Part shown: one piece after another, positions 1-64,000 of the stretch
How the letters are laid out: each line of letters opens with the position of its first letter
Numbering within the stretch: the first letter of the stretch is position 1
Source: Lachnospiraceae bacterium
Lineage (GTDB): Bacteria; Bacillota; Clostridia; Lachnospirales; Lachnospiraceae
Length of the DNA stretch: 64,000 bases
Assembly: GCA_910574715.1 (NCBI GenBank)
Contig: CAJTCH010000012.1
Span: 1 to 64,000 of the forward strand
Direction: 5' to 3'
Program-made: the position numbers and the translations under genes
Notes under the pieces: model-generated
The model's database searches: none
Told to the model about the DNA's origin: nothing
The model's input: the letters and a program-made list of their open reading frames with translations, nothing else

Positions 1-338
1 CAAGCCTTGAGAAATCTATTTCCTTCCGACAACACTTCCATAATCGGATCACTCTTAAACGCATCATCATACATCTGCCGGCTGTACGGCGTTGTCATAA
101 TCAACCGCGACAGCTTTTCCGAATCCTCCCTGATGCACTGGAAGAGGTTCACCACATCCCAGTCCAGGTCATTGATCGTCTCTATGTCTGATGGCGCTTT
201 CCTGAAGAATACTGCACCACTTCCAAGGTATGGCTCCAAGTATGTATGATGCGGTGGAATCAGTTCTACAAGCTTATCCACGATCCTCCACTTACTCCCC
301 GGATATTTCAAAACACAATTCAGTTTACACTTCTCCAT
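1..338 (-). CDS. D12-class (Dam-like) adenine DNA methyltransferase, N-terminal part
   Basis: Partial gene running off the left edge; 112 N-terminal residues are visible. The reading begins MEKCKLNCVLKYPGSKWR, where KYPGSK is the SAM-site motif of D12 methyltransferases, followed near residue 46 by LEPYLGSGAVFF, the motif I (EPFxGxG) of the same family. The catalytic DPPY motif would lie outside the window. The enzyme transfers a methyl group from SAM to adenine N6 in DNA; phage copies usually protect phage DNA from host restriction. The ATG lies just after the TGA of the upstream phage gene, so translation is probably coupled. It was recognised only by reverse translation of the window edge. 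Confidence 0.85.
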   Translation of the reverse strand, partial: MEKCKLNCVLKYPGSKWRIVDKLVELIPPHHTYLEPYLGSGAVFFRKAPSDIETINDLDWDVVNLFQCIREDSEKLSRLIMTTPYSRQMYDDAFKSDPIMEVLSEGNRFLKA

Positions 339-340
339 TT

Positions 341-568
341 TCACTTCAACGCCTCAAACAATTTTGCCTGCTCGCACTCTCCGCAGATTCGATCCAGCAT
401 CCCCTGCGTTAACGCTGATGCCCGATATTGGCAATACTCATCACACATTTTCTCCATAACCTCTTCCAAATGATCTTCTAACACCGCCAGCCTTTTCATT
501 GCCCCTGGCAGAAGTTCCTTATCCCGGATTACCGGAACGCCTGCATGGTATTCTGTATATCTCTCCAT
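341..568 (-). CDS. Small phage protein of unknown function
   Basis: A 75-residue acidic protein rich in Glu, Leu and Lys, probably helical, with four cysteines (two in a CGEC pair near the C-terminus). I do not recognise a family. It lies in a tight leftward phage operon: its stop overlaps the spacing to the methyltransferase start by only two bases, and the preceding gene's full-length form would end five bases upstream. Position between a DNA-modification gene and the replication genes suggests an accessory early phage role, but nothing in the residues shows an activity. Confidence 0.6.
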   Translation of the reverse strand: MERYTEYHAGVPVIRDKELLPGAMKRLAVLEDHLEEVMEKMCDEYCQYRASALTQGMLDRICGECEQAKLFEALK

Positions 569-653
569 AACCCTATATCCTCACATCCCTGTCATTCTTC
601 CGAATCTTCAGATCCATCCCGCACTCCTCCCGCATCTCGTTAATCAAGTCATC

Positions 654-968
654 TCAAGTGCAGTAATCATCTGCCAGACATTCCGCCTGGAAGTTGAACT
701 CTTCCACAAAACGTGCAAGCCTGGTCTTACCATATCCAAACTTGTGATGCAGGGTATACGCTACCAGGACAGTAAATGTATCCACCACATTGTTCTTGAT
801 GTTCCGGATACATTCATCCATTGCCTTCCGCGGCACCCCGCACGGTAGATCTGTAATGTTACGCATCTGGATCTCTGCTTCCAGACCTTCTATCCCCTTC
901 TCCTTTGCAATCCGCAAGGCCTGCGCCATCCCTTCCAGGCGTGCCTGCTCTTCTCTGTTTTTACCCAT
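654..968 (-). CDS. Phage protein of unknown function, probably ended early by a TGA
   Basis: 104 residues starting MGKNREEQ (ATG at 968, preceded by GAGGGAATGAAG). I see no known domain; the middle contains a conserved-looking helix with LHHKFGYGKTRL, a pattern common in small Clostridial phage proteins that sit beside RusA. The frame stops at TGA 654-656, but the same frame remains open for 26 more sensible codons (DDLINEMREECGMDLKIRKN...) and then ends at TAG 573-575, five bases before the next gene. This looks like a Trp (TGG) to stop change, removing the C-terminal tail. The gene may still be functional if the tail is dispensable. Confidence 0.6.
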   Translation of the reverse strand: MGKNREEQARLEGMAQALRIAKEKGIEGLEAEIQMRNITDLPCGVPRKAMDECIRNIKNNVVDTFTVLVAYTLHHKFGYGKTRLARFVEEFNFQAECLADDYCT

Positions 969-972
969 GACT

Positions 973-1203
973 TCATTCCCTCTTTTTCTGCCTGTCATAA
1001 AACTTGGCAGCGCGTTCAATCTCATTGACCACAGCCAGAAGAATCTCCTTCGCAAAAGGTGTCTTATATTTCTCATAAACCCCGCTGACCTTATCCATGA
1101 ATTCCCCCAGCTCAGTCCCAGTCAATCTCTTAGCTGCATATCCCTTATACAGGCTCCATACATCCCGAAACATACGGGATGCTTCTCTAAATCCCATTAT
1201 CAT
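973..1203 (-). CDS. Small phage protein of unknown function
   Basis: A 76-residue, mostly helical, charged protein (MIMGFREASRMF start) ending in DRQKKRE. It overlaps the RusA gene stop by four bases upstream and is followed four bases later by the next phage gene, so it belongs to the same early operon. No motif that I can name. Two adjacent ATGs are possible starts; the difference is two residues. Function cannot be assigned beyond phage early region. Confidence 0.6.
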   Translation of the reverse strand: MIMGFREASRMFRDVWSLYKGYAAKRLTGTELGEFMDKVSGVYEKYKTPFAKEILLAVVNEIERAAKFYDRQKKRE

Positions 1204-1598
1204 AACTCTGCCAGCTCCCTGATCAGGATATAAATCCCTGGTGGATCCGCCCAGAATTTCTCTATAATCTCAAATGCCACCAATGCATCATCCTTCCAGA
1301 ATCCAACTGTTGTCATACAATCCTTCAAAAGTTTCTGGAGATTATCCGTATCTGGCTTCGTGATCCGGTATTCCCCCTGCTGATGCTTTTCCCTCGGGAA
1401 ACACCACTTTGTTACCAGCTGGACTCCACAATTATACATTTTCTCTGGCTTATGCTTCGCCAGATGCCCGCACAACTTAATCCTTGCCTGGTTTACTTCC
1501 GGCGGATCATAGAACACCGGCTTCCCCTTAATGACCGCCACTTTCTTCTCCTGGTGTGTGCAGGTAGGCGGTATCATCGGCATAAAGAACTCAATCAT
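1200..1598 (-). CDS. rusA: RusA-family Holliday junction resolvase
   Basis: 132 residues, the usual RusA length. RusA is a dimeric Mg-dependent endonuclease that cuts four-way DNA junctions formed during phage recombination and replication. The key block KPDTDNLQKLLKDCM followed by GFWKDDALV carries the acidic residues (the PDxDN and DD pairs) that bind metal in the family, near residues 82-106. N-terminal MPMIPPTCTHQ fits the family's first strand (PPTPxxxxR-type region), although the exact arrangement differs slightly. It lies downstream of the replication genes in the phage early operon, separated from the primase by about 300 bases of repeat-rich DNA. Confidence 0.9.
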   Translation of the reverse strand: MIEFFMPMIPPTCTHQEKKVAVIKGKPVFYDPPEVNQARIKLCGHLAKHKPEKMYNCGVQLVTKWCFPREKHQQGEYRITKPDTDNLQKLLKDCMTTVGFWKDDALVAFEIIEKFWADPPGIYILIRELAEL

Positions 1599-1662
1599 GT
1601 TTACTTCACTCCTTTAACGTGCGAAATTCATTTAAGGGAAAATCAATTTAAGTCAAGGACCA

Positions 1663-1709
1663 GGGGAAGGAGTCGTCGTGCGTAAGCTACCGCACGACTA
1701 CTTTCCCCC
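1663..1709. other. Long imperfect hairpin between primase and rusA genes
   Basis: Arms 1671-1682 (AGTCGTCGTGCG) and 1691-1702 pair with one mismatch around an 8-nt loop, and the stem extends outward through GGGG/CCCC (1663-1666 with 1706-1709). It has no clear T-run on either side, so an RNA processing or translation-control element is as likely as a terminator. It sits upstream of rusA on the leftward transcript. Confidence 0.5.
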
Positions 1710-1763
1710 TTGACCGTCAGGGAAAGAAACGCTTTTATATATACGTAGTATATATAGTCATTT

Positions 1764-1919
1764 TCTTCCCTAGGGAAACGGAAAACACGTGCTGTTTTTT
1801 TCCCTCAAAATTTCCCTCACTTTTTCCCAGAGGGAAAGGAAAATACGTGCTGTTTTTTTCCCTCAGATTTTCCCTGTGAGGGAAAGGGAAAATTATGTTT
1901 TTTTCCTTACATTTCCCTC
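1764..1919. repeat. GGGAAA/TTTCCC-rich short tandem repeats
   Basis: A roughly 58-bp unit is repeated: GTGCTGTTTTTTTCCCTCA occurs at about 1789 and about 1847, each preceded by GGAAAA and followed by TTTCCCT, and many single TTTCCC or GGGAAA words (some forming inverted pairs) fill the stretch. It overlaps the 3' end of the primase-helicase gene and the following gap. Clusters of this sort next to a primase gene resemble phage replication-origin iterons, but this is only inferred from position. Confidence 0.55.
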
Positions 1920-4097
1920 CTCGATCACGAATCCTCCATGCTCCTTCAGACGATTTCTGACGGTCTTTTCCGTGACCGCCATATACTCTGCTAAGTCTTC
2001 AACTGTCACATTCTCATTAATCCCACAAGCCTCATAAGCGGTCTCTATCGCCTGCTTCCGCTCCTTCTTCTTATCCGCAGGCGTCTTTCTCTTCCCGATT
2101 GCTTTCTGCCACGGCGCCTTCTCCGCTTCAGGCTGGATGTCTTTCAGTACACCTACACGATCGATACAATGTACCGGATAATTAAACCAAACATTGACAG
2201 GTTCAAACTTCGGAAATTCTCTTAATGTTCCCTCGATTCTCCAGGCTGTCCTTGCCCGTGCCTGCTGCTCTGCCAGCCGAACCCGCTCATTCAGTTCTTC
2301 ATACTGCTTCTTAAAAAGCTTCTTCTTACAATACGTCATCATCTGCACTTGGCTGCACAGATCATCCTGGGACACATCATCTTCCCAGTCCTCATACAAA
2401 CCATTCAAATAAGCCGCACAGGCATCACAGATATATTTATTCGTCTCCTGCTTCAACAGCTCATCCGTCACATCCAACTCAATCAGATCCAGAATCGCAT
2501 CAGGATCCCGGGCAAACACCCCCGATCCCGACGCACGATCCATAGCACGTTTACCTCCCTGACTCCCTTTACTGTGATGATGACAATAGATCACTGCCGC
2601 ATTAAGCTCTGTACAAACTTTATCAAACTGATTACAGAAATTTGCCATCTGGTCAGCGCTGTTCTCATCTCCCGTGATAACTTTATAGATCGGATCGATA
2701 ATTACTGCTATGTAGTTCTTTTTTACTGCTCTCCGGATCAGTTTGGGGGCCAGCTTATCCATCGGTACCGCTTTCCCTCTTAAATTCCAGATATCAATAT
2801 TGTCCAAATGACCTGGATTTAACCCTAATGCTTCATATACATCACGAAAACGATGGAGACAAGACGCACGGTCAAGTTCCAGATTCACATATAACACCTT
2901 TCCCCGGGTACATTCCCATCCCAACCACTTCACACCCTCCGCAATCGCAATGCTCAACTCTATCAATGCAAACGATTTTCCTGCCTTGGATGGCCCTGAA
3001 ATCAGCATCTTATGCCCCTGCCGCAGAAGATTTCCAATCAGTGGCGCAGACAACTGTGGCAGTTGATCCCATACATCCTCCAGCCGCTCCGGCTCCGGAA
3101 GATCATCATTGATGCTCTCAATCCATTCATGCCATTCCTCCCATGACTGCTTCCCGATATTCATATCAACCAGAAACTGCTTTTTCCCATTGCGAGTCAC
3201 ACCTGGCATCCTGGACAACCTGGAAGGATTCCTGTTCTGGTTATCCACTTTCAGGCCATTCTTTTCACACACTTTATACAGATAATCAACACGGCTTCGA
3301 TATTCCTTGTAATCCGATGCATCTACACGCACAACGGCATGCAAGCTCTTGCCTCCACTATGGACTAGACATGCTACTGGCAACTCCAGTTCTCTGATGA
3401 TCGCATTCTGTTTCTCAATCTCCATCGTATCTGATTCCACAAGTGCATATTTAAACTCCGTGACATTCTCATTTTTACAGTCCTTGCCATCCAATGGATT
3501 AAAACGGATCCATGCCCCTGCTTTCGGATTATAGTCTCCAAGCACTGAACCAATATCATTCCCACACTTACTCAATTGTTGGATCAACTGCCCTGCAGTT
3601 CTATCCCAGCAGCCTTTTGACGGCAGGAATCTGCCGTCCCTTTCGTAGGTCCGGGTCACATAGCCAACTCTCTCAGATGCTTCAAACAATATCTCCAGAT
3701 ACTTGATCAACTGCTTTGCGGGATCCCATTTATCAGGCTCATGCACTTCTTTTTCTTCCACCCAGTTCTTGTCTACAACCCTATAATCCTCTGCGCTGAT
3801 CTCATCATCCCAATCTAACTCATGCCCTCCATGAGCAGGCTTCCATCCACGGTCAAGTGCCATCTGTACGATCGTTCCCGCGGTGACCGGAGATGCATTT
3901 CCCTGAAAACTCCGCCATTTCTTCTCACACTCCTGCGCATGGTACCTGCCCATATCCCTGCGGCTCCAGGCATCCCAGACAGACACCGGATATCCTTCAT
4001 GCTTTAATGCCATTCCAATATTCACCCATTCCTGGTAATCACATCCGGAAGGATCTATATGCTCAATGATTTCTGTTAAGTCTGTCTGCCGCTCCAT
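1893..4097 (-). CDS. Phage primase/RepA-type helicase fusion
   Basis: 734 residues. Residues 1-90 match a PriCT-2 type primase-associated domain (GCDYQEWVNIGMALKHEG, then a WRSF motif). The middle holds an archaeo-eukaryotic-primase-like stretch without an obvious complete active site. From about residue 365 a RepA/DnaB-like AAA_25 ATPase follows: Walker A GPSKAGKS, Walker B-like AVIIDPIYK, and the GxVFARDPDAILDL segment typical of RepA-like helicases. The C-terminal 100 residues contain a helix-turn-helix-like stretch (MAVTEKTVRNRLKEHGG). It would load on the origin and unwind and prime phage DNA. It starts just downstream of the SF2 helicase stop in the replication operon. Confidence 0.85.
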   Translation of the reverse strand: MERQTDLTEIIEHIDPSGCDYQEWVNIGMALKHEGYPVSVWDAWSRRDMGRYHAQECEKKWRSFQGNASPVTAGTIVQMALDRGWKPAHGGHELDWDDEISAEDYRVVDKNWVEEKEVHEPDKWDPAKQLIKYLEILFEASERVGYVTRTYERDGRFLPSKGCWDRTAGQLIQQLSKCGNDIGSVLGDYNPKAGAWIRFNPLDGKDCKNENVTEFKYALVESDTMEIEKQNAIIRELELPVACLVHSGGKSLHAVVRVDASDYKEYRSRVDYLYKVCEKNGLKVDNQNRNPSRLSRMPGVTRNGKKQFLVDMNIGKQSWEEWHEWIESINDDLPEPERLEDVWDQLPQLSAPLIGNLLRQGHKMLISGPSKAGKSFALIELSIAIAEGVKWLGWECTRGKVLYVNLELDRASCLHRFRDVYEALGLNPGHLDNIDIWNLRGKAVPMDKLAPKLIRRAVKKNYIAVIIDPIYKVITGDENSADQMANFCNQFDKVCTELNAAVIYCHHHSKGSQGGKRAMDRASGSGVFARDPDAILDLIELDVTDELLKQETNKYICDACAAYLNGLYEDWEDDVSQDDLCSQVQMMTYCKKKLFKKQYEELNERVRLAEQQARARTAWRIEGTLREFPKFEPVNVWFNYPVHCIDRVGVLKDIQPEAEKAPWQKAIGKRKTPADKKKERKQAIETAYEACGINENVTVEDLAEYMAVTEKTVRNRLKEHGGFVIEEGNVRKKT

Positions 4098-4099
4098 AT

Positions 4100-5680
4100 T
4101 TACGCTCCTATATATTCCTGCGGATTGATGTCAGGAGGCACACACCATCCATTCCCCGCAATCCGGTCTATCAGATTTTTCGCAGTCTCAAACTGCCACG
4201 TTCCCACATGTTGGAATCCTTTTCCCTCCAGGAAACGAATCTGTTTTGGTGTTGTCAATCCTTCCTGCCGCCGTTTATCCAGACGATCCAATAGCTTGGA
4301 TGCCTTACCGGCATTATCAATCTGATCCGGAAGGATACCCAACTTCTCAAGAGTACTTTTCTGTTTGTCAGACGGCGGTGCCATCTCCCAGCCAAATGCC
4401 GGGACATATCCTGCAAGATCCTCTGCCTGGATGCTCATCTCAAATTGAAGCGGATCCACCAGTTTTTTCTTCCTCCGCTTCATCTCCGCCAGCTGTTTTG
4501 CCAGCGCCTCTTCCCTCTGTGCTACAACATCCTCTGCTGCATATTGTTCTGCCTCTTCGATATCTATTGGACATCCAGCCTCTTCCAGATCCTCTGTCAT
4601 CTTCCGGGCAACATCCTCACTCTCACAGATCAGGTGTGCCGGATGACACAGCTCATGGCGCTCCGTATGCCATAGGAAGTCTAACAGTAATAAATGATCC
4701 TTTCCTGGCGCTAACCTGGTTCCCCGTCCTACCATCTGGCAATAAAGGCTCCTGACCTTTGTCGGCCGGAGAACAACAACACAATCCACAGATGGGCAGT
4801 CCCACCCCTCTGTCAGCAGCATAGAGTTGCACAGCACATTGTATCGATCCTCTTCAAAATCTTTCAGGATCTCTGCCCTGTCTTGGCTGTCCCCGTTCAC
4901 CTCAGCAGCACAGAACCCATTTTCATTCAGGATATCCCTGAACTTCTGGCTTGTCTTTACAAGCGGAAGGAACACAACCGTCTTCCTGTCCCTGCAGTAC
5001 CCCTTCATCTCTTCCGCAATCATGTGCAGGTACGGATCCAGGGCTGTACCCAGATCCCCTGCTTTAAAGTCACCCGACTGCATCCCAACGCCTGTAAGAT
5101 CCACTTTAAGCGGGATTGTAACTGCCTTGATCGGTGATAGGTATCCTTCCTTAATGGCTTTTGGCAGCGCATACTCATAAGCCAGGTTTTCAAACACACT
5201 GCCCAAATTTCTCAGATCCCCCCTGTCCGGGGTTGCCGTAACACCAAGTACCTTGGCCTCTGAAAAATGCTGCAGCACCTTCTGATAACTGTCAGAGATA
5301 CAGTGATGCGCTTCATCAATGATAATCGTATCAAAATAATCTTCCGGAAACTGCATCAACCGCTTCTCCCGCATCATGGTCTGTACCGAACCGACCACGA
5401 TACGGAACCAGCTACCAAGACAGGTTGCTTCTGCCTTCTCCGTTGCACAGCCAAGCCCGGTTGACCGTGCGATCTTATCCGCTGCCTGCTCCAGGAGTTC
5501 GCCCCGGTGTGCCAGGATCAATACCCGGTCTCCATTCCTGACACATTCTTCCGTTACTTTAGCGAATACAATCGTCTTTCCGCATCCGGTAGGCAGCACA
5601 AGAAGAGTTTTCTTGGTTCCATTCCCCCAGCTTTCAAAAATGGCTTCTTTCGCTTCTCTCTGATATGGTCTGAGCTCCAT
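4100..5680 (-). CDS. SF2 DEAD/DEAH-box helicase (phage)
   Basis: 526 residues with the full superfamily 2 set: Q-like RPYQREA at the start, Walker A LPTGCGKT (about residue 31), DEAHH Walker B, GVTATPDR motif III, and motif VI QMVGRGTRLAPGK. The C-terminal 170 residues are extra and end in two repeats of a small helical module found in phage DEAD helicases (a QIRFLEGKGF-like element). It uses ATP to unwind or remodel DNA during phage replication. Start ATG overlaps the stop of the DUF669 gene by one base, so the two are co-translated. Confidence 0.9.
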   Translation of the reverse strand: MELRPYQREAKEAIFESWGNGTKKTLLVLPTGCGKTIVFAKVTEECVRNGDRVLILAHRGELLEQAADKIARSTGLGCATEKAEATCLGSWFRIVVGSVQTMMREKRLMQFPEDYFDTIIIDEAHHCISDSYQKVLQHFSEAKVLGVTATPDRGDLRNLGSVFENLAYEYALPKAIKEGYLSPIKAVTIPLKVDLTGVGMQSGDFKAGDLGTALDPYLHMIAEEMKGYCRDRKTVVFLPLVKTSQKFRDILNENGFCAAEVNGDSQDRAEILKDFEEDRYNVLCNSMLLTEGWDCPSVDCVVVLRPTKVRSLYCQMVGRGTRLAPGKDHLLLLDFLWHTERHELCHPAHLICESEDVARKMTEDLEEAGCPIDIEEAEQYAAEDVVAQREEALAKQLAEMKRRKKKLVDPLQFEMSIQAEDLAGYVPAFGWEMAPPSDKQKSTLEKLGILPDQIDNAGKASKLLDRLDKRRQEGLTTPKQIRFLEGKGFQHVGTWQFETAKNLIDRIAGNGWCVPPDINPQEYIGA

Positions 5681-6123
5681 TAGAACTCACCTGCCTTAAA
5701 CTGTTTTTTAGGCTTCGGCAAAAACTTCTTAACATGATTATACTTTTTATTTGGATCATTCTTATCTGGTCGCACCTCAATGGTTGCCCTTCCTGTAGAC
5801 TGCGGCACCATCTGCCAATTCATTTTTACCCTGCCTTCCTTTTCTTCCGCACCAATAGACAGAAAGAATTCTGCAAGTTTCCACTGCATCTTATCATAGA
5901 GCAAAAGACTTTCATTCATAACAGTTGTCCCTTCCTGAGCATCTATGCGGATCTTTAATAATGCCCGGTTGCATGGCGGTACTTTATCGCTACCTTCATA
6001 TCTGCTTCTTTCAAAGCTTTCCACGGTAAAATCATAATCTCCTGCCGGGAGAAGAGTGTACTCACTTCCTTTTTCTACTTCTTCATCCCAGCCAATCTCT
6101 TTTCCTCTACAATCTTCACTCAT
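5680..6123 (-). CDS. DUF669-family phage protein
   Basis: 147 residues resembling DUF669 proteins of Firmicute phages: an N-terminal LLPAGDYDFTVESFER strand pair, a central NRALLKIRIDAQEG and a C-terminal Lys-rich tail. These proteins are found almost always between a Sak-type ATPase and a helicase or primase, as here, and are thought to act as single-strand-binding or recombination accessory proteins. No catalytic motif is visible. The tail KKQFKAGEF is basic and could contact DNA. Confidence 0.75.
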   Translation of the reverse strand: MSEDCRGKEIGWDEEVEKGSEYTLLPAGDYDFTVESFERSRYEGSDKVPPCNRALLKIRIDAQEGTTVMNESLLLYDKMQWKLAEFFLSIGAEEKEGRVKMNWQMVPQSTGRATIEVRPDKNDPNKKYNHVKKFLPKPKKQFKAGEF

Positions 6124-6140
6124 ACATCTATTCTCCTTCT

Positions 6141-7310
6141 CTAATCAAATGGAATCTCCTGTTTACTCCTTATCTCATTGATTACTGCCATTACCTTTGG
6201 CCATGCCGCGATCAGACAGCCGTCAATAAATTCATCCGGAAGGTTTTGGAACGGTGTACTGCGTGGAAAGAAACCACGCTGATAAACAGCTTCCAGCAAT
6301 TCCTCTTCCGACACCAGATTGACATACATCAGATCCTGCAGCGCCTTCGGTATATAATCATTCAGACGGAACACCTCGCTCCGGGACATATCAGCTTCCG
6401 GTTTTGCTCCTTTCTCCTCCGGTTTCTCTTCCTTTTGTTCCTTCTTCCCTTCCTGGAGCTTTTCCCCTGTGTCAAAATCCAATTCTTCATCAATATCCGC
6501 TTCCGGAAGGCTCATGAAATCCGGCAGCTTATTCTCCTTCTTTTCTTCCGGCTGTTTCATAGTTTTGTCCCGTTCCGCCGCTGAACCCTCTACGATATGG
6601 CGGATCACGCCGTATTCAAACTCGCATTCGTCCGGAAGCCCGTAGCGGTTCTTTGCATCCCAGCAAGGGTGGTGGGATGTGTACATGATCCGCTTCCCGC
6701 CCTGGCCTTTGTGCTTCTTCCCCTTATCATCCACTGCAACAGAATAAGTCTTATAATTGACGAACAACAACATATCCGCCCATTCTTTCACTAACGGCGC
6801 TGTCTGGGAAGAAGTTTTTTTACCTAACTTCAATTCCCATCGGTCATATGCCCCCATTTCATCCGGCTGTTCAAACTTTTTAATATGTGCATGTGCCGTC
6901 AATACAACATTGATCCCCGCTTCCACGAGATCCTCCAGCTTATTCAGAAACCGTCCAAACTCTTCTTTCGTATATACATAACCGGTTCCATAGCCAAAAC
7001 TTTCAATTCCATCCTTACGGTGCTTATCACAGATATGCTCCACACAAAGCTGCTCTGCCCAGTCAACCGTATCAATAACCAAAGATCCACATATACCCGG
7101 ATTATCTTTTACATATTGGATCTCCTGCAATAGATATTCCCAGCTGCTCGGACGCGGCAGCCTTGCCACGTCCATATCCTTCGTGCTTCCTTCCGTATCA
7201 ATAAATACTGCATTGGGAAACCTGGAAGCAAACGTTGATTTCCCAATCCCCTCAGGGCCGTAGCACACAACCTTCTTAGCGCTCTTGACCTTTCCTCTTG
7301 TTATCTCCAT
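6141..7310 (-). CDS. AAA_24/RecA-like phage ATPase (Sak4-type recombinase)
   Basis: 389 residues. Walker A GPEGIGKST lies near residue 22, followed by FIDTEGSTKDMDV and Walker B SLVIDTVDW, the pattern of the AAA_24 ATPases that include Sak4 single-strand-annealing proteins. A long acidic and lysine-rich linker (about 265-310) leads to a separate helical C-terminal domain of about 80 residues not usual for minimal Sak4. Position next to a DUF669 gene and an SMC-like ATPase supports a role in phage recombination. It starts at the stop of the SMC-like gene (one-base overlap). Confidence 0.8.
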   Translation of the reverse strand: MEITRGKVKSAKKVVCYGPEGIGKSTFASRFPNAVFIDTEGSTKDMDVARLPRPSSWEYLLQEIQYVKDNPGICGSLVIDTVDWAEQLCVEHICDKHRKDGIESFGYGTGYVYTKEEFGRFLNKLEDLVEAGINVVLTAHAHIKKFEQPDEMGAYDRWELKLGKKTSSQTAPLVKEWADMLLFVNYKTYSVAVDDKGKKHKGQGGKRIMYTSHHPCWDAKNRYGLPDECEFEYGVIRHIVEGSAAERDKTMKQPEEKKENKLPDFMSLPEADIDEELDFDTGEKLQEGKKEQKEEKPEEKGAKPEADMSRSEVFRLNDYIPKALQDLMYVNLVSEEELLEAVYQRGFFPRSTPFQNLPDEFIDGCLIAAWPKVMAVINEIRSKQEIPFD

Positions 7311-8641
7311 TAAAATTCACCCACTTTCCATGAAGGCGTTTTCTGCGTCTCCCGCATATTTTCTTCCAGAATTCCCTGTCCCTTCACATAACCGTCCTCT
7401 ATGATGATGCTACATTCATCACCTACGCTCACCCTGGTAGCGATCGCTTGCAGCCCTTCCTGATGGAGCCACTGGCCAAATTCATTCAAAGTCTGCATAT
7501 CCATCTGTTCCAGCTTATCCAGAAGGACGAAACCGCACTTCGGGTTCAGTTTTCGGACAATTGCTGTAGACACCTTCAACCGGTCCGATCCGGACATGTT
7601 ATCCCACAACTGCCCTCTGTAAACCAGTTCCCCATCCTTCACTGACAATTCCGGAAGCGGCAGATCTGCCGTCTGCAGCAGATCTGTCTTTGCCTTTCGT
7701 GTATCTTCAATCTGCCTGGTAAGGGCTGCATACTGATCCTTATACTGTCTTGCATCATCTTCTGCCTTATCCTTGTCCAGATTCGCCCGTACCTTCCGAT
7801 TGATCTCCTCAATGTCTGCAATATTCGCTTCCAATTCGGCAGTCGATTCATCTTGCAACTGAAGAACTGTTTTCATTGCAATCTCTTCATCAGAAACCGC
7901 TTGATCATACTCCAGTTTTAATTTATCCTTACGCACCTGTAGTTCCGCAATCTGGTCATCAATGCGGTTCAGGTCATCAAAAATCCTGTGCTTACCAGCT
8001 GTAATCTCATTCAATCGGTCTCTTTTCCTCTGGTTCTCCCCGTTTCTGGCAAGAATCTCCTGCTGTTTCCGGATTAATTCTGACGGAGATACCAATTCTC
8101 TTGGTGCATCCGGATAATAAGTCTGCTCATCTGCAAACTTCTTTTTCTGATCTGCAATCTGCCCGATCGCATGACGGTGGCTGAAAAGCTCCTTTTCATT
8201 CTTCTCCAAATCTGCAAGCTGTTCCCCTACCCCGATGATCCTAAGAAGAGTCTGTGCCTTTTCCTTTCCAGAACTCTCCATAAATCTAGGCAAATCCAAC
8301 GCCAACTGCTCTACGAATTCATTCAAAAGCTGCTGTCCACTCTTGTTTCCATTCGGATCTGTCACCTTCAGGCTGCTGTTTTTTCCCTTCCTTTCCACCA
8401 CCAGTCCATTACTCATTACAATACGCAGGTTCGGCGGTATCGCAGACCCCTCACGCATTGCCTGGGATGGGCGATATTTCTCCCCGCCTAATGCCCATGC
8501 AATAGAATCCAGAACCGAAGTCTTTCCCTGATTGTTATTACCACCGACAATCGTCAGCCCATCTCTTGATGGCTCTATCTTCACCGCCTTAATGCGCTTG
8601 ACATTTTCAATCTCTAGCTTATTGATTTTAATGCTATCCAT
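7310..8641 (-). CDS. RecF/SbcC-like phage ATPase
   Basis: 443 residues. N-terminal IENVKRIKAVKI and Walker A GGNNNQGKTS (about residue 34) are those of the RecF/SMC/SbcC superfamily. A coiled-coil-rich middle (about 140-310) follows, then a short C-terminal lobe with a signature-like MSGSDRLKVSTAI and Walker B CGFVLLDKLEQM. It is far shorter than SbcC, as in phage copies. It probably works with the adjacent Sak-like ATPase in processing DNA ends. The ATG follows the Spo0A-like gene by 27 bases. Confidence 0.85.
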   Translation of the reverse strand: MDSIKINKLEIENVKRIKAVKIEPSRDGLTIVGGNNNQGKTSVLDSIAWALGGEKYRPSQAMREGSAIPPNLRIVMSNGLVVERKGKNSSLKVTDPNGNKSGQQLLNEFVEQLALDLPRFMESSGKEKAQTLLRIIGVGEQLADLEKNEKELFSHRHAIGQIADQKKKFADEQTYYPDAPRELVSPSELIRKQQEILARNGENQRKRDRLNEITAGKHRIFDDLNRIDDQIAELQVRKDKLKLEYDQAVSDEEIAMKTVLQLQDESTAELEANIADIEEINRKVRANLDKDKAEDDARQYKDQYAALTRQIEDTRKAKTDLLQTADLPLPELSVKDGELVYRGQLWDNMSGSDRLKVSTAIVRKLNPKCGFVLLDKLEQMDMQTLNEFGQWLHQEGLQAIATRVSVGDECSIIIEDGYVKGQGILEENMRETQKTPSWKVGEF

Positions 8642-8668
8642 ACTGCTCCATCCTCCTCAAATTTATCG

Positions 8669-8986
8669 TTATCCTTCCTGTGACAGCCTCAAAAAAAACG
8701 TAGATAACAGATTTCCGTTCGTTGTTCTCTGTAACGTCAGATATCGCTCTACAGCATCCAGATACCCGGATGTCAGCACGATCGAAAACGCATGCCGGAT
8801 TGCTCTCTCTACCCTGGATGGGGTAGTCTCATTCATTGCGGCAATCTTCCGATACAATGCCGTAAGCTTTGACCGCCACGCCTTGTCCTCTTCAAACAAG
8901 ACCATAGCATCTGTAATATACTGGAAGCCCTTGACATTTGCCGGCATCCCCATCTCTATCAGTGCATTCACCGCTTTATTTTTCAT
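8669..8986 (-). CDS. Stand-alone Spo0A-type DNA-binding domain (phage)
   Basis: 105 residues that match the C-terminal effector domain of the sporulation regulator Spo0A, without its receiver domain. Recognisable blocks are MGMPANVKGFQYITDA, LTALYRKIAA and the recognition helix TTPSRVERAIRHAF, which is almost identical to Spo0A's. In Spo0A this domain binds 0A boxes (TGTCGAA-like) when the receiver is phosphorylated. A domain alone should be free of that control. I chose the ATG at 8986 because AAGGAGG precedes it by ten bases; an upstream in-frame ATG at 9031 would place that ribosome site inside the gene. It is in the prophage early operon between the SMC-like ATPase and a membrane protein. 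Confidence 0.85.
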   Translation of the reverse strand: MKNKAVNALIEMGMPANVKGFQYITDAMVLFEEDKAWRSKLTALYRKIAAMNETTPSRVERAIRHAFSIVLTSGYLDAVERYLTLQRTTNGNLLSTFFLRLSQEG

Positions 8987-9040
8987 TTGACGTCTTCCTC
9001 CTTTTCCGCTATAATAGCGGTAGTTACTCATTGGAGCGCT

Positions 9041-9319
9041 TTAAGGTTGCCGCCTTTTACAAGCGCTCTTTTTTGTTATCCTGCGGAAAAACATGCCCCG
9101 CTTCTCCAGGTATCTGACAGTACGCCCAAGCACATAGCCTATCGTTACAGTGACTACGCCTGCCAGTACCCAGCCCGCATGCCGGGCCGGAGACATACCA
9201 ACTATGATGCTTAAGGACATCCATACCGTCCAGAGCATCCCGATCCGGATAATCTCTGCCGTCATTCTCCGCAGGATCCGGCATAACTTTTTCCTTCTCT
9301 TGTGAGTTTTCAGTTTCAC
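9041..9319 (-). CDS. Small phage membrane protein
   Basis: 92 residues with a strongly basic N-terminus, two predicted membrane segments (about 26-42 and 49-65) and a basic tail ending KKSACKRRQP. No named family. It overlaps the upstream HTH gene by four bases and so is in the same operon. A second long reading frame on the same strand (9057-9284) appears to be a shadow. The role is unknown; small two-helix phage proteins can be superinfection-exclusion or membrane-anchor proteins, but nothing here proves it. Confidence 0.5.
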   Translation of the reverse strand: MKLKTHKRRKKLCRILRRMTAEIIRIGMLWTVWMSLSIIVGMSPARHAGWVLAGVVTVTIGYVLGRTVRYLEKRGMFFRRITKKSACKRRQP

Positions 9320-9537
9320 TTACCTGTCACCCTCCTTTCCACCTCTTCAACTGGGATCTTCAGCCATTCCGCTAAAGCTCCCTTATTTATCTCATAAGAA
9401 TTCTCGGTATTACCCGACTGCTTTGCTGTTACAACACTGCCAAAAGTCCAGATTCCACGCTTAATACGTTCCCTGACCTTCTGCGGACCGCAGCCGATCA
9501 CCCTGGCAGTCTGCGCCGCATTCAGAATCTCGTACAC
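9316..9537 (-). CDS. Excisionase/MerR-like small HTH protein (phage)
   Basis: 73 residues. VYEILNAAQTARVIGCGPQKVRERIKRGIW is a winged-helix/excisionase-like DNA-binding start (shown here in part: AAQTARVIGCGPQKVRERI), followed by a wing-like VTAKQSGNTENSYEI and NKGALAEWLKI. I set the GTG at 9537 as start because AAAGGAGG lies eight bases upstream; a longer TTG form would contain that site inside it. It could be an excisionase or an early regulator. It is separated from the next upstream gene by about 100 bases. Confidence 0.6.
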   Translation of the reverse strand: MYEILNAAQTARVIGCGPQKVRERIKRGIWTFGSVVTAKQSGNTENSYEINKGALAEWLKIPVEEVERRVTGK

Positions 9538-9639
9538 TCCTGTATCGCCTCCTTTCCTTCCTGTGCCTGCGGTGGAACTCAAAACAAATCAAGTTATGAT
9601 CTGTGCAAACTTGGAGTGATTTTATGTAATCTTCTTCTA

Positions 9640-9837
9640 TCACTTGGCTCCATCTCCCAACATCAAGCGCATTGCATGATTAAACCCCTCTTTCCACGCA
9701 TGCTCTTCAATGGCACAAAGGTACTCTTCAAAGCTACTACGCATTGTCTGGTATGCATCCGTAATTTCTTTAGAGCCCTTTGCAAAGTTTTCACAATAAT
9801 TCTCATATTCCTTATCTAAATCTTTAACAAATTTCAT
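9640..9837 (-). CDS. Small phage protein of unknown function
   Basis: 65 residues, start MKFVKDLDKEYENY with GGGGAGGAAACGT directly before the ATG at 9837. It looks fully helical and amphipathic, with EEHAWKEGFNHAMRLMLG near the end, a pattern seen in small phage proteins of unknown role. It follows the antirepressor gene closely (17 bases). No function assigned. Confidence 0.6.
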   Translation of the reverse strand: MKFVKDLDKEYENYCENFAKGSKEITDAYQTMRSSFEEYLCAIEEHAWKEGFNHAMRLMLGDGAK

Positions 9838-9854
9838 ACGTTTCCTCCCCCCCC

Positions 9855-10430
9855 TCACTCTAATGTCAGATGCATCTGCTCATACTCTGGAATCTTTACA
9901 AAATCATTCGTAAGCTGTATTCCGAATTGTTCTGACACCCTCTTGAAATTCTCTGCAATCTTGTGTGGTGCAAGGTTCTGCCGAACAGCAACTCTATCCA
10001 TTGCTTTCAGATAACTGGCAATCTCCCCTACTTGGATTTCTGTTGAGGAGATTTGTTCAAATAATTTCTTTGCGCCGTTCTCAATGCCAACAAAGTAATT
10101 CCTTGCCGCTTCACCTTTCTTGTTCTTCTGTATCATAGAAAGTTTCTTCGCAAAACTAGCTGTGAGTTTTGCATCCTGTGTAGGACGTCCGCCAAGGGGG
10201 TTTTCGTCTTTTGGTACGAAAACCCAATAATCCGTGTTTTCTTCCGCAAAATTATTTTCAATAATGTTCTTCTTAAACCATTTTGCATAATTACTTGCAT
10301 CCAATTCAAGAAATTCATACAGCTTCTTTGCTGTAGTCATCCCTTGTCCGTCAACACCTAATGCGATCTCAATCGGTGTCTGCTTACTGGTATCTGCCGT
10401 ACCAAATGTTTCTTTGAAAATATCATTCAT
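9855..10430 (-). CDS. AntA/AntB-type phage antirepressor
   Basis: 191 residues. The N-terminal half (IEIALGVDGQGMTTAKKL, then FLELDASNYAKWFKKNI and a DYWVFVP strand) is the AntA/AntB domain; the sequence GGRPTQDAKLT and ASFAKKLSMIQKNKKGEAARNYFV follow the family. Such proteins bind and inactivate the CI-type repressor or regulate early genes. Start ATG at 10430 has GGAG six bases before it. It is first or second in the leftward early transcript, right after the Cro-like gene whose stop lies two bases upstream. Confidence 0.85.
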   Translation of the reverse strand: MNDIFKETFGTADTSKQTPIEIALGVDGQGMTTAKKLYEFLELDASNYAKWFKKNIIENNFAEENTDYWVFVPKDENPLGGRPTQDAKLTASFAKKLSMIQKNKKGEAARNYFVGIENGAKKLFEQISSTEIQVGEIASYLKAMDRVAVRQNLAPHKIAENFKRVSEQFGIQLTNDFVKIPEYEQMHLTLE

Positions 10431-10431
10431 A

Positions 10432-10647
10432 CTATTCTCCTTTCTTTTCTGCAAAGTCTTCACATTTAACGTCTAAGAAATTGCAGATTGTAAAAAACTC
10501 CCCAACTCTTAAATCTCTATCTCTCGATTCATTTATCAAGCTGTCATATAGCGAAATATAAGGAATTTTCGTATCCCTAGACATTTTAGAAATATTAATT
10601 CCCTTATCTTTTACATACCTTGATAAGTTCTTTGTTGGAATATCCAT
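10432..10647 (-). CDS. Cro-like HTH protein
   Basis: 71 residues with a helix-turn-helix of the XRE/Cro type: LSRYVKDKGINISKMSRDTK then IPYISLYDSLIN. Start MDIPTKN (ATG 10647) has GGAGGGAG before it; a longer form starting at 10695 would overlap the promoter. It is the first gene leftward from the operator region and divergent from the repressor, the usual place for a Cro-type early regulator. Confidence 0.8.
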   Translation of the reverse strand: MDIPTKNLSRYVKDKGINISKMSRDTKIPYISLYDSLINESRDRDLRVGEFFTICNFLDVKCEDFAEKKGE

Positions 10648-10685
10648 TTTCTCCCTCCGTTTCATTAGAATCTTGTGATATTTGT

Positions 10686-10714
10686 ATAATATCATTAGTT
10701 TCTTATGGTGTCAA
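10686..10714 (-). promoter_or_regulatory. Leftward early phage promoter
   Basis: TTGACA (10714-10709) and TATTAT (10691-10686) on the minus strand with a 17-base spacer. It points at the Cro-like and antirepressor genes, and two operator repeats flank it. Confidence 0.8.
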
Positions 10715-10744
10715 TAGTATTTATTAGAATCTTGTGATATTTTA

Positions 10745-10773
10745 TTGACCTCATAAAAATATTGTGATATCAT
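10745..10773 (+). promoter_or_regulatory. Rightward repressor promoter
   Basis: TTGACC (10745-10750) and TATCAT (10768-10773), spacer 17 bases. It drives the repressor gene; the third operator repeat overlaps its spacer and -10 box, which predicts autoregulation. A strong AAGGAGGTG ribosome site follows at 10782. Confidence 0.75.
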
Positions 10774-10797
10774 TCTACTATAAGGAGGTGTTGGATA

Positions 10798-11295
10798 ATG
10801 TCAGATATTGGAATGATTTTAAAAAAGAGTCGAAATAAAGCAAATATGTCAGTGAAACAAATATCCGACATTTTAACTCAAGAAGGATTTAAAGCATCGG
10901 AATCAACTATTTATAGTTGGGAAAACGGAAACAGCCAACCCACCCCGGGAGCACTTCTTATCATGTGTGGAGAATATGGCATAACTGATGTTTTAGCAAC
11001 TTTTGGCTATGGCGGATATAAGGATGATGGAAGTATTCAACTCAATATAAATGAAATTGACTTAGTGGAGAAATACCGTACTCTGGACACCCATGGTAAA
11101 GATATGGTAAGCATGGTATTGAATAAAGAAGCTGAGCGCATGAAAGAACTGGAATCCATTCCGCCCTCCACCGTCATAGACATCCAGCCACATTTGGAAG
11201 TAAACGCCGCTCACGCTCGTACAGATATAGAACCTACCGACGAAGATCAGGCTCATGACGATGCGATTATGAACGATGATAGTGAATGGGAGTGA
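10798..11295 (+). CDS. CI-like XRE-family repressor
   Basis: 165 residues. The N-terminal HTH is clear (LKKSRNKANMSVKQISDIL, then STIYSWENGNSQPTP). The remainder is a linker and an acidic C-terminal tail (TDEDQAHDDAIMNDDSEWE) with no LexA/CI peptidase Ser-Lys dyad visible. With the ImmA/IrrE gene next door, induction is probably by proteolysis by that partner, as in ICEBs1. It reads rightward from the operator region. Confidence 0.85.
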   Translation: MSDIGMILKKSRNKANMSVKQISDILTQEGFKASESTIYSWENGNSQPTPGALLIMCGEYGITDVLATFGYGGYKDDGSIQLNINEIDLVEKYRTLDTHGKDMVSMVLNKEAERMKELESIPPSTVIDIQPHLEVNAAHARTDIEPTDEDQAHDDAIMNDDSEWE

Positions 11296-11300
11296 TTTCA

Positions 11301-11756
11301 TTGACATACGACGAATTATTAGATACGGCTAATAAAAAAGGACTTTTGGTAAAAGAAAAAAATTTATCAAGAAATAATGGACGAATAAAGGGAAATCGAA
11401 TTGCCATCCGCAAAGATATGACTATCACGGAAAAAGCCTGTGTCCTGGCAGAAGAGATTGGCCACTATGAAACCATGGTTGGCGATATTCTGGATATGTC
11501 CAACCCATGGAACCGAAAACAAGAGCGGCAGGCAAGGTTAAACGGATATAACCGCATGATTGGGCTGATCGGTATAGTCAGAGCCTATGAATCCGGATGC
11601 CAAAACCAACATGAAATTGCGGACTACCTGAGTGTAACAGAAGAGTATCTTCTGGAATGTATCGAATGTTACCGGGATAAATACGGGAAAATGAAGAGCG
11701 TTGACAATTATATGATATACTTCATTCCTAATCTCGCTGTAATAAAAATTATATAA
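11301..11756 (+). CDS. ImmA/IrrE-family metallopeptidase
   Basis: 151 residues. The zinc-site segment reads CVLAEEIGHYE (E-x-x-x-H-type with Glu in the place usually occupied by the first His of HExxH), which is the common phage form of this family. It would cleave the neighbouring repressor when the host is stressed. I prefer the TTG start at 11301, because GGGAGTG sits seven bases upstream; an ATG at 11286 that overlaps the repressor end is the alternative. A C-terminal HTH-like stretch (NQHEIADYLSVTEEYLLEC) is present. Confidence 0.8.
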   Translation: MTYDELLDTANKKGLLVKEKNLSRNNGRIKGNRIAIRKDMTITEKACVLAEEIGHYETMVGDILDMSNPWNRKQERQARLNGYNRMIGLIGIVRAYESGCQNQHEIADYLSVTEEYLLECIECYRDKYGKMKSVDNYMIYFIPNLAVIKII

Positions 11757-11772
11757 CCGCTTCGGCGTTTAT
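11752..11772 (+). repeat. Direct repeat, left of hicAB
   Basis: TATAACCGCTTCGGCGTTTAT; a copy with one change (T to C) lies at 12274-12294, so the pair brackets hicA-hicB. The word itself can fold as a short hairpin around CGCTTCGGCG. Confidence 0.75.
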
Positions 11773-11797
11773 TCCATAGAAAAGGAGTATAATATAG

Positions 11798-12046
11798 ATG
11801 TCTACAACCGAAAAATTATATTTTTCAATCATAAACGGATTACAAGACAAAAACATAAAATTCAAAGATTTGCAAAAATTATTAGATATCTTGGGATTCG
11901 ACTGCCGCATAAGAGGCGATCACTTCATATATTCTTACGATAATTTTCGTGAGAATATAAATATACAGCCTTCTGGCAATATGGCGAAACCTTACCAAGT
12001 TAAGCAGGTTAGAAACTTCTTACAAAAATATCAAATCAGATTTTAG
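11798..12046 (+). CDS. hicA: HicA-family mRNA interferase toxin
   Basis: 82 residues with the HicA fold signature KDLQKLLDILGFDCRIRGDHFIY, where the GDH histidine takes the place of the catalytic His of the family, followed by NINIQPSGNMAKPYQVKQVR. HicA cuts mRNAs and is held inactive by HicB. The size and gene order (toxin first, antitoxin ten bases later) fit. AAAGGAG lies before the ATG. The pair probably stabilises the prophage. Confidence 0.85.
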   Translation: MSTTEKLYFSIINGLQDKNIKFKDLQKLLDILGFDCRIRGDHFIYSYDNFRENINIQPSGNMAKPYQVKQVRNFLQKYQIRF

Positions 12047-12056
12047 GAGGTACCGT

Positions 12057-12266
12057 ATGTACAAATACGAACGAATTATTTATTGGTCTAATGATGACAA
12101 TTCCTTTATCGTGGAAGTACCTGAACTTCCCGGATGTATGGCAGATGGCAAAACTATTGAAGAAGCAATTGCCAATGCTGAAATCATTATAAAAGAATGG
12201 ATAGAAGTCACTCTTGAAAGAGGGCTTGAAGTTCCTGAACCTAAAGGACGGTTAATGTACGCCTGA
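12057..12266 (+). CDS. hicB: HicB-family antitoxin
   Basis: 69 residues, a minimal HicB: degenerate RNase-H-like fold with WSNDDNSFIVEVPELPGC, the segment ADGKTIEEAIANAE and the end WIEVTLERGLEVPEPKG. No DNA-binding domain is attached, so repression of the promoter would be weak or absent. It follows hicA with GGAGG before its ATG. Confidence 0.9.
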   Translation: MYKYERIIYWSNDDNSFIVEVPELPGCMADGKTIEEAIANAEIIIKEWIEVTLERGLEVPEPKGRLMYA

Positions 12267-12273
12267 TAAAAAG

Positions 12274-12294
12274 TATAACCGCTCCGGCGTTTAT
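12274..12294 (+). repeat. Direct repeat, right of hicAB
   Basis: TATAACCGCTCCGGCGTTTAT, the partner of 11752-11772, located just after the hicB stop. Confidence 0.75.
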
Positions 12295-12312
12295 ATAAAT
12301 TTCTCAATGTAA

Positions 12313-12591
12313 GGTCGAACAAAAGAAAGAGAGGAACAGCGGAACAAACTTCGTTTAAATAAAGCACAAATATCTTTTGAGAATGAGTCTAATAGAAAAC
12401 TTCATGTATTCGGGGTGGTATCTGCTATAAAAAACGAAACTCATCCTCAAGGAATATACAGCCAATTTAAATCCAACGATTTAGATAAAGTTTCATCAAT
12501 ATTGTTTGACATAATGCTCTCAAATTTTGATATGCTACATGACAACGATAAAGTCATCAAACCTATTGCCCTTTATTTCGAAGCCGAGTAA
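12313..12591 (+). pseudogene. Start-less open frame, likely a gene remnant
   Basis: An open frame of 92 codons between stop codons at 12310-12312 and 12589-12591. The translation looks protein-like (LHVFGVVSAIKNETHPQG, then a helical SILFDIMLSNFDML and KVIKPIALYF) but there is no ATG, GTG or TTG at the front, nor a ribosome site. I read it as the 3' end of a deleted gene, possibly cut when hicAB was inserted. The family is unknown. Confidence 0.35.
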
Positions 12592-12739
12592 GAGAATTCG
12601 TTTTCTCCATATATAATTTTTTCATATTTGCGGCTTCTACTCTTCTCTCTTCCATTTTACTTTGAGTAGAAGAATGCCTTTTATCATATGTCTCTGCATT
12701 TTTAGCATATTGAGATAATAACTGTTTTCGATTGAACAT
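12563..12739 (-). CDS. Small basic protein of unknown function
   Basis: 58 residues, MFNRKQLLSQYAKNAETYDK start, highly charged and helical, with GGAGGGCAAAGGT immediately before the ATG at 12739. It is convergent with, and overlaps by 29 bases, the remnant at 12313-12591. No family recognised. Confidence 0.5.
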   Translation of the reverse strand: MFNRKQLLSQYAKNAETYDKRHSSTQSKMEERRVEAANMKKLYMEKTNSLTRLRNKGQ

Positions 12740-12942
12740 ACCTTTGCCCTCCTTATAATTATAGTATTCCACAGGCAAGAATAAAAATCAATCAAAAATG
12801 AAAAATTTATAATAATGTCTGGCCGTCAGCCCAGCGCCGATCGCGCCAGACACACTCTGCACACTGACAACAATATATTTACCCAGACAGCCGACAGGGT
12901 GTATACCACCGTTTCCGAGTCTTGCAGGAAGGAGTGGTTAAT

Positions 12943-13026
12943 ATGAGTACTTATGAAGAATTCATGATTATTTTGACAGCTTGTAGTTTACTAATAGCAA
13001 TTCTGAATTATACACATAGAAAATAG
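12943..13026 (+). CDS. Holin-like type I toxin (Hol_Tox family)
   Basis: 27 residues: a short N-terminus MSTYEEFMII, one membrane helix (TACSLLIAILN) and a charged end YTHRK. This is the form of the small Firmicute holin-like toxins (TxpA-like). GGAAGGAG lies eight bases before the ATG. The stop codon is inside a perfect 8-bp hairpin (ATAGCACC at 13023-13030 with GGTGCTAT at 13051-13058) around a CCCTGCTCTGGCCAAGTTTG loop, which is typical of these loci. Excess peptide would depolarise the membrane; an antisense RNA from the other strand is the expected control. Confidence 0.75.
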   Translation: MSTYEEFMIILTACSLLIAILNYTHRK

Positions 13027-13121
13027 CACCCCTGCTCTGGCCAAGTTTGAGGTGCTATCTCTAATCATTGAAAACTTCGCCGGGAACGGATAGGTTTGCT
13101 CTATCGTGTCGGCTGTCTTGT
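13018..13121 (-). ncRNA. Predicted antisense RNA antitoxin
   Basis: A strong minus-strand promoter (13129-13156) would start RNA near 13121. The RNA would run leftward over the 3' end of the toxin gene and end at the hairpin 13023-13058, which on this strand is followed by TTTTCT. It would be about 100 nt and would pair with the toxin mRNA end, as RatA does with txpA. This is inferred from sequence only. Confidence 0.65.
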
Positions 13122-13128
13122 TAAGTAT

Positions 13129-13156
13129 ATTATAGCAAATATACCTCAAATGTCAA
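13129..13156 (-). promoter_or_regulatory. Promoter of the antisense RNA
   Basis: TTGACA (13156-13151) and TATAAT (13134-13129) on the minus strand, both perfect consensus, 16-base spacer. No open frame of use follows on this strand. The first transcribed bases include AGACAGCCGACA, which also occurs on the plus strand at 12885-12896 ahead of the toxin. Confidence 0.8.
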
Positions 13157-13311
13157 GAACCGCTCGACGCTATCAACATCGAACGGTCCCTGTATAACCA
13201 CCATGCGGACAGTTATACTTTTCCCTCGCAAGTTAAAGTATAACAAATCCGCTGACGGTCTGCAAGATACAGGCTGTTATTTTTGTACTCATTTTTAAGG
13301 AGGATGATACC

Positions 13312-14451
13312 ATGCCAAAACGCAAGAAATACCCCAAGCTCCCCAACGGCTACGGCAGCATTAAACGACTCTCAGGCAAGAACCGCACCAATCCCTATGG
13401 AGTTTACCCTCCAGTGAAAGAATTCGACGAAAACGGCATCCCAGTACCGCAAAAGGCTATCTGCTATGTGGATGACTGGTATAAGGGCTTCACTGTGCTC
13501 ACCTGGTACCGGAACGGGGAATATTATGAGGGCCGTGAAAAGGAGCTTTCATCTGATTCTGAAGAACTAAAGAAGCAGATTATCGGGATCCTATCAAAGT
13601 ACAACCAAGGACAACGTGAGATTGCCGATCAGAAGACTTTTGAAGAAATCTATCAGGAATACTACCGCTGGAAGTTCCAGAAGCCGCATGACCATACAGA
13701 AAAGAAATCCTCAATGGAAAACAGTATGCGCGCCGCTTACAAAAACTGCAATTCCATCCATGACAGATCATTCCGCTCCCTTACGGCCAACGATCTGCAG
13801 GAAGTTGTAGATAACTGCCCTAAAAAGCATTCTTCTTTGGAACTGATTATTATCCTCTTCCACCAGATGTACGCATACGCAGAAGCCAATGATCTGGCAG
13901 ACAAGGACTATTCTAAATTCGTGAAAATCAATAAAGTAGATGATGATGAACATGGAGAGCCGTTCTCCGAAGATGATCTTAGAATTTTATGGAATCACCA
14001 GGAAAATGAAGTAGTTGAAATGCTCTTGATCATGTGCTATTCCGGGTTCCGGATCTCAGCTTATGAGAACATGAAGACAAATCTGGAAGAAAGATATTTC
14101 CAAGGCGGTGTGAAGACAGCTGCAGGGAAGGACCGCATCGTTCCGATCCACAGCGCCCTCTTACCATTGGTACATAAAAGACTAGATAGATATGATGTCT
14201 ATCTTCCTACAGGTGTTTCAAATTTCCGTAAAGCTATGTATGGAATTTTGAAGTCTTTAGGAATCAAAAAGCACACTCCCCATGACTGCCGACACACCTT
14301 TTCGATGCTTTGTGATAAATATGGCGTAAACGAAAACGATAAAAAGACAATGCTAGGTCACGCCTTCACTGACGTTACAAATAAAGTATACCGACATCGG
14401 GAATTAGAAGAACTGAGGAAGCAAATCGAACAAATAAAAGTTTGTCGCTAA
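13312..14451 (+). CDS. int: Phage tyrosine integrase
   Basis: 379 residues. N-terminal arm-binding AP2-like region, a core-binding SAM-like domain (about 105-205) and the catalytic domain with Arg in YSGFRISAYENM, a Lys-containing KTAAGKDRIVPIH hairpin, the HDCRHTF box, LGHAFTDVTNKVY with the second His and the nucleophile Tyr in VYRHR. It joins phage attP to the chromosome. AAGGAGG precedes the ATG by eight bases. As the last prophage gene before host genes in the opposite orientation, it marks the integration end. Confidence 0.95.
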   Translation: MPKRKKYPKLPNGYGSIKRLSGKNRTNPYGVYPPVKEFDENGIPVPQKAICYVDDWYKGFTVLTWYRNGEYYEGREKELSSDSEELKKQIIGILSKYNQGQREIADQKTFEEIYQEYYRWKFQKPHDHTEKKSSMENSMRAAYKNCNSIHDRSFRSLTANDLQEVVDNCPKKHSSLELIIILFHQMYAYAEANDLADKDYSKFVKINKVDDDEHGEPFSEDDLRILWNHQENEVVEMLLIMCYSGFRISAYENMKTNLEERYFQGGVKTAAGKDRIVPIHSALLPLVHKRLDRYDVYLPTGVSNFRKAMYGILKSLGIKKHTPHDCRHTFSMLCDKYGVNENDKKTMLGHAFTDVTNKVYRHRELEELRKQIEQIKVCR

Positions 14452-14520
14452 CGTGTTACTAACGGTTCATGTTTATTCATATTTTTAGCTGTTTTTTCAT
14501 ATGTGTCTAAATCTCTTAAA

Positions 14521-14570
14521 AGCCTTGAAAACAGAGGGATTCACGCACATTTTACCGTATTTTCAAGGCT
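14521..14570. other. 11-bp inverted repeat after integrase; terminator or att region
   Basis: AGCCTTGAAAA (14521-14531) and TTTTCAAGGCT (14560-14570) are a perfect inverted repeat with a 28-base loop between the integrase stop and the convergent histidine kinase stop (14601). It can be the shared terminator or part of the attachment site. The att core cannot be fixed because the other prophage end is outside the window. Confidence 0.45.
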
Positions 14571-14600
14571 ATTTGAGAATCTATTTCATTTAAATATTCC

Positions 14601-15866
14601 TTAAATCCTCCCGCTAAGCCTGATCCTCACCGTTACCCGCAGCCCCCGCCGTCCATTTTCCACGGAAAGCCCTCCCCGCATCTCCTTCATAAAATAATCC
14701 GCCAGGTAGAGTCCAAGCCCCGCTCCTTCTTTGTTCTTAGCATTGCTGCCGCGCCGGAACTTCTCTTTCAGCAGCGGCAGTTCATCACTGCCGGCGCCGC
14801 CTCCATAATCTTCGATACCGACAGCGAGATATCCCTCTTCCTTCGTCACGGATACCTCGATCTCAGTATCCGCATATTTGTAAGAATTCATAAAAATATT
14901 GTCGAACACCTGCTGCAGGCGAAGCCCGTCTGCATACAGAAGACAATCTGGAACATCTGAAAATATTCCTCTATTCAGATAGTCCGCTCCCTTAAGTATC
15001 TTCTCTATCTCTCTGCTCTCCATATCCGCAGGAGTTACCGCAAGCTTCTGAAGTTCTTCTAATGTCGCCGTAAACAGATTAGTGACAAGCGAATTGATCT
15101 GATCTGCTTTGGAGATGATCTGCCCATAGTTCCCCTTGTCCTTTTCATTTCCCGCAAGCGCGATCCCCACTTCCGAAACCGCCTTGATACTCGCGACAGG
15201 CGTCTTAATGTCGTGAGAAAGCTTCGCCACAAGCTCCTTCTTGCTCTCGTTGGCTTTCGCCTCGGCAAGCCGCGCCTTCTTAAGCTCAGAACGCATTAGA
15301 TCGAAGCTCTCCGTAAATGCACCAAAGAGATTCTCTCTATCCATCTCCAGCGGAATATCCAGATTCCCTCCGGCAACCCGCTCGGCGAATCCCTCAAGCT
15401 TCCGAAAAGGTCTGATGATCCGGCGGTTCAGATAAGCCATGTATCCGGCACAGACTGCACACTGCAAGATGATGGCAGCCGCCATGATAGCGGCTGCCGT
15501 CTGTTTCTGCTCCTTAAGTATCCGTACACTGTCATTATAAATGATAATCTTTCCAACTATTCCTCCCTGCACTTCAAGATCCAGAATCGTATCCCCGTGA
15601 GCAGCAGCCGAATTCACACTCTCGCTCAGGCCCTGCCTCGTGCAAAACACAAGCTTTCCGTTCTTATCAAGGACTGTATAATCAAGTTCTGTCTTGTTGA
15701 TGTGTGTCTCCATCCTGTCCCAGTCTTCCTGTACAGAATGCACCGCTTCATTCATCTTCACAACATCCCGCAGAAAGTCTGAATCATCTGACACGAAGGC
15801 GGCAAGCGCAGCAATCTCTGCCGCAAAGATAACCAACATACTGATCAGGAATATCTGCTTCTTCAT
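14601..15866 (-). CDS. VanS/PhoR-type sensor histidine kinase
   Basis: 421 residues. N-terminal membrane helix (about 5-25), a sensor loop outside the cell of about 95 residues, a second helix (about 124-145), a HAMP-like segment (about 147-205), HisKA with LSHDIKTP (His218) and a HATPase with N-box DNIFMNSYKYA, EDYGGG and GAGLGLY. It autophosphorylates and passes phosphate to the response regulator whose gene overlaps its start by four bases. The signal is unknown. The pair's target may be the ABC exporter 6 kb upstream, which is only a guess from frequent pairing. Confidence 0.9.
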   Translation of the reverse strand: MKKQIFLISMLVIFAAEIAALAAFVSDDSDFLRDVVKMNEAVHSVQEDWDRMETHINKTELDYTVLDKNGKLVFCTRQGLSESVNSAAAHGDTILDLEVQGGIVGKIIIYNDSVRILKEQKQTAAAIMAAAIILQCAVCAGYMAYLNRRIIRPFRKLEGFAERVAGGNLDIPLEMDRENLFGAFTESFDLMRSELKKARLAEAKANESKKELVAKLSHDIKTPVASIKAVSEVGIALAGNEKDKGNYGQIISKADQINSLVTNLFTATLEELQKLAVTPADMESREIEKILKGADYLNRGIFSDVPDCLLYADGLRLQQVFDNIFMNSYKYADTEIEVSVTKEEGYLAVGIEDYGGGAGSDELPLLKEKFRRGSNAKNKEGAGLGLYLADYFMKEMRGGLSVENGRRGLRVTVRIRLSGRI

Positions 15867-16558
15867 TGTCCTCCTCCGTGAAACCTGTATCCATCTCCCC
15901 AGACCGTGATGATATATTCCGGGTTCCCGGGCTCGCGCTCGATAGCCTCCCTGATCTTACGGATATGTACATTCAGCGTTCCGTCTCCCGTGAACCGGTC
16001 CTCCCACACCTTCTCGAATAACTCCTGCTTCGGGACCACCCTGTCCGCATTCCGAATCAAGTAAGACAACAGCTTATATTCAAGCGCCGTGAGCTTCACA
16101 GGCTTCCCGTCCACCGTCACCTGCTTCGCATAGGGATCCACCGCAAGCCTCCCATCCGAATATCCCTGCTCAGAATATCCGCCGCCTGCACTCTGCCCGT
16201 AACGCTTAAGCACCACCCTTACTTTCGCCAGAAGAACGCCGAGAGAATAGGGCTTCTGTACATAATCGTCGCCTCCGATATTCAGCGCAATGATCTTGTC
16301 GTCGTCACTCGTCCGCGCAGAGATGAAGATGATCGGGATCTCTGTCTTCCTGCGGAGCTCCTTACACAACTCAAACCCGCTGCCGTCACCGAGATTAATG
16401 TCAAGCAGCACCAATTCCGTCTCGTTCTCTTCGAAGAATTTCCTGCATTCCAAGGCGCTGTATACGGCTGACGTCTTAACTCCGAACAGGTTAAAATACT
16501 CTGCCGTACTATCGGCAAGCACTCTCTCATCATCAATGATCAGACATTCACAGTGCAT
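15863..16558 (-). CDS. OmpR/PhoB-family response regulator
   Basis: 231 residues: receiver domain with IIDDE near the start, phospho-acceptor Asp53 in LLDINLGDG, Thr/Ser in FISARTSDD, Lys in YVQKPYS, and a C-terminal winged helix with LTALEYKLLSYLIRN and VHIRKIREAIE. I chose the ATG at 16558 (GGGAGGG upstream). It is co-transcribed with and translationally coupled to the kinase gene. Confidence 0.95.
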   Translation of the reverse strand: MHCECLIIDDERVLADSTAEYFNLFGVKTSAVYSALECRKFFEENETELVLLDINLGDGSGFELCKELRRKTEIPIIFISARTSDDDKIIALNIGGDDYVQKPYSLGVLLAKVRVVLKRYGQSAGGGYSEQGYSDGRLAVDPYAKQVTVDGKPVKLTALEYKLLSYLIRNADRVVPKQELFEKVWEDRFTGDGTLNVHIRKIREAIEREPGNPEYIITVWGDGYRFHGGGQ

Positions 16559-16592
16559 CACAGCCCTCCCTCTTTCTCACACGGTATATCCG

Positions 16593-17966
16593 TTAACTGT
16601 TCAATGTACCAACTACATCGCCGTCGTCAAATGGGTCCCCGCACTCTGGACAGAACTTCGGCGGTTTCGCCGGATCTTCCGGCTCCCAGCCGCATTTGTC
16701 ACACCGGTACTGCGGAATTCCCGCCGGCTTTGGAGCGCCGCATTCCGAACAGAACTTACCCTTATTCATCGTCCCGCAGGCAGCGCAGGTCCATCCTGCT
16801 GCCTGGCCTGGCCTTGGCGCGCCGCATTCCACGCAGAACTTACCGGTATTGCCTCCTGCTCCGCAGGCACAACTCCAGGGTGCCGCCGCATTTCCTGTTC
16901 CTGACACTGCCGATCCGCCGCCTGCCATCATTGCTCCTGCTCCCTGGGCTGCCGCCTGCTGCTGCCCCATGGCATACAGATTCTGCAGATTCGCTCCGCC
17001 TGTCTGCTGTGCCATACCCATCCCCATGAAGCCTGACATCGCTCCGCCTGTGTTGCCTGCCGCCATGCGCATGGCATCTGCCTGCGCGCCGGCAAGTGTC
17101 GCCGCCGCCATATTAGGATCACGCATCACAGCCGACTTCTGGAGCTGCTTGATCATATCCTCATCTTCCTTCGACGCCGTAACACTGTTGACCCCAAGAG
17201 AATATACCATAATCCCCCTAAGCTCCGTCCACTTCTTTGACAGAACTTCATTTAATGCATCTGACAGTTCCATCGTATGTCCGGGCAGCGCACTGTAACG
17301 GATTCCCATCTCCGAGATTCTTGCAAATGCCGGCTGCAGCGCCGTCAGAAGCTCTGACTTCAGCATAGAATCAATCTGATCCCTGGTATAGACATAACCC
17401 ACATTTCCGCAGACATTGGCATAGAATACCATCGGGTTCACGATCCGATAAGAATACTCTCCGTTACAGCGGATAGAAATATCCACATCCAGGCCGATAT
17501 TGCGGTCCACTACCCGAAATGGCACCGGATTCGGCGTACCGTATCTGTTCCCAGGAATCTCTTTGATATTCACATAATAGATCCGCTGATCTCTCCCTGC
17601 GCCGCCTCCGAATTCAAAACGTCGCCATGCTTCCCTGGCGACTCCCTTAAGTCCTTCTACGAAGGAGCCCCCAAACACAGACGGACTGGTCTTGGTATCA
17701 TAAGTATATGCCCCCGGCTCCGCACACGCGTCGATCACCTTACCATCCTCTACAATAATCATACACTGCCCGTTGGCCACGGCAATATGAGAGCCGTCCG
17801 TAATCACATTGTCTTCGCCCTTCCTGTTGGCGGAACGGCCTGACACGTGTTTTGCTCCCCTCGCCACTAATACGTCCGCATCCATCGCGTCATAATAAAA
17901 ATATTCCTTCCACTGGTCTGCAAGCGTTCCGCTTGCCGCATTCCATGCTGCTTTGATCAATCCCAT
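16593..17966 (-). CDS. SPFH-domain protein with C-terminal zinc ribbons (YdjI-like)
   Basis: 457 residues. Residues 1-300 form an SPFH/band-7 'virion core'-like domain (YFYYDAMDADVLVARGAK; later PVPFRVVDRNIGLDVDISIRCNGEYSY). An Ala/Gly/Met/Gln-rich linker (about 300-365) follows. The end carries three zinc ribbons with CxC/CxxC pairs (CACGAGGNTGKFCVECG, CAACGTMNKGKFCSECG, and CDKCG...CPECG). In Bacillus, YdjI works at the membrane with YdjG and YdjH and a PspA homologue in stress response. Here the TPM and zinc-ribbon partners lie just upstream in the same direction, but PspA is absent from the window. Confidence 0.85.
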   Translation of the reverse strand: MGLIKAAWNAASGTLADQWKEYFYYDAMDADVLVARGAKHVSGRSANRKGEDNVITDGSHIAVANGQCMIIVEDGKVIDACAEPGAYTYDTKTSPSVFGGSFVEGLKGVAREAWRRFEFGGGAGRDQRIYYVNIKEIPGNRYGTPNPVPFRVVDRNIGLDVDISIRCNGEYSYRIVNPMVFYANVCGNVGYVYTRDQIDSMLKSELLTALQPAFARISEMGIRYSALPGHTMELSDALNEVLSKKWTELRGIMVYSLGVNSVTASKEDEDMIKQLQKSAVMRDPNMAAATLAGAQADAMRMAAGNTGGAMSGFMGMGMAQQTGGANLQNLYAMGQQQAAAQGAGAMMAGGGSAVSGTGNAAAPWSCACGAGGNTGKFCVECGAPRPGQAAGWTCAACGTMNKGKFCSECGAPKPAGIPQYRCDKCGWEPEDPAKPPKFCPECGDPFDDGDVVGTLNS

Positions 17967-18004
17967 AATATCTGTCTCCTTCTTATAGTATTATTGACAT
18001 TATA

Positions 18005-18865
18005 TTAAAACTTTCCGCTGGTTCCGGAATGGTCCGAATGCATCCCGCCGCTTCCGCTGCCTGAACTGCTCTCCTTCTGGCGTTTGGTCCTGCTCACCGT
18101 ATGATATAAGAACCGGTCCGTCCGATTCGACAGCTGAAAACTTCCTTCCCGCATATACTCCAGCGCTCCGTCCCTTCTGACACGCGTGTTCATACTCTTC
18201 TTCCAGGTCAGCACAATAACTAGCGAAACCGCCAGCGATAACAGGAAAGATACCCCGATAATGAGCGGGATCCTCCACCCCTCTCCGTAATGATGATCTT
18301 CTGTATAAGGCTTCCCTTCCTCGTATGCCGTCAGATAGTCGTCCGCCATAAATACATACCGGGCAAATGCATCGTAGAATTCGCCGTCAGACAGATCGTC
18401 GAGAATCAATTCTCCCATCCGCTCTCTTCCATATGTAGTGAATGCTCCCTGGGCTTCTCCGAAGCCAACCAGCCCCCAGTCACGCGCCGCCATGCTGATG
18501 GCAAGCATTACGCCGCTGTCGGCACAGTCGGCACCAAGTCCGTATTCCGTAAATATCTGCCGCTGCCAGTTCTTGATATCCCCTCCGCCGAAATCCTGCG
18601 TTGTGACAATGTAAACTCCCATTCCGTGCACCTCAGACACTCTGGCGCACTCCTTCTCAAGCGCATCCTCTTCCTCCGATGACAGCAAACTCGCATCGTC
18701 CTGCACCCACCCGGTAAATTTCGGCGCTGTTCCTGCCGCAGATACCTCAGCGGCGCCTATTGCGCCAAACATACCGGGGTAAATGACAGAAAGAACGGCT
18801 GAAACAAGAAACATTATCATGAATACCATCCCTGCAGCAGCATTTTTCTGTCTAGGCCTCTTCAT
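18005..18865 (-). CDS. TPM-domain membrane protein (YdjH-like)
   Basis: 286 residues. An N-terminal membrane or signal helix (about 13-38), a TPM (Psb32-like) domain outside the cell starting VQDDASLLSSEEEDALEKE with VYIVTTQDFGG and GVMLAISMAARDWGLVGFG, a second membrane helix (about 205-225), then a basic cytoplasmic Ser/Gly-rich tail. I set the ATG at 18865, but two upstream in-frame ATGs at 18910 and 18955 lie in a 45-bp tandem repeat and could be used. Partner of the SPFH and zinc-ribbon genes. Confidence 0.8.
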   Translation of the reverse strand: MKRPRQKNAAAGMVFMIMFLVSAVLSVIYPGMFGAIGAAEVSAAGTAPKFTGWVQDDASLLSSEEEDALEKECARVSEVHGMGVYIVTTQDFGGGDIKNWQRQIFTEYGLGADCADSGVMLAISMAARDWGLVGFGEAQGAFTTYGRERMGELILDDLSDGEFYDAFARYVFMADDYLTAYEEGKPYTEDHHYGEGWRIPLIIGVSFLLSLAVSLVIVLTWKKSMNTRVRRDGALEYMREGSFQLSNRTDRFLYHTVSRTKRQKESSSGSGSGGMHSDHSGTSGKF

Positions 18866-18970
18866 CACAACACACCTCCCGGCACAGATGTCTCCGAACC
18901 TGGCTCCCATCACAGCGCTCCTCCCGGCACAGACATCTCTAAACCAGTATCCCATTACAACACACCCCCA
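18863..18970 (-). repeat. 45-bp tandem repeats carrying start signals
   Basis: Units begin at 18863, 18908 and 18953 (period 45 bases; the last is partial). On the minus strand each ends in an in-frame ATG, and GGGAGG lies before the ATGs at 18910 and 18865. They fill the gap between the zinc-ribbon gene stop and the TPM gene start, giving up to three alternative starts. Confidence 0.7.
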
Positions 18971-20037
18971 AACAACAAGATTCCAAGAATGGAACACAGC
19001 GCCGTTCCAATAGCCGTGAATCCGCACAAATATTTCCAAAAGGCTCCCTTATCCACCGGAAGCTCTCCTACCATCTTCCCCGTCTGTCCGTTGATCGCAA
19101 ACTGGTACTTCTTATCCTGGTAAACCGTCTCGAACAGCCACACCGGAAGCAGCGCATATTGAACCTGCCCTCTCTGGGACGCAAGATGCCTTCTCTTGAC
19201 ACTCACGGACTGATAACCCTGAACCGTGCTCCGAAGCACCTGCTCCGCACTGTTATAGAGCCGCTCCTTGGCCCTGACTTCCGCCGTCTTCGCGTCTACA
19301 TCATATCTGTCCGTCTCATAACCCGCCAGATATTCCGGACGAAACTCAGTCAGATCACTGTAGTTGAACGGTTCGATAGACTCCGTCGTATCATCATCCA
19401 TCTCTACGCTTCCATCCACCGGCACATGATAAAACTCCATAGTTCCCGCCCTCTGTACCAGATAATATGAGGTCTCCACATAGTCATAATCACTGTCACT
19501 CCACGCCCTCACGCGCGTGGCGTTAAAGCTCATATCCGCGCTTGCCTTACAGTCGAACAGCCAGTACGGAACATAGCATCCCTTCAGATTCTTCAGATAA
19601 CTCCTGTCACGGAAATTCTTCGGCAGCAGATGCTTCCCCTTACAGAACTTCTCTAACATCTGCCTGGCCTGGTCCCCCTGCACCCGGAACGGGATCATGA
19701 CATCCGGTTCCAAATCTCCTGCCGCGGCAGCCCGGATCACTACCACATTATCACAATAAGGACAGACCGTACTTACCGTCTGCTCATCCGCCTCGATCTC
19801 GGCTCCGCAGGAAGGGCAGATATACCGTCCGTCCTCCGTCTTCTTCGCACCTTCCGCTCCTTGCCGGTACTCCCAGGTCAAGTCCTGCTCTCCCTTAGAC
19901 TGCTCTTCCCGCTCATACTGCTGTATCGTCTCCAAATCATAATGGTTTCCGCAGCTTTTGCAGGAAAGCTTCTGGGTTTCCGGAGAAAACTGCAGCGCCG
20001 CCCCGCAGCAGGGACACTTATATTGTACAAAATCCAT
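18955..20037 (-). CDS. Zinc-ribbon membrane protein (YdjG-like)
   Basis: 360 residues. Two N-terminal zinc ribbons (YKCPCCGAAL...LSCKSCG at 4-30 and YICPSCGAEI...TVCPYCD at 70-97), a soluble domain with VPYWLFDCKASADM, and one C-terminal membrane helix (about 336-356). This is the arrangement of Bacillus YdjG, which with YdjH (TPM) and YdjI (SPFH) forms a membrane-associated stress complex. The ATG at 20037 has GGAG ahead of it; the longer frame upstream has no such site. Confidence 0.8.
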   Translation of the reverse strand: MDFVQYKCPCCGAALQFSPETQKLSCKSCGNHYDLETIQQYEREEQSKGEQDLTWEYRQGAEGAKKTEDGRYICPSCGAEIEADEQTVSTVCPYCDNVVVIRAAAAGDLEPDVMIPFRVQGDQARQMLEKFCKGKHLLPKNFRDRSYLKNLKGCYVPYWLFDCKASADMSFNATRVRAWSDSDYDYVETSYYLVQRAGTMEFYHVPVDGSVEMDDDTTESIEPFNYSDLTEFRPEYLAGYETDRYDVDAKTAEVRAKERLYNSAEQVLRSTVQGYQSVSVKRRHLASQRGQVQYALLPVWLFETVYQDKKYQFAINGQTGKMVGELPVDKGAFWKYLCGFTAIGTALCSILGILLFGGVL

Positions 20038-20102
20038 CTCAATCTCCTTTACATTTACTGACATATTTCCTAATAACAGTATAATAGATTTACAATATCT
20101 AT

Positions 20103-21083
20103 TCAATACTTCTCCAGAATGTCCTTCAGATACTCTTTATATTCTCTCCTTACACATTCCGGCCCGGCAATACACAGCTTGCTTCCGATCCCCGTGACCC
20201 ATCCAAAAAACTGCGGACTGACCGCCGCCAATATGCGCACCCGAAATTGCTTGTCTTCTGCGGGAACGATCATCACATCCGTACCAAATCTGTCCAGAAT
20301 CACCCCTATAATATCCTGATCACATTGCAGGGTGACTTCCTCGTCATGACCGCCGTACATGGAGAACGTCTTTTTAGAGAATTCTACAAGATCAAAATCC
20401 TGGAATCTCTCTTTGCCGATACGTTCCTTCCTGATCACACAAGCCTGCTGCATCTTATCCACCCGGTAATGCTTGATACAGTCTGCATCCTCATCATATG
20501 CGATCAGATAATAATTCGCGTCATCCCAGGTAAGCGACCATGGACTGACCGTATAGACGTCCCCTTTCTTCCTTGGCTTTAATTCCTTCTGCATCGTCCA
20601 TTCCGCATACTGGTACTGAATCTGCCTGTTCTCCATAATGGCAGTATGTATCTGATCCACATTATAATAGACCGTCTCATTCCCGGTCTTTGGACGATTA
20701 TAGATGAAGACATTCCTCTGAAGCTTCCTTGCATCGTGCTCGCCCGCAAGACCCTCCAGCTTCCCGATCAGTTCTTCGGATTTCCTCCGGCTGATGAACT
20801 TGGATGCCTGCACCGCATCTACCAGAAGCTTAAGCTCCGGCAATTCAAAATCCCTTCTGCCGATATAGTAACCGCTGTTAGCCCCCCTCGCCTGCAGGAT
20901 ATCCATCCCAAATGCCTTCAATGTCTCAATATCATTGTACACGGTCTTCCGGTCGATCGACATCCCATATCTACGCAGCTCCTTGTCAATATCCGACGCC
21001 GACATAGTGTGCTTCTCATCTGTTTTCTCGAGAAGTATCTTCATAATATACAATATTCTTAGTTTTACCTGTGAAACTGCCAT
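20103..21083 (-). CDS. WYL-domain transcriptional regulator
   Basis: 326 residues. An N-terminal HTH_11-type winged helix (KLRILYIMKILLEKTDE, DRKTVYNDIETLKAFGM) is followed by a WYL domain (VYTVSPWSLTWDDANYYLIAYDE) and a WCX-type C-terminal extension. WYL regulators sense ligands such as nucleotides. GGAGG precedes the ATG at 21083. It is next to, and in line with, the SPFH/TPM set and could regulate it. Confidence 0.9.
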   Translation of the reverse strand: MAVSQVKLRILYIMKILLEKTDEKHTMSASDIDKELRRYGMSIDRKTVYNDIETLKAFGMDILQARGANSGYYIGRRDFELPELKLLVDAVQASKFISRRKSEELIGKLEGLAGEHDARKLQRNVFIYNRPKTGNETVYYNVDQIHTAIMENRQIQYQYAEWTMQKELKPRKKGDVYTVSPWSLTWDDANYYLIAYDEDADCIKHYRVDKMQQACVIRKERIGKERFQDFDLVEFSKKTFSMYGGHDEEVTLQCDQDIIGVILDRFGTDVMIVPAEDKQFRVRILAAVSPQFFGWVTGIGSKLCIAGPECVRREYKEYLKDILEKY

Positions 21084-21176
21084 CTGCACTCCTCCGCAAT
21101 TATAAGCTTTACTATCTCCAAAAAAATACCTCAAGAGCAATATACTTCTCTCAAGGTAGATTATAACATATCAAAT

Positions 21177-21401
21177 CTAAAAATCATACTCATCAGGATT
21201 CAATCCCGCCCTCATCATAACCGCTCTCCGTTCCTTTCCGCCCATCACTTCCAGTTCTTCCGCAATCAAACCTGACAATTCAAATTCTGTCTTATCTTCT
21301 CTGACGGGATCTGCCAGGAATAAGACTTCTGTAACTTTATCAAATACCCTCATATCCTCGTCATTATTATAATCGTACACAAAACCTAATATCTCTCTCA
21401 T
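21177..21401 (-). CDS. Small acidic protein of unknown function
   Basis: 74 residues, MREILGFVYDYNNDEDMRVF start, no family recognised. AGGAAGAATA lies directly before the ATG, and the ATG overlaps the stop of a 35-residue frame (TAATG), so the two form a coupled pair upstream of the WYL gene. Acidic, probably soluble. Function unknown. Confidence 0.6.
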   Translation of the reverse strand: MREILGFVYDYNNDEDMRVFDKVTEVLFLADPVREDKTEFELSGLIAEELEVMGGKERRAVMMRAGLNPDEYDF

Positions 21402-21508
21402 TATTCTTCCTCCAGAAATTCCCGATAGTCACTTTCGTCTGCAAACAGAAGATAGCTTCCATCCACATATCCCATATAACCATTATCTACAAAATATCCT
21501 TTCATCAT
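21401..21508 (-). CDS. 35-residue protein coupled to the next gene
   Basis: A very short gene: MMKGYFVDNGYMGYVDGSYL then LFADESDYREFLEEE, with AGGAGGTGCAG directly before the ATG. Its stop overlaps the start of the 74-residue gene. The YVDGSYLLF element resembles short peptides of Lachnospiraceae that always sit with that partner, but no function is known. Confidence 0.55.
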   Translation of the reverse strand: MMKGYFVDNGYMGYVDGSYLLFADESDYREFLEEE

Positions 21509-21621
21509 CTGCACCTCCTGTTTTTGCTGAATTTTGTACTTCTTCCTTTTGTTCTTCCTTAGTTTATCAAACCAGGTGTCCCAAAATCTCCACAGCCACA
21601 GGAAATTTCAAAAATAATCAT

Positions 21622-21655
21622 AAAAAGCCGCAAAGGTTATCATACCTTTACGGCT
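21622..21655 (-). terminator. Rho-independent terminator of the BspA-like gene
   Basis: Minus-strand stem AGCCGTAAAGG/CCTTTGCGGCT with an 8-base loop, followed by TTTTTA (21626-21621). One mismatch in an 11-bp stem. It lies 50 bases past the stop of 21704-22702. Confidence 0.85.
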
Positions 21656-21703
21656 CCCGCAACCGAACTTGCGACCAATCCGATTCTCTTCATGTTCTCC
21701 TTT

Positions 21704-22702
21704 TTACTCCCGGGGATATAAGCTTCCGTTCTCGCTGTAATAACCAGGATGATCCCCAGCAACCTCTATATATGCCGCTGATGCAAATGCATCAAAAGCG
21801 CCCGGTTCGATTTCACGGATATTCGCCGGAATATAGATCTCCGCCACACACCCTGCAAGCTCTGACAACGCGCCTTCCCGGACTCCGATGCACTCCGTAT
21901 CCCGGATTAATATCAGGATGCCGTCGGTCAGATCGACACGTTCTGTAACTCCTGCGATATATCCCTCCTCATCTACCAGAAAACCGGCGAACTCTCTCAG
22001 TCCGTAATCTTCTGCACCTTCCTCTTCACTTCCGTCACTTTCGTCAACTGCTTTATCATCCTCCGCACCGACAGGCGGAATATCCGTTTCCATGTCTTCC
22101 TCAACCAGCGGCGCTTCCTCCTTCACAGATATAGACGGAATATCTGTCTTCGTTTCATCCCCTGCGGGAACAGGCGGAACTATAATCGGTACTTCCTTTG
22201 CATCCGATGTGATTCCGGCATCCGTCTCTGCTTCAGCATTCTCACTCGGATACAGCATTTCCAGTACGTCAAAATCATCACCGATCGGCTTCAACTCTGT
22301 GATCACCGGCAGCTCTTCCGCTTCTATCTTAGCAACAAACTCTTTATTCTCTGCATTTCTCTCTTCTATGACATCATCTGTATCTGCCGCCCTGTCCGGC
22401 AAGATTAATACATTTACCATATCTTCCTTCCAGGTATACTCTAAAATTCCAGTCTCATCACCCAGCTTCATAGCCGCTTTTCTGGTATTCTGTTCACACT
22501 CTCTTGCCTTCGGACTTAAGATATTCTCTCCTGCCTCAGGATTCACAATGTATCCCGCCGGCTTCGCCGTACAGTCCTTCGCATAACTCCTGCTGCCGAC
22601 ACACAGCAGCCCGATCATCGTCAGCACCACCCCGCTTCTTACAATACATTCCCAGGGCAAAAATCTCCTTCTTGAAGCCGCCAGTTCCATAACCATTTCC
22701 AT
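21704..22702 (-). CDS. Secreted protein with C-terminal BspA-like leucine-rich segment
   Basis: 332 residues. Basic N-terminus and a hydrophobic stretch (about 21-41, IVRSGVVLTMIGLLCVG) followed by a possible cleavage at SYA, so it is exported or anchored. The middle is acidic, Pro/Glu/Asp-rich (about 140-230) with repeats of the form TDIPxxxxxE. The end has one or two BspA-type leucine-rich elements (IPANIREIEPGAFDAF). Such repeats mediate adhesion in other bacteria. No operon partner close by; a terminator follows. Confidence 0.65.
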   Translation of the reverse strand: MEMVMELAASRRRFLPWECIVRSGVVLTMIGLLCVGSRSYAKDCTAKPAGYIVNPEAGENILSPKARECEQNTRKAAMKLGDETGILEYTWKEDMVNVLILPDRAADTDDVIEERNAENKEFVAKIEAEELPVITELKPIGDDFDVLEMLYPSENAEAETDAGITSDAKEVPIIVPPVPAGDETKTDIPSISVKEEAPLVEEDMETDIPPVGAEDDKAVDESDGSEEEGAEDYGLREFAGFLVDEEGYIAGVTERVDLTDGILILIRDTECIGVREGALSELAGCVAEIYIPANIREIEPGAFDAFASAAYIEVAGDHPGYYSENGSLYPRE

Positions 22703-22829
22703 AACTCTTCATACCTCCAACATCTCATAGCTTTCTCTCTTATCAGCAGTTCCTGCCTCCCAAAAACAACCTTTCGTCTTCAATATACACGCAGAGTTAT
22801 GAAATTTCAATATACTTTTTGTTACGGAG

Positions 22830-25655
22830 TTATTCAAATTCAGATATAACGGCTGACAGACCAATGCAGATAACCGCCAGTCCCGTGATCGTTCCGGTCA
22901 CCCACCAAAGCGGATAGCCGCATGCAAAATACGAGAGTTTTCCCTTCATATAAAGGCTGATCAGCTTCCATATGCCGCTTCCTGCCGTAAGCAGCAGGAC
23001 TCCCACAATCATACAATAATACATCCCCTCCGCGATCAGGAGCCTTCGTTTCTGCCTTTGTGTCATTCCGACACTCTCCATGACTTCGAATTCCTTTCTT
23101 CTCGCAAATATTCCCGTAACCATCACATTAAAATAATTCGTCAATCCCGCAAGAAGCAAAACGATGCTGATGCATCCAAGGATCCGCCTGCTGCCCCTGA
23201 TCGTATCTGCCGCCTCAGAGCGAATATCAGACTTGCTGATGCAGAAGATTCCGGCCTCTTCCACCTCCTCCTGATCGCTGCCCGTTCCAAGAACTGTCTT
23301 GTTCCTCCTGCGCCTTTGATTCTCCCAGGATATGATGTCATGGATCCCTGCTTTTACTTGCGCTTCCTTCTCCTCGTCCGCATTCAGTTCCATATAGAGT
23401 GTCTTTCGCTCTGTGGGCAGCTTCTCAAATCCCTTCTCGCCGATCAGATAATAGACGGTTCCTTCCGAACCGTGCCAGGTCTGCCGTATCCGCGGGAATC
23501 CTTCCTCACGGTTATCCAGATAGCCGCTTAAGGTCAATGTCTCCGACTGCTTTCTCGTATCCTCCATAACATCCCGCTCTTCGCCGGTTGCCTGATTCCA
23601 GCGGATCCAGTCTTCTTTGGACTGCAAGGTCGTAAAATACACCGGCTCCCCCACACTTGCCATTGCCTGCTTCTCCTGCTTCGGTGTCAGCCGATGATCA
23701 TGCAGGATCATCACCCCCGTTCCGTCTGCCAGGCTGTCCATATCTACCGGAAGCTCCCGCTCCTGTACATATTGACGCAGTTCAAGAAGCTCTTCATCAT
23801 GCAGGATTTGAACAACATTTTCTGAGAATACTTCCATCATAGAAGCTTCCGATTCACGCGCCTTTTTCGTCTCCGCAATCCCCAATATACCAGGAGTGGT
23901 CAGCGGTTTTATTCCTTTCCCGGACATCGTTGAAGACATATAGGCCCCTTCCATCACATAGGACTTCTTGCGGTCTACTCCGTCAAGACTTAAAAGTCTC
24001 TCTCTTGCTTCCCGGGAAATGGGGGAGAACTCATCATACCGATTCCCATATAGCAAGACGAAGTTATCCCCTTCCGTCTCCAGGGGATCTTCTCCCGCGT
24101 CTCTCGTCTCATATTCATTCCCATAGCCTTCTTCCTGTCCCCAATCACTGAACTCTCCCGCGATCAGGAAATCCGGCCGGCTCTCGATCACATGGCTGTA
24201 ATCGATGCCCTTTGTAATGACGATCGTCCCAAGAAAAGCTTCCAAACCAAGGAACAGGGAAAAAACGGTCAGCAAAAACCTGCCCTTATTTCTGCTTATA
24301 TTCTGCCACGCCATATACCATAATTCTCTGCCAGCGCTTCTCTTCCGATAGACTGGCTTCCCAAACCTGCTTCCTACTGTTTCCGGCATCGTTTTTGCTC
24401 TTTTGAACCGTCTGTTTTCATTTATCGGCACATAGTTCATGCTCTCCACGCAGGATACATTTACCACGCGGCAGATCACGCCTGCCGCCGCTAGAAGGGT
24501 GAGAAGCACCGAGAATCCAACTGCCGCCGCCAGGATTCCCGGCCGGAAGATCCGAAGACCTTCCGCTCCCCCGTAATTGCTCAAATACTGTCCCCCTAAC
24601 ATCTCAGGAATCAGAACCAACAGGATAAACGCTGACAATACCGCCCCCGATAACACGCCCGGAACCAGAATCCTTAAAATCTGCCCAAAATATATCCTGC
24701 GAAGCTGCCTTTTCGTTGTACCGATCGTGTTGAGAAGACCCATCTGCCGCACATCTTTTGCCATAGAGATCTGCATCACATTATGGATCAGGAAGAACAT
24801 ACCGCTTAAGATGATAAGCGCGCCGAGTATTGCCATCTCATAGCTTCCAGTCATCCGGTTCACCGCATCCCCCGCAAAGGTGTTACAGGCGGTAACCCTA
24901 AGATCTGACCCCTTCCCTACAGCATCCTGATAAAGCCGCTCTTCCGTCTCCCGCCAATCCATGCTGTCAGACTGGCAGATCAGAATGTCCGATTCATTCC
25001 CGATATCATAACCCCATGCCTTATATTTTGCTTCCGATATATATCCGATTCCCCGATACGCTGCCGAATCTGTATAATCCATGTACCATCCGCTTAAGAT
25101 GAATTCCTCCTGCTCCTTTCGAAACAACCCGATATTAACCGTAAGTCCGACTTTCATTCCTTCTATGGGCTCGTCAATTCCTAATACTTCCATTGCCCGC
25201 ACAGGAAGCATGATCTCCTGCTCTTCTGCCGGGTAATGTCCGTGGATATCCGTATACGCGGGACTTATGATCCGTTCCCATGCGGGTCCGTCCAACAGTT
25301 GAATGGTGATCTCTCCGTCTCCTTCAGCAGACTTCGCGGCAGAAGCCCATCCGACAGACACTCTTCTCCCTGCCTGCTTTACATATCCAAGAGAGCGCAC
25401 CTTCTGATAGACGGAAGTCCCTGCACCGCCGATACTGGCGGACGCCGTCGTTCCCGTCGCTCTTGTCGTTTTCAAATACTCCGCCTGCACCTTGCCTACC
25501 GCAATCCCAAACACCAGCGTCAGCGTGATAATACACAGACAGACCGCTCCCATGAGAATCCGGTTTCTTCCTCTGTTATAACGTTCGTATTCTCTTGACA
25601 GCATGCGGATCACAGACCAATTGTTATTCGGGATAAATTGAATTCCGTTCATCAT
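22830..25655 (-). CDS. FtsX/MacB-family ABC exporter permease
   Basis: 941 residues with the FtsX-type permease layout: a first membrane helix (about 32-54), a large extracytoplasmic domain, three helices at about 275-395, a second long extracytoplasmic domain starting after the helix near 460 (FLLTVFSLFLGLEAFLG) and three helices at the end. It has no ATP site and pairs with the upstream ATPase, whose stop overlaps its start (ATGA). Such 8-10 helix permeases export peptides or lipoproteins or sense antimicrobial peptides (BceB-like). Confidence 0.9.
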   Translation of the reverse strand: MMNGIQFIPNNNWSVIRMLSREYERYNRGRNRILMGAVCLCIITLTLVFGIAVGKVQAEYLKTTRATGTTASASIGGAGTSVYQKVRSLGYVKQAGRRVSVGWASAAKSAEGDGEITIQLLDGPAWERIISPAYTDIHGHYPAEEQEIMLPVRAMEVLGIDEPIEGMKVGLTVNIGLFRKEQEEFILSGWYMDYTDSAAYRGIGYISEAKYKAWGYDIGNESDILICQSDSMDWRETEERLYQDAVGKGSDLRVTACNTFAGDAVNRMTGSYEMAILGALIILSGMFFLIHNVMQISMAKDVRQMGLLNTIGTTKRQLRRIYFGQILRILVPGVLSGAVLSAFILLVLIPEMLGGQYLSNYGGAEGLRIFRPGILAAAVGFSVLLTLLAAAGVICRVVNVSCVESMNYVPINENRRFKRAKTMPETVGSRFGKPVYRKRSAGRELWYMAWQNISRNKGRFLLTVFSLFLGLEAFLGTIVITKGIDYSHVIESRPDFLIAGEFSDWGQEEGYGNEYETRDAGEDPLETEGDNFVLLYGNRYDEFSPISREARERLLSLDGVDRKKSYVMEGAYMSSTMSGKGIKPLTTPGILGIAETKKARESEASMMEVFSENVVQILHDEELLELRQYVQERELPVDMDSLADGTGVMILHDHRLTPKQEKQAMASVGEPVYFTTLQSKEDWIRWNQATGEERDVMEDTRKQSETLTLSGYLDNREEGFPRIRQTWHGSEGTVYYLIGEKGFEKLPTERKTLYMELNADEEKEAQVKAGIHDIISWENQRRRRNKTVLGTGSDQEEVEEAGIFCISKSDIRSEAADTIRGSRRILGCISIVLLLAGLTNYFNVMVTGIFARRKEFEVMESVGMTQRQKRRLLIAEGMYYCMIVGVLLLTAGSGIWKLISLYMKGKLSYFACGYPLWWVTGTITGLAVICIGLSAVISEFE

Positions 25656-26386
25656 CTATCCCTCCCTCGTATCAGCGGTATGTTGCCGGAAATGCCTTCC
25701 TCCTCCGTTACTGTTCCCTCATGGCCGCAAATCCTTCCATCCTCTATCCGCACTACACGGTCTGCCATCTGAGCAACCTCTTCCTGATGTGTCACCACGA
25801 TCACCGTCTGATGGAATCTTTCTGCGCAAGAGCGCAAGAGCCCCACAACCTCCATACTGGTAACCGAATCCAGGCTCCCGGTGGGTTCATCGGCAAGAAG
25901 GATCGCAGGCTTGGTCATAAGCGCCCGGGCGATCGCCGCCCGCTGCTGCTGACCACCGGATAACATCTGAGGCAGACGGTCTAACTGCTCCCTGATACTA
26001 AGAAGCGCCGTCACCTCGTCAAAGAACGCACCATCTATCCCAGCGCCGTCCAGACGAAGGGGAAGTACGATATTCTCATACACACTAAGCACCGGCACCA
26101 GATTATACTGTTGGAACACAAAGCCGATATTCCGCCTGCGAAACACCGTCCGCTCCTCGGCCTCCATATCCTTCAGGCTATTCCCGCGGATCCAGATACC
26201 TCCCTCTGTCGGTACGTCCAACCCTCCTATCATATTCAGAAGCGTCGTCTTCCCGCTCCCGGAAGTCCCAACGATCGCCACAAATTCTCCGGCTTCAGCA
26301 AAAAATGTCACGCCGTCCAACGCGCGGACTTCATAGGTGTCCGTGATATAGTATTTCTTCAGCCCAACAGCTTTTACGATCTCCAT
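25652..26386 (-). CDS. ABC exporter ATP-binding protein (LolD/MacB-type)
   Basis: 244 residues with all motifs: Walker A GTSGSGKT (about residue 41), Q-loop FQQYNLVPVLSVYENI, signature LSGGQQQR, Walker B ILLADEPTGSLD and switch His in VVTHQEE. The FxxFQxYNL segment and length fit the LolD/MacB/BceA type. It powers the permease encoded next. Just upstream are inverted repeats (26396-26610) that probably control the operon. Confidence 0.95.
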   Translation of the reverse strand: MEIVKAVGLKKYYITDTYEVRALDGVTFFAEAGEFVAIVGTSGSGKTTLLNMIGGLDVPTEGGIWIRGNSLKDMEAEERTVFRRRNIGFVFQQYNLVPVLSVYENIVLPLRLDGAGIDGAFFDEVTALLSIREQLDRLPQMLSGGQQQRAAIARALMTKPAILLADEPTGSLDSVTSMEVVGLLRSCAERFHQTVIVVTHQEEVAQMADRVVRIEDGRICGHEGTVTEEEGISGNIPLIRGRDR

Positions 26387-26395
26387 AGATTATCC

Positions 26396-26610
26396 TCCTC
26401 GTATAATAAGTTTATAGCCAATCAAAACAGGCTATGGACTTATTCTTTTTTGTGATATAGATGAAGGATAATTCAGAAGGAGAATCTTCCCCACATCCTA
26501 TCCCATCTATACTGTCAACAGTTACTTTGATAATCCTTTCTTAATGATATAGGTGAAGGCAATCAGGAGGATTCCCCTCCCACCCTTTCATCACCTGTAC
26601 AACCCAGTTT
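26396..26610. promoter_or_regulatory. Palindromes ahead of the ABC exporter operon
   Basis: First, ATAGCC/GGCTAT (26414-26435) around ten bases, close to the leftward start. Then a pair of similar imperfect palindromes 92 bases apart: TATAGATG/CATCTATA (26456-26463 with 26504-26511) and TATAGGTG/CACCTGTA (26548-26555 with 26592-26599), each followed inside the left arm by AAGG. They may be repressor sites for the operon or small mobile repeats. Confidence 0.5.
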
Positions 26611-26639
26611 CATAATTGTTTATCCTGTGGTATGATATC

Positions 26640-26894
26640 AGGCAGAGTCTGATGTCCGAAGGCACTGCTGTTCCTCCTTTCAGCCGGCTTAGTCCGAGAC
26701 TGCTTCGATAGCATTCAGCCTGGCACATACGGCATATTCCGCTGACACAGAATTTTCATCCCCAGCCGTTAGCCCCAGCAAGAAAGGCTGACTGGGTGCA
26801 TGCTCATTGCGCGAGGTTTCGGTCACCGTATGCAGCACAGGATAACCCTTTTGCTTCAGGCTTCACAAATCCCGATCAGAACGGAGGTGATATC
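26640..26894 (+). ncRNA. Candidate IS110 bridge RNA
   Basis: The leader of the IS110 transposase is non-coding and hairpin-rich, for example CCCAG..AGCC/GGCT..CTGGG at 26761-26795. In IS110 elements, this place encodes the bridge (seek) RNA that pairs with donor and target DNA. The two target loops cannot be assigned by eye. Confidence 0.45.
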
Positions 26895-28196
26895 ATGTTA
26901 AAGATCAACTATATGTCCACCTTGTTTGTAGGTATTGATGTAAGCTCAAAGACCAATGCTGTCTATGCGATGGACTTTGAGGAAAACAAATACATCTCAT
27001 CATCGTTTGGCAATAATCAGCCGGGTGCCGATCAGCTTGTGGATATGATTGCGGAGTGTATGCAGAAGCATCAAAACCTGGATACCCTTCTTATCGTGCT
27101 GGAATCCACTTCTGTGTACAGCGTGCATATTTCCAACTTCCTGTCGACCAGTGAGGTTCTCATGCCCTACAAGCCTTACGTCTTCTGTGTGAATCCAAAG
27201 GCCACTTCCAATTACCGAAAGTCCTATATTGGAATGGAAAAGACCGATCCCACAGATGCATATCTTATTGCAGACTTTGGCAGGGTAGGCCGTACGAAAA
27301 AACTGGAGCCATGGCGCGGCGGGCAGTTCATAGCCCTGAAACGCCTTACAAGGCACCGTATGCACCTTTCTGAGTGCATCACCAGGGAGAAGACTTATAT
27401 GGTGTCTAATCTTTATCTGAAGTTTAGTGAGCTTCAGCTCCTTGAAGGTGATGATAAGCCTTTTGGCAGCCTCTATGGCGCCACGTCCTCAGCTGTCCTG
27501 ACAGAATTTCTGTCACCACAGGAGATCATTGATATGCCGGAAGAGGATCTGCTTGCTTTCCTTGCGGAAAAGAGCAGGAACCGCATCTCTGACATATCAA
27601 AAACTTCCGAACTTCTGCGGAAGGCAGCCAGGGATTCCTACCGGTTAGACAAGTGCATGTACGAACCACTGAACATATCACTGGCAAGCTCGTTTAACTG
27701 CATCCACGCCTATCAGAAAGAGATCAGGCTGATAGAGCAGGCGATTGGGAAATGCATCAACGGAATGAACCCTAATGCCCTGATCATCCTCAGATCCATA
27801 CCTGGAATAGGTCCGGTATGGGCATCCGGGATCCTGTCAGAAATAGGCGATATAACAGCATTTCATTCGTCCGATGCCCTTGCCAAATATGCCGGGCTTT
27901 ACTGGCCTAAAGGTGATTCCGGAAATTTCACTTCTGAGGACAACAACATGTCGAAAGCCGGAAATCCTTATCTTCGCTACTATCTTGGCGAAGCGGCAAA
28001 CAGCGTCAGGAAGCACATCCCTGAATATGCTGATTTCTATGCCAGAAAATATGCTGAGGTAACCAGACATCAGCACAAAAGAGCACTCGCGCTTACATCT
28101 CGTAAATTTGTACGACTCGTTTTTGGATTGCTGGTCAAAAACCAACTGTACACCGGCGAAAAGCTGGACACCGAATATAATACCGAGTCGAACTGA
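26895..28196 (+). CDS. IS110-family transposase
   Basis: 433 residues from the ATG at 26895 (GGAGGTGA four bases before). RuvC-like DEDD part: FVGIDVSSKTNAVYAM, LIVLESTSVYS, and KTDPTDAYLIADF. C-terminal Transposase_20 part: RSIPGIGPVWASGILSEIGD, KYAGLYWPKGDSGNF and KAGNPYLRYYL with the serine region. The gene appears intact. It is not the same element as the one at the right window edge. Confidence 0.95.
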   Translation: MLKINYMSTLFVGIDVSSKTNAVYAMDFEENKYISSSFGNNQPGADQLVDMIAECMQKHQNLDTLLIVLESTSVYSVHISNFLSTSEVLMPYKPYVFCVNPKATSNYRKSYIGMEKTDPTDAYLIADFGRVGRTKKLEPWRGGQFIALKRLTRHRMHLSECITREKTYMVSNLYLKFSELQLLEGDDKPFGSLYGATSSAVLTEFLSPQEIIDMPEEDLLAFLAEKSRNRISDISKTSELLRKAARDSYRLDKCMYEPLNISLASSFNCIHAYQKEIRLIEQAIGKCINGMNPNALIILRSIPGIGPVWASGILSEIGDITAFHSSDALAKYAGLYWPKGDSGNFTSEDNNMSKAGNPYLRYYLGEAANSVRKHIPEYADFYARKYAEVTRHQHKRALALTSRKFVRLVFGLLVKNQLYTGEKLDTEYNTESN

Positions 28197-28323
28197 CATT
28201 CGGTTTTTCGTAAAATATACCGAAGGTCTGTTAAAGTTACCCTTTTTTCTGAAAAACATATCAAAATCTTTTTAAAAAAGTTCTTGACATATCACCAGAA
28301 TGCTATTAAAGAAATGAGTGATC

Positions 28324-30026
28324 TCGGAAACTCTTTAAAGCCTATATTTCCGCTTTTTTTGTTTGTCTTTTTATATCTTCCTCCATGCTCCGGAGAAAAA
28401 CATCATAAAATTTATCAAATACTATTGACATATAACCCCAAACGCGCCCCCTTGTAGTCAGAAAGCGTTTGTGCCCCACGCACAGCATAATAACTACAAG
28501 GAGGTACACTTCGATACTGATAAGGTCATGGAGTTCCTCCTGCTCTTTTACTCCAACACCGGCAGACATACTAAGAACCAGCCGCAAATCTTAAGGTCTT
28601 TTATCCTTTTCTTTCTTCTATATTCAGAAGGTTTGGCCAAGCCATCCCTCACCCTTTGGGTCGACAGGTTCTCAAATGACCGCCTCCTTGCCAGCCTCAT
28701 CGGCTGTGTGCAGGATTCCCTTCCCCCGCTTGGCTCTTACTTTGATTTCATAGACAGGCTCTGGACTGCTCCGGCAACGGACTTATACGCCCAGGATAAA
28801 CTGCTTCCCGCTTCCCGAAACAGAAAAAAGCCTGTTAAGCCGAAAGGGAAAAAACAGAAAGCCCAGGAAACAAAGCCCAAAATCACTGAATTTATCGAAA
28901 AACGGCTTATGACCGGGAATGATATCCCTTTTAACTTTGAAGAGCGCCTGCAGCGCTTCTTCTATCATGTGGCCGTCTTGCCTTCCATGGAAGGCGGCTC
29001 CATACCAAAAGAACACCTTACCATTTCCGGCGACGGCATCGCCGTACATACCCACGCCTGCCCATATGGACATCACAGGGATGGTGCGCCGGAAAACCTA
29101 CGGCATTTTTCCGATACGGATGCTTCGTGGGGGTGGGACAGCGACATGGAAAAATATTATTTCGGCTACTCTATGTTTCAGTTATCCTGTTATAACAAGG
29201 AACTCAGGGCAGACATCCCGCTTCTCCTGCGGTTTACCAGCGCAAGGCGGCATGATTCGGTCAGCTTCCTTGTCGCTTTCCATGAACTGGAAAAACATAT
29301 GCCGGCAGTTTTCGCCACGAACATGTGCCTGGACTCTGCAATGGATAATTACCCCTCTTACTGGCTCCTTAAAAACAGGGGAATACGGGCGTTCATCGAC
29401 CTCAACGACAAATGCGGCCGCCCAAAAACAATTCCTGATACCATCACCATTGACAAGGATGGAACTCCCCTATGCCAAGAAAAACTGCGCATGAAGCCTA
29501 ATGGCTATGACCGTTCCAGCGGTTCCTCATGCGGCGCTGCCCTTATGGAAAAGAACACTGTTCCAAATGTAAAAACAGCTGTACGGATTCCAAATATGGG
29601 AGGATCGTCAAAACCAGGCCCGAATGGGATATCCGCCTTTACACCGATGTTCCCCGCGGCACAGATGCTTATAAGAAGATTTATAACCAACGCACCACCA
29701 CGGAACATATCAACAACCGCATCCTCAATGATTACGGCCTGCACCGTATGTTCATACACACAAAGAAGCATTATTCTTTCAGGACAACCATGATTGGCGT
29801 CTACATCCATCTGGATGCCCGCTATAAACAGCAGATACAGGCAGTGACATAAGTTATGTTTCCTACTTCGGGATTCTTTCCAGCCTGTTTTCCGGCAGGC
29901 TTAAAAGCCATGCCCGTTTTTATTCTTTATGCTCTCTAAACCGCTTAGGTTCCACAATTATCCAGTCCTTATCCTGCTCATTTTTGAAAATGAACCCTTT
30001 CTGCCTATTTGCTATTGAGTTTCCGA
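28324..30026 (+). mobile_element. DDE insertion sequence with 10-bp ends
   Basis: TCGGAAACTC at 28324-28333 and GAGTTTCCGA at 30017-30026 are perfect 10-bp inverted repeats that enclose one transposase gene (1.7 kb). The transposase is frameshifted, so the copy is probably inactive. A stem AGCCTG/CAGGCT after the gene (about 29881-29901) may be its terminator. I did not find a clear target duplication. Confidence 0.6.
28471..29852 (+). pseudogene. IS4/IS1182-like DDE transposase, frameshifted
   Basis: About 445 codons in two frames. The first (28471-about 29520) has a Lys/Pro-rich hinge, LTISGDGIAVHTHACPYG with the first catalytic Asp, and CLDSAMDNYPSYWLL with the second. The frame then changes near 29510-29550; the second part (to 29852) reads PYGKEHCSKCKNSC, then RTTTEHINNRILNDYGL with the catalytic Glu. 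Both parts are needed for activity. The start is uncertain: GTG at 28471 or ATG at 28528. The exact IS family is not certain. Confidence 0.75.
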
Positions 30027-30207
30027 AACCGCTCGTAATGAACAAGCCGATTCCGAATGGAGCACCAAGTGTGCTGTAAGTATAACATATATTGAAGATT
30101 AATGATAGTGGATTATTATGATATGGCTGGATTCAAAGAGATGCAGACGATATAGAGTTCTGAATAATATGAGAATTTTTATAAGAAACAGATAAAAAAT
30201 TGTTGCG

Positions 30208-30361
30208 AAAAAGTGTAGTTTTTCGTGATAATTCATATGGAAAATTTTTTATGCAAATATAATAAAAAAAGAGGATTAAGTTTATTGACTTATTGTCGAT
30301 AGTATATTAGAATCGTTAAGAATTTGTAGCAGGTTTTCCATTACGAAAAACTACACTTTTT
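30208..30361. repeat. Promoter cassette between 19-bp inverted repeats (copy 1)
   Basis: Arms AAAAAGTGTAGTTTTTCGT (30208-30226) and ACGAAAAACTACACTTTTT (30343-30361) are perfect inverted repeats around 116 AT-rich bases containing a rightward promoter. A second, diverged copy in inverted orientation lies at 62621-62784. Either a small non-autonomous transposable element or an invertible promoter; no recombinase gene is adjacent. Confidence 0.7.
30285..30313 (+). promoter_or_regulatory. Promoter inside the repeat cassette
   Basis: TTGACT (30285-30290), 17-base spacer, TAGAAT (30308-30313). It points at the TnpB-like gene 190 bases on. The spacer holds TTGTCGAT, one base from a Spo0A box, which may be chance. 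Confidence 0.65.
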
Positions 30362-30506
30362 GATAATGGGTTTTCGGTAAAAGAATCCCGTATTTACTGG
30401 CTTTGTAAGTGCTATAAGGGACAGTGAATTGTGTCAGTTTTGGATGTATCGGCTATAAATTCCAGGTTTCCAGAGATATTTTAAGCGAGATCTTTCAGAT
30501 GAGGGA

Positions 30507-31826
30507 ATGAAGATGCCGCCAGACAAGATATGTAAGACCGTTCATCAATACAATAAAGAGCCGATTCCGGATGAGGAGATGCAAAAGCTTCTGGATATTG
30601 CGGAGGACTACCGGAAGGTTAAGAACTACGTGTATGTCCGGTTCGGCGGGATTGGAAGTCTCTCCAAGATCTATCCGGGGTATACTGTGCAGAATGAGAT
30701 GACAGCAAGCGGCTACCGAGAGACCTTGGGAATGCCGGCGGTTTATTTCTATCTGGCAGTCTTTGATGCGCTGGGAGATATCAAGAGCCAGTGGACAAGG
30801 ACAAAATCTAAGCTTGTGAGGCTGGTCAACAAGAATGAAAGCTTTACAGAAGAAGAAAAGCATTATCTTCGTTTCCTATTAAAAGTTAGTAATGCTTTTG
30901 AGGCAGTATTGAATCAGAGAACGGTTGAGTTAACGGCAAAGGTTGACAGACAATACCGTGAGCTGGCTGAACAGGTAGATACAGAACAGCTGCATAGATA
31001 TCTGTGCAGGCAGGTGAGGAAATATCTTGTGAAGCTCCATACGGATGCAGCAGATGTGTTTTCTATAGCAGAGCGGGCATATCGTTATGCAGATCATGGA
31101 ATCTACATTTCCATTAAAGAGAAACGTAAACGAGTATTCATTCCATTGACAGATAACAACCAGTACAAATGCCAGCTGCGGATTAAACTGTATTCCAAGG
31201 AGAACCGTGTTGAGATTAAGGTTCCGGTAAATGTTGCCGTTCGAAGTCATGTTGATTATCAGAAGCAGGTAGGGGTGGCAGTTGGTTTCTATACGATGTT
31301 GACGACAGATGAAGGGCATCAATATGGAGAAGAATTAGGCAGATATCAGTCGGCATATTCAGAATGGATATGGGAACAGACCAACAGCTACCGGAGAAAT
31401 AAAAAGGATAATCCAGGGCGTAAGAAATATGCCGCAAAGAAGCGTCGATTGGAAGAAGGGCTTCACAGCTATATAAACCATGAACTGAATCAATTTCTGG
31501 CAAAGGAGAAGCCTAAGACAATTTATATTGCGAAACTTCCCAAACCAAAGGCGGGTGGATATAACAAGAAGATTAATTATTCGGTTGCCCAGTGGCAGAG
31601 AGGATACATCAGGAAACGATTGATGCAGAAATGTAAAGAACAGGCCGTCGAGGTTGTGGAAGTAATTGGTAAGGATATCAGCAAAGAGTGCAGTAAGTGC
31701 GGGGAAACCGGGACGAAGGCAGAAGGAATGTTCCATTGTCCGGTCTGCGGATATCTGGAAGCGGAGAAGACCAATACTGCCCGTAATGTGAAGAAACGGG
31801 GGCAGGGGGACGGGATATTGTATTGA
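30507..31826 (+). CDS. Nuclease-dead TnpB-like protein (TldR-like)
   Basis: 439 residues, the size of TnpB. The RuvC-like C-terminal half is recognisable: strand 1 reads VGVAVGFYT (255-263) where TnpB has VGxDxG, so Ala258 replaces the first catalytic Asp; strand 2 reads TIYIAKL (338-344) where TnpB has the Glu of IxIEDL, so Ala342 replaces it; the last motif reads AEKTNTARN (419-427) where TnpB has DRDxNAAxN, so Lys421 replaces the final Asp. The zinc ribbon is intact (C395, C398, C411, C414). Loss of all three acids with an intact fold is what defines RNA-guided, non-cutting TldR repressors. No TnpA gene accompanies it. The gene is undisrupted and sits directly before the glycan locus. Confidence 0.75.
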   Translation: MKMPPDKICKTVHQYNKEPIPDEEMQKLLDIAEDYRKVKNYVYVRFGGIGSLSKIYPGYTVQNEMTASGYRETLGMPAVYFYLAVFDALGDIKSQWTRTKSKLVRLVNKNESFTEEEKHYLRFLLKVSNAFEAVLNQRTVELTAKVDRQYRELAEQVDTEQLHRYLCRQVRKYLVKLHTDAADVFSIAERAYRYADHGIYISIKEKRKRVFIPLTDNNQYKCQLRIKLYSKENRVEIKVPVNVAVRSHVDYQKQVGVAVGFYTMLTTDEGHQYGEELGRYQSAYSEWIWEQTNSYRRNKKDNPGRKKYAAKKRRLEEGLHSYINHELNQFLAKEKPKTIYIAKLPKPKAGGYNKKINYSVAQWQRGYIRKRLMQKCKEQAVEVVEVIGKDISKECSKCGETGTKAEGMFHCPVCGYLEAEKTNTARNVKKRGQGDGILY

Positions 31827-32250
31827 ACAGATATATGTGCTAAAAAGCAGGTGGTTAATCTGGCAGAAAAATCAGTCATAAGAACAGCCATTTAGATAAG
31901 CACTGGCGATGAGCCAGGGTTTCACCGTTGTGGACTGTTGAGGATCATGGAAAATTCTGAATGGTTTCAGGGACTAAGAGGTGCGTTCATGATAAGGCAG
32001 GTGTGATGCCTGTTATATAAAATAATTTACGGCATTAGAAGGCAGATAAAAAGAGATCCACTTTATATATCTGCGTATTGGGTATGCCAAGACCTTGTGA
32101 ACATGTGGGATTGCGTTGATATGCAGGCGGTCATCATTCTTCGATGGTGACGAGTCATGACGTAGCAGGGAGCGAAGCGGATAAATCTGCATCATCTTTT
32201 TAAAGATGACCAATATGCCTTATTAAAATTGGAAGAGTGCTGAGGAATAT
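31827..32250 (+). ncRNA. Hairpin-rich non-coding stretch, candidate guide RNA
   Basis: No gene in about 550 bases between the TnpB-like stop and the DegT start. Several stems are visible: CTGGC/GCCAG near 31905, GCAGATA/TATCTGC near 32042-32074, GTCATCAT/ATGGTGAC near 32130 and CATCTTT/AAAGATG near 32196. TnpB and TldR guide RNAs are encoded right after the protein gene, so this is where one should be. The limits and any guide cannot be fixed by eye. Confidence 0.35.
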
Positions 32251-32297
32251 AAAATAGTAGGAGAAATATAAAGTTTATGTATTTTATTATATTAATT

Positions 32298-32337
32298 GCG
32301 AGGGGGAGGAGATATGCAGAGTAACTCCTCGCTTTCT
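32298..32337 (+). terminator. Terminator-like hairpin in the leader of the glycan operon
   Basis: GCGAGG...AGGAG (32298-32311) pairs with CTCCTCGC (32325-32332), then TTTCTT follows. It lies 40 bases before the first gene, so it could act as an attenuator rather than end the previous transcript. A nine-codon frame starting ATGCAGAGTAAC lies inside the loop and right arm, with GGGGGAGGAG before it. Confidence 0.4.
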
Positions 32338-32378
32338 TGATTAAAGATGAAAGAAATTATATGAGAAGGAAATGCAGT

Positions 32379-33485
32379 ATGGATAATCAAAAGATTTTTG
32401 TAACACGGTCTTCGATGCCACCTTACGAAGAATACATAGAAGCCATAAAGCCGTTATGGGACAGTCATTGGATCACAAATATGGGACAGTATCATCAGGA
32501 ACTGGAACAGAAATTGAAGGATTATCTGGATGTGCAGCAAATTTCCCTGATGGTAAATGGTCATATGGCATTGGAGCTTACAATCCAGGCAATGGGATTC
32601 CCAAAAGGTGCAGAGGTGATCACAACACCATTTACTTTTATTTCCACGACACATGCAATTGTGCGAAACCATTTGAAACCTGTGTTTTGCGATGTAAAGC
32701 CATCAGACGGGACTATAGATGAGACAAAGCTAGAGGGATTGATAACGGAACGTACTGTAGCGGTTGTACCGGTACATGTATATGGAAATGTGTGCAATGT
32801 AGAAGAAATTGAGAGAATTGCAGATAAGTATAACCTGAAGGTCATCTATGATGCGGCACATGCATTTGGTGTGACTTACAAAGGGAAAGGGATTGGCAGT
32901 TATGGGGATGCTTCAGTGTTTAGTTTTCATGCAACGAAAGTGTTCAATACGATAGAGGGAGGGGCGGCGGTCTTTTCTGGACAGTGGTTATATGATAAAT
33001 TATATAATCTGAAAAATTTTGGAATCCGTAATGAAGAATTGGTGTCAGAGGTAGGAGCCAATGCGAAGATGAATGAGTTCTGTGCGATTATGGGACTGTG
33101 CAACCTGATCCATGTAGGAGAAGCTATCGGGCATAGGAAGGCGTTGGCACGAGAATATGAAGAACGGCTTAAGGATGTGCATGGAATCAGGATGTTTGAG
33201 AAAAAGACGGATGCGGAGAGCAATTATGGGTATTTTCCGATTTTGGTTGAAGAGGAGTACCCGCTGAGCCGGGATGGGTTATATGAACGAATGAAGAAGA
33301 AAGGGATATATGTGAGGAAATATTTTTATCCGTTGACAGCGGATCAGAGATGTTTTGAGAATAGATTTGAGAGAACAAAATTGGATTGTGCAAGGGAATT
33401 GGCGGAAAAGGTGTTGGTGTTACCTTTGTATGAATCATTAAGTATACAAGAGATAAAAAGAAGCACAGAAATTATAGAAGGGTGA
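32379..33485 (+). CDS. DegT/DnrJ/EryC1/StrS-family aminotransferase
   Basis: 368 residues. PLP enzyme that aminates a keto-sugar nucleotide. YDAAHAFG (Asp158) binds the pyridine nitrogen and Lys187 in FSFHATKVFNTIEGGA forms the Schiff base; ITTPFTFISTTHAI and MNEFCAIMGL are family blocks. Start ATG 32379 has AAGGA eight bases before; a longer TTG form is less likely. It opens the glycan locus and should make an amino sugar, together with one of the SDR/epimerase genes downstream. Confidence 0.9.
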   Translation: MDNQKIFVTRSSMPPYEEYIEAIKPLWDSHWITNMGQYHQELEQKLKDYLDVQQISLMVNGHMALELTIQAMGFPKGAEVITTPFTFISTTHAIVRNHLKPVFCDVKPSDGTIDETKLEGLITERTVAVVPVHVYGNVCNVEEIERIADKYNLKVIYDAAHAFGVTYKGKGIGSYGDASVFSFHATKVFNTIEGGAAVFSGQWLYDKLYNLKNFGIRNEELVSEVGANAKMNEFCAIMGLCNLIHVGEAIGHRKALAREYEERLKDVHGIRMFEKKTDAESNYGYFPILVEEEYPLSRDGLYERMKKKGIYVRKYFYPLTADQRCFENRFERTKLDCARELAEKVLVLPLYESLSIQEIKRSTEIIEG

Positions 33486-33553
33486 TTTGGTTATCATAAG
33501 TGTAGAAAATATAATGGATTGAAATCAGAATATGTAAGAAATAGAGGGATATA

Positions 33554-34663
33554 GTGGATTATAGAGATATGAAATTAAAAATAGATAATAAAGGTACAAA
33601 CAGTGATGAAAATATAATTATTGAATTGAAAAAGAGCAATCGGCCAATTTTAATATATGGGAACGCAAACCATGCAGAACTTGTCTGGGAATATTTAAAA
33701 TCACATGAAATTGTAATAGAAGCATTTATTGTAGATTGTCAATATTTTAATAAAAATCAATATATTAAATCGGTTCCTGTAAAAAATATCGAGGATTATA
33801 TGCCCGAAATTGAAAAATATAATATTGTTATAGGTTTTTGTAATGTAGATAGAAGCAAATGTTTATTGAACAATATGGAGTTGTTAAGAACTAGATTTTA
33901 CTTGTTATGGGAACCATATGTGGCATATGAATGGAATAGGGAGTATATTGAGGAAAATTATGATGCATTAGAAAGCGTCTATGAGAGTTTGAGTGATGTA
34001 CATTCGAAGAAAATTTTTAATGAATTAATTAATGCAAAGTTAAATAAATCTGGTAGAAAAATGTTGGAATTGGCAGATGGAAAACAATATTTTAATGAAC
34101 TGACATTTTGTGTAAATTCGAAGGAAGAGGTTTTTGTAGATTGTGGAGCTTTTGATGGAGATACTGTTAAGCAATATGCTTCATTTACAGGCGGTGTATA
34201 TAAAAAAATTTTTGCATTTGAACCCAATTTAGATAATGTTGCAAAACTTGAAGAAAATGTGAAGCATTTGCCGAATGTGAAAATTGTAAATAAGGGTACT
34301 TGGAAGGAAAAAGGAGAACTGGAATTTGAAGAAAAAGGAAGCGCTTCGCAAATTATAAAAAAAGGAAAAGTAAAAATTCCGGTGACAACAATTGATGAAG
34401 TTGTAGGAGAAGAAAAAGTTACTTTTATTAAGATGGATGTAGAAGGCAGTGAGCTGGAATCTCTGGAAGGTGCAAAAATGACAATTCAAAAAAATATGCC
34501 CAAGCTTGCAATATGCTGTTATCATAAGAAGAATGATATTATAAATTTGTATCGTTTTATAAAACGGTTTGATAGTAGCGATTTAAAATACCAGTTGTAT
34601 TTGAGACATCATTCCAACAGTGCATATGAAACAGTATTATATGCAATTCCGGTGAAAGTATGA
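33554..34663 (+). CDS. FkbM-family methyltransferase with N-terminal Rossmann-like domain (1)
   Basis: 369 residues. Residues about 27-100 form the small Rossmann-like module shared across this locus (RPILIYGNANHAELVWEYL, then IVIGFC). Residues about 190-365 are an FkbM SAM methyltransferase: VFVDCGAFDGDTV (SAM site), FAFEPNLDNVAKL, and FIKMDVEGSELESLEGA. FkbM enzymes O-methylate sugars or other small groups. GTG start with GAGGGA six bases before. The first of four FkbM genes here. Confidence 0.85.
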   Translation: MDYRDMKLKIDNKGTNSDENIIIELKKSNRPILIYGNANHAELVWEYLKSHEIVIEAFIVDCQYFNKNQYIKSVPVKNIEDYMPEIEKYNIVIGFCNVDRSKCLLNNMELLRTRFYLLWEPYVAYEWNREYIEENYDALESVYESLSDVHSKKIFNELINAKLNKSGRKMLELADGKQYFNELTFCVNSKEEVFVDCGAFDGDTVKQYASFTGGVYKKIFAFEPNLDNVAKLEENVKHLPNVKIVNKGTWKEKGELEFEEKGSASQIIKKGKVKIPVTTIDEVVGEEKVTFIKMDVEGSELESLEGAKMTIQKNMPKLAICCYHKKNDIINLYRFIKRFDSSDLKYQLYLRHHSNSAYETVLYAIPVKV

Positions 34664-34700
34664 GTATGGATAATTTAAGAAAATAATTGAGGGAATTTTG

Positions 34701-35471
34701 ATGAAAGATTTTGCACTAACAGTATTAAATGCAAAGCCAGGTGCAACATATTTGTTTTCGGTCGGACAAGCAGGCTATATTTTGAAAAATAGAAAAGGAG
34801 AGTTGTTGGGAATAGATTTATATCTTACGGATTGTGTAGAACGAATAGAGGGAAATATTGGATATAAAAGATTATTACCTAAAATTTTGGAGTTAGATGA
34901 CTTGAAATTTGATTGTATTGTGGCTACGCATGCACATTTTGATCATTTTGATGCGGATGCAATTCCACATTTGATGGCAAATGAAAAAAATCATTTGTTT
35001 GCATCTGTGGGATGTAAACAAATAATAGAAAAACTTAACATATCTCATAAAAATGTTATGTATGTGAAACCGGGAGATCATTATAAAATAGGGGATTATA
35101 TATTGAATTTTATCTGCTGTGACCATGGAGAGGCTGCATTAGATGCAGTTGGGATAGTGATTGAAGTAGATGGAATAAAAATTTGTATAACAGGAGATAC
35201 CCGATTACGGCTTGACTGGATAGACAAATATATTAAAAGGGGTTCGATCGATATTTTAATCGCACCAATTAATGGTGCTTTTGGGAATATGGATGAACAG
35301 GATTGTGCTGATTTGAGTTGCATATTAAAACCTAAATTAACAATTCCCAGCCATTATGGTATGTTTGCAGCCCATGGTGGTGATCCGGGATTATTTGTTC
35401 AGAAGATGATTGAGAAATGTCCTCAAAACAAATATTATCTGATGACAATGGGAGACCATATAAAATTATAA
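34701..35471 (+). CDS. Metallo-beta-lactamase-fold hydrolase (UlaG-like)
   Basis: 256 residues with the metal motifs of the fold: THAHFDHFDAD (HxHxDH), a His in CCDHGEAAL, Asp in TGDTRLRLDW and His in PSHYGMFAAHGG. Similar to the UlaG/RNase Z-like small-molecule lactone or phosphoester hydrolases. It lies between an FkbM gene and an ATP-grasp gene in a compact operon, so it probably acts on a precursor in the same pathway. Substrate unknown. Confidence 0.85.
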   Translation: MKDFALTVLNAKPGATYLFSVGQAGYILKNRKGELLGIDLYLTDCVERIEGNIGYKRLLPKILELDDLKFDCIVATHAHFDHFDADAIPHLMANEKNHLFASVGCKQIIEKLNISHKNVMYVKPGDHYKIGDYILNFICCDHGEAALDAVGIVIEVDGIKICITGDTRLRLDWIDKYIKRGSIDILIAPINGAFGNMDEQDCADLSCILKPKLTIPSHYGMFAAHGGDPGLFVQKMIEKCPQNKYYLMTMGDHIKL

Positions 35472-35489
35472 CTTTAAGGAGAAGGCTAA

Positions 35490-36782
35490 ATGGATAAACC
35501 ACTTATGGGGAAAAAGTTACTGATTTTGGGGGCAAATGCAGAAACGAGTCCTCTTGTACATTATGCAAACAGTATGGGAATTAAGACACTGGTAACGAGT
35601 AATAATCCGGCAGATGATGCAAAGCAATATGCGTGGAAAAGTTTTGACGTTGATGGTCTGGATGTTTCCGGGATCATATCACTTGCAAGAAAAGAAAATG
35701 TAGATGGAATCCTTGTTGGAGTAGCAGATATTTTAGTACCAGCATATTGTAAAGTTTGCGATGCTTTAGATTTTCATTGTTATGCGACACGTGAGATCGT
35801 AAAAGTATTTTCTTACAAAGATGTTTTTAAGGCGACTTGCGAAAAATATGGTATTCATGGGATTCCTGAATATTATTTAGATGAGGAGATGAAAAAAAGC
35901 GATATAGATAAGATTGAATATCCTGTTATGGTTAAGCCAGTGGATAGTTATAGTGGTATAGGAATGTCAGTATGTTTTCATAAAGAAGAATTAGGAGAAG
36001 CGGTGAAGAAAGCACTCGCAGCATCAAGAGCAAAACGATTTATTGTGGAGAAATATATGGAATGTGAAGACATGGGTATTTACTATACTTTTAAGGATGG
36101 AAGCTGCAGTGCATCGTGTGTATATGATAGGTATACAACGAATGAACAAGATGGAGTAAGCCGAGTGTGTCTGGGAGGGACATATCCTTCTAAGCATATT
36201 AAAGAATATTTTGAACGTATGCATGAAAATGCCTGCAGAATGTTTAAAGCCATTGGAATTGAGAATGGAATTTTAATGCTTTCAGCATTTTTTAAGGATG
36301 GAGAATTTTATGTATATGATACAGGTTTCCGTCTTCAGGGAGAGGCACCGCATTTACTAATGAAATCGATTCATGGCTTTGATCAAAGGGAAATGTTGAT
36401 TAATTTTGCATTGACAGGTTCAGCAGGAGAGATGGATTTAATGAAAGTGGATGACCCATATTTTCGAGGAAAGTGGGCGGCTACAGTTTGGGTTTTATTA
36501 AAGAAAGGGAAAATCTGTAAAATAAAAGGACTTGAAGATATTGAAAACGATTCACGTATTGTTGCTAACATTCAAAGATTACATGAAGGAGATGAAATAC
36601 CTGTAGAATGGATAGGAACAGAAAAACAAGTTATGACAAGAATGTATTTTGTATGTGATAGTAAAAAAGAGTTGGCAGATGCAATATTTGAATATTCTCA
36701 AAAAATTCTGGTTACTGATATAGAGGGAAATAACATGCGGCTTCGTGAGTTTAATGTAAAAGAGGCATTGGAGTTAGAATAA
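35490..36782 (+). CDS. ATP-grasp ligase
   Basis: 430 residues. An N-terminal pre-ATP-grasp Rossmann fold (KKLLILGANAETSPLVHYAN), a central ATP-grasp fold (YPVMVKPVDSYSGIGMSVC, FIVEKYMECEDMGIYY) and the Mg-binding end (FYVYDTGFRLQGEA). The family (PurK, carbamoyl-phosphate-synthase and amino-acid-ligase-like) joins a carboxylate to an amine through an acyl-phosphate. Next to an aminotransferase and radical SAM gene, it may link an amino acid or other acid to an amino sugar; that is inference. Confidence 0.85.
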   Translation: MDKPLMGKKLLILGANAETSPLVHYANSMGIKTLVTSNNPADDAKQYAWKSFDVDGLDVSGIISLARKENVDGILVGVADILVPAYCKVCDALDFHCYATREIVKVFSYKDVFKATCEKYGIHGIPEYYLDEEMKKSDIDKIEYPVMVKPVDSYSGIGMSVCFHKEELGEAVKKALAASRAKRFIVEKYMECEDMGIYYTFKDGSCSASCVYDRYTTNEQDGVSRVCLGGTYPSKHIKEYFERMHENACRMFKAIGIENGILMLSAFFKDGEFYVYDTGFRLQGEAPHLLMKSIHGFDQREMLINFALTGSAGEMDLMKVDDPYFRGKWAATVWVLLKKGKICKIKGLEDIENDSRIVANIQRLHEGDEIPVEWIGTEKQVMTRMYFVCDSKKELADAIFEYSQKILVTDIEGNNMRLREFNVKEALELE

Positions 36783-36783
36783 T

Positions 36784-37554
36784 ATGACGGATAAAAGATT
36801 AAAGGGAAAAGTGATAGTTGTGTCTGGGGGAACAAAAGGGGTTGGTCGTACAATTTCCGAGGAGTATGCTCGCGAAGGAGCAAAAGTAGTTATCGGTGGA
36901 AGAGATGAATCGGCAGCACTTCAATCACTTAAAATTATGCGTACATATAACAGTGAAGGAATTTTTGTTCACACGGAATTGGAAAGAGTTGAAGATTGTA
37001 AAAAGTTATTTGATGAAGCTGTAAAAAAATATGGGAAAGTAGATGGCTTTTTTAATTATGCAGGAATTACCCCGTTATCTGGGTTAGAAACTTGCGATGT
37101 TGAAACTTTTGATAGAATAATGAATATTAATTTTAGAGCATGTTTTTTTTGCTGTCAGCATGCAATAAAGCATATGCGGCAGAATGGTGGTGGATCCATT
37201 GTCTTGACGGGCTCTGCGCATGCGTGGGGAGGGCAGAAAGACAGGGCTGCATATGCATGTTCAAAAGGGGTTTTGCTGACATTGATGGAACACATAGCAC
37301 ATAATTATGCAACCGAACGGATTAGGTGTAATTACCTTACTTTGGGATGGACACCTACGGAAGGTGAAGTATCATTTCGTGAAACACAGGGAATATCAGA
37401 GATAAAATTGCGTAAGCAAGCAGCAGAAATTATTCCAATGGGGAGAATGCTTGAAAGAGTGGATTATGTGGATGCACTCATATACCTAATGTCAGATAAT
37501 TCTTCAATGATGACAGGGAGTACATTTCGAATTACAGCAGGAGAATATATTTAG
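36784..37554 (+). CDS. Short-chain dehydrogenase/reductase
   Basis: 256 residues, classical SDR: nucleotide motif SGGTKGVGRTI, NYAGITPLSG (NAG-type), catalytic Ser in VLTGSAHAWGG and YACSKG (YxxxK) and a C-terminal MTGSTFRITAGEYI like the 'GxxxxVDGG' end. It oxidises or reduces a hydroxyl/keto group with NAD(P). The gene starts two bases after the ATP-grasp stop. Confidence 0.9.
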   Translation: MTDKRLKGKVIVVSGGTKGVGRTISEEYAREGAKVVIGGRDESAALQSLKIMRTYNSEGIFVHTELERVEDCKKLFDEAVKKYGKVDGFFNYAGITPLSGLETCDVETFDRIMNINFRACFFCCQHAIKHMRQNGGGSIVLTGSAHAWGGQKDRAAYACSKGVLLTLMEHIAHNYATERIRCNYLTLGWTPTEGEVSFRETQGISEIKLRKQAAEIIPMGRMLERVDYVDALIYLMSDNSSMMTGSTFRITAGEYI

Positions 37555-37562
37555 GGGAGAAT

Positions 37563-38576
37563 GTGGAGATGTGTGAAATGTATAGGAATTTATTAAAAGC
37601 ACCAATACGAAATGATAGAAAGCCGCTTCATGATTTATTGCCATTGTCTCAGCCGTTGAGGATATTAATTGACCCATGTGATATATGTAATTTTAGGTGT
37701 GGTTATTGTTTTCAAAGTTATGATGAAGAATTTACGGGAACAGTTATGCCTAAATCATTATTTCAGATAATTGTTAAACAATTATCTGAATTTGATATTC
37801 CGATTAATGTGGTGCATTTGTTTGGATTGGGAGAACCGATGTTAAATCCATATTTACCGGATTTTGTAGAGATATTGAAAGATAAAGGTGTAGCGAAAGA
37901 AGTGGCAATTACATCGAATGGAAGCAGACTTAATCAATTGTTATCAAGGCAATTAATAGATGCAGGATTAGATAGATTGTCTATTTCTTTAAACGGAATT
38001 AAAGATAATCATTTTGAAAAATTTGTTGGGAAAAGGATAATTTTTGATGAAATATATGAACAAATAAAGTATTTCTTTGAAATTAGAAAACAATGTCATT
38101 TGCATGTGAAAATAAATGGGGAATATTTTTCGAGAGATGAAAAGGAGCATTTTGTTGAGTTATTTAAGAACTACAGTGACACATTAAATATTGACCATAT
38201 TGTTAATGTATGGTCGGATATTCAATTGAATGAGTGTGTGGGAGGGACAATGTATGAGCTTGTTAACCAGGACGATTATGAACAGGTTTCATGTAATGTC
38301 TGCCCACAGATGTTTTATGAACTCTTAGTTCATAGTGATGGTAGTGTAAGTCCATGCTGTGTGGATTATAAATACAAAAAAGAAAATTTAGGTAATGTAA
38401 AAACCCAGTCATTAAAAAATATATGGAATAGTGACAGGCTGCTTCAGATAAGAAGGGGTGCATTGGAGGGAAACGTTTGTTATGAAATATGTAAAACATG
38501 TACATATCCAATGGAGGCTTCAACAGTTAACTTGTCTCCATACCGGGAAAAATTACTAGAGAAATATATGGTTTAA
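37563..38576 (+). CDS. Radical SAM/SPASM enzyme (1)
   Basis: 337 residues. The 4Fe-4S cluster motif is CDICNFRCGYC (CxxxCxxC, about residue 38), followed by VHLFGLGEPMLNP (GGEP-type). The C-terminal SPASM part reads VSPCCVDYKYKKENLGN, SLKNIWNSDRL and CYEICKTC with the auxiliary-cluster Cys. Members act on peptides, sugars or amino acids through radical chemistry. Start uncertain: GTG 37563 or ATG 37569, both after GGGGAGAA. Confidence 0.9.
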   Translation: MEMCEMYRNLLKAPIRNDRKPLHDLLPLSQPLRILIDPCDICNFRCGYCFQSYDEEFTGTVMPKSLFQIIVKQLSEFDIPINVVHLFGLGEPMLNPYLPDFVEILKDKGVAKEVAITSNGSRLNQLLSRQLIDAGLDRLSISLNGIKDNHFEKFVGKRIIFDEIYEQIKYFFEIRKQCHLHVKINGEYFSRDEKEHFVELFKNYSDTLNIDHIVNVWSDIQLNECVGGTMYELVNQDDYEQVSCNVCPQMFYELLVHSDGSVSPCCVDYKYKKENLGNVKTQSLKNIWNSDRLLQIRRGALEGNVCYEICKTCTYPMEASTVNLSPYREKLLEKYMV

Positions 38577-38592
38577 AGGAAAAACGAATATT

Positions 38593-39672
38593 ATGCAGAA
38601 CAATATACCGGAAAATATGATTAATAAAATGTTTGCTGAATTAAAAAAGACAAATATCTCTATTTTTATTTGGGGAGGAGGAAAACTTGCAAGAAAAATT
38701 TGGGAGTATTTAAAAGGAAAAGAAATTAAGATTGAAGGATTTCTGATCAATGCCGAATATTGTAACACAAAAGAAAGCAAATTATGTGGATTGCCAATTT
38801 ATATAATGGAAGATTATTTATCCAAGAATAAATGTAATCTGATAGTAGGGTTTGGAGAATATTATGAGGGACAAGCAGAAGAATATGAAAATAATATTCA
38901 TAGGTTATATGTACTTGATTTCATAGGGATATTATGTATGGAGGGATATGATAGTTCGATTCCTTTAGATTTTCTAAGAAAAAACAAGAAAAAGTTAGAG
39001 TGGTTGGACAGAAATCTTTCTGATGAGAAATCTCGAAAAGCTTTGGAAGAGTATATAAATCAAAAAGCTTCGGGAAGATACATGAAAAATGAATATGAAG
39101 AAAATCAGTATTTTCCAAGTGATATTATTCGTTTTCAAGAGCAAGAATGTTTTATAGATTGTGGAGCGTATCATGGAGAATCTACAGTTGAATTTATAAC
39201 GCAATTACAGAATAAGAAAATAGACTATAAAAAAATCATATGCTTGGAAGTAGATAGAAAGAACTGTATAGAAATGGAAAAAGTATTAAAGACATATGAA
39301 AATGTAGAGATTATATCTGCCGGTGTGTGGGATAAAGAAGAAATTATATATATAAATGGAGGTCATGAACGAACTACTCGAATATCTGACAGTGGTAAAG
39401 AACGTGCTAAAGTAAAGACTATAGATGGAATCTTAAAAGGGGAAAAGGCGACCTATATTAAGATGGATATAGAAGGTGCGGAGTTGAAAGCACTTCAGGG
39501 AGCGTCTGAAACAATAAAAAAGCATAAACCCAAAATGGCAATATGCATTTATCACAAACCAGAAGATTTAATTAAAATACCAGAATACATTTATAACCTT
39601 AGAGAAGACTATAATTTTTATATTCGGAATCATAGTCCTTATGGGGTTGAAACAGTATTATATGCCGTATAA
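38593..39672 (+). CDS. FkbM-family methyltransferase with N-terminal Rossmann-like domain (2)
   Basis: 359 residues. The shared Rossmann-like domain is at about 16-90 (ISIFIWGGGKLARKIWEYL). FkbM part from about 190: CFIDCGAYHGESTVEF, IICLEVDRKNCIEME and YIKMDIEGAELKALQGA. It is a paralogue of the FkbM at 33554 with clear similarity in both parts. AAGGA precedes the ATG. Confidence 0.85.
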   Translation: MQNNIPENMINKMFAELKKTNISIFIWGGGKLARKIWEYLKGKEIKIEGFLINAEYCNTKESKLCGLPIYIMEDYLSKNKCNLIVGFGEYYEGQAEEYENNIHRLYVLDFIGILCMEGYDSSIPLDFLRKNKKKLEWLDRNLSDEKSRKALEEYINQKASGRYMKNEYEENQYFPSDIIRFQEQECFIDCGAYHGESTVEFITQLQNKKIDYKKIICLEVDRKNCIEMEKVLKTYENVEIISAGVWDKEEIIYINGGHERTTRISDSGKERAKVKTIDGILKGEKATYIKMDIEGAELKALQGASETIKKHKPKMAICIYHKPEDLIKIPEYIYNLREDYNFYIRNHSPYGVETVLYAV

Positions 39673-39691
39673 GTAATAGGGGTTTTTAATA

Positions 39692-40560
39692 TTGGGATTA
39701 TTTGGGATAGGTAAAATTTGGAGGAGAGGTTTTCCGGATTATTATAAAGTAATGTCTAATAGGTACTATCTGCCTAAGCATATTACTGAGTTCCTAAATG
39801 AAGAAGAACATACTTGCAAATATTGATTTACTACTGATCATGGCAGAATGATATGTGCCTTTTAGCAAATGGTATCAGGAAAAGGAATTGAATTCTTCGT
39901 AATTGTTTAAATGTATTATTTGAATTGACAGATTTAAGTAAAATTATCTCTTAAATTATAAACTGCCGTTTCTTCTTGTGCATTTTTTCAAGAAATTAGA
40001 TTTACAGAGTGTTCTAGCAGAAGATATTGAAAAAGTTATCACTTCGTCAAGAACTTCAGATCCGTCAATAATAAAGGATTGGGCAAAGTTTAACGCGAGA
40101 GGCAGGGGAATACTGATTTTTCTATTTTTGGTAGAGAAAAGCTGTATGCATTGAATGATGACACGAAGTTAGATGTAGATGGAATAATGTCTTTTTGAAC
40201 GGCATAAAGGAGAACCTATTTTTATCTTTGGATTCACCTTTATGATTTGGCAGTATTTCTATAAAGAGCTTTTAAGTATAAAGAAAGATGGCATGGAGGC
40301 GTATTTATCTGAGGGGGGGGGCTAATACCTGAAGGCGGATGGAAGTGGTTAGCGAACGAAGCAGTTTCGTAAAAAGAGTTTGGGGAAAATCTTTGTCAAG
40401 TGTGCGGATTTCGACAGGAATACCATGGGAATTAGGGAGTCTTTCTTGAGTATAGCTAGAGAATGTTATGGAATTGGCACCTGTATGTAATGCAAAACTG
40501 CAGACGGTGGCAGTTATGGGTAAGACGGGAGAATTTGAGTGAGAGGTTGACAAGGGAGAT
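39692..40560 (+). pseudogene. Decayed LuxE-like acyl-protein synthetase
   Basis: No single frame is open, but pieces read as a LuxE-type adenylating enzyme: LPFLLVHFFKKLDLQSVLAE, EDIEKVITSSRTSDPS (LuxE has TSSGTTG here), PIFIFGFTFMIWQYF and EGGWKWLANEAVS (GGWKKL in the family). Frame changes occur near 39900, 40118, 40195, at the nine-G run 40313-40321, and later. It would have activated a fatty acid or other acid for transfer to the glycan. An original function for the locus is lost. Confidence 0.65.
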
Positions 40561-40613
40561 TCGTTTTGAAAGCGAAGCCATAAAAACTGGAACAGGAGTA
40601 AGAAATACTAAAA

Positions 40614-41822
40614 ATGTTTACAAATCAATCATTAGATAAAAAAATTATAGAAAGAGACGGATTGTTTTCAACATGTGTATTGGTTCAGGGAAAAGTGTTT
40701 TCATTTACTAGTTTTAAGAGAATTCCAATGGTAGGAGACTTACACACTGGAAAAATAACCTTAGTGGAAAACTTAGTAAATTATGATCCAGTATTTAATG
40801 CGGACAATATGTTAAGTATTGGAAATGATATATTTATCTTAGAATTAAATGGAAAAAGATTGATGAAATTTAATGTAAAAGAAGGAATTTGCAGCTATTT
40901 TAATATAGGGTGTGATAGTAAAAATTGGGATAATTATGCGGCATTTGCGTATTATAAGAAAAATATATATGTCTTTCCGATTTATGAAAATGCATTGGTT
41001 AAAATTGATTTAGAATCAGGGAGAGTGCAAAAAAAGAAAAATTTATATACTGATATAAACAAATACAAGAAAGAGAATAGGAAAGAAAACGAACCTACAT
41101 TTTGTGTGTGTGGATGTCAACTTGAAAATAAAGTATGGCTTTTTCAAAGATGTGGGAATTTGGCTGTTGCATACGATATGGAATCTGATACTTGGAGGCG
41201 ATACGAACTTTCCATAAAAATTGAAGAGTGCGTACATGTGGCAACATATGCCGGAAAATTATATATATTAAGTGCTGAAGGGGAAATTTATCGATGGAAT
41301 ATGACAAATGATGCGGTAGAAAAAGTGGTTGATTGTAGAAATATTAGTAAATCGGATTCTTTTTTTTCACGAATAGCAGTAACGGATAAGAGAATTTTCT
41401 TATTACCATCAATAAGTGAAGACATTTTTTATATAGATTTTGATTCAAAAGATATTACAAAATATGATTCCTATCCAGAAGACTTTCGATATTGCGGGCC
41501 GGAAATTTGGAGTAAATACTATGGGTATTGTGAAGATGATAGCTGGTATTATTTTGCAATGCGTTCTGCCAATTATATCTTTACTGTAAATAAAAAAGAT
41601 GGAGTTGGAGAATGGATAAAAACAAGGATACCGTCCTATGAGGAATATAGAGATGTATATATCAATTATAATAGAAAATTACTCTATGAATCAGAATATA
41701 CTATAGATGATATTTTGTCTCATTTGAAAAAAAATCCTGTAAAAAAGAAACATGAAAATCATATTTCTGGAGATAGAAAAATTTGGGAGTGTATAAAATC
41801 ATTTGATCTATTACAGGGATGA
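40614..41822 (+). CDS. Predicted beta-propeller protein
   Basis: 402 residues, no catalytic motif. Repeated hydrophobic strands with ends such as GNDIFILELNGKRLMKF, KNIYVFPIYENALVKID, GKLYILSAEGEIYRW and KRIFLLPSISEDIFYID recur every 45-60 residues, as in Kelch-like propellers. No signal peptide, so it is probably cytoplasmic. It sits between two FkbM-linked regions and may be a scaffold or binding protein. Function not assignable. Confidence 0.6.
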   Translation: MFTNQSLDKKIIERDGLFSTCVLVQGKVFSFTSFKRIPMVGDLHTGKITLVENLVNYDPVFNADNMLSIGNDIFILELNGKRLMKFNVKEGICSYFNIGCDSKNWDNYAAFAYYKKNIYVFPIYENALVKIDLESGRVQKKKNLYTDINKYKKENRKENEPTFCVCGCQLENKVWLFQRCGNLAVAYDMESDTWRRYELSIKIEECVHVATYAGKLYILSAEGEIYRWNMTNDAVEKVVDCRNISKSDSFFSRIAVTDKRIFLLPSISEDIFYIDFDSKDITKYDSYPEDFRYCGPEIWSKYYGYCEDDSWYYFAMRSANYIFTVNKKDGVGEWIKTRIPSYEEYRDVYINYNRKLLYESEYTIDDILSHLKKNPVKKKHENHISGDRKIWECIKSFDLLQG

Positions 41823-41925
41823 TTTTATATTTCCTATGGCATTTTTTTAAGAAAATAGAGTAGAATATTCTACCACTTGCGATAGAGAGTATCATTATTT
41901 TCACGAAGACAGGAGATTAAAACAT

Positions 41926-43003
41926 ATGGGTTATTATGAGAAATTATTAAATCTTGAGAGAGTTAGAAGTTCAATGTTAGATGAAAAGTCAAGAATTCTA
42001 TTTGATGCGAAAATCGATTACATGATTACAAGAAATGTTCAACAATTTTATGATGTAATTGATACATTAGAAGATACTTGGTATTGCCAGGAATTGAATG
42101 AAGTTTTGGAAAAAGTAGATGTTAAGGGAATTATAATTTTTGGAAGTGGTTATGGCGGCAAACGAACCAGAAAAATATTAGAACAGTGTAATTATGTGAC
42201 TTCATATTTTTGTGACAGTGATAGTGACAAGATTGGAGGTAATGTAGAGGGGTTAGATGTTATTTCTGTTGATGAACTAACAGAGAAATATAATGACTAT
42301 TTAATTGTGTTAGGTTCCGAAAAGTATGCAGAAGAAATGTATGATTCTCTGCTGGAAAGAAAGTTTCCGATAGAGAAAATTTTGTATCCTAAATACGGAT
42401 TGATAGTAGCACAATGTGGAAATCAGTATTTTGATATGTTTTTGCCAGAAGATGAAGAAGTATTTGTTGATGGGGGGGTATAATGGAGATACTTTGTTTG
42501 ATTTCGTTGCTTGGTCAGGCGGAAAATATAAAAAGGTGTATGTATTTGAACCAATGTCTGATATGTTCCAAACAATAAAAAAGAATGTAATAAAAAAGCA
42601 TTTTATAGATGTTGAATTATATAATAATGCTTTATGGAATAAAAAAGAGGATTTACTTTTTACGGAAGCTAAAGCTGGTTCTTATGTTACTGAAAAAGGG
42701 AAATCTATTGTCAAAGGTATAAGTCTTGATGAGATAGTCAAAGACGAGAAGGTTACCTATATCAAGATGGATATAGAGGGAAGCGAACTAAATGCTTTAA
42801 AAGGAGCAGAAAATACAATTAGAAATAGTAAACCAAGATTGGCTATTTGTATTTATCATAAGCCAGAAGATATTTTGGAACTGCCATTGTATATTTTGGG
42901 GTTAGTGCCAGAGTATAAGTTTTATATCAGACATTATTGCTCGTGTATATGGGAGACTGTATTGTATGCAGAAATTTCAAAACGACAGGATATAGAGAAA
43001 TGA
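41926..43003 (+). pseudogene. FkbM-family methyltransferase (3), frameshifted at a poly-G run
   Basis: The first frame (41926-42481) has the shared Rossmann-like domain (KGIIIFGSGYGGKRTRKIL, about residues 67-150) and ends VFVDGGV at a stop just after seven Gs (42472-42478). The second frame carries on from there with YNGDTLFDFVAWSGG, VYVFEPMSDMF and YIKMDIEGSELNALKGA to 43003. Adding two Gs or removing one would restore an FkbM protein of about 359 residues with the SAM-binding glycines at the junction. It is either an off phase, a decayed gene or a homopolymer reading error. Confidence 0.75.
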
Positions 43004-43113
43004 TGATTATGGAACAATATAATATTTTAGCTGATATTATGATTTTTTGAAAGAACCGGATTTTAAAGAATACTAAGGATTTGAAAAGTGCCAATAATCT
43101 AAGGGGAAAAAAT

Positions 43114-44379
43114 ATGGATGATATTTTACTATCAATTTGGTGTATTACATATAATCATGAGTTATATATCAGAGATGCGATTGAAGGTTTTTTGTCACAG
43201 AGAACAAATTTTAAATATGAAATTATTATCCATGACGATGCATCTACTGACAGAACAGCGGATATTATTAGAGAGTATGAACAGAAATATCCAAACTTGA
43301 TACGTGGTATTTATCAAACAGAAAATCAGTTTGCGTGCAATCAACCAAGTGTAGAATGGTTATGGGAGATACAGGCTCATAATTGTAATGGGAAATATAT
43401 TGCCTCTTGTGAAGGAGATGATTATTGGATAGACATGAAGAAGCTTCAGGTGCAAGTAAATTATTTGGAGACACATCCCAAATGCATTATGACAGTTCAT
43501 GATGCGGTTAATGTGGATTGTCAAAATTGGAAGATGTACTCTGGAAGTATATATGAAGAGGATTGTATAGTTTCAGAAAAAGATATTATTGAACAAAAAA
43601 AATATTTGTTTACAGCATCAATGGTATATCGTAGAGAAGTTTTAGGTATGAATGGTTTTTATCTTAAAGTTGGAATTGGAGATTATCCTATTCTACTTTA
43701 TTCTATTATAAATGGTTACGTTTATTATTTTAGCAGGATTATGTCTATATATCGTCAGAATCATGAAGGTTCTTGGTCGAATTCATTTTTACACGAGGAA
43801 AATACAAGATTTACCCATAGTATACGGATGATTAATTTTTTAAAGAATTATAATGTTTATACGGGTAGAAAATATGAGGATTATATAATAAGCAGGATAC
43901 AAAGAAGCGCTATAGATGTTATTAATTTGTGTGCTAAAGAGTCGTTAGAAAATTTCTCAAAAGAGTGTATGGAACATATGAAAAAAATGGAAGCTACATA
44001 TGAATGGGTATCGAAACCATTGCAGAAATTATGGCTACAATTATTTGATGATAAATATATTGATGAAAATATAAAATGTTTTGTTAACAAATATCAAAGA
44101 ACTGTCATTATGGGAGCGGGAGTATATGCTGGGATTTTAGAAAGACAAATGAGTAATCATAATATTTTTTTTGATGGATTTGTTATTTCTGATGGACAAG
44201 AATTAATAAGTAATTATATGGGTAAACCTGTGTGGAAATTAAGTTGTATGCCTTTTGAGTTAAAGGATACTGGAATTATAATAGGAATTAATCCAACTAT
44301 ATGGAATGATATATTGTTTTCATTAAATCAGTGTAAGGCTGAAAATTATTTGTGTCCATTTTTGTTTGATTTTAAGTAA
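43114..44379 (+). CDS. GT2 glycosyltransferase with C-terminal Rossmann-like domain
   Basis: 421 residues. Family 2 transferase: LSIWCITYNHELYIRDAIEG, YEIIIHDDASTDRT, and CEGDDYWID (DxD-type). The C-terminal 90 residues (about 330-421) are the locus's shared Rossmann-like module: VIMGAGVYAGILERQM with VISDGQ. The start is ATG 43114, preceded by GGGGAAA. Likely adds one sugar of the repeat unit. Confidence 0.85.
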   Translation: MDDILLSIWCITYNHELYIRDAIEGFLSQRTNFKYEIIIHDDASTDRTADIIREYEQKYPNLIRGIYQTENQFACNQPSVEWLWEIQAHNCNGKYIASCEGDDYWIDMKKLQVQVNYLETHPKCIMTVHDAVNVDCQNWKMYSGSIYEEDCIVSEKDIIEQKKYLFTASMVYRREVLGMNGFYLKVGIGDYPILLYSIINGYVYYFSRIMSIYRQNHEGSWSNSFLHEENTRFTHSIRMINFLKNYNVYTGRKYEDYIISRIQRSAIDVINLCAKESLENFSKECMEHMKKMEATYEWVSKPLQKLWLQLFDDKYIDENIKCFVNKYQRTVIMGAGVYAGILERQMSNHNIFFDGFVISDGQELISNYMGKPVWKLSCMPFELKDTGIIIGINPTIWNDILFSLNQCKAENYLCPFLFDFK

Positions 44380-44424
44380 ACATTTAATGTCTTAGAAAAA
44401 TAATTTTTAAATGGAGGTAAGAGG

Positions 44425-45558
44425 ATGTATAGTAAAGTAGAACTATATAATGAACCGGAAAAGAAAATGGAACAAATGGTAGAATTGCACTATTCAGAAA
44501 TGACATCATTTCAGCATTCATTTCTTTGCGGACTTATTAAAGAAAAAAAGCCAAGGAAAATAGTAGAGATCGGAGTATCAGCAGGTGGAACTACAGCACT
44601 AATACTTCAATGTTTAAAAATGTTAAATGTAGAAGCGGAGATGTACTCAGTTGATCTAATGAAGAGATGGTATCAAAATGAAAAATATGAAACAGGATTT
44701 GCAGCAAAGAAAATGATAAAAGATTTGAAAGATAAAATTTATCATTCTCTATTAGTGGGGAATTCAATTCCCTTTTTTTTAGAGAAGATTGGAAATAATA
44801 TTGATTTTCTTATTTTAGATACAACGCATACACTGCCAGGAGAATATTTAGATTTCATTGTTAGTCTTCCCTTTTTAAAAGAAGGGTGTGTAGTTGTTAT
44901 GCATGATACAATAGAGAACCACTTGGTTTGTAGAGACACGGAAGTTGCAACTAAACTATTGTTTGATGTTGTAAGAGCTGACGAGAAATATTATATGTGG
45001 GAAGAAAAAATCAATTTAAGTGGATTACCCAATATAGCAGCGTTTAAGGTAGGAAAAGAAACAAAAGAGAATGTAAGAGATATATTTTCAGCTATGACAA
45101 TATCATGGGGATATTTGTTGAAGGATAGGGAAAAAGAAAAATATAGAGAGTTGATACAAAAAAATTATGGCGATGAGTACACGCTACTATTTGATAGAAT
45201 TGAAATTTTGCAAAGAAATACATATTTGCAAAAACAAATATTGGAGCATTATGGTAAGCAAGCCGATTATTTGAAGATGAAATGGAAACGAGAAAAAATC
45301 ATAATACTTTATGGCGCTGGATGTTATTCAGATTTATATTATCAGTGGGCAACGCTAAATAACTTGCGTGTAGATGCTTTAGTAATCTCTGATGGACAGG
45401 AAAAGGTTTCTGAATATGATATAAAGGTGCCGATTTATTTTTTATCAGATTTACCATATAAACAGGAAGAATGTGCTATTGTTCTTGCTATTAGTAAACA
45501 ATATTATCAACTTGTCTTGCAAAATTTGAAAAAAGCGGGATTTGATAATATTTTATAG
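44425..45558 (+). CDS. SAM-dependent methyltransferase (CmcI-like) with C-terminal Rossmann-like domain
   Basis: 377 residues. RKIVEIGVSAGGTTALIL is a SAM-site motif I; IDFLILDTTHTLPGEYLD and VVVMHDTIEN give the CmcI/Methyltransf_24-like core. A helical linker (about 230-285) leads to the shared module (IILYGAGCYSDLYYQW, VISDGQEK). Acceptor unknown. GGAGG is six bases before the ATG. Confidence 0.75.
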   Translation: MYSKVELYNEPEKKMEQMVELHYSEMTSFQHSFLCGLIKEKKPRKIVEIGVSAGGTTALILQCLKMLNVEAEMYSVDLMKRWYQNEKYETGFAAKKMIKDLKDKIYHSLLVGNSIPFFLEKIGNNIDFLILDTTHTLPGEYLDFIVSLPFLKEGCVVVMHDTIENHLVCRDTEVATKLLFDVVRADEKYYMWEEKINLSGLPNIAAFKVGKETKENVRDIFSAMTISWGYLLKDREKEKYRELIQKNYGDEYTLLFDRIEILQRNTYLQKQILEHYGKQADYLKMKWKREKIIILYGAGCYSDLYYQWATLNNLRVDALVISDGQEKVSEYDIKVPIYFLSDLPYKQEECAIVLAISKQYYQLVLQNLKKAGFDNIL

Positions 45559-45598
45559 GTTAAACATTTAAGTAATATTAGAAACGAAAGGATCTGAG

Positions 45599-46873
45599 AT
45601 GAGAATTCCGATTGTTATGGTATCAGATAAAAACTATGTTTTGCAAACCAGAGTTGCTATTTGGACAATGAGAAAAAATAGTGATGAAAAAGTTTTTTTA
45701 GATATTACAATATTTTGTACTCCTCAACTAGATAAGAAATCCCGATATAGATTAAAGGAATTGGAAACAATTTTGACTAATTTAAAAATAAATTTTCATG
45801 AAGTTGATCCTCAGATTTTTATTAATGCCAAGGTATCAGCACATGTTCCTGTAGCTTCATTTTATAGATTATTAATTCCAGAGATTTTCAAACAAGATGA
45901 AAAATGTTTGTTTTTGGATGGGGACATTATTGTAAATGTTGATTTGCAAGAACTATATTTGGAAAATGTAGAGGATGTATATATAGCGGGTGTGAGAGAT
46001 GAGGGATTTCTATGTGATCCAGACGAAGCGTTGAAACATTATAAGATGTATGGGTTTAGATCTTGTAATACTTATGTAAATGCTGGTGTTTTAATATTTA
46101 ATATCGCAAAATTGAGAGAACGACATCTTCACCTGGAATTTTTGAAATGTTTGAAAACTTATTATCCATATATGGATCAGGATATTCTTAATAAGGTGTG
46201 TGATGGACAAGTTAAATTGTTAGCTTCTGAATTTAATTATTTTAACAGAGGCAAAAATATAAAAGTACTTGAAAATAGATGTGAGATAGAAAAAAATTGG
46301 AAAATATTGCATTTCGCAGGAGAGTATAAACCTTGGAATAATCTTAGAATACGATACGCAAAAGAATGGTGGGCATGGGCACAGGAGGCATTGGAGGAAA
46401 ATGAATATAATAAATTATATTTTCAGGTTAAAGAATTAACTGAAAAGAATGATTGGACGTATATATTAAATCGTTGTATACGAGAGAAAAAAATAATCAT
46501 TGTAGGTTATTCGCGTATAGGTGTAGATGTCTTCGTATCTTTAAAAAAATGTAATGTTATGGCAGAAATATTTTTTTGTGATAATTCTAAGAAAAAACGT
46601 GATTTGAGTAATATTGAGATTACTATACATACAGTAGAAGAATTGAAAAGAAAATACCCCCAAGCTCTATGGATTATTACAAGTCAACGTAGTTCTGAGA
46701 TAATAAATTCTCAGTTGATAGAGTTGGGAATTACAGAAGAAAAGATAATAACATATATAAATAAAGAGGGAATTTATTATGATATGTTAGATGATGCTTA
46801 TATAGAATATGAATTGAATCAAATGCGATTAAAAAATGTTGGGAATACAGATAAAATTGGAGAATATCGATGA
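45599..46873 (+). CDS. GT8 glycosyltransferase with C-terminal Rossmann-like domain
   Basis: 424 residues. Family 8 retaining transferase: VPVASFYRLLIPEIF, CLFLDGDIIVNVD (DxD metal site), NAGVLIFNI, YPYMDQDILNKV and LHFAGEYKPW. The C-terminal domain (about 295-385, KIIIVGYSRIGVDVFV) belongs to the shared module. Overlaps the next gene by four bases. Confidence 0.9.
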   Translation: MRIPIVMVSDKNYVLQTRVAIWTMRKNSDEKVFLDITIFCTPQLDKKSRYRLKELETILTNLKINFHEVDPQIFINAKVSAHVPVASFYRLLIPEIFKQDEKCLFLDGDIIVNVDLQELYLENVEDVYIAGVRDEGFLCDPDEALKHYKMYGFRSCNTYVNAGVLIFNIAKLRERHLHLEFLKCLKTYYPYMDQDILNKVCDGQVKLLASEFNYFNRGKNIKVLENRCEIEKNWKILHFAGEYKPWNNLRIRYAKEWWAWAQEALEENEYNKLYFQVKELTEKNDWTYILNRCIREKKIIIVGYSRIGVDVFVSLKKCNVMAEIFFCDNSKKKRDLSNIEITIHTVEELKRKYPQALWIITSQRSSEIINSQLIELGITEEKIITYINKEGIYYDMLDDAYIEYELNQMRLKNVGNTDKIGEYR

Positions 46874-47808
46874 ATATTATTCTTTTTGGAGCGGCAGGAT
46901 TCATAGGGAAAAATTTAGTTCTTAAATTACAAAAAAATGCAGAAGATAATATTATTTTGTTGGATAAATCAAAAAAGTATTTTTCTGATATAGAAGGAAA
47001 TTTAAATAAGAATGTAGTGATAAAAGAAGAAAATCTTGATGAGAATTCAAATTTTGATCGTTTGTTGGATGGGCAGGATATCGTGTATCATTTGCTTAGT
47101 ACTACTGTTCCGATAACATCGAATCAGCAAATACCATTAGAATTAAAAGCAAATGTATTGTTTACAGTAAATATGTTGGAAGCTTGTGTACGTTGTGGTG
47201 TAAAAAAAATAATTTTTTTTTCATCAGGAGGAACAGTGTATGGAACTAGAGCAATATGCCCAGTATCGGAGGAAATGCCGACTTATCCGATATGTTCCTA
47301 TGGATTACAAAAAATAACAATTGAAAAATTGTTGTATTTATATTGGCATATATATAACTTGGATTACAGGATAATTCGTTTATCAAATCCATATGGTCCA
47401 TATCAGAGACCGAATGGTATCTTAGGTGCAGTAACTACATTTACATATAAAGCTATGAAAGGTGAAAAGATTACAGTTTATGGTAATGGTTCTGTAATTA
47501 GAGATTTTATTTATATTGACGACGCAGTTAGAGCTATATCAAATATAGTAGAAGGAGAACAAGAATATCGGATTTTTAATGTTGGATGTGGTTATGGAAC
47601 AAGTATAAAAAAATTATTAGAACTTATTCATTCAATATTAAAAAAGGATTTAAATATTATATTTAAACCGGAGAGAAAAGTCGATGTAGTCGAAAACTTT
47701 CTTGATATTTCAAGGTATGAAGGAGTTTATGGAAAATTAAACCCCATCTCTTTACAAGAAGGGATTCATAGGATGATTGTATTTATTGAGAAGCATTATA
47801 GTATTTAA
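46870..47808 (+). CDS. NAD-dependent epimerase/dehydratase
   Basis: 312 residues, extended SDR: IILFGAAGFIGKNLV, FSSGGTVYG, Tyr/Lys in YGLQK, NPYGPYQRPNG and DFIYIDDAVRAI. Acts on a nucleotide sugar (GalE/RmlB/WcaG group; product not predictable). Co-translated with the GT8 gene. Confidence 0.9.
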   Translation: MNIILFGAAGFIGKNLVLKLQKNAEDNIILLDKSKKYFSDIEGNLNKNVVIKEENLDENSNFDRLLDGQDIVYHLLSTTVPITSNQQIPLELKANVLFTVNMLEACVRCGVKKIIFFSSGGTVYGTRAICPVSEEMPTYPICSYGLQKITIEKLLYLYWHIYNLDYRIIRLSNPYGPYQRPNGILGAVTTFTYKAMKGEKITVYGNGSVIRDFIYIDDAVRAISNIVEGEQEYRIFNVGCGYGTSIKKLLELIHSILKKDLNIIFKPERKVDVVENFLDISRYEGVYGKLNPISLQEGIHRMIVFIEKHYSI

Positions 47809-47873
47809 ACTGTGGAATAAATGTTATAACAAAGAATATTCTTTGTGTGATATGTATGGGGAAAGAAATTTAG

Positions 47874-49076
47874 ATGAAAAAAATATATATTTGGGGTGCA
47901 GGGCACTATATTAGGCAGGTAATAGAAGAGATAGATGATACTAAAGTAATTATATTAGGGATTATCGATAATGATAAAAAGAAACAAGGAATGAAGTTGT
48001 ATGGAATTCCTGTGATATCACCGATGGATATCATAGAGGAAGAGTTTGACCATTTGATTATATCTGTAAAAAGATATGAAATTATTGAGAATGAGTGTAA
48101 AAATTGGGGTATTGATGATTCAAAAATAATATCATATTGGAAGAAATATTATGATAACGATTTGTTTAAAGAACGAGCAAATCGAGTTGAAAATTTACTA
48201 CAAGAGATAAGAGTTCTTGAATATCGTTTAGATAGTGCGCCGTATGAATGGAATGTGGAATTATCCCCAAGAATTCGTGAAGGAACAGACCTTTTGAAAA
48301 AAATTATTAATGATCACAGTAGTCTATGCCGCTTTGGGGATGGAGAGTTTGAGCTGATTCGAGAAAAAGAACGTCCCTGGTTTCAAAAACCTAATGCAGA
48401 ATTAAGTAAGCGATTAAAGGAAGTGTTGATGTCTGAAAATAGTATGATAAATATAGCAATTGCACAAAATTTCACTAAGCTTGAAAAATACAAGGAGAAG
48501 TCAGCAGATATCATTAGAGAATATATGTTTGGAGATACAAGAAAAAATATACTCAGGTTACTTGATAAGAACAGGATATATTACGATACTTACGTTACTA
48601 GACCATATATTATATTCAAAGATAAAAAGAATGCGGATGAAATATTTCCTTTATTTAAGGAAATTTGGAAAGGAAGAGATGTAGTAATTATAGAAGGAGA
48701 ATTTTCAAGGATTGGGGTAGGAAATGATTTAATGGAAGATGCAGAATCAGTTTCGCGTATATTGTGTCCTTCTAAAAATGCTTGGGATAAATATGAAGAT
48801 ATTTTTGACACAATATTGAAAATTGTACCAAAAGGGTCATTAATATGTATTTCTCTAGGACCAAGTGCAACAGTACTTGCGTATGATTTGGCAGGAGAGG
48901 GATATCAGGCCTTAGATATTGGACAGTTGGATAATGAATATGAATGGTATATACGAGATGTTGAAACAAGAGTAGAAATTCCAGGGAAAATGGTTGCAGA
49001 AATTTCATCAGAACAAACGCTTGAAATAGAGAGAGAGACAGAATATTTTGATCAGATTATTGCAAAGATTATTTGA
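47874..49076 (+). CDS. GT-D family glycosyltransferase with N-terminal Rossmann-like domain
   Basis: 400 residues. The first 95 residues are the shared module (KIYIWGAGHYIRQVI, LGIIDNDKKKQG). From about 140 it is a GT-D (DUF1792, SP_1767-like) transferase: LCRFGDGEFELI, WFQKPNAELSKRL, FSRIGVGNDLM, and LGPSATVLAYDLAG. GT-D enzymes elongate glycans on serine-rich repeat proteins or capsules. Confidence 0.85.
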   Translation: MKKIYIWGAGHYIRQVIEEIDDTKVIILGIIDNDKKKQGMKLYGIPVISPMDIIEEEFDHLIISVKRYEIIENECKNWGIDDSKIISYWKKYYDNDLFKERANRVENLLQEIRVLEYRLDSAPYEWNVELSPRIREGTDLLKKIINDHSSLCRFGDGEFELIREKERPWFQKPNAELSKRLKEVLMSENSMINIAIAQNFTKLEKYKEKSADIIREYMFGDTRKNILRLLDKNRIYYDTYVTRPYIIFKDKKNADEIFPLFKEIWKGRDVVIIEGEFSRIGVGNDLMEDAESVSRILCPSKNAWDKYEDIFDTILKIVPKGSLICISLGPSATVLAYDLAGEGYQALDIGQLDNEYEWYIRDVETRVEIPGKMVAEISSEQTLEIERETEYFDQIIAKII

Positions 49077-49087
49077 AAGGAAAACCT

Positions 49088-50191
49088 ATGAAAAGAGTAT
49101 ATTTTTTTGGAACAGGTAATTGTGCGGAAGTGTATGCGGATAAAATCGAAATTACATTAAAGTCTTTAGGCGATTATAAAATTATGGGCTTCCTGGATAA
49201 TGATGTAAATAAAGTCGGAATGTTTTTTGGAAAATATAAAATATATAGACCTGATATTTTGCGAGAATATCCCTGTGATTTAGTATTAGTTTTTTTGATG
49301 AATGCTGGTGATTATGAAATAGTTTATAAGCAATTATCAGAGTTTATACCTTCTAATTTGATTCATGAATATTATTTCCCTTTAAGATTATTGATTCAAA
49401 GAAAATATGAAGGTAGTAATGATAGAGAAATAAGAGAAACGTTAAACTATATTTCCAATAATAAAATATCAATTTATAATCAGTTCATAGATGGGGATGA
49501 TACATACGATGAAGTAAAATGGGATGCCCGAATCGATTTGCCTTATGTTGAATTTGAAACGATTGAGGGTAAAAAGAAACCAATGTATTATCCAAGGAAT
49601 TATATTTTTTCTGAAAAAGATGGATCATTTTATGTATGGAATTTGATAAAAGAGCAAAGTGCAGGTTCGCCTCACCTATATACAAAAAAGAATCATGATA
49701 TATGTGATGGTGATAGGATAGTCGATGTAGGAGTTTGTGAAGGAAATTTTGCTTTGAAGTATATCGATGTTGTATCTCATATTTATTTGTTTGAAATGGA
49801 TCCAGTTTGGCGAGAACCTTTAAAGTATACATTCAAAGAATATGAAAATAAGATAACGTTTATTGATAAAGAAGTTGGTGATAGAGCGTCAAATCTTACA
49901 TGCAGAATAGATGATATAGTATTAAATCATAAAATTAATTTTATAAAAATGGATATAGAAGGGGCAGAAGTATCAGCACTTATAGGTGCGAAACAAACTT
50001 TTTGTAGAAATAATGTAAAGTCTTCAGTATGTTGTTATCATAGGAGTAAAGATGAGGAGAAAATTCGTTCTTTATTAGAAAGCTATGGATATCAAACAGC
50101 AGTTTCGACAGGATATATGCTTTTTTTACATGATAATGAGGTTTGGAGAACCGGAGAATTAAGGCGTGGAATTGTTTATGGAGATAAATGA
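49088..50191 (+). CDS. FkbM-family methyltransferase with N-terminal Rossmann-like domain (4)
   Basis: 367 residues. Shared module at 1-100 (RVYFFGTGNCAEVYADKI). FkbM part: IVDVGVCEGNFAL, YLFEMDPVWREPL and FIKMDIEGAEVSALIGA. AAAGGAAAA before the ATG at 49088; the start is 11 bases past the previous stop. Confidence 0.85.
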   Translation: MKRVYFFGTGNCAEVYADKIEITLKSLGDYKIMGFLDNDVNKVGMFFGKYKIYRPDILREYPCDLVLVFLMNAGDYEIVYKQLSEFIPSNLIHEYYFPLRLLIQRKYEGSNDREIRETLNYISNNKISIYNQFIDGDDTYDEVKWDARIDLPYVEFETIEGKKKPMYYPRNYIFSEKDGSFYVWNLIKEQSAGSPHLYTKKNHDICDGDRIVDVGVCEGNFALKYIDVVSHIYLFEMDPVWREPLKYTFKEYENKITFIDKEVGDRASNLTCRIDDIVLNHKINFIKMDIEGAEVSALIGAKQTFCRNNVKSSVCCYHRSKDEEKIRSLLESYGYQTAVSTGYMLFLHDNEVWRTGELRRGIVYGDK

Positions 50192-50228
50192 GATCATGGC
50201 AGAAGTCGAGATACGAGGAGATATGTAA

Positions 50229-52181
50229 GTGAAGCGATTATGTGTTTATCTTATTTTTGATAAAAAAGGAATTATAGACCAATATATAGAGTATATGCTT
50301 AAAGAACTTAAAAGTTGTGTACATTATATAGTTGTCGTATGCAATATGATGGAGATATTTCGGGGCTCAGATATTTTGACTAAATATGCAGATATAATAT
50401 TTTATCGGGAAAATATTGGTTTTGATGCAGGGGGATTTAAAGAAGCATTATGCTGTTCCCTTGGATGGGAGACCGTTTTACAATATGATGAATTGGTTTT
50501 GGTGAACGATTCTATGTTTGGTCCATTTAAGCCAATGGAGAATATTTTTTTGGAGATGGAAAATAAATCCGTAGATTTTTGGGGATTGGCAAAACATGGA
50601 ACACAGAAGGAGAATGGGGAAATAATATTTGCCGAACATATTCAGACATATTTTCTGGTTATACGTTCTAAGATGCTGCACAGTATTGATTTTAGAGAGT
50701 ATTGGGATAGTTTACCTTATTATTTAGATTTCTGGGAGGTGATTTGTCAGTATGAGACAAAATTTACATCGTATTTTTCTTCTTTAGGATATAAATATGA
50801 TGTTTTGTCGGATATAGATGTGAATAATGATAAAACAAACTATACCAATAATTATTCTCAGTATTTAGCAATATCCTATGAACTGATTAAAAAAAGAAAT
50901 TTTCCATTTTTAAAAAAACAGCAAATAGCTTATAATACGTTGCTAACTCAGACACAAGAGAATTTATTTCAGGCGATTCAGTATATAGATAAGGAAACGA
51001 ACTATGATGTGAACCTTATATGGGATAACATAATCCGAACTTTGAATATGGCAGATTTACAAAGAAGTCTCCATTTGCAGTATATTATCACATCTAAAGA
51101 AGATAAATTAATGAGAAAGAAACATATAGCAATTATAATCTATGCCTCATATAGAGAGGCTGCAGAGTATATTAAAGAATATCTGGCAGAATTAAATCAG
51201 GATTCAGGTTATTACATTCTGGTAGTTTCAGAAAGCGCGGATATCCTAAAAGCATATCAGGGGCAGGGAATTTGTGGAAGGATTTTGTCTAAAGGTCAGA
51301 ATTATGATTTGACAGAAGTATCAGAATATGATCTTGTATGTGTCTTACATGATACGGATGTAACGTCAGAAGTCAGACCAAGCTGTACCGGGAAATCTTA
51401 TTTTTATTGTATTTGGGAGAATCTTCTTAAATGTGAAAGTCATGTGCAGAAAGTTATGGAGAAGTTTGAAACGGAGGAAAGGTTAGGTTTTCTTGCACCT
51501 CCACAGCCTAATTTTGCGGATTTCTTTGGAGAGTTGTGCAGTGGATGGAATGGGCATTATGGAACTGTCAAAAGAATTACGGAGGAACTGAGGTTAGAAT
51601 GTCCGGTTTCCGAAGAATTGCCGCCATACAGAATAACTTCGGATTTCTGGATCAGAGGTAATGTTTTGAAGCAGCTTAGGAGGCTGAAAGCAGAAGATTA
51701 CCGGTATACGTCATATCTCTGGAGTTATTTGGCACAGGATATGGGATACTATTCCGGAATTGTAGAAAGTACGGATTATGCAGCTATGAATGAAGTAAAT
51801 TTATCATATTATTTAAAAGAGATTGCAGCTTGGGTAAGGAATGGATATGGTGAGTTTCGAGGATTCCGGGAGATGAAAGAGAAGATACTGTCAGGGGCGT
51901 TGAAGACATTTTGCAGTAAATATTCCCGGATATTCATTTATGGTGCGGGAGATTATGCAGGGAAATATAAAGATATGCTGTTAAATGTTGAAGCGTGTAT
52001 AGTATCGGACGGACAGAAGAAGCCGGATTATTTTAAAGGTATTCCTGTAAAGTATTTGTCAGAGATCAAAGAACCAAAACAATGCGGAGTGGTTTTGTGT
52101 CTCAGCAAAAAAAATCAGGAACAGGTGTTGCCGATCATAAAAAATTATGGGATACAGAACTGCTTTTGCATACCGGAATAG
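50229..52181 (+). CDS. RgpF-like rhamnan synthesis protein (1)
   Basis: 650 residues, apparently two RgpF-type halves (about 1-290 and 298-560) and a C-terminal shared Rossmann-like module (IFIYGAGDYAGKYKDML, CIVSDGQ). RgpF hallmarks: RENIGFDAGGFKEAL and LVLVNDSMFGPFKPM. RgpF-type proteins help build rhamnose-glucose wall polysaccharides. GTG start with GAGGAG eight bases ahead. Confidence 0.85.
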   Translation: MKRLCVYLIFDKKGIIDQYIEYMLKELKSCVHYIVVVCNMMEIFRGSDILTKYADIIFYRENIGFDAGGFKEALCCSLGWETVLQYDELVLVNDSMFGPFKPMENIFLEMENKSVDFWGLAKHGTQKENGEIIFAEHIQTYFLVIRSKMLHSIDFREYWDSLPYYLDFWEVICQYETKFTSYFSSLGYKYDVLSDIDVNNDKTNYTNNYSQYLAISYELIKKRNFPFLKKQQIAYNTLLTQTQENLFQAIQYIDKETNYDVNLIWDNIIRTLNMADLQRSLHLQYIITSKEDKLMRKKHIAIIIYASYREAAEYIKEYLAELNQDSGYYILVVSESADILKAYQGQGICGRILSKGQNYDLTEVSEYDLVCVLHDTDVTSEVRPSCTGKSYFYCIWENLLKCESHVQKVMEKFETEERLGFLAPPQPNFADFFGELCSGWNGHYGTVKRITEELRLECPVSEELPPYRITSDFWIRGNVLKQLRRLKAEDYRYTSYLWSYLAQDMGYYSGIVESTDYAAMNEVNLSYYLKEIAAWVRNGYGEFRGFREMKEKILSGALKTFCSKYSRIFIYGAGDYAGKYKDMLLNVEACIVSDGQKKPDYFKGIPVKYLSEIKEPKQCGVVLCLSKKNQEQVLPIIKNYGIQNCFCIPE

Positions 52182-52192
52182 GAGATATATAG

Positions 52193-54163
52193 ATGAAGCG
52201 TTTATGTCTTTATCTTGTTTTTGACAAAGAAGGGATCGTAGACAAATATATAGGGCAGATGCTTGGAGAGCTTAAAAGCTGTGTACAGCATTTGGTTGTT
52301 ATTTGCAACATGACAGAGATATTTTCCGGCATAGAAATTATAGAAGAACATGCAGATACAATAATTTTTCGGGAAAATACCGGTTTTGATGCAGGTGGAT
52401 TTAAAGAGGCATTATGTAGATTTATTGGATGGGATACCGTCTTACAATATGATGAATTAGTACTGGTAAACGATTCTATGTTTGGGCCCTTTAGACCGAT
52501 GAAGGATATATTTGCAGAGATGGATGAACGTTCTGTAGATTTTTGGGGATTAGCAGGACAGGGTGCTCGCGAAGGAATAGACATACGTTGTTTTCCTCAA
52601 TACATACAATCTTATTTTATAGTTATTCGTTCTGATATGCTGCATGATGCCGAGTTTAAAAAATATTGGGAGAATATACCTTTTTATCATGAATTCTGGG
52701 ATGTAGTAATCTGGCATGAGGAGAGATTTACTTCATATTTTAATAGTTTGGGATATACCTGCGAAGTTCTGGCAGATATGGAAGTAAATGATTCAAAGAT
52801 TAATCTGGCAAATAATTATTCACAATATGCAGCGATATCCTATGAATTAATAAAAAAGAGAAATTTCCCATTTTTGAAAAAACAGCAGATAGCCTACAAT
52901 ACTTTATCTAGCCAGACTCAGGAGAATCTGTTTCAAGCAATTCAGTACATAGATAAAGAAACGGATTATGATGTGAATCTTATATGGGATAACATTATCC
53001 GAACTTTGAATATGACGGATTTGCAAAGAAGTCTTCATCTTCAGTATATCATCGCTTCCGAAAAACAACGGCAGGTTGAAAATGATAAATTGGTTATGAA
53101 GAAAAGAATAGCGATTATAATCCGTGCAGCATATAGAGAAGCAGCAGCGTATGTCGGGGATTATCTGAACAGATTAAAACAGGCTTCAAATCGTTTTCTT
53201 CTGGTAGTATCAGAAAATGAGGATGTCATAAAGGCTTATCAGGAGCAGGGAATCTGCGGAAGAACGCTTGCCAAAGGTCGGAACTATGATTTGATGGAAG
53301 TATCAGATTATGATTTTGTATGTGTCTTACATGATACGGATGTAACGTCAGAAGTCAGACCAAGTTGTACCGGAAAGTCTTATTTTTATTGTATTTGGGA
53401 GAATCTTCTTAAGGATGAAGATCATGTGCAGGGAATTTTGGAAATGTTTGAAAAAGAGGAAAGGTTAGGTTTTCTTGCGTCTCCACAGCCGAATTTTGCG
53501 GATTATTTTGGAGAGTTGGGCTGTGGGTGGAATGGGAACTATGAAAGTGTTGAAAGAATTGTGAAAGAACTGCAGTTAAAATGCCCGTTATCCGATGAAT
53601 TGCCGCCTTTTAGAGTAACGTCGGATTTCTGGATCAGAGGAAATATTTTGAGGCAGCTTGAGAGGGTAAAAATAGAAGATTGCCAGTATATGCCATATCT
53701 CTGGAGTTATCTGGTACAGGATAAGGGTTACTATTCCGGGATTGTAGAAAGCCCGGATTATGCGGCCATGGATGAAGTGAACTTATCGTACTATTTAAAG
53801 GAGATAGCAGGCTGTATCAGAAACACATATGGTGATTTTCAGGATTTTCAGGGGATGAAAGAGAAGATTCTGTCAGGAGTATTGAAGGAATTTTGCAGTA
53901 AATATACCAGAATATTAATATACGGAGCAGGATATTATGCGAGAAGATATAAAGATATGCTGTTAAATGTTGAAGCATGTATCGTATCAGACGGGCAGAA
54001 GAAGGCTGATTATTTTGAAGGTATTCCAATAAAATACCTGTCAGAGATCAATGATCCGAAACAATGCGGAGTGGTCTTGTGTCTTAATAAAAAAAATCAG
54101 AAGCAAGTGTTGCCCGTTTTAAAGAAATATAGAATGCAGAACTACTTTTGCATACCGGAATAG
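52193..54163 (+). CDS. RgpF-like rhamnan synthesis protein (2)
   Basis: 656 residues; a tandem paralogue of the preceding gene with the same three-part layout (RENTGFDAGGFKEAL, LVLVNDSMFGPFRPM; second half from about 300; C-terminal ILIYGAGYYARRYKDML, CIVSDGQ). Similarity is very high in the middle (RNFPFLKKQQIAYNT is identical) and lower at about 115-150, where substrate choice may differ. GGAG precedes the ATG. Confidence 0.85.
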   Translation: MKRLCLYLVFDKEGIVDKYIGQMLGELKSCVQHLVVICNMTEIFSGIEIIEEHADTIIFRENTGFDAGGFKEALCRFIGWDTVLQYDELVLVNDSMFGPFRPMKDIFAEMDERSVDFWGLAGQGAREGIDIRCFPQYIQSYFIVIRSDMLHDAEFKKYWENIPFYHEFWDVVIWHEERFTSYFNSLGYTCEVLADMEVNDSKINLANNYSQYAAISYELIKKRNFPFLKKQQIAYNTLSSQTQENLFQAIQYIDKETDYDVNLIWDNIIRTLNMTDLQRSLHLQYIIASEKQRQVENDKLVMKKRIAIIIRAAYREAAAYVGDYLNRLKQASNRFLLVVSENEDVIKAYQEQGICGRTLAKGRNYDLMEVSDYDFVCVLHDTDVTSEVRPSCTGKSYFYCIWENLLKDEDHVQGILEMFEKEERLGFLASPQPNFADYFGELGCGWNGNYESVERIVKELQLKCPLSDELPPFRVTSDFWIRGNILRQLERVKIEDCQYMPYLWSYLVQDKGYYSGIVESPDYAAMDEVNLSYYLKEIAGCIRNTYGDFQDFQGMKEKILSGVLKEFCSKYTRILIYGAGYYARRYKDMLLNVEACIVSDGQKKADYFEGIPIKYLSEINDPKQCGVVLCLNKKNQKQVLPVLKKYRMQNYFCIPE

Positions 54164-54175
54164 GAGAGACGGCAA

Positions 54176-55879
54176 ATGAAATATATTATATACGGAGTGA
54201 ACAGGGTTGCAAAGGATTTCTTATATATATATGATCAGTTGGAAATTCTGTATTTTGCAGAGGACAGACAGACGCCGAAGGAATTTCTTGGACATCAGAT
54301 TAAAGGATTAGAAGAAGCCTTAGAGGATGATTCTTATGACAAGATCATCATCTGTGACTTTGACAAAATAGACAAGGAAAAAAGACTTCAGGAAAAGGGA
54401 TTACGGAGAAACCAGGATTATCTCTATGAAGAGGATTTTTTTGAAAGCCTGGATGAATTCCATATCCCATCTGGCCGTAAGCTGGCGGTATGGGGGACAG
54501 GACAGGTCGCGTTATCTTTTGACCAGTGGCGCCGTACAGCCTTAGAATACAAGGTTGACGTGCATATCGATAATAACCGGACAAAGAAGGAGTTCCAGGG
54601 CGTTCCGGTTCTGTCTCCGGACCATATATCCGATTGGAAGGAATACTTCATTATCATTGCAGTGGTAAAAGACAGAGAGATTAAAGCCCAGCTTGACGCG
54701 ATGGGGCTGATACAGGGGGAAGATTATGTCAATTACCAGAAGATCATAGGACAGCCTTCCCGTATGCTGAGGCAGACGATATTTGACAGGTCCTTTTATG
54801 AGTTAGACTGCCGGACAATGCTGAACCATCTGGAGATCCTGAATGGAGGGAATACCAGATGCTGCTGTACGACCTTCGTGAGCCAGGACTTGGACAATAT
54901 CTTGGAAAAGAATGTACAGGAGGTATGGAATTCCAGCCTGCACAAGATCATGTGTCTGTCAACAGAGAACCGGACATATACGTTCTGCGATAAAAGCATG
55001 TGCCCTCTGTTCGTAGCAAATAAAGATAAAGGTATAGACGGCAGAACAGGAGCAGAAGAGCAGGCATATACACAGATGTCTCCATACCCGGAGGTATTAG
55101 CGCTGGGATACGATCCTTCCTGCAATCTTTCATGCAGTACCTGCCGCAGGGAAGTGCACTTTGCAAAGGGACAGGAGCTTGTGCTGGTCAACCGGGTTGC
55201 AGAACAGGTAAAAGAAGAGTATCTGCCTCACTGCAAATTCCTGATCATGGCAGGGGACGGGGAAGTATTTGCAAGCCCCTCCTATCGTGCGGTATACGAA
55301 TCCGGCCAGTGCGATCCAAAGTATATACGTCTGTTGTCTAACGGGACGCTGTTTACGCCAAAGAACTGGGAGTGTTTCATTGCAGGAAAGACCGGGAAGA
55401 TCATGCTGACCGTCTCTGTAGATGCCGCCACGAAGCAGACCTATGAACGGATCCGAAGAAACGGCAGCTTTGACATACTAAAGGAGAACATGGAGTTTGC
55501 AGCAGAGCTAAGAAAGCGCAGAAAACTCAGCTATTTCCGCATGAACTTCGTAGTGCAGAAAGAAAATTACCAGGAAATGATACCTTTTGTACAGTGGGGG
55601 GAAGAACTGGGGGTAGATGAGATATTCTTCACCAAGATACTGAACTGGGGAACCTATACGCCGGAGGAATTCTCGGGGATCAGCATGATGGAGCCGGACG
55701 GGATCACGCCGAAGCCGGAATTGAAGAAGGTGCTTGCGCATCCGGTGATGCAGAGCAGGATCGCAGACCTGGGGACGATACAGTATGCCCATAAAGCAGA
55801 CGAGATCAATGTGGTGGAAAATTATTATATGTGGGAACTGGAGAAGCGTGGAGGGAGGCTGTTTACAGAAAGCCTATGA
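54176..55879 (+). CDS. Radical SAM enzyme (2) with two N-terminal Rossmann-like domains
   Basis: 567 residues. Two shared-type modules come first (KYIIYGVNRVAKDFLYIYD at 1-90; KLAVWGTGQVALSFDQW at about 102-190). A Cys-rich SPASM-like stretch follows (NTRCCCTTFVS, VQEVWNSSLHKI, FCDKSMCPLF), and only then the radical SAM core: YDPSCNLSCSTC and LIMAGDGEVFAS. That order is the reverse of usual SPASM enzymes. Substrate unknown. GC content rises at this gene. Confidence 0.8.
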   Translation: MKYIIYGVNRVAKDFLYIYDQLEILYFAEDRQTPKEFLGHQIKGLEEALEDDSYDKIIICDFDKIDKEKRLQEKGLRRNQDYLYEEDFFESLDEFHIPSGRKLAVWGTGQVALSFDQWRRTALEYKVDVHIDNNRTKKEFQGVPVLSPDHISDWKEYFIIIAVVKDREIKAQLDAMGLIQGEDYVNYQKIIGQPSRMLRQTIFDRSFYELDCRTMLNHLEILNGGNTRCCCTTFVSQDLDNILEKNVQEVWNSSLHKIMCLSTENRTYTFCDKSMCPLFVANKDKGIDGRTGAEEQAYTQMSPYPEVLALGYDPSCNLSCSTCRREVHFAKGQELVLVNRVAEQVKEEYLPHCKFLIMAGDGEVFASPSYRAVYESGQCDPKYIRLLSNGTLFTPKNWECFIAGKTGKIMLTVSVDAATKQTYERIRRNGSFDILKENMEFAAELRKRRKLSYFRMNFVVQKENYQEMIPFVQWGEELGVDEIFFTKILNWGTYTPEEFSGISMMEPDGITPKPELKKVLAHPVMQSRIADLGTIQYAHKADEINVVENYYMWELEKRGGRLFTESL

Positions 55880-57309
55880 AAAAGATTCTGATCTATAACT
55901 GGGTTCCTTTTGATGAGACGGAGAATAAAGGAGGGGGAGTATCCGTATATACCAAGAACCTGATCCGGCATCTGATCCGCCGGGATGACCTGGAAGTTTA
56001 CTTTTTAAGTTCAGGAAGGGCATACGATATCCGGCAAAAGGGGACTTTTATTGAGCCTTCGGAAAATATATTCGGAGATAAATGCCGTAGTTTTCAGATC
56101 GTCAATTCTCCTGTGCTGTCTTCGGCGAGGTTAAGCTTTACGTCTCTTTGGAGGGAAAATGAAGACGTTATCTTGAAACAGGTCGTCAGACAGTTTTTTC
56201 TGGAAGAAGGGGGATTTGATATCGTACATTTTCAGAATCTGGAAGGCCTGTCTCTGGGCGTGCTTGCGTTGAAGGAGGAGTTCCCTGGTACAAGGTTCAT
56301 CTATTCCCTGCATAATTACTATCCGTTTTGCCCCGGCGTCACACTGTGGAAGGCTGATTCACATAATTGCAGGGAGAAAAGATGCGGGGAGGGCTGTATA
56401 GGCTGTATGCCGGGAGATGTACATAGATGGAAAGTGATCTTAAACCAGTGGATAAATTACAGGAAACAGCGGGGGGAGCAGGTCAGTCCGGCCTGGGGGC
56501 TGGTACAGCGTATGGCAGAGAAGGCATGTGCTGTATGGGACAGCCGAAGGGGCGGGAAGATCTCGGTAAAGAAAAGGAAGAGACTGATCAAAGCGCTCAG
56601 AAGGTTCCGGGAAGGAAATGTGACATATCTGAACCGATATATGGATCTGATCCTTGCCGTTTCCCAAAGGACGGCAGAGATAGCAGTCTGTCATGGGCAG
56701 GAGAGAGAAAAAGTGATTGTAAGTTATATCGGAACGGAGGCGGCCGAAAACCAGAAGTGCGCCAGCGCTTATCCGTCTGATGGAAACATACTGCGTATCT
56801 GTTATCTTGGATATATGAGAAAGGAAAAAGGATTTCATTTTTTGATAGAAGCGTTAGAAAAAATGCCGGAGCAGACCGCAGAGAGGATAGATCTGACACT
56901 TGCGGCCAAGATAACAGACCAGACAATGAAAAAGCGCATCGCAGGTTTGAGGAAAAGGCTCGCAGGGGTTACGGTCTATGACGGTTATACACATGACAGA
57001 CTGCCTCAGATACTGGAGAATGTTCAGCTTGGGATCATTCCGCCCTTGTGGGAAGATAATCTGCCCCAGGTAGCGATCGAGATGAGAGCGCAGGGGATCC
57101 CATTGCTTGCCAGTGATGCGGGAGGCGCAAAGGAGCTTACTTTATCAAAAGAGTTTGTGTTTGCCGCGGGGGATGTGGATGACTTTATCAGCAGACTTTC
57201 GGCGCTGGCGGAGTGTCCGGACAAGCTGGCGGATTACTGGAACGGCGCACCGAAGCTGACCACGATGGAAGCGCATATAAGGGAACTGGCGGTATATTAT
57301 GAGGGATAA
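55876..57309 (+). CDS. GT4 glycosyltransferase
   Basis: 477 residues, GT-B fold. N-terminal GGGVSVYTKNLIRHL, a Cys-rich insertion (HNCREKRCGEGCIGCMPGD) near 175, and the C-terminal donor domain ICYLGYMRKEKGFHFLIEAL, then PPLWEDNLPQVAIEMRAQGI (the E(x7)E region). The ATG at 55876 overlaps the previous stop. Transfers a sugar from a nucleotide donor, probably to a lipid-linked acceptor. Confidence 0.9.
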   Translation: MKKILIYNWVPFDETENKGGGVSVYTKNLIRHLIRRDDLEVYFLSSGRAYDIRQKGTFIEPSENIFGDKCRSFQIVNSPVLSSARLSFTSLWRENEDVILKQVVRQFFLEEGGFDIVHFQNLEGLSLGVLALKEEFPGTRFIYSLHNYYPFCPGVTLWKADSHNCREKRCGEGCIGCMPGDVHRWKVILNQWINYRKQRGEQVSPAWGLVQRMAEKACAVWDSRRGGKISVKKRKRLIKALRRFREGNVTYLNRYMDLILAVSQRTAEIAVCHGQEREKVIVSYIGTEAAENQKCASAYPSDGNILRICYLGYMRKEKGFHFLIEALEKMPEQTAERIDLTLAAKITDQTMKKRIAGLRKRLAGVTVYDGYTHDRLPQILENVQLGIIPPLWEDNLPQVAIEMRAQGIPLLASDAGGAKELTLSKEFVFAAGDVDDFISRLSALAECPDKLADYWNGAPKLTTMEAHIRELAVYYEG

Positions 57310-57334
57310 GGATAGAAATAGGAATAGTGATAGG

Positions 57335-58531
57335 ATGGAAGAATTAATAAGCATAGTGGTCCCCGTGTATAACGTGGAGAAGTATCTTGGCAAATGTCTG
57401 GACAGTATACTGGGACAAACATACCGGAATCTTGAGATCATAGTGGTAGATGACGGATCAACGGATCATTCCGGGAGCATATGTGATGAATATGGAAAGA
57501 AGGATCCCCGCGTTGTCGTGATACACCAGGACAATCAAGGGGTATCGGCTGCGAGAACGTCGGGTATCGGAAAGGCCCGCGGGCAATATGTGGGATTTGT
57601 CGACGGGGACGACTGGATAGCGGAAGGGATGTATCAGGATCTGTACCAGACCATGAAGAGCCAAAATGCAGAGGCAGCGATCTGTCAGAAGAATATATAT
57701 GACGATACCACAGGAGGCTGTTATGCCGAGAGCGCAGTGATAGAGGAAGGGCGGTATGCTGACTGCAGGCATCCGGATATCCGGCATCATTTGTTTGATC
57801 AGATCGGGGCAGAGGCCGGGATCAGCCTGAACCTTTATGACAAGCTGTTTGTAAGGAAGCTGGTACTTGAGAATTATGAAAAGGTTGACCGGCGGCTGCG
57901 TTATTTTGAAGATATAACATTGGCATTGTTCTGTATGCTTGAGGCAGACGGGATTGTGATCAGGGACCAGGCGTATTATTATTACCGGCAGAGAAAAGGA
58001 TCTGCCTGTCACAGTACGGATCAGTCGTATTTAGAGCAGTTAAATATCTTCTATCGTCTGATATATCCAAAAGTGTCAGGATTTTCAGAAGAATTATTGG
58101 AACGCCTGGATCTTTTCTTTGCGGACCGTGCACTGTACGGGCTGAACCATATGATGGGACTGGGATTAAGGAAGGAGATCCCTTATTATGTGCCCCCCTT
58201 CGAACAGATTGGGGACAGTGATAGAGTCGTTCTTTATGGAGCAGGTGAGGTGGGAAAATCTTTTCACCGCTTTTTTGAACTGACGCGCCACGGACAGGCA
58301 GTGCTGTGGGCGGACAGGCAGTATAGAAAATACCAGGAGGAAGGGCTTAAGGTCGAAAATCCTGAGAGGCTTAAGACGGAGCCCTTTGACAAATTGATCA
58401 TAGCAGTGAAGTTCAGGAATCATGCAGAGGGGATAAAAAGTGCATTGCTTAAGATGGGGATCGCGCCTGAAAAGATCATATGGGAAGAGCCGGAAACTTT
58501 GGTCAGCGGAAGAAAGCGGAAGGCAGAATAA
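57335..58531 (+). CDS. GT2 glycosyltransferase with C-terminal Rossmann-like domain (2)
   Basis: 398 residues. ISIVVPVYNVEKYLGKCLDS, IIVVDDGSTDHSG and GFVDGDDWI (DxD) are the GT2 core. The last 90 residues are the shared module (RVVLYGAGEVGKSFHRFF). Start could instead be ATG 57299, which overlaps the previous gene by 11 bases. Confidence 0.9.
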   Translation: MEELISIVVPVYNVEKYLGKCLDSILGQTYRNLEIIVVDDGSTDHSGSICDEYGKKDPRVVVIHQDNQGVSAARTSGIGKARGQYVGFVDGDDWIAEGMYQDLYQTMKSQNAEAAICQKNIYDDTTGGCYAESAVIEEGRYADCRHPDIRHHLFDQIGAEAGISLNLYDKLFVRKLVLENYEKVDRRLRYFEDITLALFCMLEADGIVIRDQAYYYYRQRKGSACHSTDQSYLEQLNIFYRLIYPKVSGFSEELLERLDLFFADRALYGLNHMMGLGLRKEIPYYVPPFEQIGDSDRVVLYGAGEVGKSFHRFFELTRHGQAVLWADRQYRKYQEEGLKVENPERLKTEPFDKLIIAVKFRNHAEGIKSALLKMGIAPEKIIWEEPETLVSGRKRKAE

Positions 58532-58615
58532 AAGAAGATTTGATTAGTGGCAGAAAGAAGAAAGTGGAAGAGAAGAGTTGTTCAGCGGAAGAAAAAAGAA
58601 AGCGAAGGGAAAAGA

Positions 58616-59116
58616 ATGAAAGAAGATGTTATAAAGTATGGAAAAAATGTTTTATATCCGGCGGTCATGGGCGTATTGGCGGCAGCTTTTATATGGAAGA
58701 AAAAGAAGGACAGAGAGAAGGACGGATCGTTAACAGCTGAAAATAACAAACTCTCGGACAATTACCAGCTGCTGAACCATTGGCTGGAGCTGAAAAATGA
58801 GGGAAAAAGCCTGAGCAGTTATTTTGAGATGATGGGCTACAGGAAGATCGCGGTCTACGGGATGGCAGAGCTTGCCAACCGGCTCATGGAAGAATTAGAG
58901 GGAAGCGGGATTGAGATCGTGTATGGCATCGACCGGGATGCGGGCTGTTCTATTTCCCGGATCGCAGACGTATATTCCCCGAAGGAAGACAGGCTCCCCG
59001 GAGCCGATGCCGTCATCGTGACGCCGTATTATGCATTTGAAGGAATCAAGAAGGATCTGACAGGGAAAGTGGACTGCCCTGTGATCTCAATAGAGGAAGT
59101 GGTTTGGAGTGTGTGA
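58616..59116 (+). CDS. Membrane-anchored stand-alone Rossmann-like domain protein
   Basis: 166 residues: a membrane helix (about 12-26, LYPAVMGVLAAAFIW), a charged linker with a possible coiled coil, then one copy of the shared module (KIAVYGMAELANRLMEEL) and nothing else. GAAGGG lies before the ATG at 58616. It is the only copy with an anchor and without an enzyme, so it may recruit the others to the membrane; inference. Confidence 0.65.
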   Translation: MKEDVIKYGKNVLYPAVMGVLAAAFIWKKKKDREKDGSLTAENNKLSDNYQLLNHWLELKNEGKSLSSYFEMMGYRKIAVYGMAELANRLMEELEGSGIEIVYGIDRDAGCSISRIADVYSPKEDRLPGADAVIVTPYYAFEGIKKDLTGKVDCPVISIEEVVWSV

Positions 59117-59120
59117 AGAT

Positions 59121-60194
59121 ATGAAGCTGATCTCATTTTATTTACCCCAGTTTCATGAGATCCCAGAGAATAACGACGCGTGGGGGAAGGGGTTTACCGA
59201 GTGGACCAATGTAGTAAAGAGTAAACCGCTGTATCCGGGGCATTATCAGCCCAGAGTCCCGTTGCATGATAATTATTATAATTTACTGGATGAGGGTGTA
59301 ATGGACTGGCAGATGGACCTGGCGAGGAGATCTGGTATCTATGGATTCTGCTTTTACCATTACTGGTTTAATGGCAGGCTGGTATTGGAGAAGCCCGCAG
59401 AGAATCTGCTTAAGAGAGGAACTCCTGATTTTCATTATTGTTTTGCATGGGCAAATGAACCGTGGACGAAGACCTGGCACGGTGCAGGCGGAGATAAGGA
59501 GATCTTGATCCCGCAGACCTATGGGAGGGAAGAGGAGTGGGACAGGCATTATGATTATTTTTCAGCCTTTTTCCATGATGAGCGGTATATAAAAGAAGAG
59601 AACTGTCCTATGCTTCTTATATACAGGCTGCGGAATATCCCGCATTTTAATGATATGATCCGGCATTGGAATATGCGGGTAAGACGGGAAGGCTTTGACG
59701 GTGTGTTTATCATTTCCATGAACGTATGCCGGGAGCATGTGGCAAAGAGCATATGGGTAAATGGTTCTGTTGATTTTGAACCGAACAAGACAAAATCAGA
59801 GATGCTAAAGAGCAGTACATCCATGGAATATAAGGAGGACGGGGCACGTTTCTTGAACCGGTTTGCAGTAAGATCGATCCAGTATGATGCGGTAAACCGG
59901 AAGATGCTTAATACGGAGCACGGCAGGAATGAATTCCGTACTGTATTTGTTGATTATGATGACTCGCCCAGGCGCGGCGCCAGAGCAGTCGTAACGAGAG
60001 GCGCTTCGCCACGGAAATTTAGAAAGTATCTTGAAAAAACCATTCAGAAAAGCCAGGAAGAAGGGAATGGCTATGTGTTTTTAAATGCATGGAATGAATG
60101 GGGGGAGGGAAACTATCTGGAGCCGGATCAGAAATATGGGCATACCTGTCTGGAAATGGTCAAAGCATGTATGGGCTCAGGAAAATACCATTAA
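59121..60194 (+). CDS. WbsX/GH99-like glycan-locus protein
   Basis: 357 residues. Family blocks: ISFYLPQFHEIPENNDAWG, GFTEWTNV, GFCFYHYWFNGRLVLEKP, FHYCFAWANEPWTKTW and VFLNAWNEWGEGNYLEPD. WbsX-like proteins occur in O-antigen and capsule clusters and have a GH99-like barrel; they may trim or transfer a sugar. ATG 59121 chosen; GTG 59109 overlaps the upstream gene. Confidence 0.9.
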   Translation: MKLISFYLPQFHEIPENNDAWGKGFTEWTNVVKSKPLYPGHYQPRVPLHDNYYNLLDEGVMDWQMDLARRSGIYGFCFYHYWFNGRLVLEKPAENLLKRGTPDFHYCFAWANEPWTKTWHGAGGDKEILIPQTYGREEEWDRHYDYFSAFFHDERYIKEENCPMLLIYRLRNIPHFNDMIRHWNMRVRREGFDGVFIISMNVCREHVAKSIWVNGSVDFEPNKTKSEMLKSSTSMEYKEDGARFLNRFAVRSIQYDAVNRKMLNTEHGRNEFRTVFVDYDDSPRRGARAVVTRGASPRKFRKYLEKTIQKSQEEGNGYVFLNAWNEWGEGNYLEPDQKYGHTCLEMVKACMGSGKYH

Positions 60195-60208
60195 GGGGAG
60201 ATTGGGAT

Positions 60209-61279
60209 ATGGATGAGAAGATCTATATTTTTGGCGCACATTCCCGGGCACAGACGCTGGCAGTGTATCTGCAGGCTTTGTATCCTGAAATGAAGATAGA
60301 AGCATTTTTGTATAATAATGAAGAAAAGAACCCTAAAAAGATTGGCGGCATTCCAGTTTTATTTTTAGATGAGGGGAAGTTGTGTACGGAATTTCCGATA
60401 TACATAGGGACTCGGGGAATCTATCATGAAGATCTTACGGAACGGTTGAGAAACGTTGGGTTTGAAAAGATATATCCAGTTACAGTGGAACTGGACCTGC
60501 GGATCCGCAATGAATATCTGAAGAAATATTTTGCCGACAGTGGAGAGGAATTTGCTAAGATTGAAAATTTAGAGAATGCAGGGAAAGATCCGTCTGCAGT
60601 CGTATATGTGGCAAGGTCGGCATACGACCGTCCCCTTAAGGCGCCTTATGAGCCGGTGTTTTACGAGAAGGAGATACAGGCCGGCGCCGTGCTTACTGCA
60701 GAGCGGCTGGCAGAAGGGATCCTGACGGATGCCGGGGGAGACAATATCTCAGACAGAAACAGACAATTCTGTGAACTGACGGCATTGTACTGGATCTGGA
60801 AGAATGCCAGGGAAGATATCGTTGGACTGGCCCATTACCGCAGGCACTTTATACTGCCGGAAGACTGGAAGGAAAGGATGCTCTGTAATCAGGTGGATGT
60901 CATCCTGCCGGTTCCGCTGTATGTGGCGCCTGATCTGGAAGAGAACTATAAAGCGCGTCATGAGGCTTCGGATTGGGAGTATATGATGGAGTGCGTGAAG
61001 GAACAGGATATGAGGATGTACCGGCAGGCGGCTGAATTTTTTAAGGGAAACTTGTATTCTCCATGCAATATGCTCATTGCGCGCAGGGAGGTATTGGATG
61101 AGCTGTGCGGATGGCTGTTTCCCATACTGTTTAAGGCGGCGGAGCATGGCGGGCAAAAGGAGGATGGATATCAGAACAGATATCCGGGATTTTTATCTGA
61201 GCGTTTGATTACGTTTTTCTTTCATATGAATAAGGGGAGATTTAAGGTGGTGTATGCGGATAAGAATTTTTTGCAGTAG
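60209..61279 (+). CDS. DUF4422 glycosyltransferase-like protein with N-terminal Rossmann-like domain
   Basis: 356 residues. The shared module is at 1-85 (KIYIFGAHSRAQTLAVYL, KKIGGIPVLF). The DUF4422 part follows: YVARSAYDRPL, DNISDRNRQFCELTALYWIW, VGLAHYRRHFIL, and PCNMLIARREV. DUF4422 proteins are likely galactosyltransferase-like. GGGGAG precedes the ATG at 60209. Last glycan gene; a weak hairpin (AGAACC/GGTTCT near 61290) follows. Confidence 0.85.
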   Translation: MDEKIYIFGAHSRAQTLAVYLQALYPEMKIEAFLYNNEEKNPKKIGGIPVLFLDEGKLCTEFPIYIGTRGIYHEDLTERLRNVGFEKIYPVTVELDLRIRNEYLKKYFADSGEEFAKIENLENAGKDPSAVVYVARSAYDRPLKAPYEPVFYEKEIQAGAVLTAERLAEGILTDAGGDNISDRNRQFCELTALYWIWKNAREDIVGLAHYRRHFILPEDWKERMLCNQVDVILPVPLYVAPDLEENYKARHEASDWEYMMECVKEQDMRMYRQAAEFFKGNLYSPCNMLIARREVLDELCGWLFPILFKAAEHGGQKEDGYQNRYPGFLSERLITFFFHMNKGRFKVVYADKNFLQ

Positions 61280-61432
61280 AGGAATATAGAACCGGATTCG
61301 TTCTGGTTCTTCACATCTGTGCGTCCTTCGCGAGCAGAGAAAGCAGATGTTATAGTGGCTAATTTCTGACAGATGTGGTAGACTATAAGAATAAAAGAAA
61401 CATTTAGAAGTGAAGCAGCAGGAGGGATGATG

Positions 61433-61687
61433 ATGTGTCAGATAGCGTTCAGTGTACCAGATGAAGTCCTTTTCGATATAAAAATGAACCGAGAACAAGC
61501 GAATCAGTTTGCAAGAAGATATGCAGCCTTGGGATTTTATAAACAAAACGGAGTATCTATAGGATACTGTTCACAAATTGCCGGAATGACAGAAGAAGAA
61601 TTTATAAAATACTTAGGGCAGAATGAAATTTCCGTCTTCCAATTCGACGATAAGGAAGAATTTTTGGAGGAATTGGAACATGCGTAA
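61433..61687 (+). CDS. UPF0175-like antitoxin
   Basis: 84 residues: AFSVPDEVLFDIKMNREQAN then FARRYAALGFYKQNGVSIGYCSQIAGMTEEEFIKYLG, which is the UPF0175/HTH antitoxin form that accompanies DUF3368 PIN toxins. Of three adjacent ATGs, I take the third because GGAGGG is six bases before it. Its stop overlaps the start of the PIN gene. Confidence 0.75.
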   Translation: MCQIAFSVPDEVLFDIKMNREQANQFARRYAALGFYKQNGVSIGYCSQIAGMTEEEFIKYLGQNEISVFQFDDKEEFLEELEHA

Positions 61688-62161
61688 AGTAATTGTCAAT
61701 TCAACACCGTTGATTATTCTTTGCGGAATTGGGAAGTTGAATATACTAAAAGAAGTGTATGAGGAAATCATAATTCCATCTGCGGTATACACGGAAGTAA
61801 CAGAAAAACCGATTCTGCGTGTATTCAGCTTCAGTCAGCAGGAGATTGGATTCGTGTAGAACATATTAAGGATCACAGCGAGAAGAAAATGTATAAGGCA
61901 AAACTTCACGATGGAGAAGTAGAAGTGATGATTCTTGCGCAGGAACGGAAAGCAGACTTGGTGATATTGGATGACAATGCAGCAAAAAAGACTGCTAAGT
62001 ATTTAGGACTATCTGTTACTGGAACATTAGGTGTTTTAGTGAAAGCAAAACGACAAGGGATCATAAAAGAAGTACGTCCGCTTTTGGCGGAAATGAGACA
62101 AAAAGGTTTTTATGTTAGCAATGCAGTTGAACAGATGGTTTTAGAACAGGCAGGCGAATAG
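61680..62161 (+). pseudogene. DUF3368 PIN-domain toxin, frameshifted
   Basis: First frame: MRKVIVNSTPLIILCGIGKL with the PIN Asp replaced by Asn at position 7 as in many DUF3368 proteins, to TEVTEK. The frame then breaks at five As (about 61803-61807); one extra A would continue it as TDSACIQLQSAGDWIRVEHI and on to 62161 with HDGEVEVMILA, LVILDDNAAKKTA and GTLGVLVKAK. The RNase is likely inactive here. Confidence 0.8.
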
Positions 62162-62443
62162 AGAAAAAGAAAGATTTGTTTAAGGAGTATCCCAAAATCT
62201 ATAGAGAAATATGTTGGAACCGTGAGATTAAAATGTGATGATAGCGTATTTTCAACCATCGCAGCAATTTCTAATAATGAAAGGGCGGTAAATTGAATTG
62301 AGTAAGCTGGTTTGTGCATTAAGGCGGGCAAAATGACTTGAAGATGTGTTCAAATTTGGAGGGAGCAAAGTGCGGGGCGGTGAAAAAGGGGATTCAAAGA
62401 ATACTGCAGGAAGAAAAGTTATGGAAATAGGGAGGGATATAAC
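62162..62443. other. No recognisable gene
   Basis: AT-rich DNA with short frames only. One reads KKDLFKEYPKIYREICWNRE then stops and could be a transposon-protein scrap, but I could not place it. No promoter or RNA gene stands out. Confidence 0.4.
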
Positions 62444-62614
62444 CTGCTAAAATTATATATTTTCTTGGGGCGGACGCCTGTGTCGGTAGAAAAGCACGGG
62501 CGTTCGCTGTTTTATGTTCCCGGGCTGCCGTTGGATGATACGGCGCTTAGATTCTTTGGGGTTCTTTCTATTTTTCCCAATCTGCCGGATGGTATTAGAT
62601 TTTGTGAAATATAA
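62444..62614 (+). pseudogene. Short open frame without ATG, possible gene scrap
   Basis: 56 codons from a CTG, with GGGAGGG seven bases upstream. It reads LLKLYIFLGRTPVSVEKHGR then LFYVPGLPLDDTALRF and FPNLPDGIRFCEI. It is GC-rich compared with its flanks, with no good start, and could be a tail end of a lost gene. No family recognised. Confidence 0.3.
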
Positions 62615-62620
62615 AAAAAT

Positions 62621-62784
62621 CCATTACGAAAATGTGTAGGTTTTCGTAATGGGAGATCTGCTGTAAATTCTTAACCATTCTAAATATACTATCGACAATA
62701 AGTCAATAAACTTAATCCCCTTTTTTTATTATATTTGCATAAAAAATTTTCTATATGAATTATTACGAAAAACTACGACTTTAG
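62621..62784. repeat. Inverted, diverged copy 2 of the promoter cassette
   Basis: Reverse complement aligns with 30208-30371 over about 160 bases with most positions identical (the run from ATGCAAATATAATAAAAAAA to TTGACTTATTGTCGATAGTA is shared). The outer arm at 62621-62652 is a hairpin, CCATTACGAAAA/TTTTCGTAATGG with an 8-base loop. A minus-strand promoter-like TTGACT-18-TAGAAT is kept at 62677-62706. Confidence 0.8.
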
Positions 62785-62939
62785 AGAAAAGTGTAAGAGT
62801 AGTTGTAGTAGCCTGCAAATAAAAAGTCAATAGAAAATTGAATATTTTTTGAAAAAATTTTATGTAGGAAAAATGCGTACAACAACCAGACCACCGTAGA
62901 ACGCTGGTTTTGTGAATTGCTAGAGTTATGTAATTTCTG

Positions 62940-64000
62940 CTATTGTGGAAGGGAAGCCAAATATTCTTTGACTCTTCCGTAATAAATCCGGAGAAATTTA
63001 TTTGCCCCGGCTGTCATGTAGACATAGTAAGCTTTGCCTTGCGCACGTTTCTTATCCATGAACAAATACACGGGGTCATCTTGTGGCTTGGTCTTAATTA
63101 GAACGTCCATGACCTGAAATAGGGTCTTACGGAGCGCGGGAGAACCATGTTTTGATGCATGGACACTTTTTTGAGAGTAATCCCCGGATTCATTTACACC
63201 TGGGTCAACACCGGCAAATGCGGTAATAGCGTTCCGATGGGTAAAGCGTGACACATCTCCGATTTCCGCTATTAGCTGTGGACCCAAGGAGGGGCCTACG
63301 CCTTTCATCGCCATAACGACAGAGTATTCTGGAAGTTGGGCTGCGGTTTCGTTCATTAGGGAACGGAGCTGTTCAACAGTTCGGGATGCAGTATTTAACT
63401 GCTCAACCGCCTGTTTGATGATACGTTTGGTAAAGACATCTTTTGGAAGTACAGAAACCAGTTCCTGGGCTGTTTCATAGATTTCTTCAGCTTTTGTTTT
63501 GCTGAAGTTGTACTTCTTGCGGTGACACCACTTCTGATAGTGGTCAACAAAAGCGTCCACAGATATCTTACGGACACAGTCTGCATGCCAGTAGCAGTCC
63601 GCAAAGTCAACCCATTTCTGGCTTCCGTCTTCGCGGGCGGGGCTGTTAAAATAGGTGTTTACACCGGGATAAGTTTGGTCAAGAAGGCCGATCAGATTGT
63701 TTTTCATGGCAGTCTTGTGCTTCATGTAGAAGCCAAACTGGCGGTTCATGGTCTTTAATTGATTGCGTAATTCATCCATAAGACCATATTGTTTCAATTT
63801 TGACCATCTGTCAAGTGTATAGCGTGCGATTTTAAGGGAATCTGCTTTGTCGGACTTTACTTTCCGCAGGGAGTTGTCTTCGTCCTGATAATGACGTATA
63901 AGCTGTGGATTTACAGCGCTAACAAACAGACCGGCAGAGACAAGCTCATGGGCAATGGTCTCATAGTAATGTCCGGTACACTCCATGACGATACGTGATT
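62940..64000 (-). CDS. IS110-family transposase (N-terminus outside window)
   Basis: 353 residues visible, entering from the right edge (reading SRIVMECTGHYYE at its start). It has MECTGHYYE, VKSDKADSLKIARY (DxxDA-type) and the C-terminal GVGPSLGPQLIAEIGD, FAGVDPGVNESGDYSQKS and HGSPALRKTL. It differs clearly from the IS110 at 26895, so the two do not form a composite transposon. Ends LASLPQ and a TAG stop. Confidence 0.95.
   Translation of the reverse strand, partial: SRIVMECTGHYYETIAHELVSAGLFVSAVNPQLIRHYQDEDNSLRKVKSDKADSLKIARYTLDRWSKLKQYGLMDELRNQLKTMNRQFGFYMKHKTAMKNNLIGLLDQTYPGVNTYFNSPAREDGSQKWVDFADCYWHADCVRKISVDAFVDHYQKWCHRKKYNFSKTKAEEIYETAQELVSVLPKDVFTKRIIKQAVEQLNTASRTVEQLRSLMNETAAQLPEYSVVMAMKGVGPSLGPQLIAEIGDVSRFTHRNAITAFAGVDPGVNESGDYSQKSVHASKHGSPALRKTLFQVMDVLIKTKPQDDPVYLFMDKKRAQGKAYYVYMTAGANKFLRIYYGRVKEYLASLPQ

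Follow-up and report, generated by a model that had tools for sequence, protein, structure and literature searches.

The window, by which we mean the whole 64,000-nucleotide stretch of Lachnospiraceae DNA analyzed here, carries an intact gene for a nuclease-dead TnpB homologue (dTnpB) placed between an invertible promoter and a structured RNA, ahead of a surface-glycan gene cluster. The features and their coordinates are listed in Table 1. Pfam searches of the cluster identified a DegT aminotransferase, FkbM methyltransferases, ATP-grasp, SDR and radical SAM proteins, GT2, GT8 and GT-D members, an epimerase, two RgpF proteins and a group 1 glycosyltransferase. Neither csrA nor fliC lies beside the window gene, and the single csrA of this genome is on contig C54. 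Upstream of the cassette, positions 26796-29852 hold a transposase of the IS110 type and the remains of another that resembles IS1182; this broken one had no Pfam match and was named by eye. Next to the solitary promoter copy at the far end, which may once have headed a neighbouring cassette now lost, lies an IS110 transposase (62940-63986, minus strand).

Table 1. Features of the cassette and its surroundings in the window
Feature	Coordinates	Strand	Basis or remark
Left inverted-repeat arm of the invertible promoter (AAAAAGTGTAGTTTTTCGT)	30208-30226	.	Repeat search
Sigma-70-type promoter, TTGACT-17-TAGAAT, within the invertible segment	30285-30313	+	Faces the gene (ON)
Right inverted-repeat arm (ACGAAAAACTACACTTTTT)	30343-30361	.	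Repeat search
Nuclease-dead TnpB homologue (dTnpB)	30507-31826	+	Intact ORF, 439 aa; Ala258, Ala342, Lys421
Structured RNA scaffold, candidate guide RNA, ending ...GATGACCAAT	31880-32214	+	Covariation; 5' end uncertain
Candidate guide ATGCCTTATT, possibly longer at the 3' end	32215-32224	+	Family motif RTRYYTTATT
Candidate target site: GTTTAT (TAM-like) followed by GTATTTTATT	32273-32288	+	Leader of the glycan operon
Surface-glycan gene cluster	32337-61279	+	Pfam on 18 proteins, a subset of the ORFs
Stand-alone further copy of the invertible promoter in reversed orientation	62622-62779	-	At the cluster's far end, next to an IS110 transposase

The dTnpB protein and its family

The original prediction, made from the letters of the window, had described an undisrupted TnpB-like gene of 439 residues in which all three RuvC catalytic acids are replaced. 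The reading frame is intact, and the residues at the RuvC-I, -II and -III acid positions are A, A and K. The protein matched the Pfam family Cas12f1-like_TNB (E 2.4e-8) and also NCBIfam guided_TnpB, the latter under the model's cut-off. When the dTnpB family profile was compared with PDB chains, ISDra2 TnpB (8bf8) aligned over profile positions 253-428 (E 0.0026) and Cas12f (9nzq) aligned at the C terminus (E 4.6e-9). Together with the Pfam match, these alignments place A/A/K in the RuvC acid columns, and the predicted replacement of the acids was thus confirmed. The AlphaFold2 model had a mean pLDDT of 84.4; its best structural match was Cas12f 8j12 (TM 0.53/0.55), and the TnpB-omegaRNA-DNA complex 8h1j came at rank 9 (TM 0.59 by query and 0.69 by target). 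Structure prediction and alignment to TnpB, which were among the checks that the prediction had proposed, agree on a TnpB/Cas12f fold with replaced residues in the acid columns. By Pfam match, PDB profile alignment and structural match, the protein has the TnpB homology and fold of a TldR. A search of phage and plasmid collections returned only distant TnpBs at 21-27% identity, apart from two short C-terminal matches at 29% and 38.5%.

Two further elements of the prediction stood. The four zinc cysteines (Cys395, Cys398, Cys411 and Cys414) are retained in 52-53 of the 53 readable family stretches, and no TnpA accompanies the gene: the 12 Y1_Tnp matches in the window's genome all fall on contigs other than those of its three cassettes. 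The dTnpB protein has the fold and the C-terminal zinc ribbon in common with IS200/IS605 TnpB and Cas12f (8h1j, 8bf8, 9nzq and 8j12) but, unlike them, is without catalytic acids and TnpA and is not a transposon.

The window's genome (G000) holds three copies, those on contigs C38 and C36 being 84% and 75% identical to the window copy. A scan of genome contigs recovered 23 dTnpB loci, 16 of them labelled Lachnospiraceae. The protein was present in 9 of the 299 Lachnospiraceae genomes surveyed, and the downstream RNA in 13 of 397, a sample that overlaps the 299 used for the protein. In 57 aligned stretches, with fragments of broken genes counted separately, the RuvC-I column read A in 35 and S in 17 (5 gaps), the RuvC-II column V in 25, P in 19, A in 7 and I in 1 (5 gaps), and the RuvC-III column K in 49 and R in 4 (4 gaps). 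Accordingly, no acid was seen at the three columns in the 52, 52 and 53 stretches readable there, nor wherever the columns were readable in the 26-row protein alignment A1. Searching 60 family genomes with profile A1 (E<=1e-6) returned dTnpB family members only and no acid-bearing close relative. The original prediction had named homologues with restored acids as one finding that would count against it, and none occurred among the 52-53 readable stretches. The catalytic acids are lost throughout the family, as they are in TldRs, and their absence from every readable family stretch shows that this was no recent chance loss. For seven of eight dTnpB pairs, dN/dS was 0.045-0.113, with dS above 1 in five of the seven, so that those five values are rough; the eighth pair gave no value. 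These low ratios point to purifying selection on dTnpB.

What follows the cassettes is for the most part surface or glycan genes. The first three downstream ORFs at 57 loci included 22 small single-span proteins and 20 secreted proteins, and representatives of both gave no Pfam family above the cut-off. Some family members have other neighbours. At G312:C22 (L022) and G313:C1 (L023), whose proteins are 60% and 58% identical to the window dTnpB, the genes immediately upstream are those for CsrA and flagellin; at G057:C9, csrA lies 2.4 kb upstream; and at L026 a flagellin gene lies upstream. The family is associated with non-transposon genes (surface and glycan operons, csrA and flagellin at some loci), and the three cassette contigs of the window's genome are free of TnpA, as is typical of TldRs. 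The adjacent csrA and fliC that mark the CsrA-associated TldR clade are found at G312:C22 and G313:C1 but not in the window. These two loci and G057:C9 make it probable that the window family is that clade or a neighbour of it, the published proteins having been compared by description.

The downstream RNA, its candidate guide and candidate target sites

In TnpB systems the guide RNA is encoded at the 3' side of the gene. At this position in the dTnpB family, an RNA consensus built from 30 sequences (alignment A2, 30 of the 34 extracted stretches) contains 48 base pairs, 30 of which show compensatory changes. The covariance model R1 matched the window at 32139-32229 and found 57 copies in 21 genomes, which were picked for carrying the family, at one to seven per genome. 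Upstream of the RNA lay an intact dTnpB in 49 copies, a broken or cut one in 5, and none in 3, all in G283. A covarying candidate guide RNA gene adjacent to dTnpB, as in TldRs, is thus the usual arrangement. The single-sequence fold of the window RNA was of modest stability (z -1.9), and Rfam gave zero matches at E<=1 over 28000-34000.

The RNA ends in ...GATGACCAAT followed by a near-constant 10-nucleotide stretch, RTRYYTTATT. Guide composition was read from 52 of the 57 copies, five unreadable or mis-set ones being left out. Positions 2 and 6-10 were identical in 50-52 of the 52 guides, and positions 1, 3, 4 and 5 varied, nearly always by transitions. A reading of the RNA-end motif as a small ORF (MTNMPY...) was set aside, as its ATG is not conserved. 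In G283, one dTnpB (G283:C30, L027/L045) has no detected guide RNA and a candidate target site 65 nt past its stop codon, and guide RNAs occur with no detected dTnpB at L101 and L134 (G283:C52); the cassette parts of this genome may act in trans.

At the candidate target site of the window the motif recurs, this time after GTWTAT in place of the scaffold, on the same strand and in the leader of the next operon; the site differs from the window's own guide at 4 of 10 positions. Of 54 guides, 17 have a site with a score of at least 16 in the 400 nt that come after them, at distances of 26-202 nt, and 0.46% of shuffles exceeded a score of 14; the other 37 guides had no following candidate site. 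Exact matches to GTWTAT plus RTRYYTTATT numbered 21 in 10 genomes, against 9 for a reversed-pattern control, and since this control count is not small, the weight of the exact motif rests on position over number. Nine of the 21 follow a guide RNA, and one follows the G283:C30 dTnpB without an RNA. Six others, which have no cassette nearby, stand in leaders inside surface-protein or glycan operons made up of the same families of genes (G111:C39, G301:C5:56882, G303:C51, G273:C50, which has two, and G273:C88). Two look unrelated, and the last three fall inside one recurrent reading frame of glycan loci, on codons for VYIPY (G273:C50:1106, G301:C5:52782 and G302:C32). We regard these three as a coding coincidence, because related genes carry synonymous variants of the motif. 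The candidate sites are on the coding strand; 20 of the 21 lie 26-217 nt upstream of the following ORF and the remaining one 740 nt upstream, and one glycan operon of G273 contains two of them. No promoter signal above that of shuffles was detected at the candidate sites.

To see which guides fit which sites, we compared 21 sites at 17 loci with guides over 10 nt. The guides of L117, L145, L142, L143 and L144 were re-read from sequence and, like the G283:C30 site and the six orphan sites, entered by hand. No guide matched its own site exactly (0 of 21), and exact fits were found for 8 of 68 pairs of a site with a sibling guide of the same genome (three in G283, three in G304, one each in G299 and G301) and for 46 of 1,165 pairs with a guide from another genome. 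Permuting guides within genomes showed an excess of mismatch between guides and their own sites (P 0.002, strict pairing), and sibling fits were more frequent than other-genome fits (P 0.008); the pairs are not independent, with three near-identical G304 guides supplying three of the eight sibling fits. The sibling excess persisted without G283:C30 (7 of 64, P 0.016). On the other hand, counting the six cassette-free sites brought sibling fits to 8 of 84 versus 62 of 1,491 (P 0.03), the difference between own and sibling exact fits gave P 0.10, own exact fits were no rarer than other-genome fits (P 1), and permutation over all genomes gave P 0.11 for mean mismatch and P 0.39 for the lack of an exact fit. 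Once G-T wobble was allowed, a fit was seen for 4 of the 21 own pairs and the contrast in own fits disappeared (P 0.37), but the mean own mismatch still differed (P 0.00075). The six cassette-free sites formed no exact pair with guides of their own genome (0 of 16), the nearest being one mismatch away. Likewise, the window's genome had no exact sibling fit; the nearest was the window guide on the C38 site, with 1 mismatch in 10. Exact guide-site pairs were found in four genomes in all, and most guides are without an assigned site.

The upstream switch

Upstream of dTnpB, 19-bp inverted repeats flank the promoter and bound a segment of about 110 bp. Taken over the stretch as a whole, promoter-like sites were not in excess of shuffles, and the weight of the window promoter therefore comes from its conservation inside the repeats. 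In the sibling cassette on C38, the segment is reversed, with 96% identity in reversed and 55% in the same orientation, and the gene-side flank is direct, at 92% identity to the window. The segment thus has the marks of a promoter inverton, namely, repeats around a promoter and, between loci (window versus C38), both orientations. A resemblance of the inverton's -35 region to the guide failed a by-eye check in other loci.

The switch was surveyed at the 48 loci where the start of dTnpB is present and no less than 300 nt of sequence precedes it. It was clear in 38 and weak in 4, and neither an inverted-repeat promoter nor a tyrosine recombinase was found upstream at the other 6. The inverted-repeat score was at least 17 at 25 loci, a level reached by none of 960 shuffles and by one of 225 other sequence stretches; these 25 include L119 and L138, whose arms of 130-156 nt are likely assembly artefacts around N. 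Scores of 13-16 were seen at 4 loci, and 13 of 960 shuffles reached 13. At L138 (G000:C36) and L119 (G302:C56), N and a duplicated inverted flank stand at the switch, an effect that an assembler may produce if the sample holds both orientations.

At 13 of the 48 loci, a tyrosine recombinase gene lies directly upstream in place of the promoter switch. In 12 of these it stands between inverted repeats of 27-39 nt, 1.35-1.51 kb apart, which were seen without a shuffle control; the upstream stretch of the thirteenth is short. The gene is on the plus strand at 10 loci and on the minus strand at 3. One of them, L036, was identified by Pfam and the other 12 by similarity to it. This second switch class includes loci of G273:C51, G301:C13 and G300:C4 (L213-L225), with both orientations among the loci. 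In addition, a small serine recombinase adjoins the switch at 3 of 51 RNA-set loci (L093, L100 and L129), and in the window's genome two serine recombinase genes, both on other contigs, have the repeat core of the switch next to them.

Orientation was assessed at the 21 loci with a clear promoter, defined as TTGAnn-17/18-TA(G/A)AAT only; automatic ON calls for L118 and L123 were weak hexamer matches and were excluded. The promoter faces away from the gene (OFF) at 19 loci and toward it (ON) at 2, the window (C12) and C36, both of the window's genome. All four clear promoters of G304 face away from the gene, so that a state with one locus ON is not demonstrated by these assemblies.

Proposed regulation, rival readings and related systems

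A dead fold, a covarying RNA, a motif common to guide and site, a promoter reversed in a sibling and an association with operons are present in the DNA itself. On these grounds we consider it likely that the cassette encodes a phase-variable TldR-type regulator, probably one that silences sibling surface loci. A site-specific recombinase, presumably, would invert the promoter segment and so switch dTnpB, its RNA and, via read-through, the surface-glycan operon together; the window assembly would represent the ON state. The protein, which has kept an RNA- and DNA-binding fold and lost the cutting acids, would form a complex with the structured RNA of 31880-32224, bind the leaders of surface operons through the guide of about 10 nt beside GTWTAT and block transcription there. 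An ON locus would thereby produce its own surface product along with dTnpB and the guide RNA while other surface loci are silenced, in a form of mutual exclusion. That the alternative loci would be the ones silenced is suggested by guides that lack an exact match in their own leader and sometimes match that of a sibling.

More tentatively, the system might perform RNA-guided allelic exclusion, with the guide of the ON locus deciding which other surface coats are shut off. The four two-state guide positions (R1, R3, Y4 and Y5 of RTRYYTTATT) would then form a seed "address," missing from the locus's own leader and present in sibling surface operons. They fall within nucleotides 1-6 of the guide, which are the required seed of a studied TldR (PMC13418256).

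The original prediction had proposed an RNA-guided repressor of the adjoining glycan locus or of a homologous one; the inverton, the RNA and the target site were not part of it. We infer that the window protein binds RNA and represses; the covarying RNA with its guide-like 3' end favors this proposal, as do the TAM-like and guide motifs in the leaders of adjoining and homologous operons. The csrA- and flagellin-linked members also count for the TldR reading, since they recall an arrangement for which RNA-guided DNA targeting has been published (PMC13418256).

Two other uses of the same parts were considered. The complex could act on the leader site of its own operon, tolerating G-T wobble and requiring no network between loci. 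The sites do lie on the same strand shortly past their own guides (26-202 nt), wobble accommodates 4 of the 21 own pairs, and own exact fits were no rarer than fits of guides from other genomes. Nevertheless, we judge such autorepression unlikely: no own pair was exact, own mismatch exceeded that of within-genome shuffling under both strict and wobble pairing, and six motif sites stand at operons free of a cassette. Mismatch at the own site also speaks against a positive factor, an antiterminator or activator in the manner of UpxY or RfaH that would engage at the leader and allow RNA polymerase to pass. Such a factor would be expected to fit best at its own leader, and the opposite was seen; moreover, no NusG-like gene was found among the neighbours scanned with Pfam. 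It could account for coding-strand sites that precede the ORF by 26-217 nt in 20 of 21 cases and show no promoter signal, for the two sites within one G273 glycan operon and for the sigma-70-type gene found upstream of cassette L021, yet we hold it to be quite improbable.

A relic of an IS605-type element that rides along with invertible surface loci, its end motif being a conserved insertion site, would explain why the guide-like ends are near-identical throughout, as site-specific insertion would give, and it would suit the IS110 and other transposase remnants close by in the window. Purifying selection on dTnpB, compensatory changes in the RNA, acids lost throughout the family and copies of the motif at cassette-free operons all disagree with a relic, and we give this explanation very little credence.

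The proposed silencing of sibling loci by a phase-variable TldR has close published counterparts. In PMC13418256, CsrA-associated TldRs of gut Clostridia (Oscillibacter, Flavonifractor) are described behind hin and a promoter inversion of about 120 bp, with several loci per genome and predicted cross-targeting; they control flagellin, and fliC reading frames are targeted. A nuclease-dead TnpB, an adjacent guide RNA, several loci and an upstream inversion are common to these systems and the window family. The described systems act on flagellin, whereas the window cassette and most family loci examined stand ahead of surface-glycan or surface-protein operons; unlike those systems as described, the window family has a near-constant guide and, as another class of switch, a repeat-flanked tyrosine recombinase gene. 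The same source describes a FliC-associated TldR of Enterobacter, a TnpB-derived RNA-guided repressor that requires seed nucleotides 1-6, is prophage encoded and targets host flagellin. In Bacteroides (PMC7315117), an invertible promoter precedes the regulator genes UpxY and UpxZ at the head of a polysaccharide operon, and one such operon-head regulator represses non-adjacent operons, UpxZ being a protein inhibitor of UpxY antiterminators. The logic resembles that of the window family, where specificity would come from a guide RNA. The parallel is functional only: the window regulator has a TnpB fold and is neither a NusG-like UpxY nor a UpxZ.

For flagellin, then, TldRs that stand behind invertible promoters and cross-target one another's loci are already in print (PMC13418256). 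In the literature searched, outside of which fell the founding TldR paper and a 2023 TnpB survey, we found no description of a TldR at surface-glycan loci, and the regulation described for flagellin appears here to extend to surface-sugar loci. Invertible promoters and RNA-guided transcription factors would then meet, beyond flagellin, at the surface-glycan loci of common gut bacteria, and this would give a testable account of how the alternative surface coats of Lachnospiraceae might be coordinated. The family would also be a natural case of regulation by a short guide, of about 10 nt, with a small address code. Two cassettes of G302 (L016 and L017) carry the guide ATATCGGTTAT, which lies outside the RTRYYTTATT motif.
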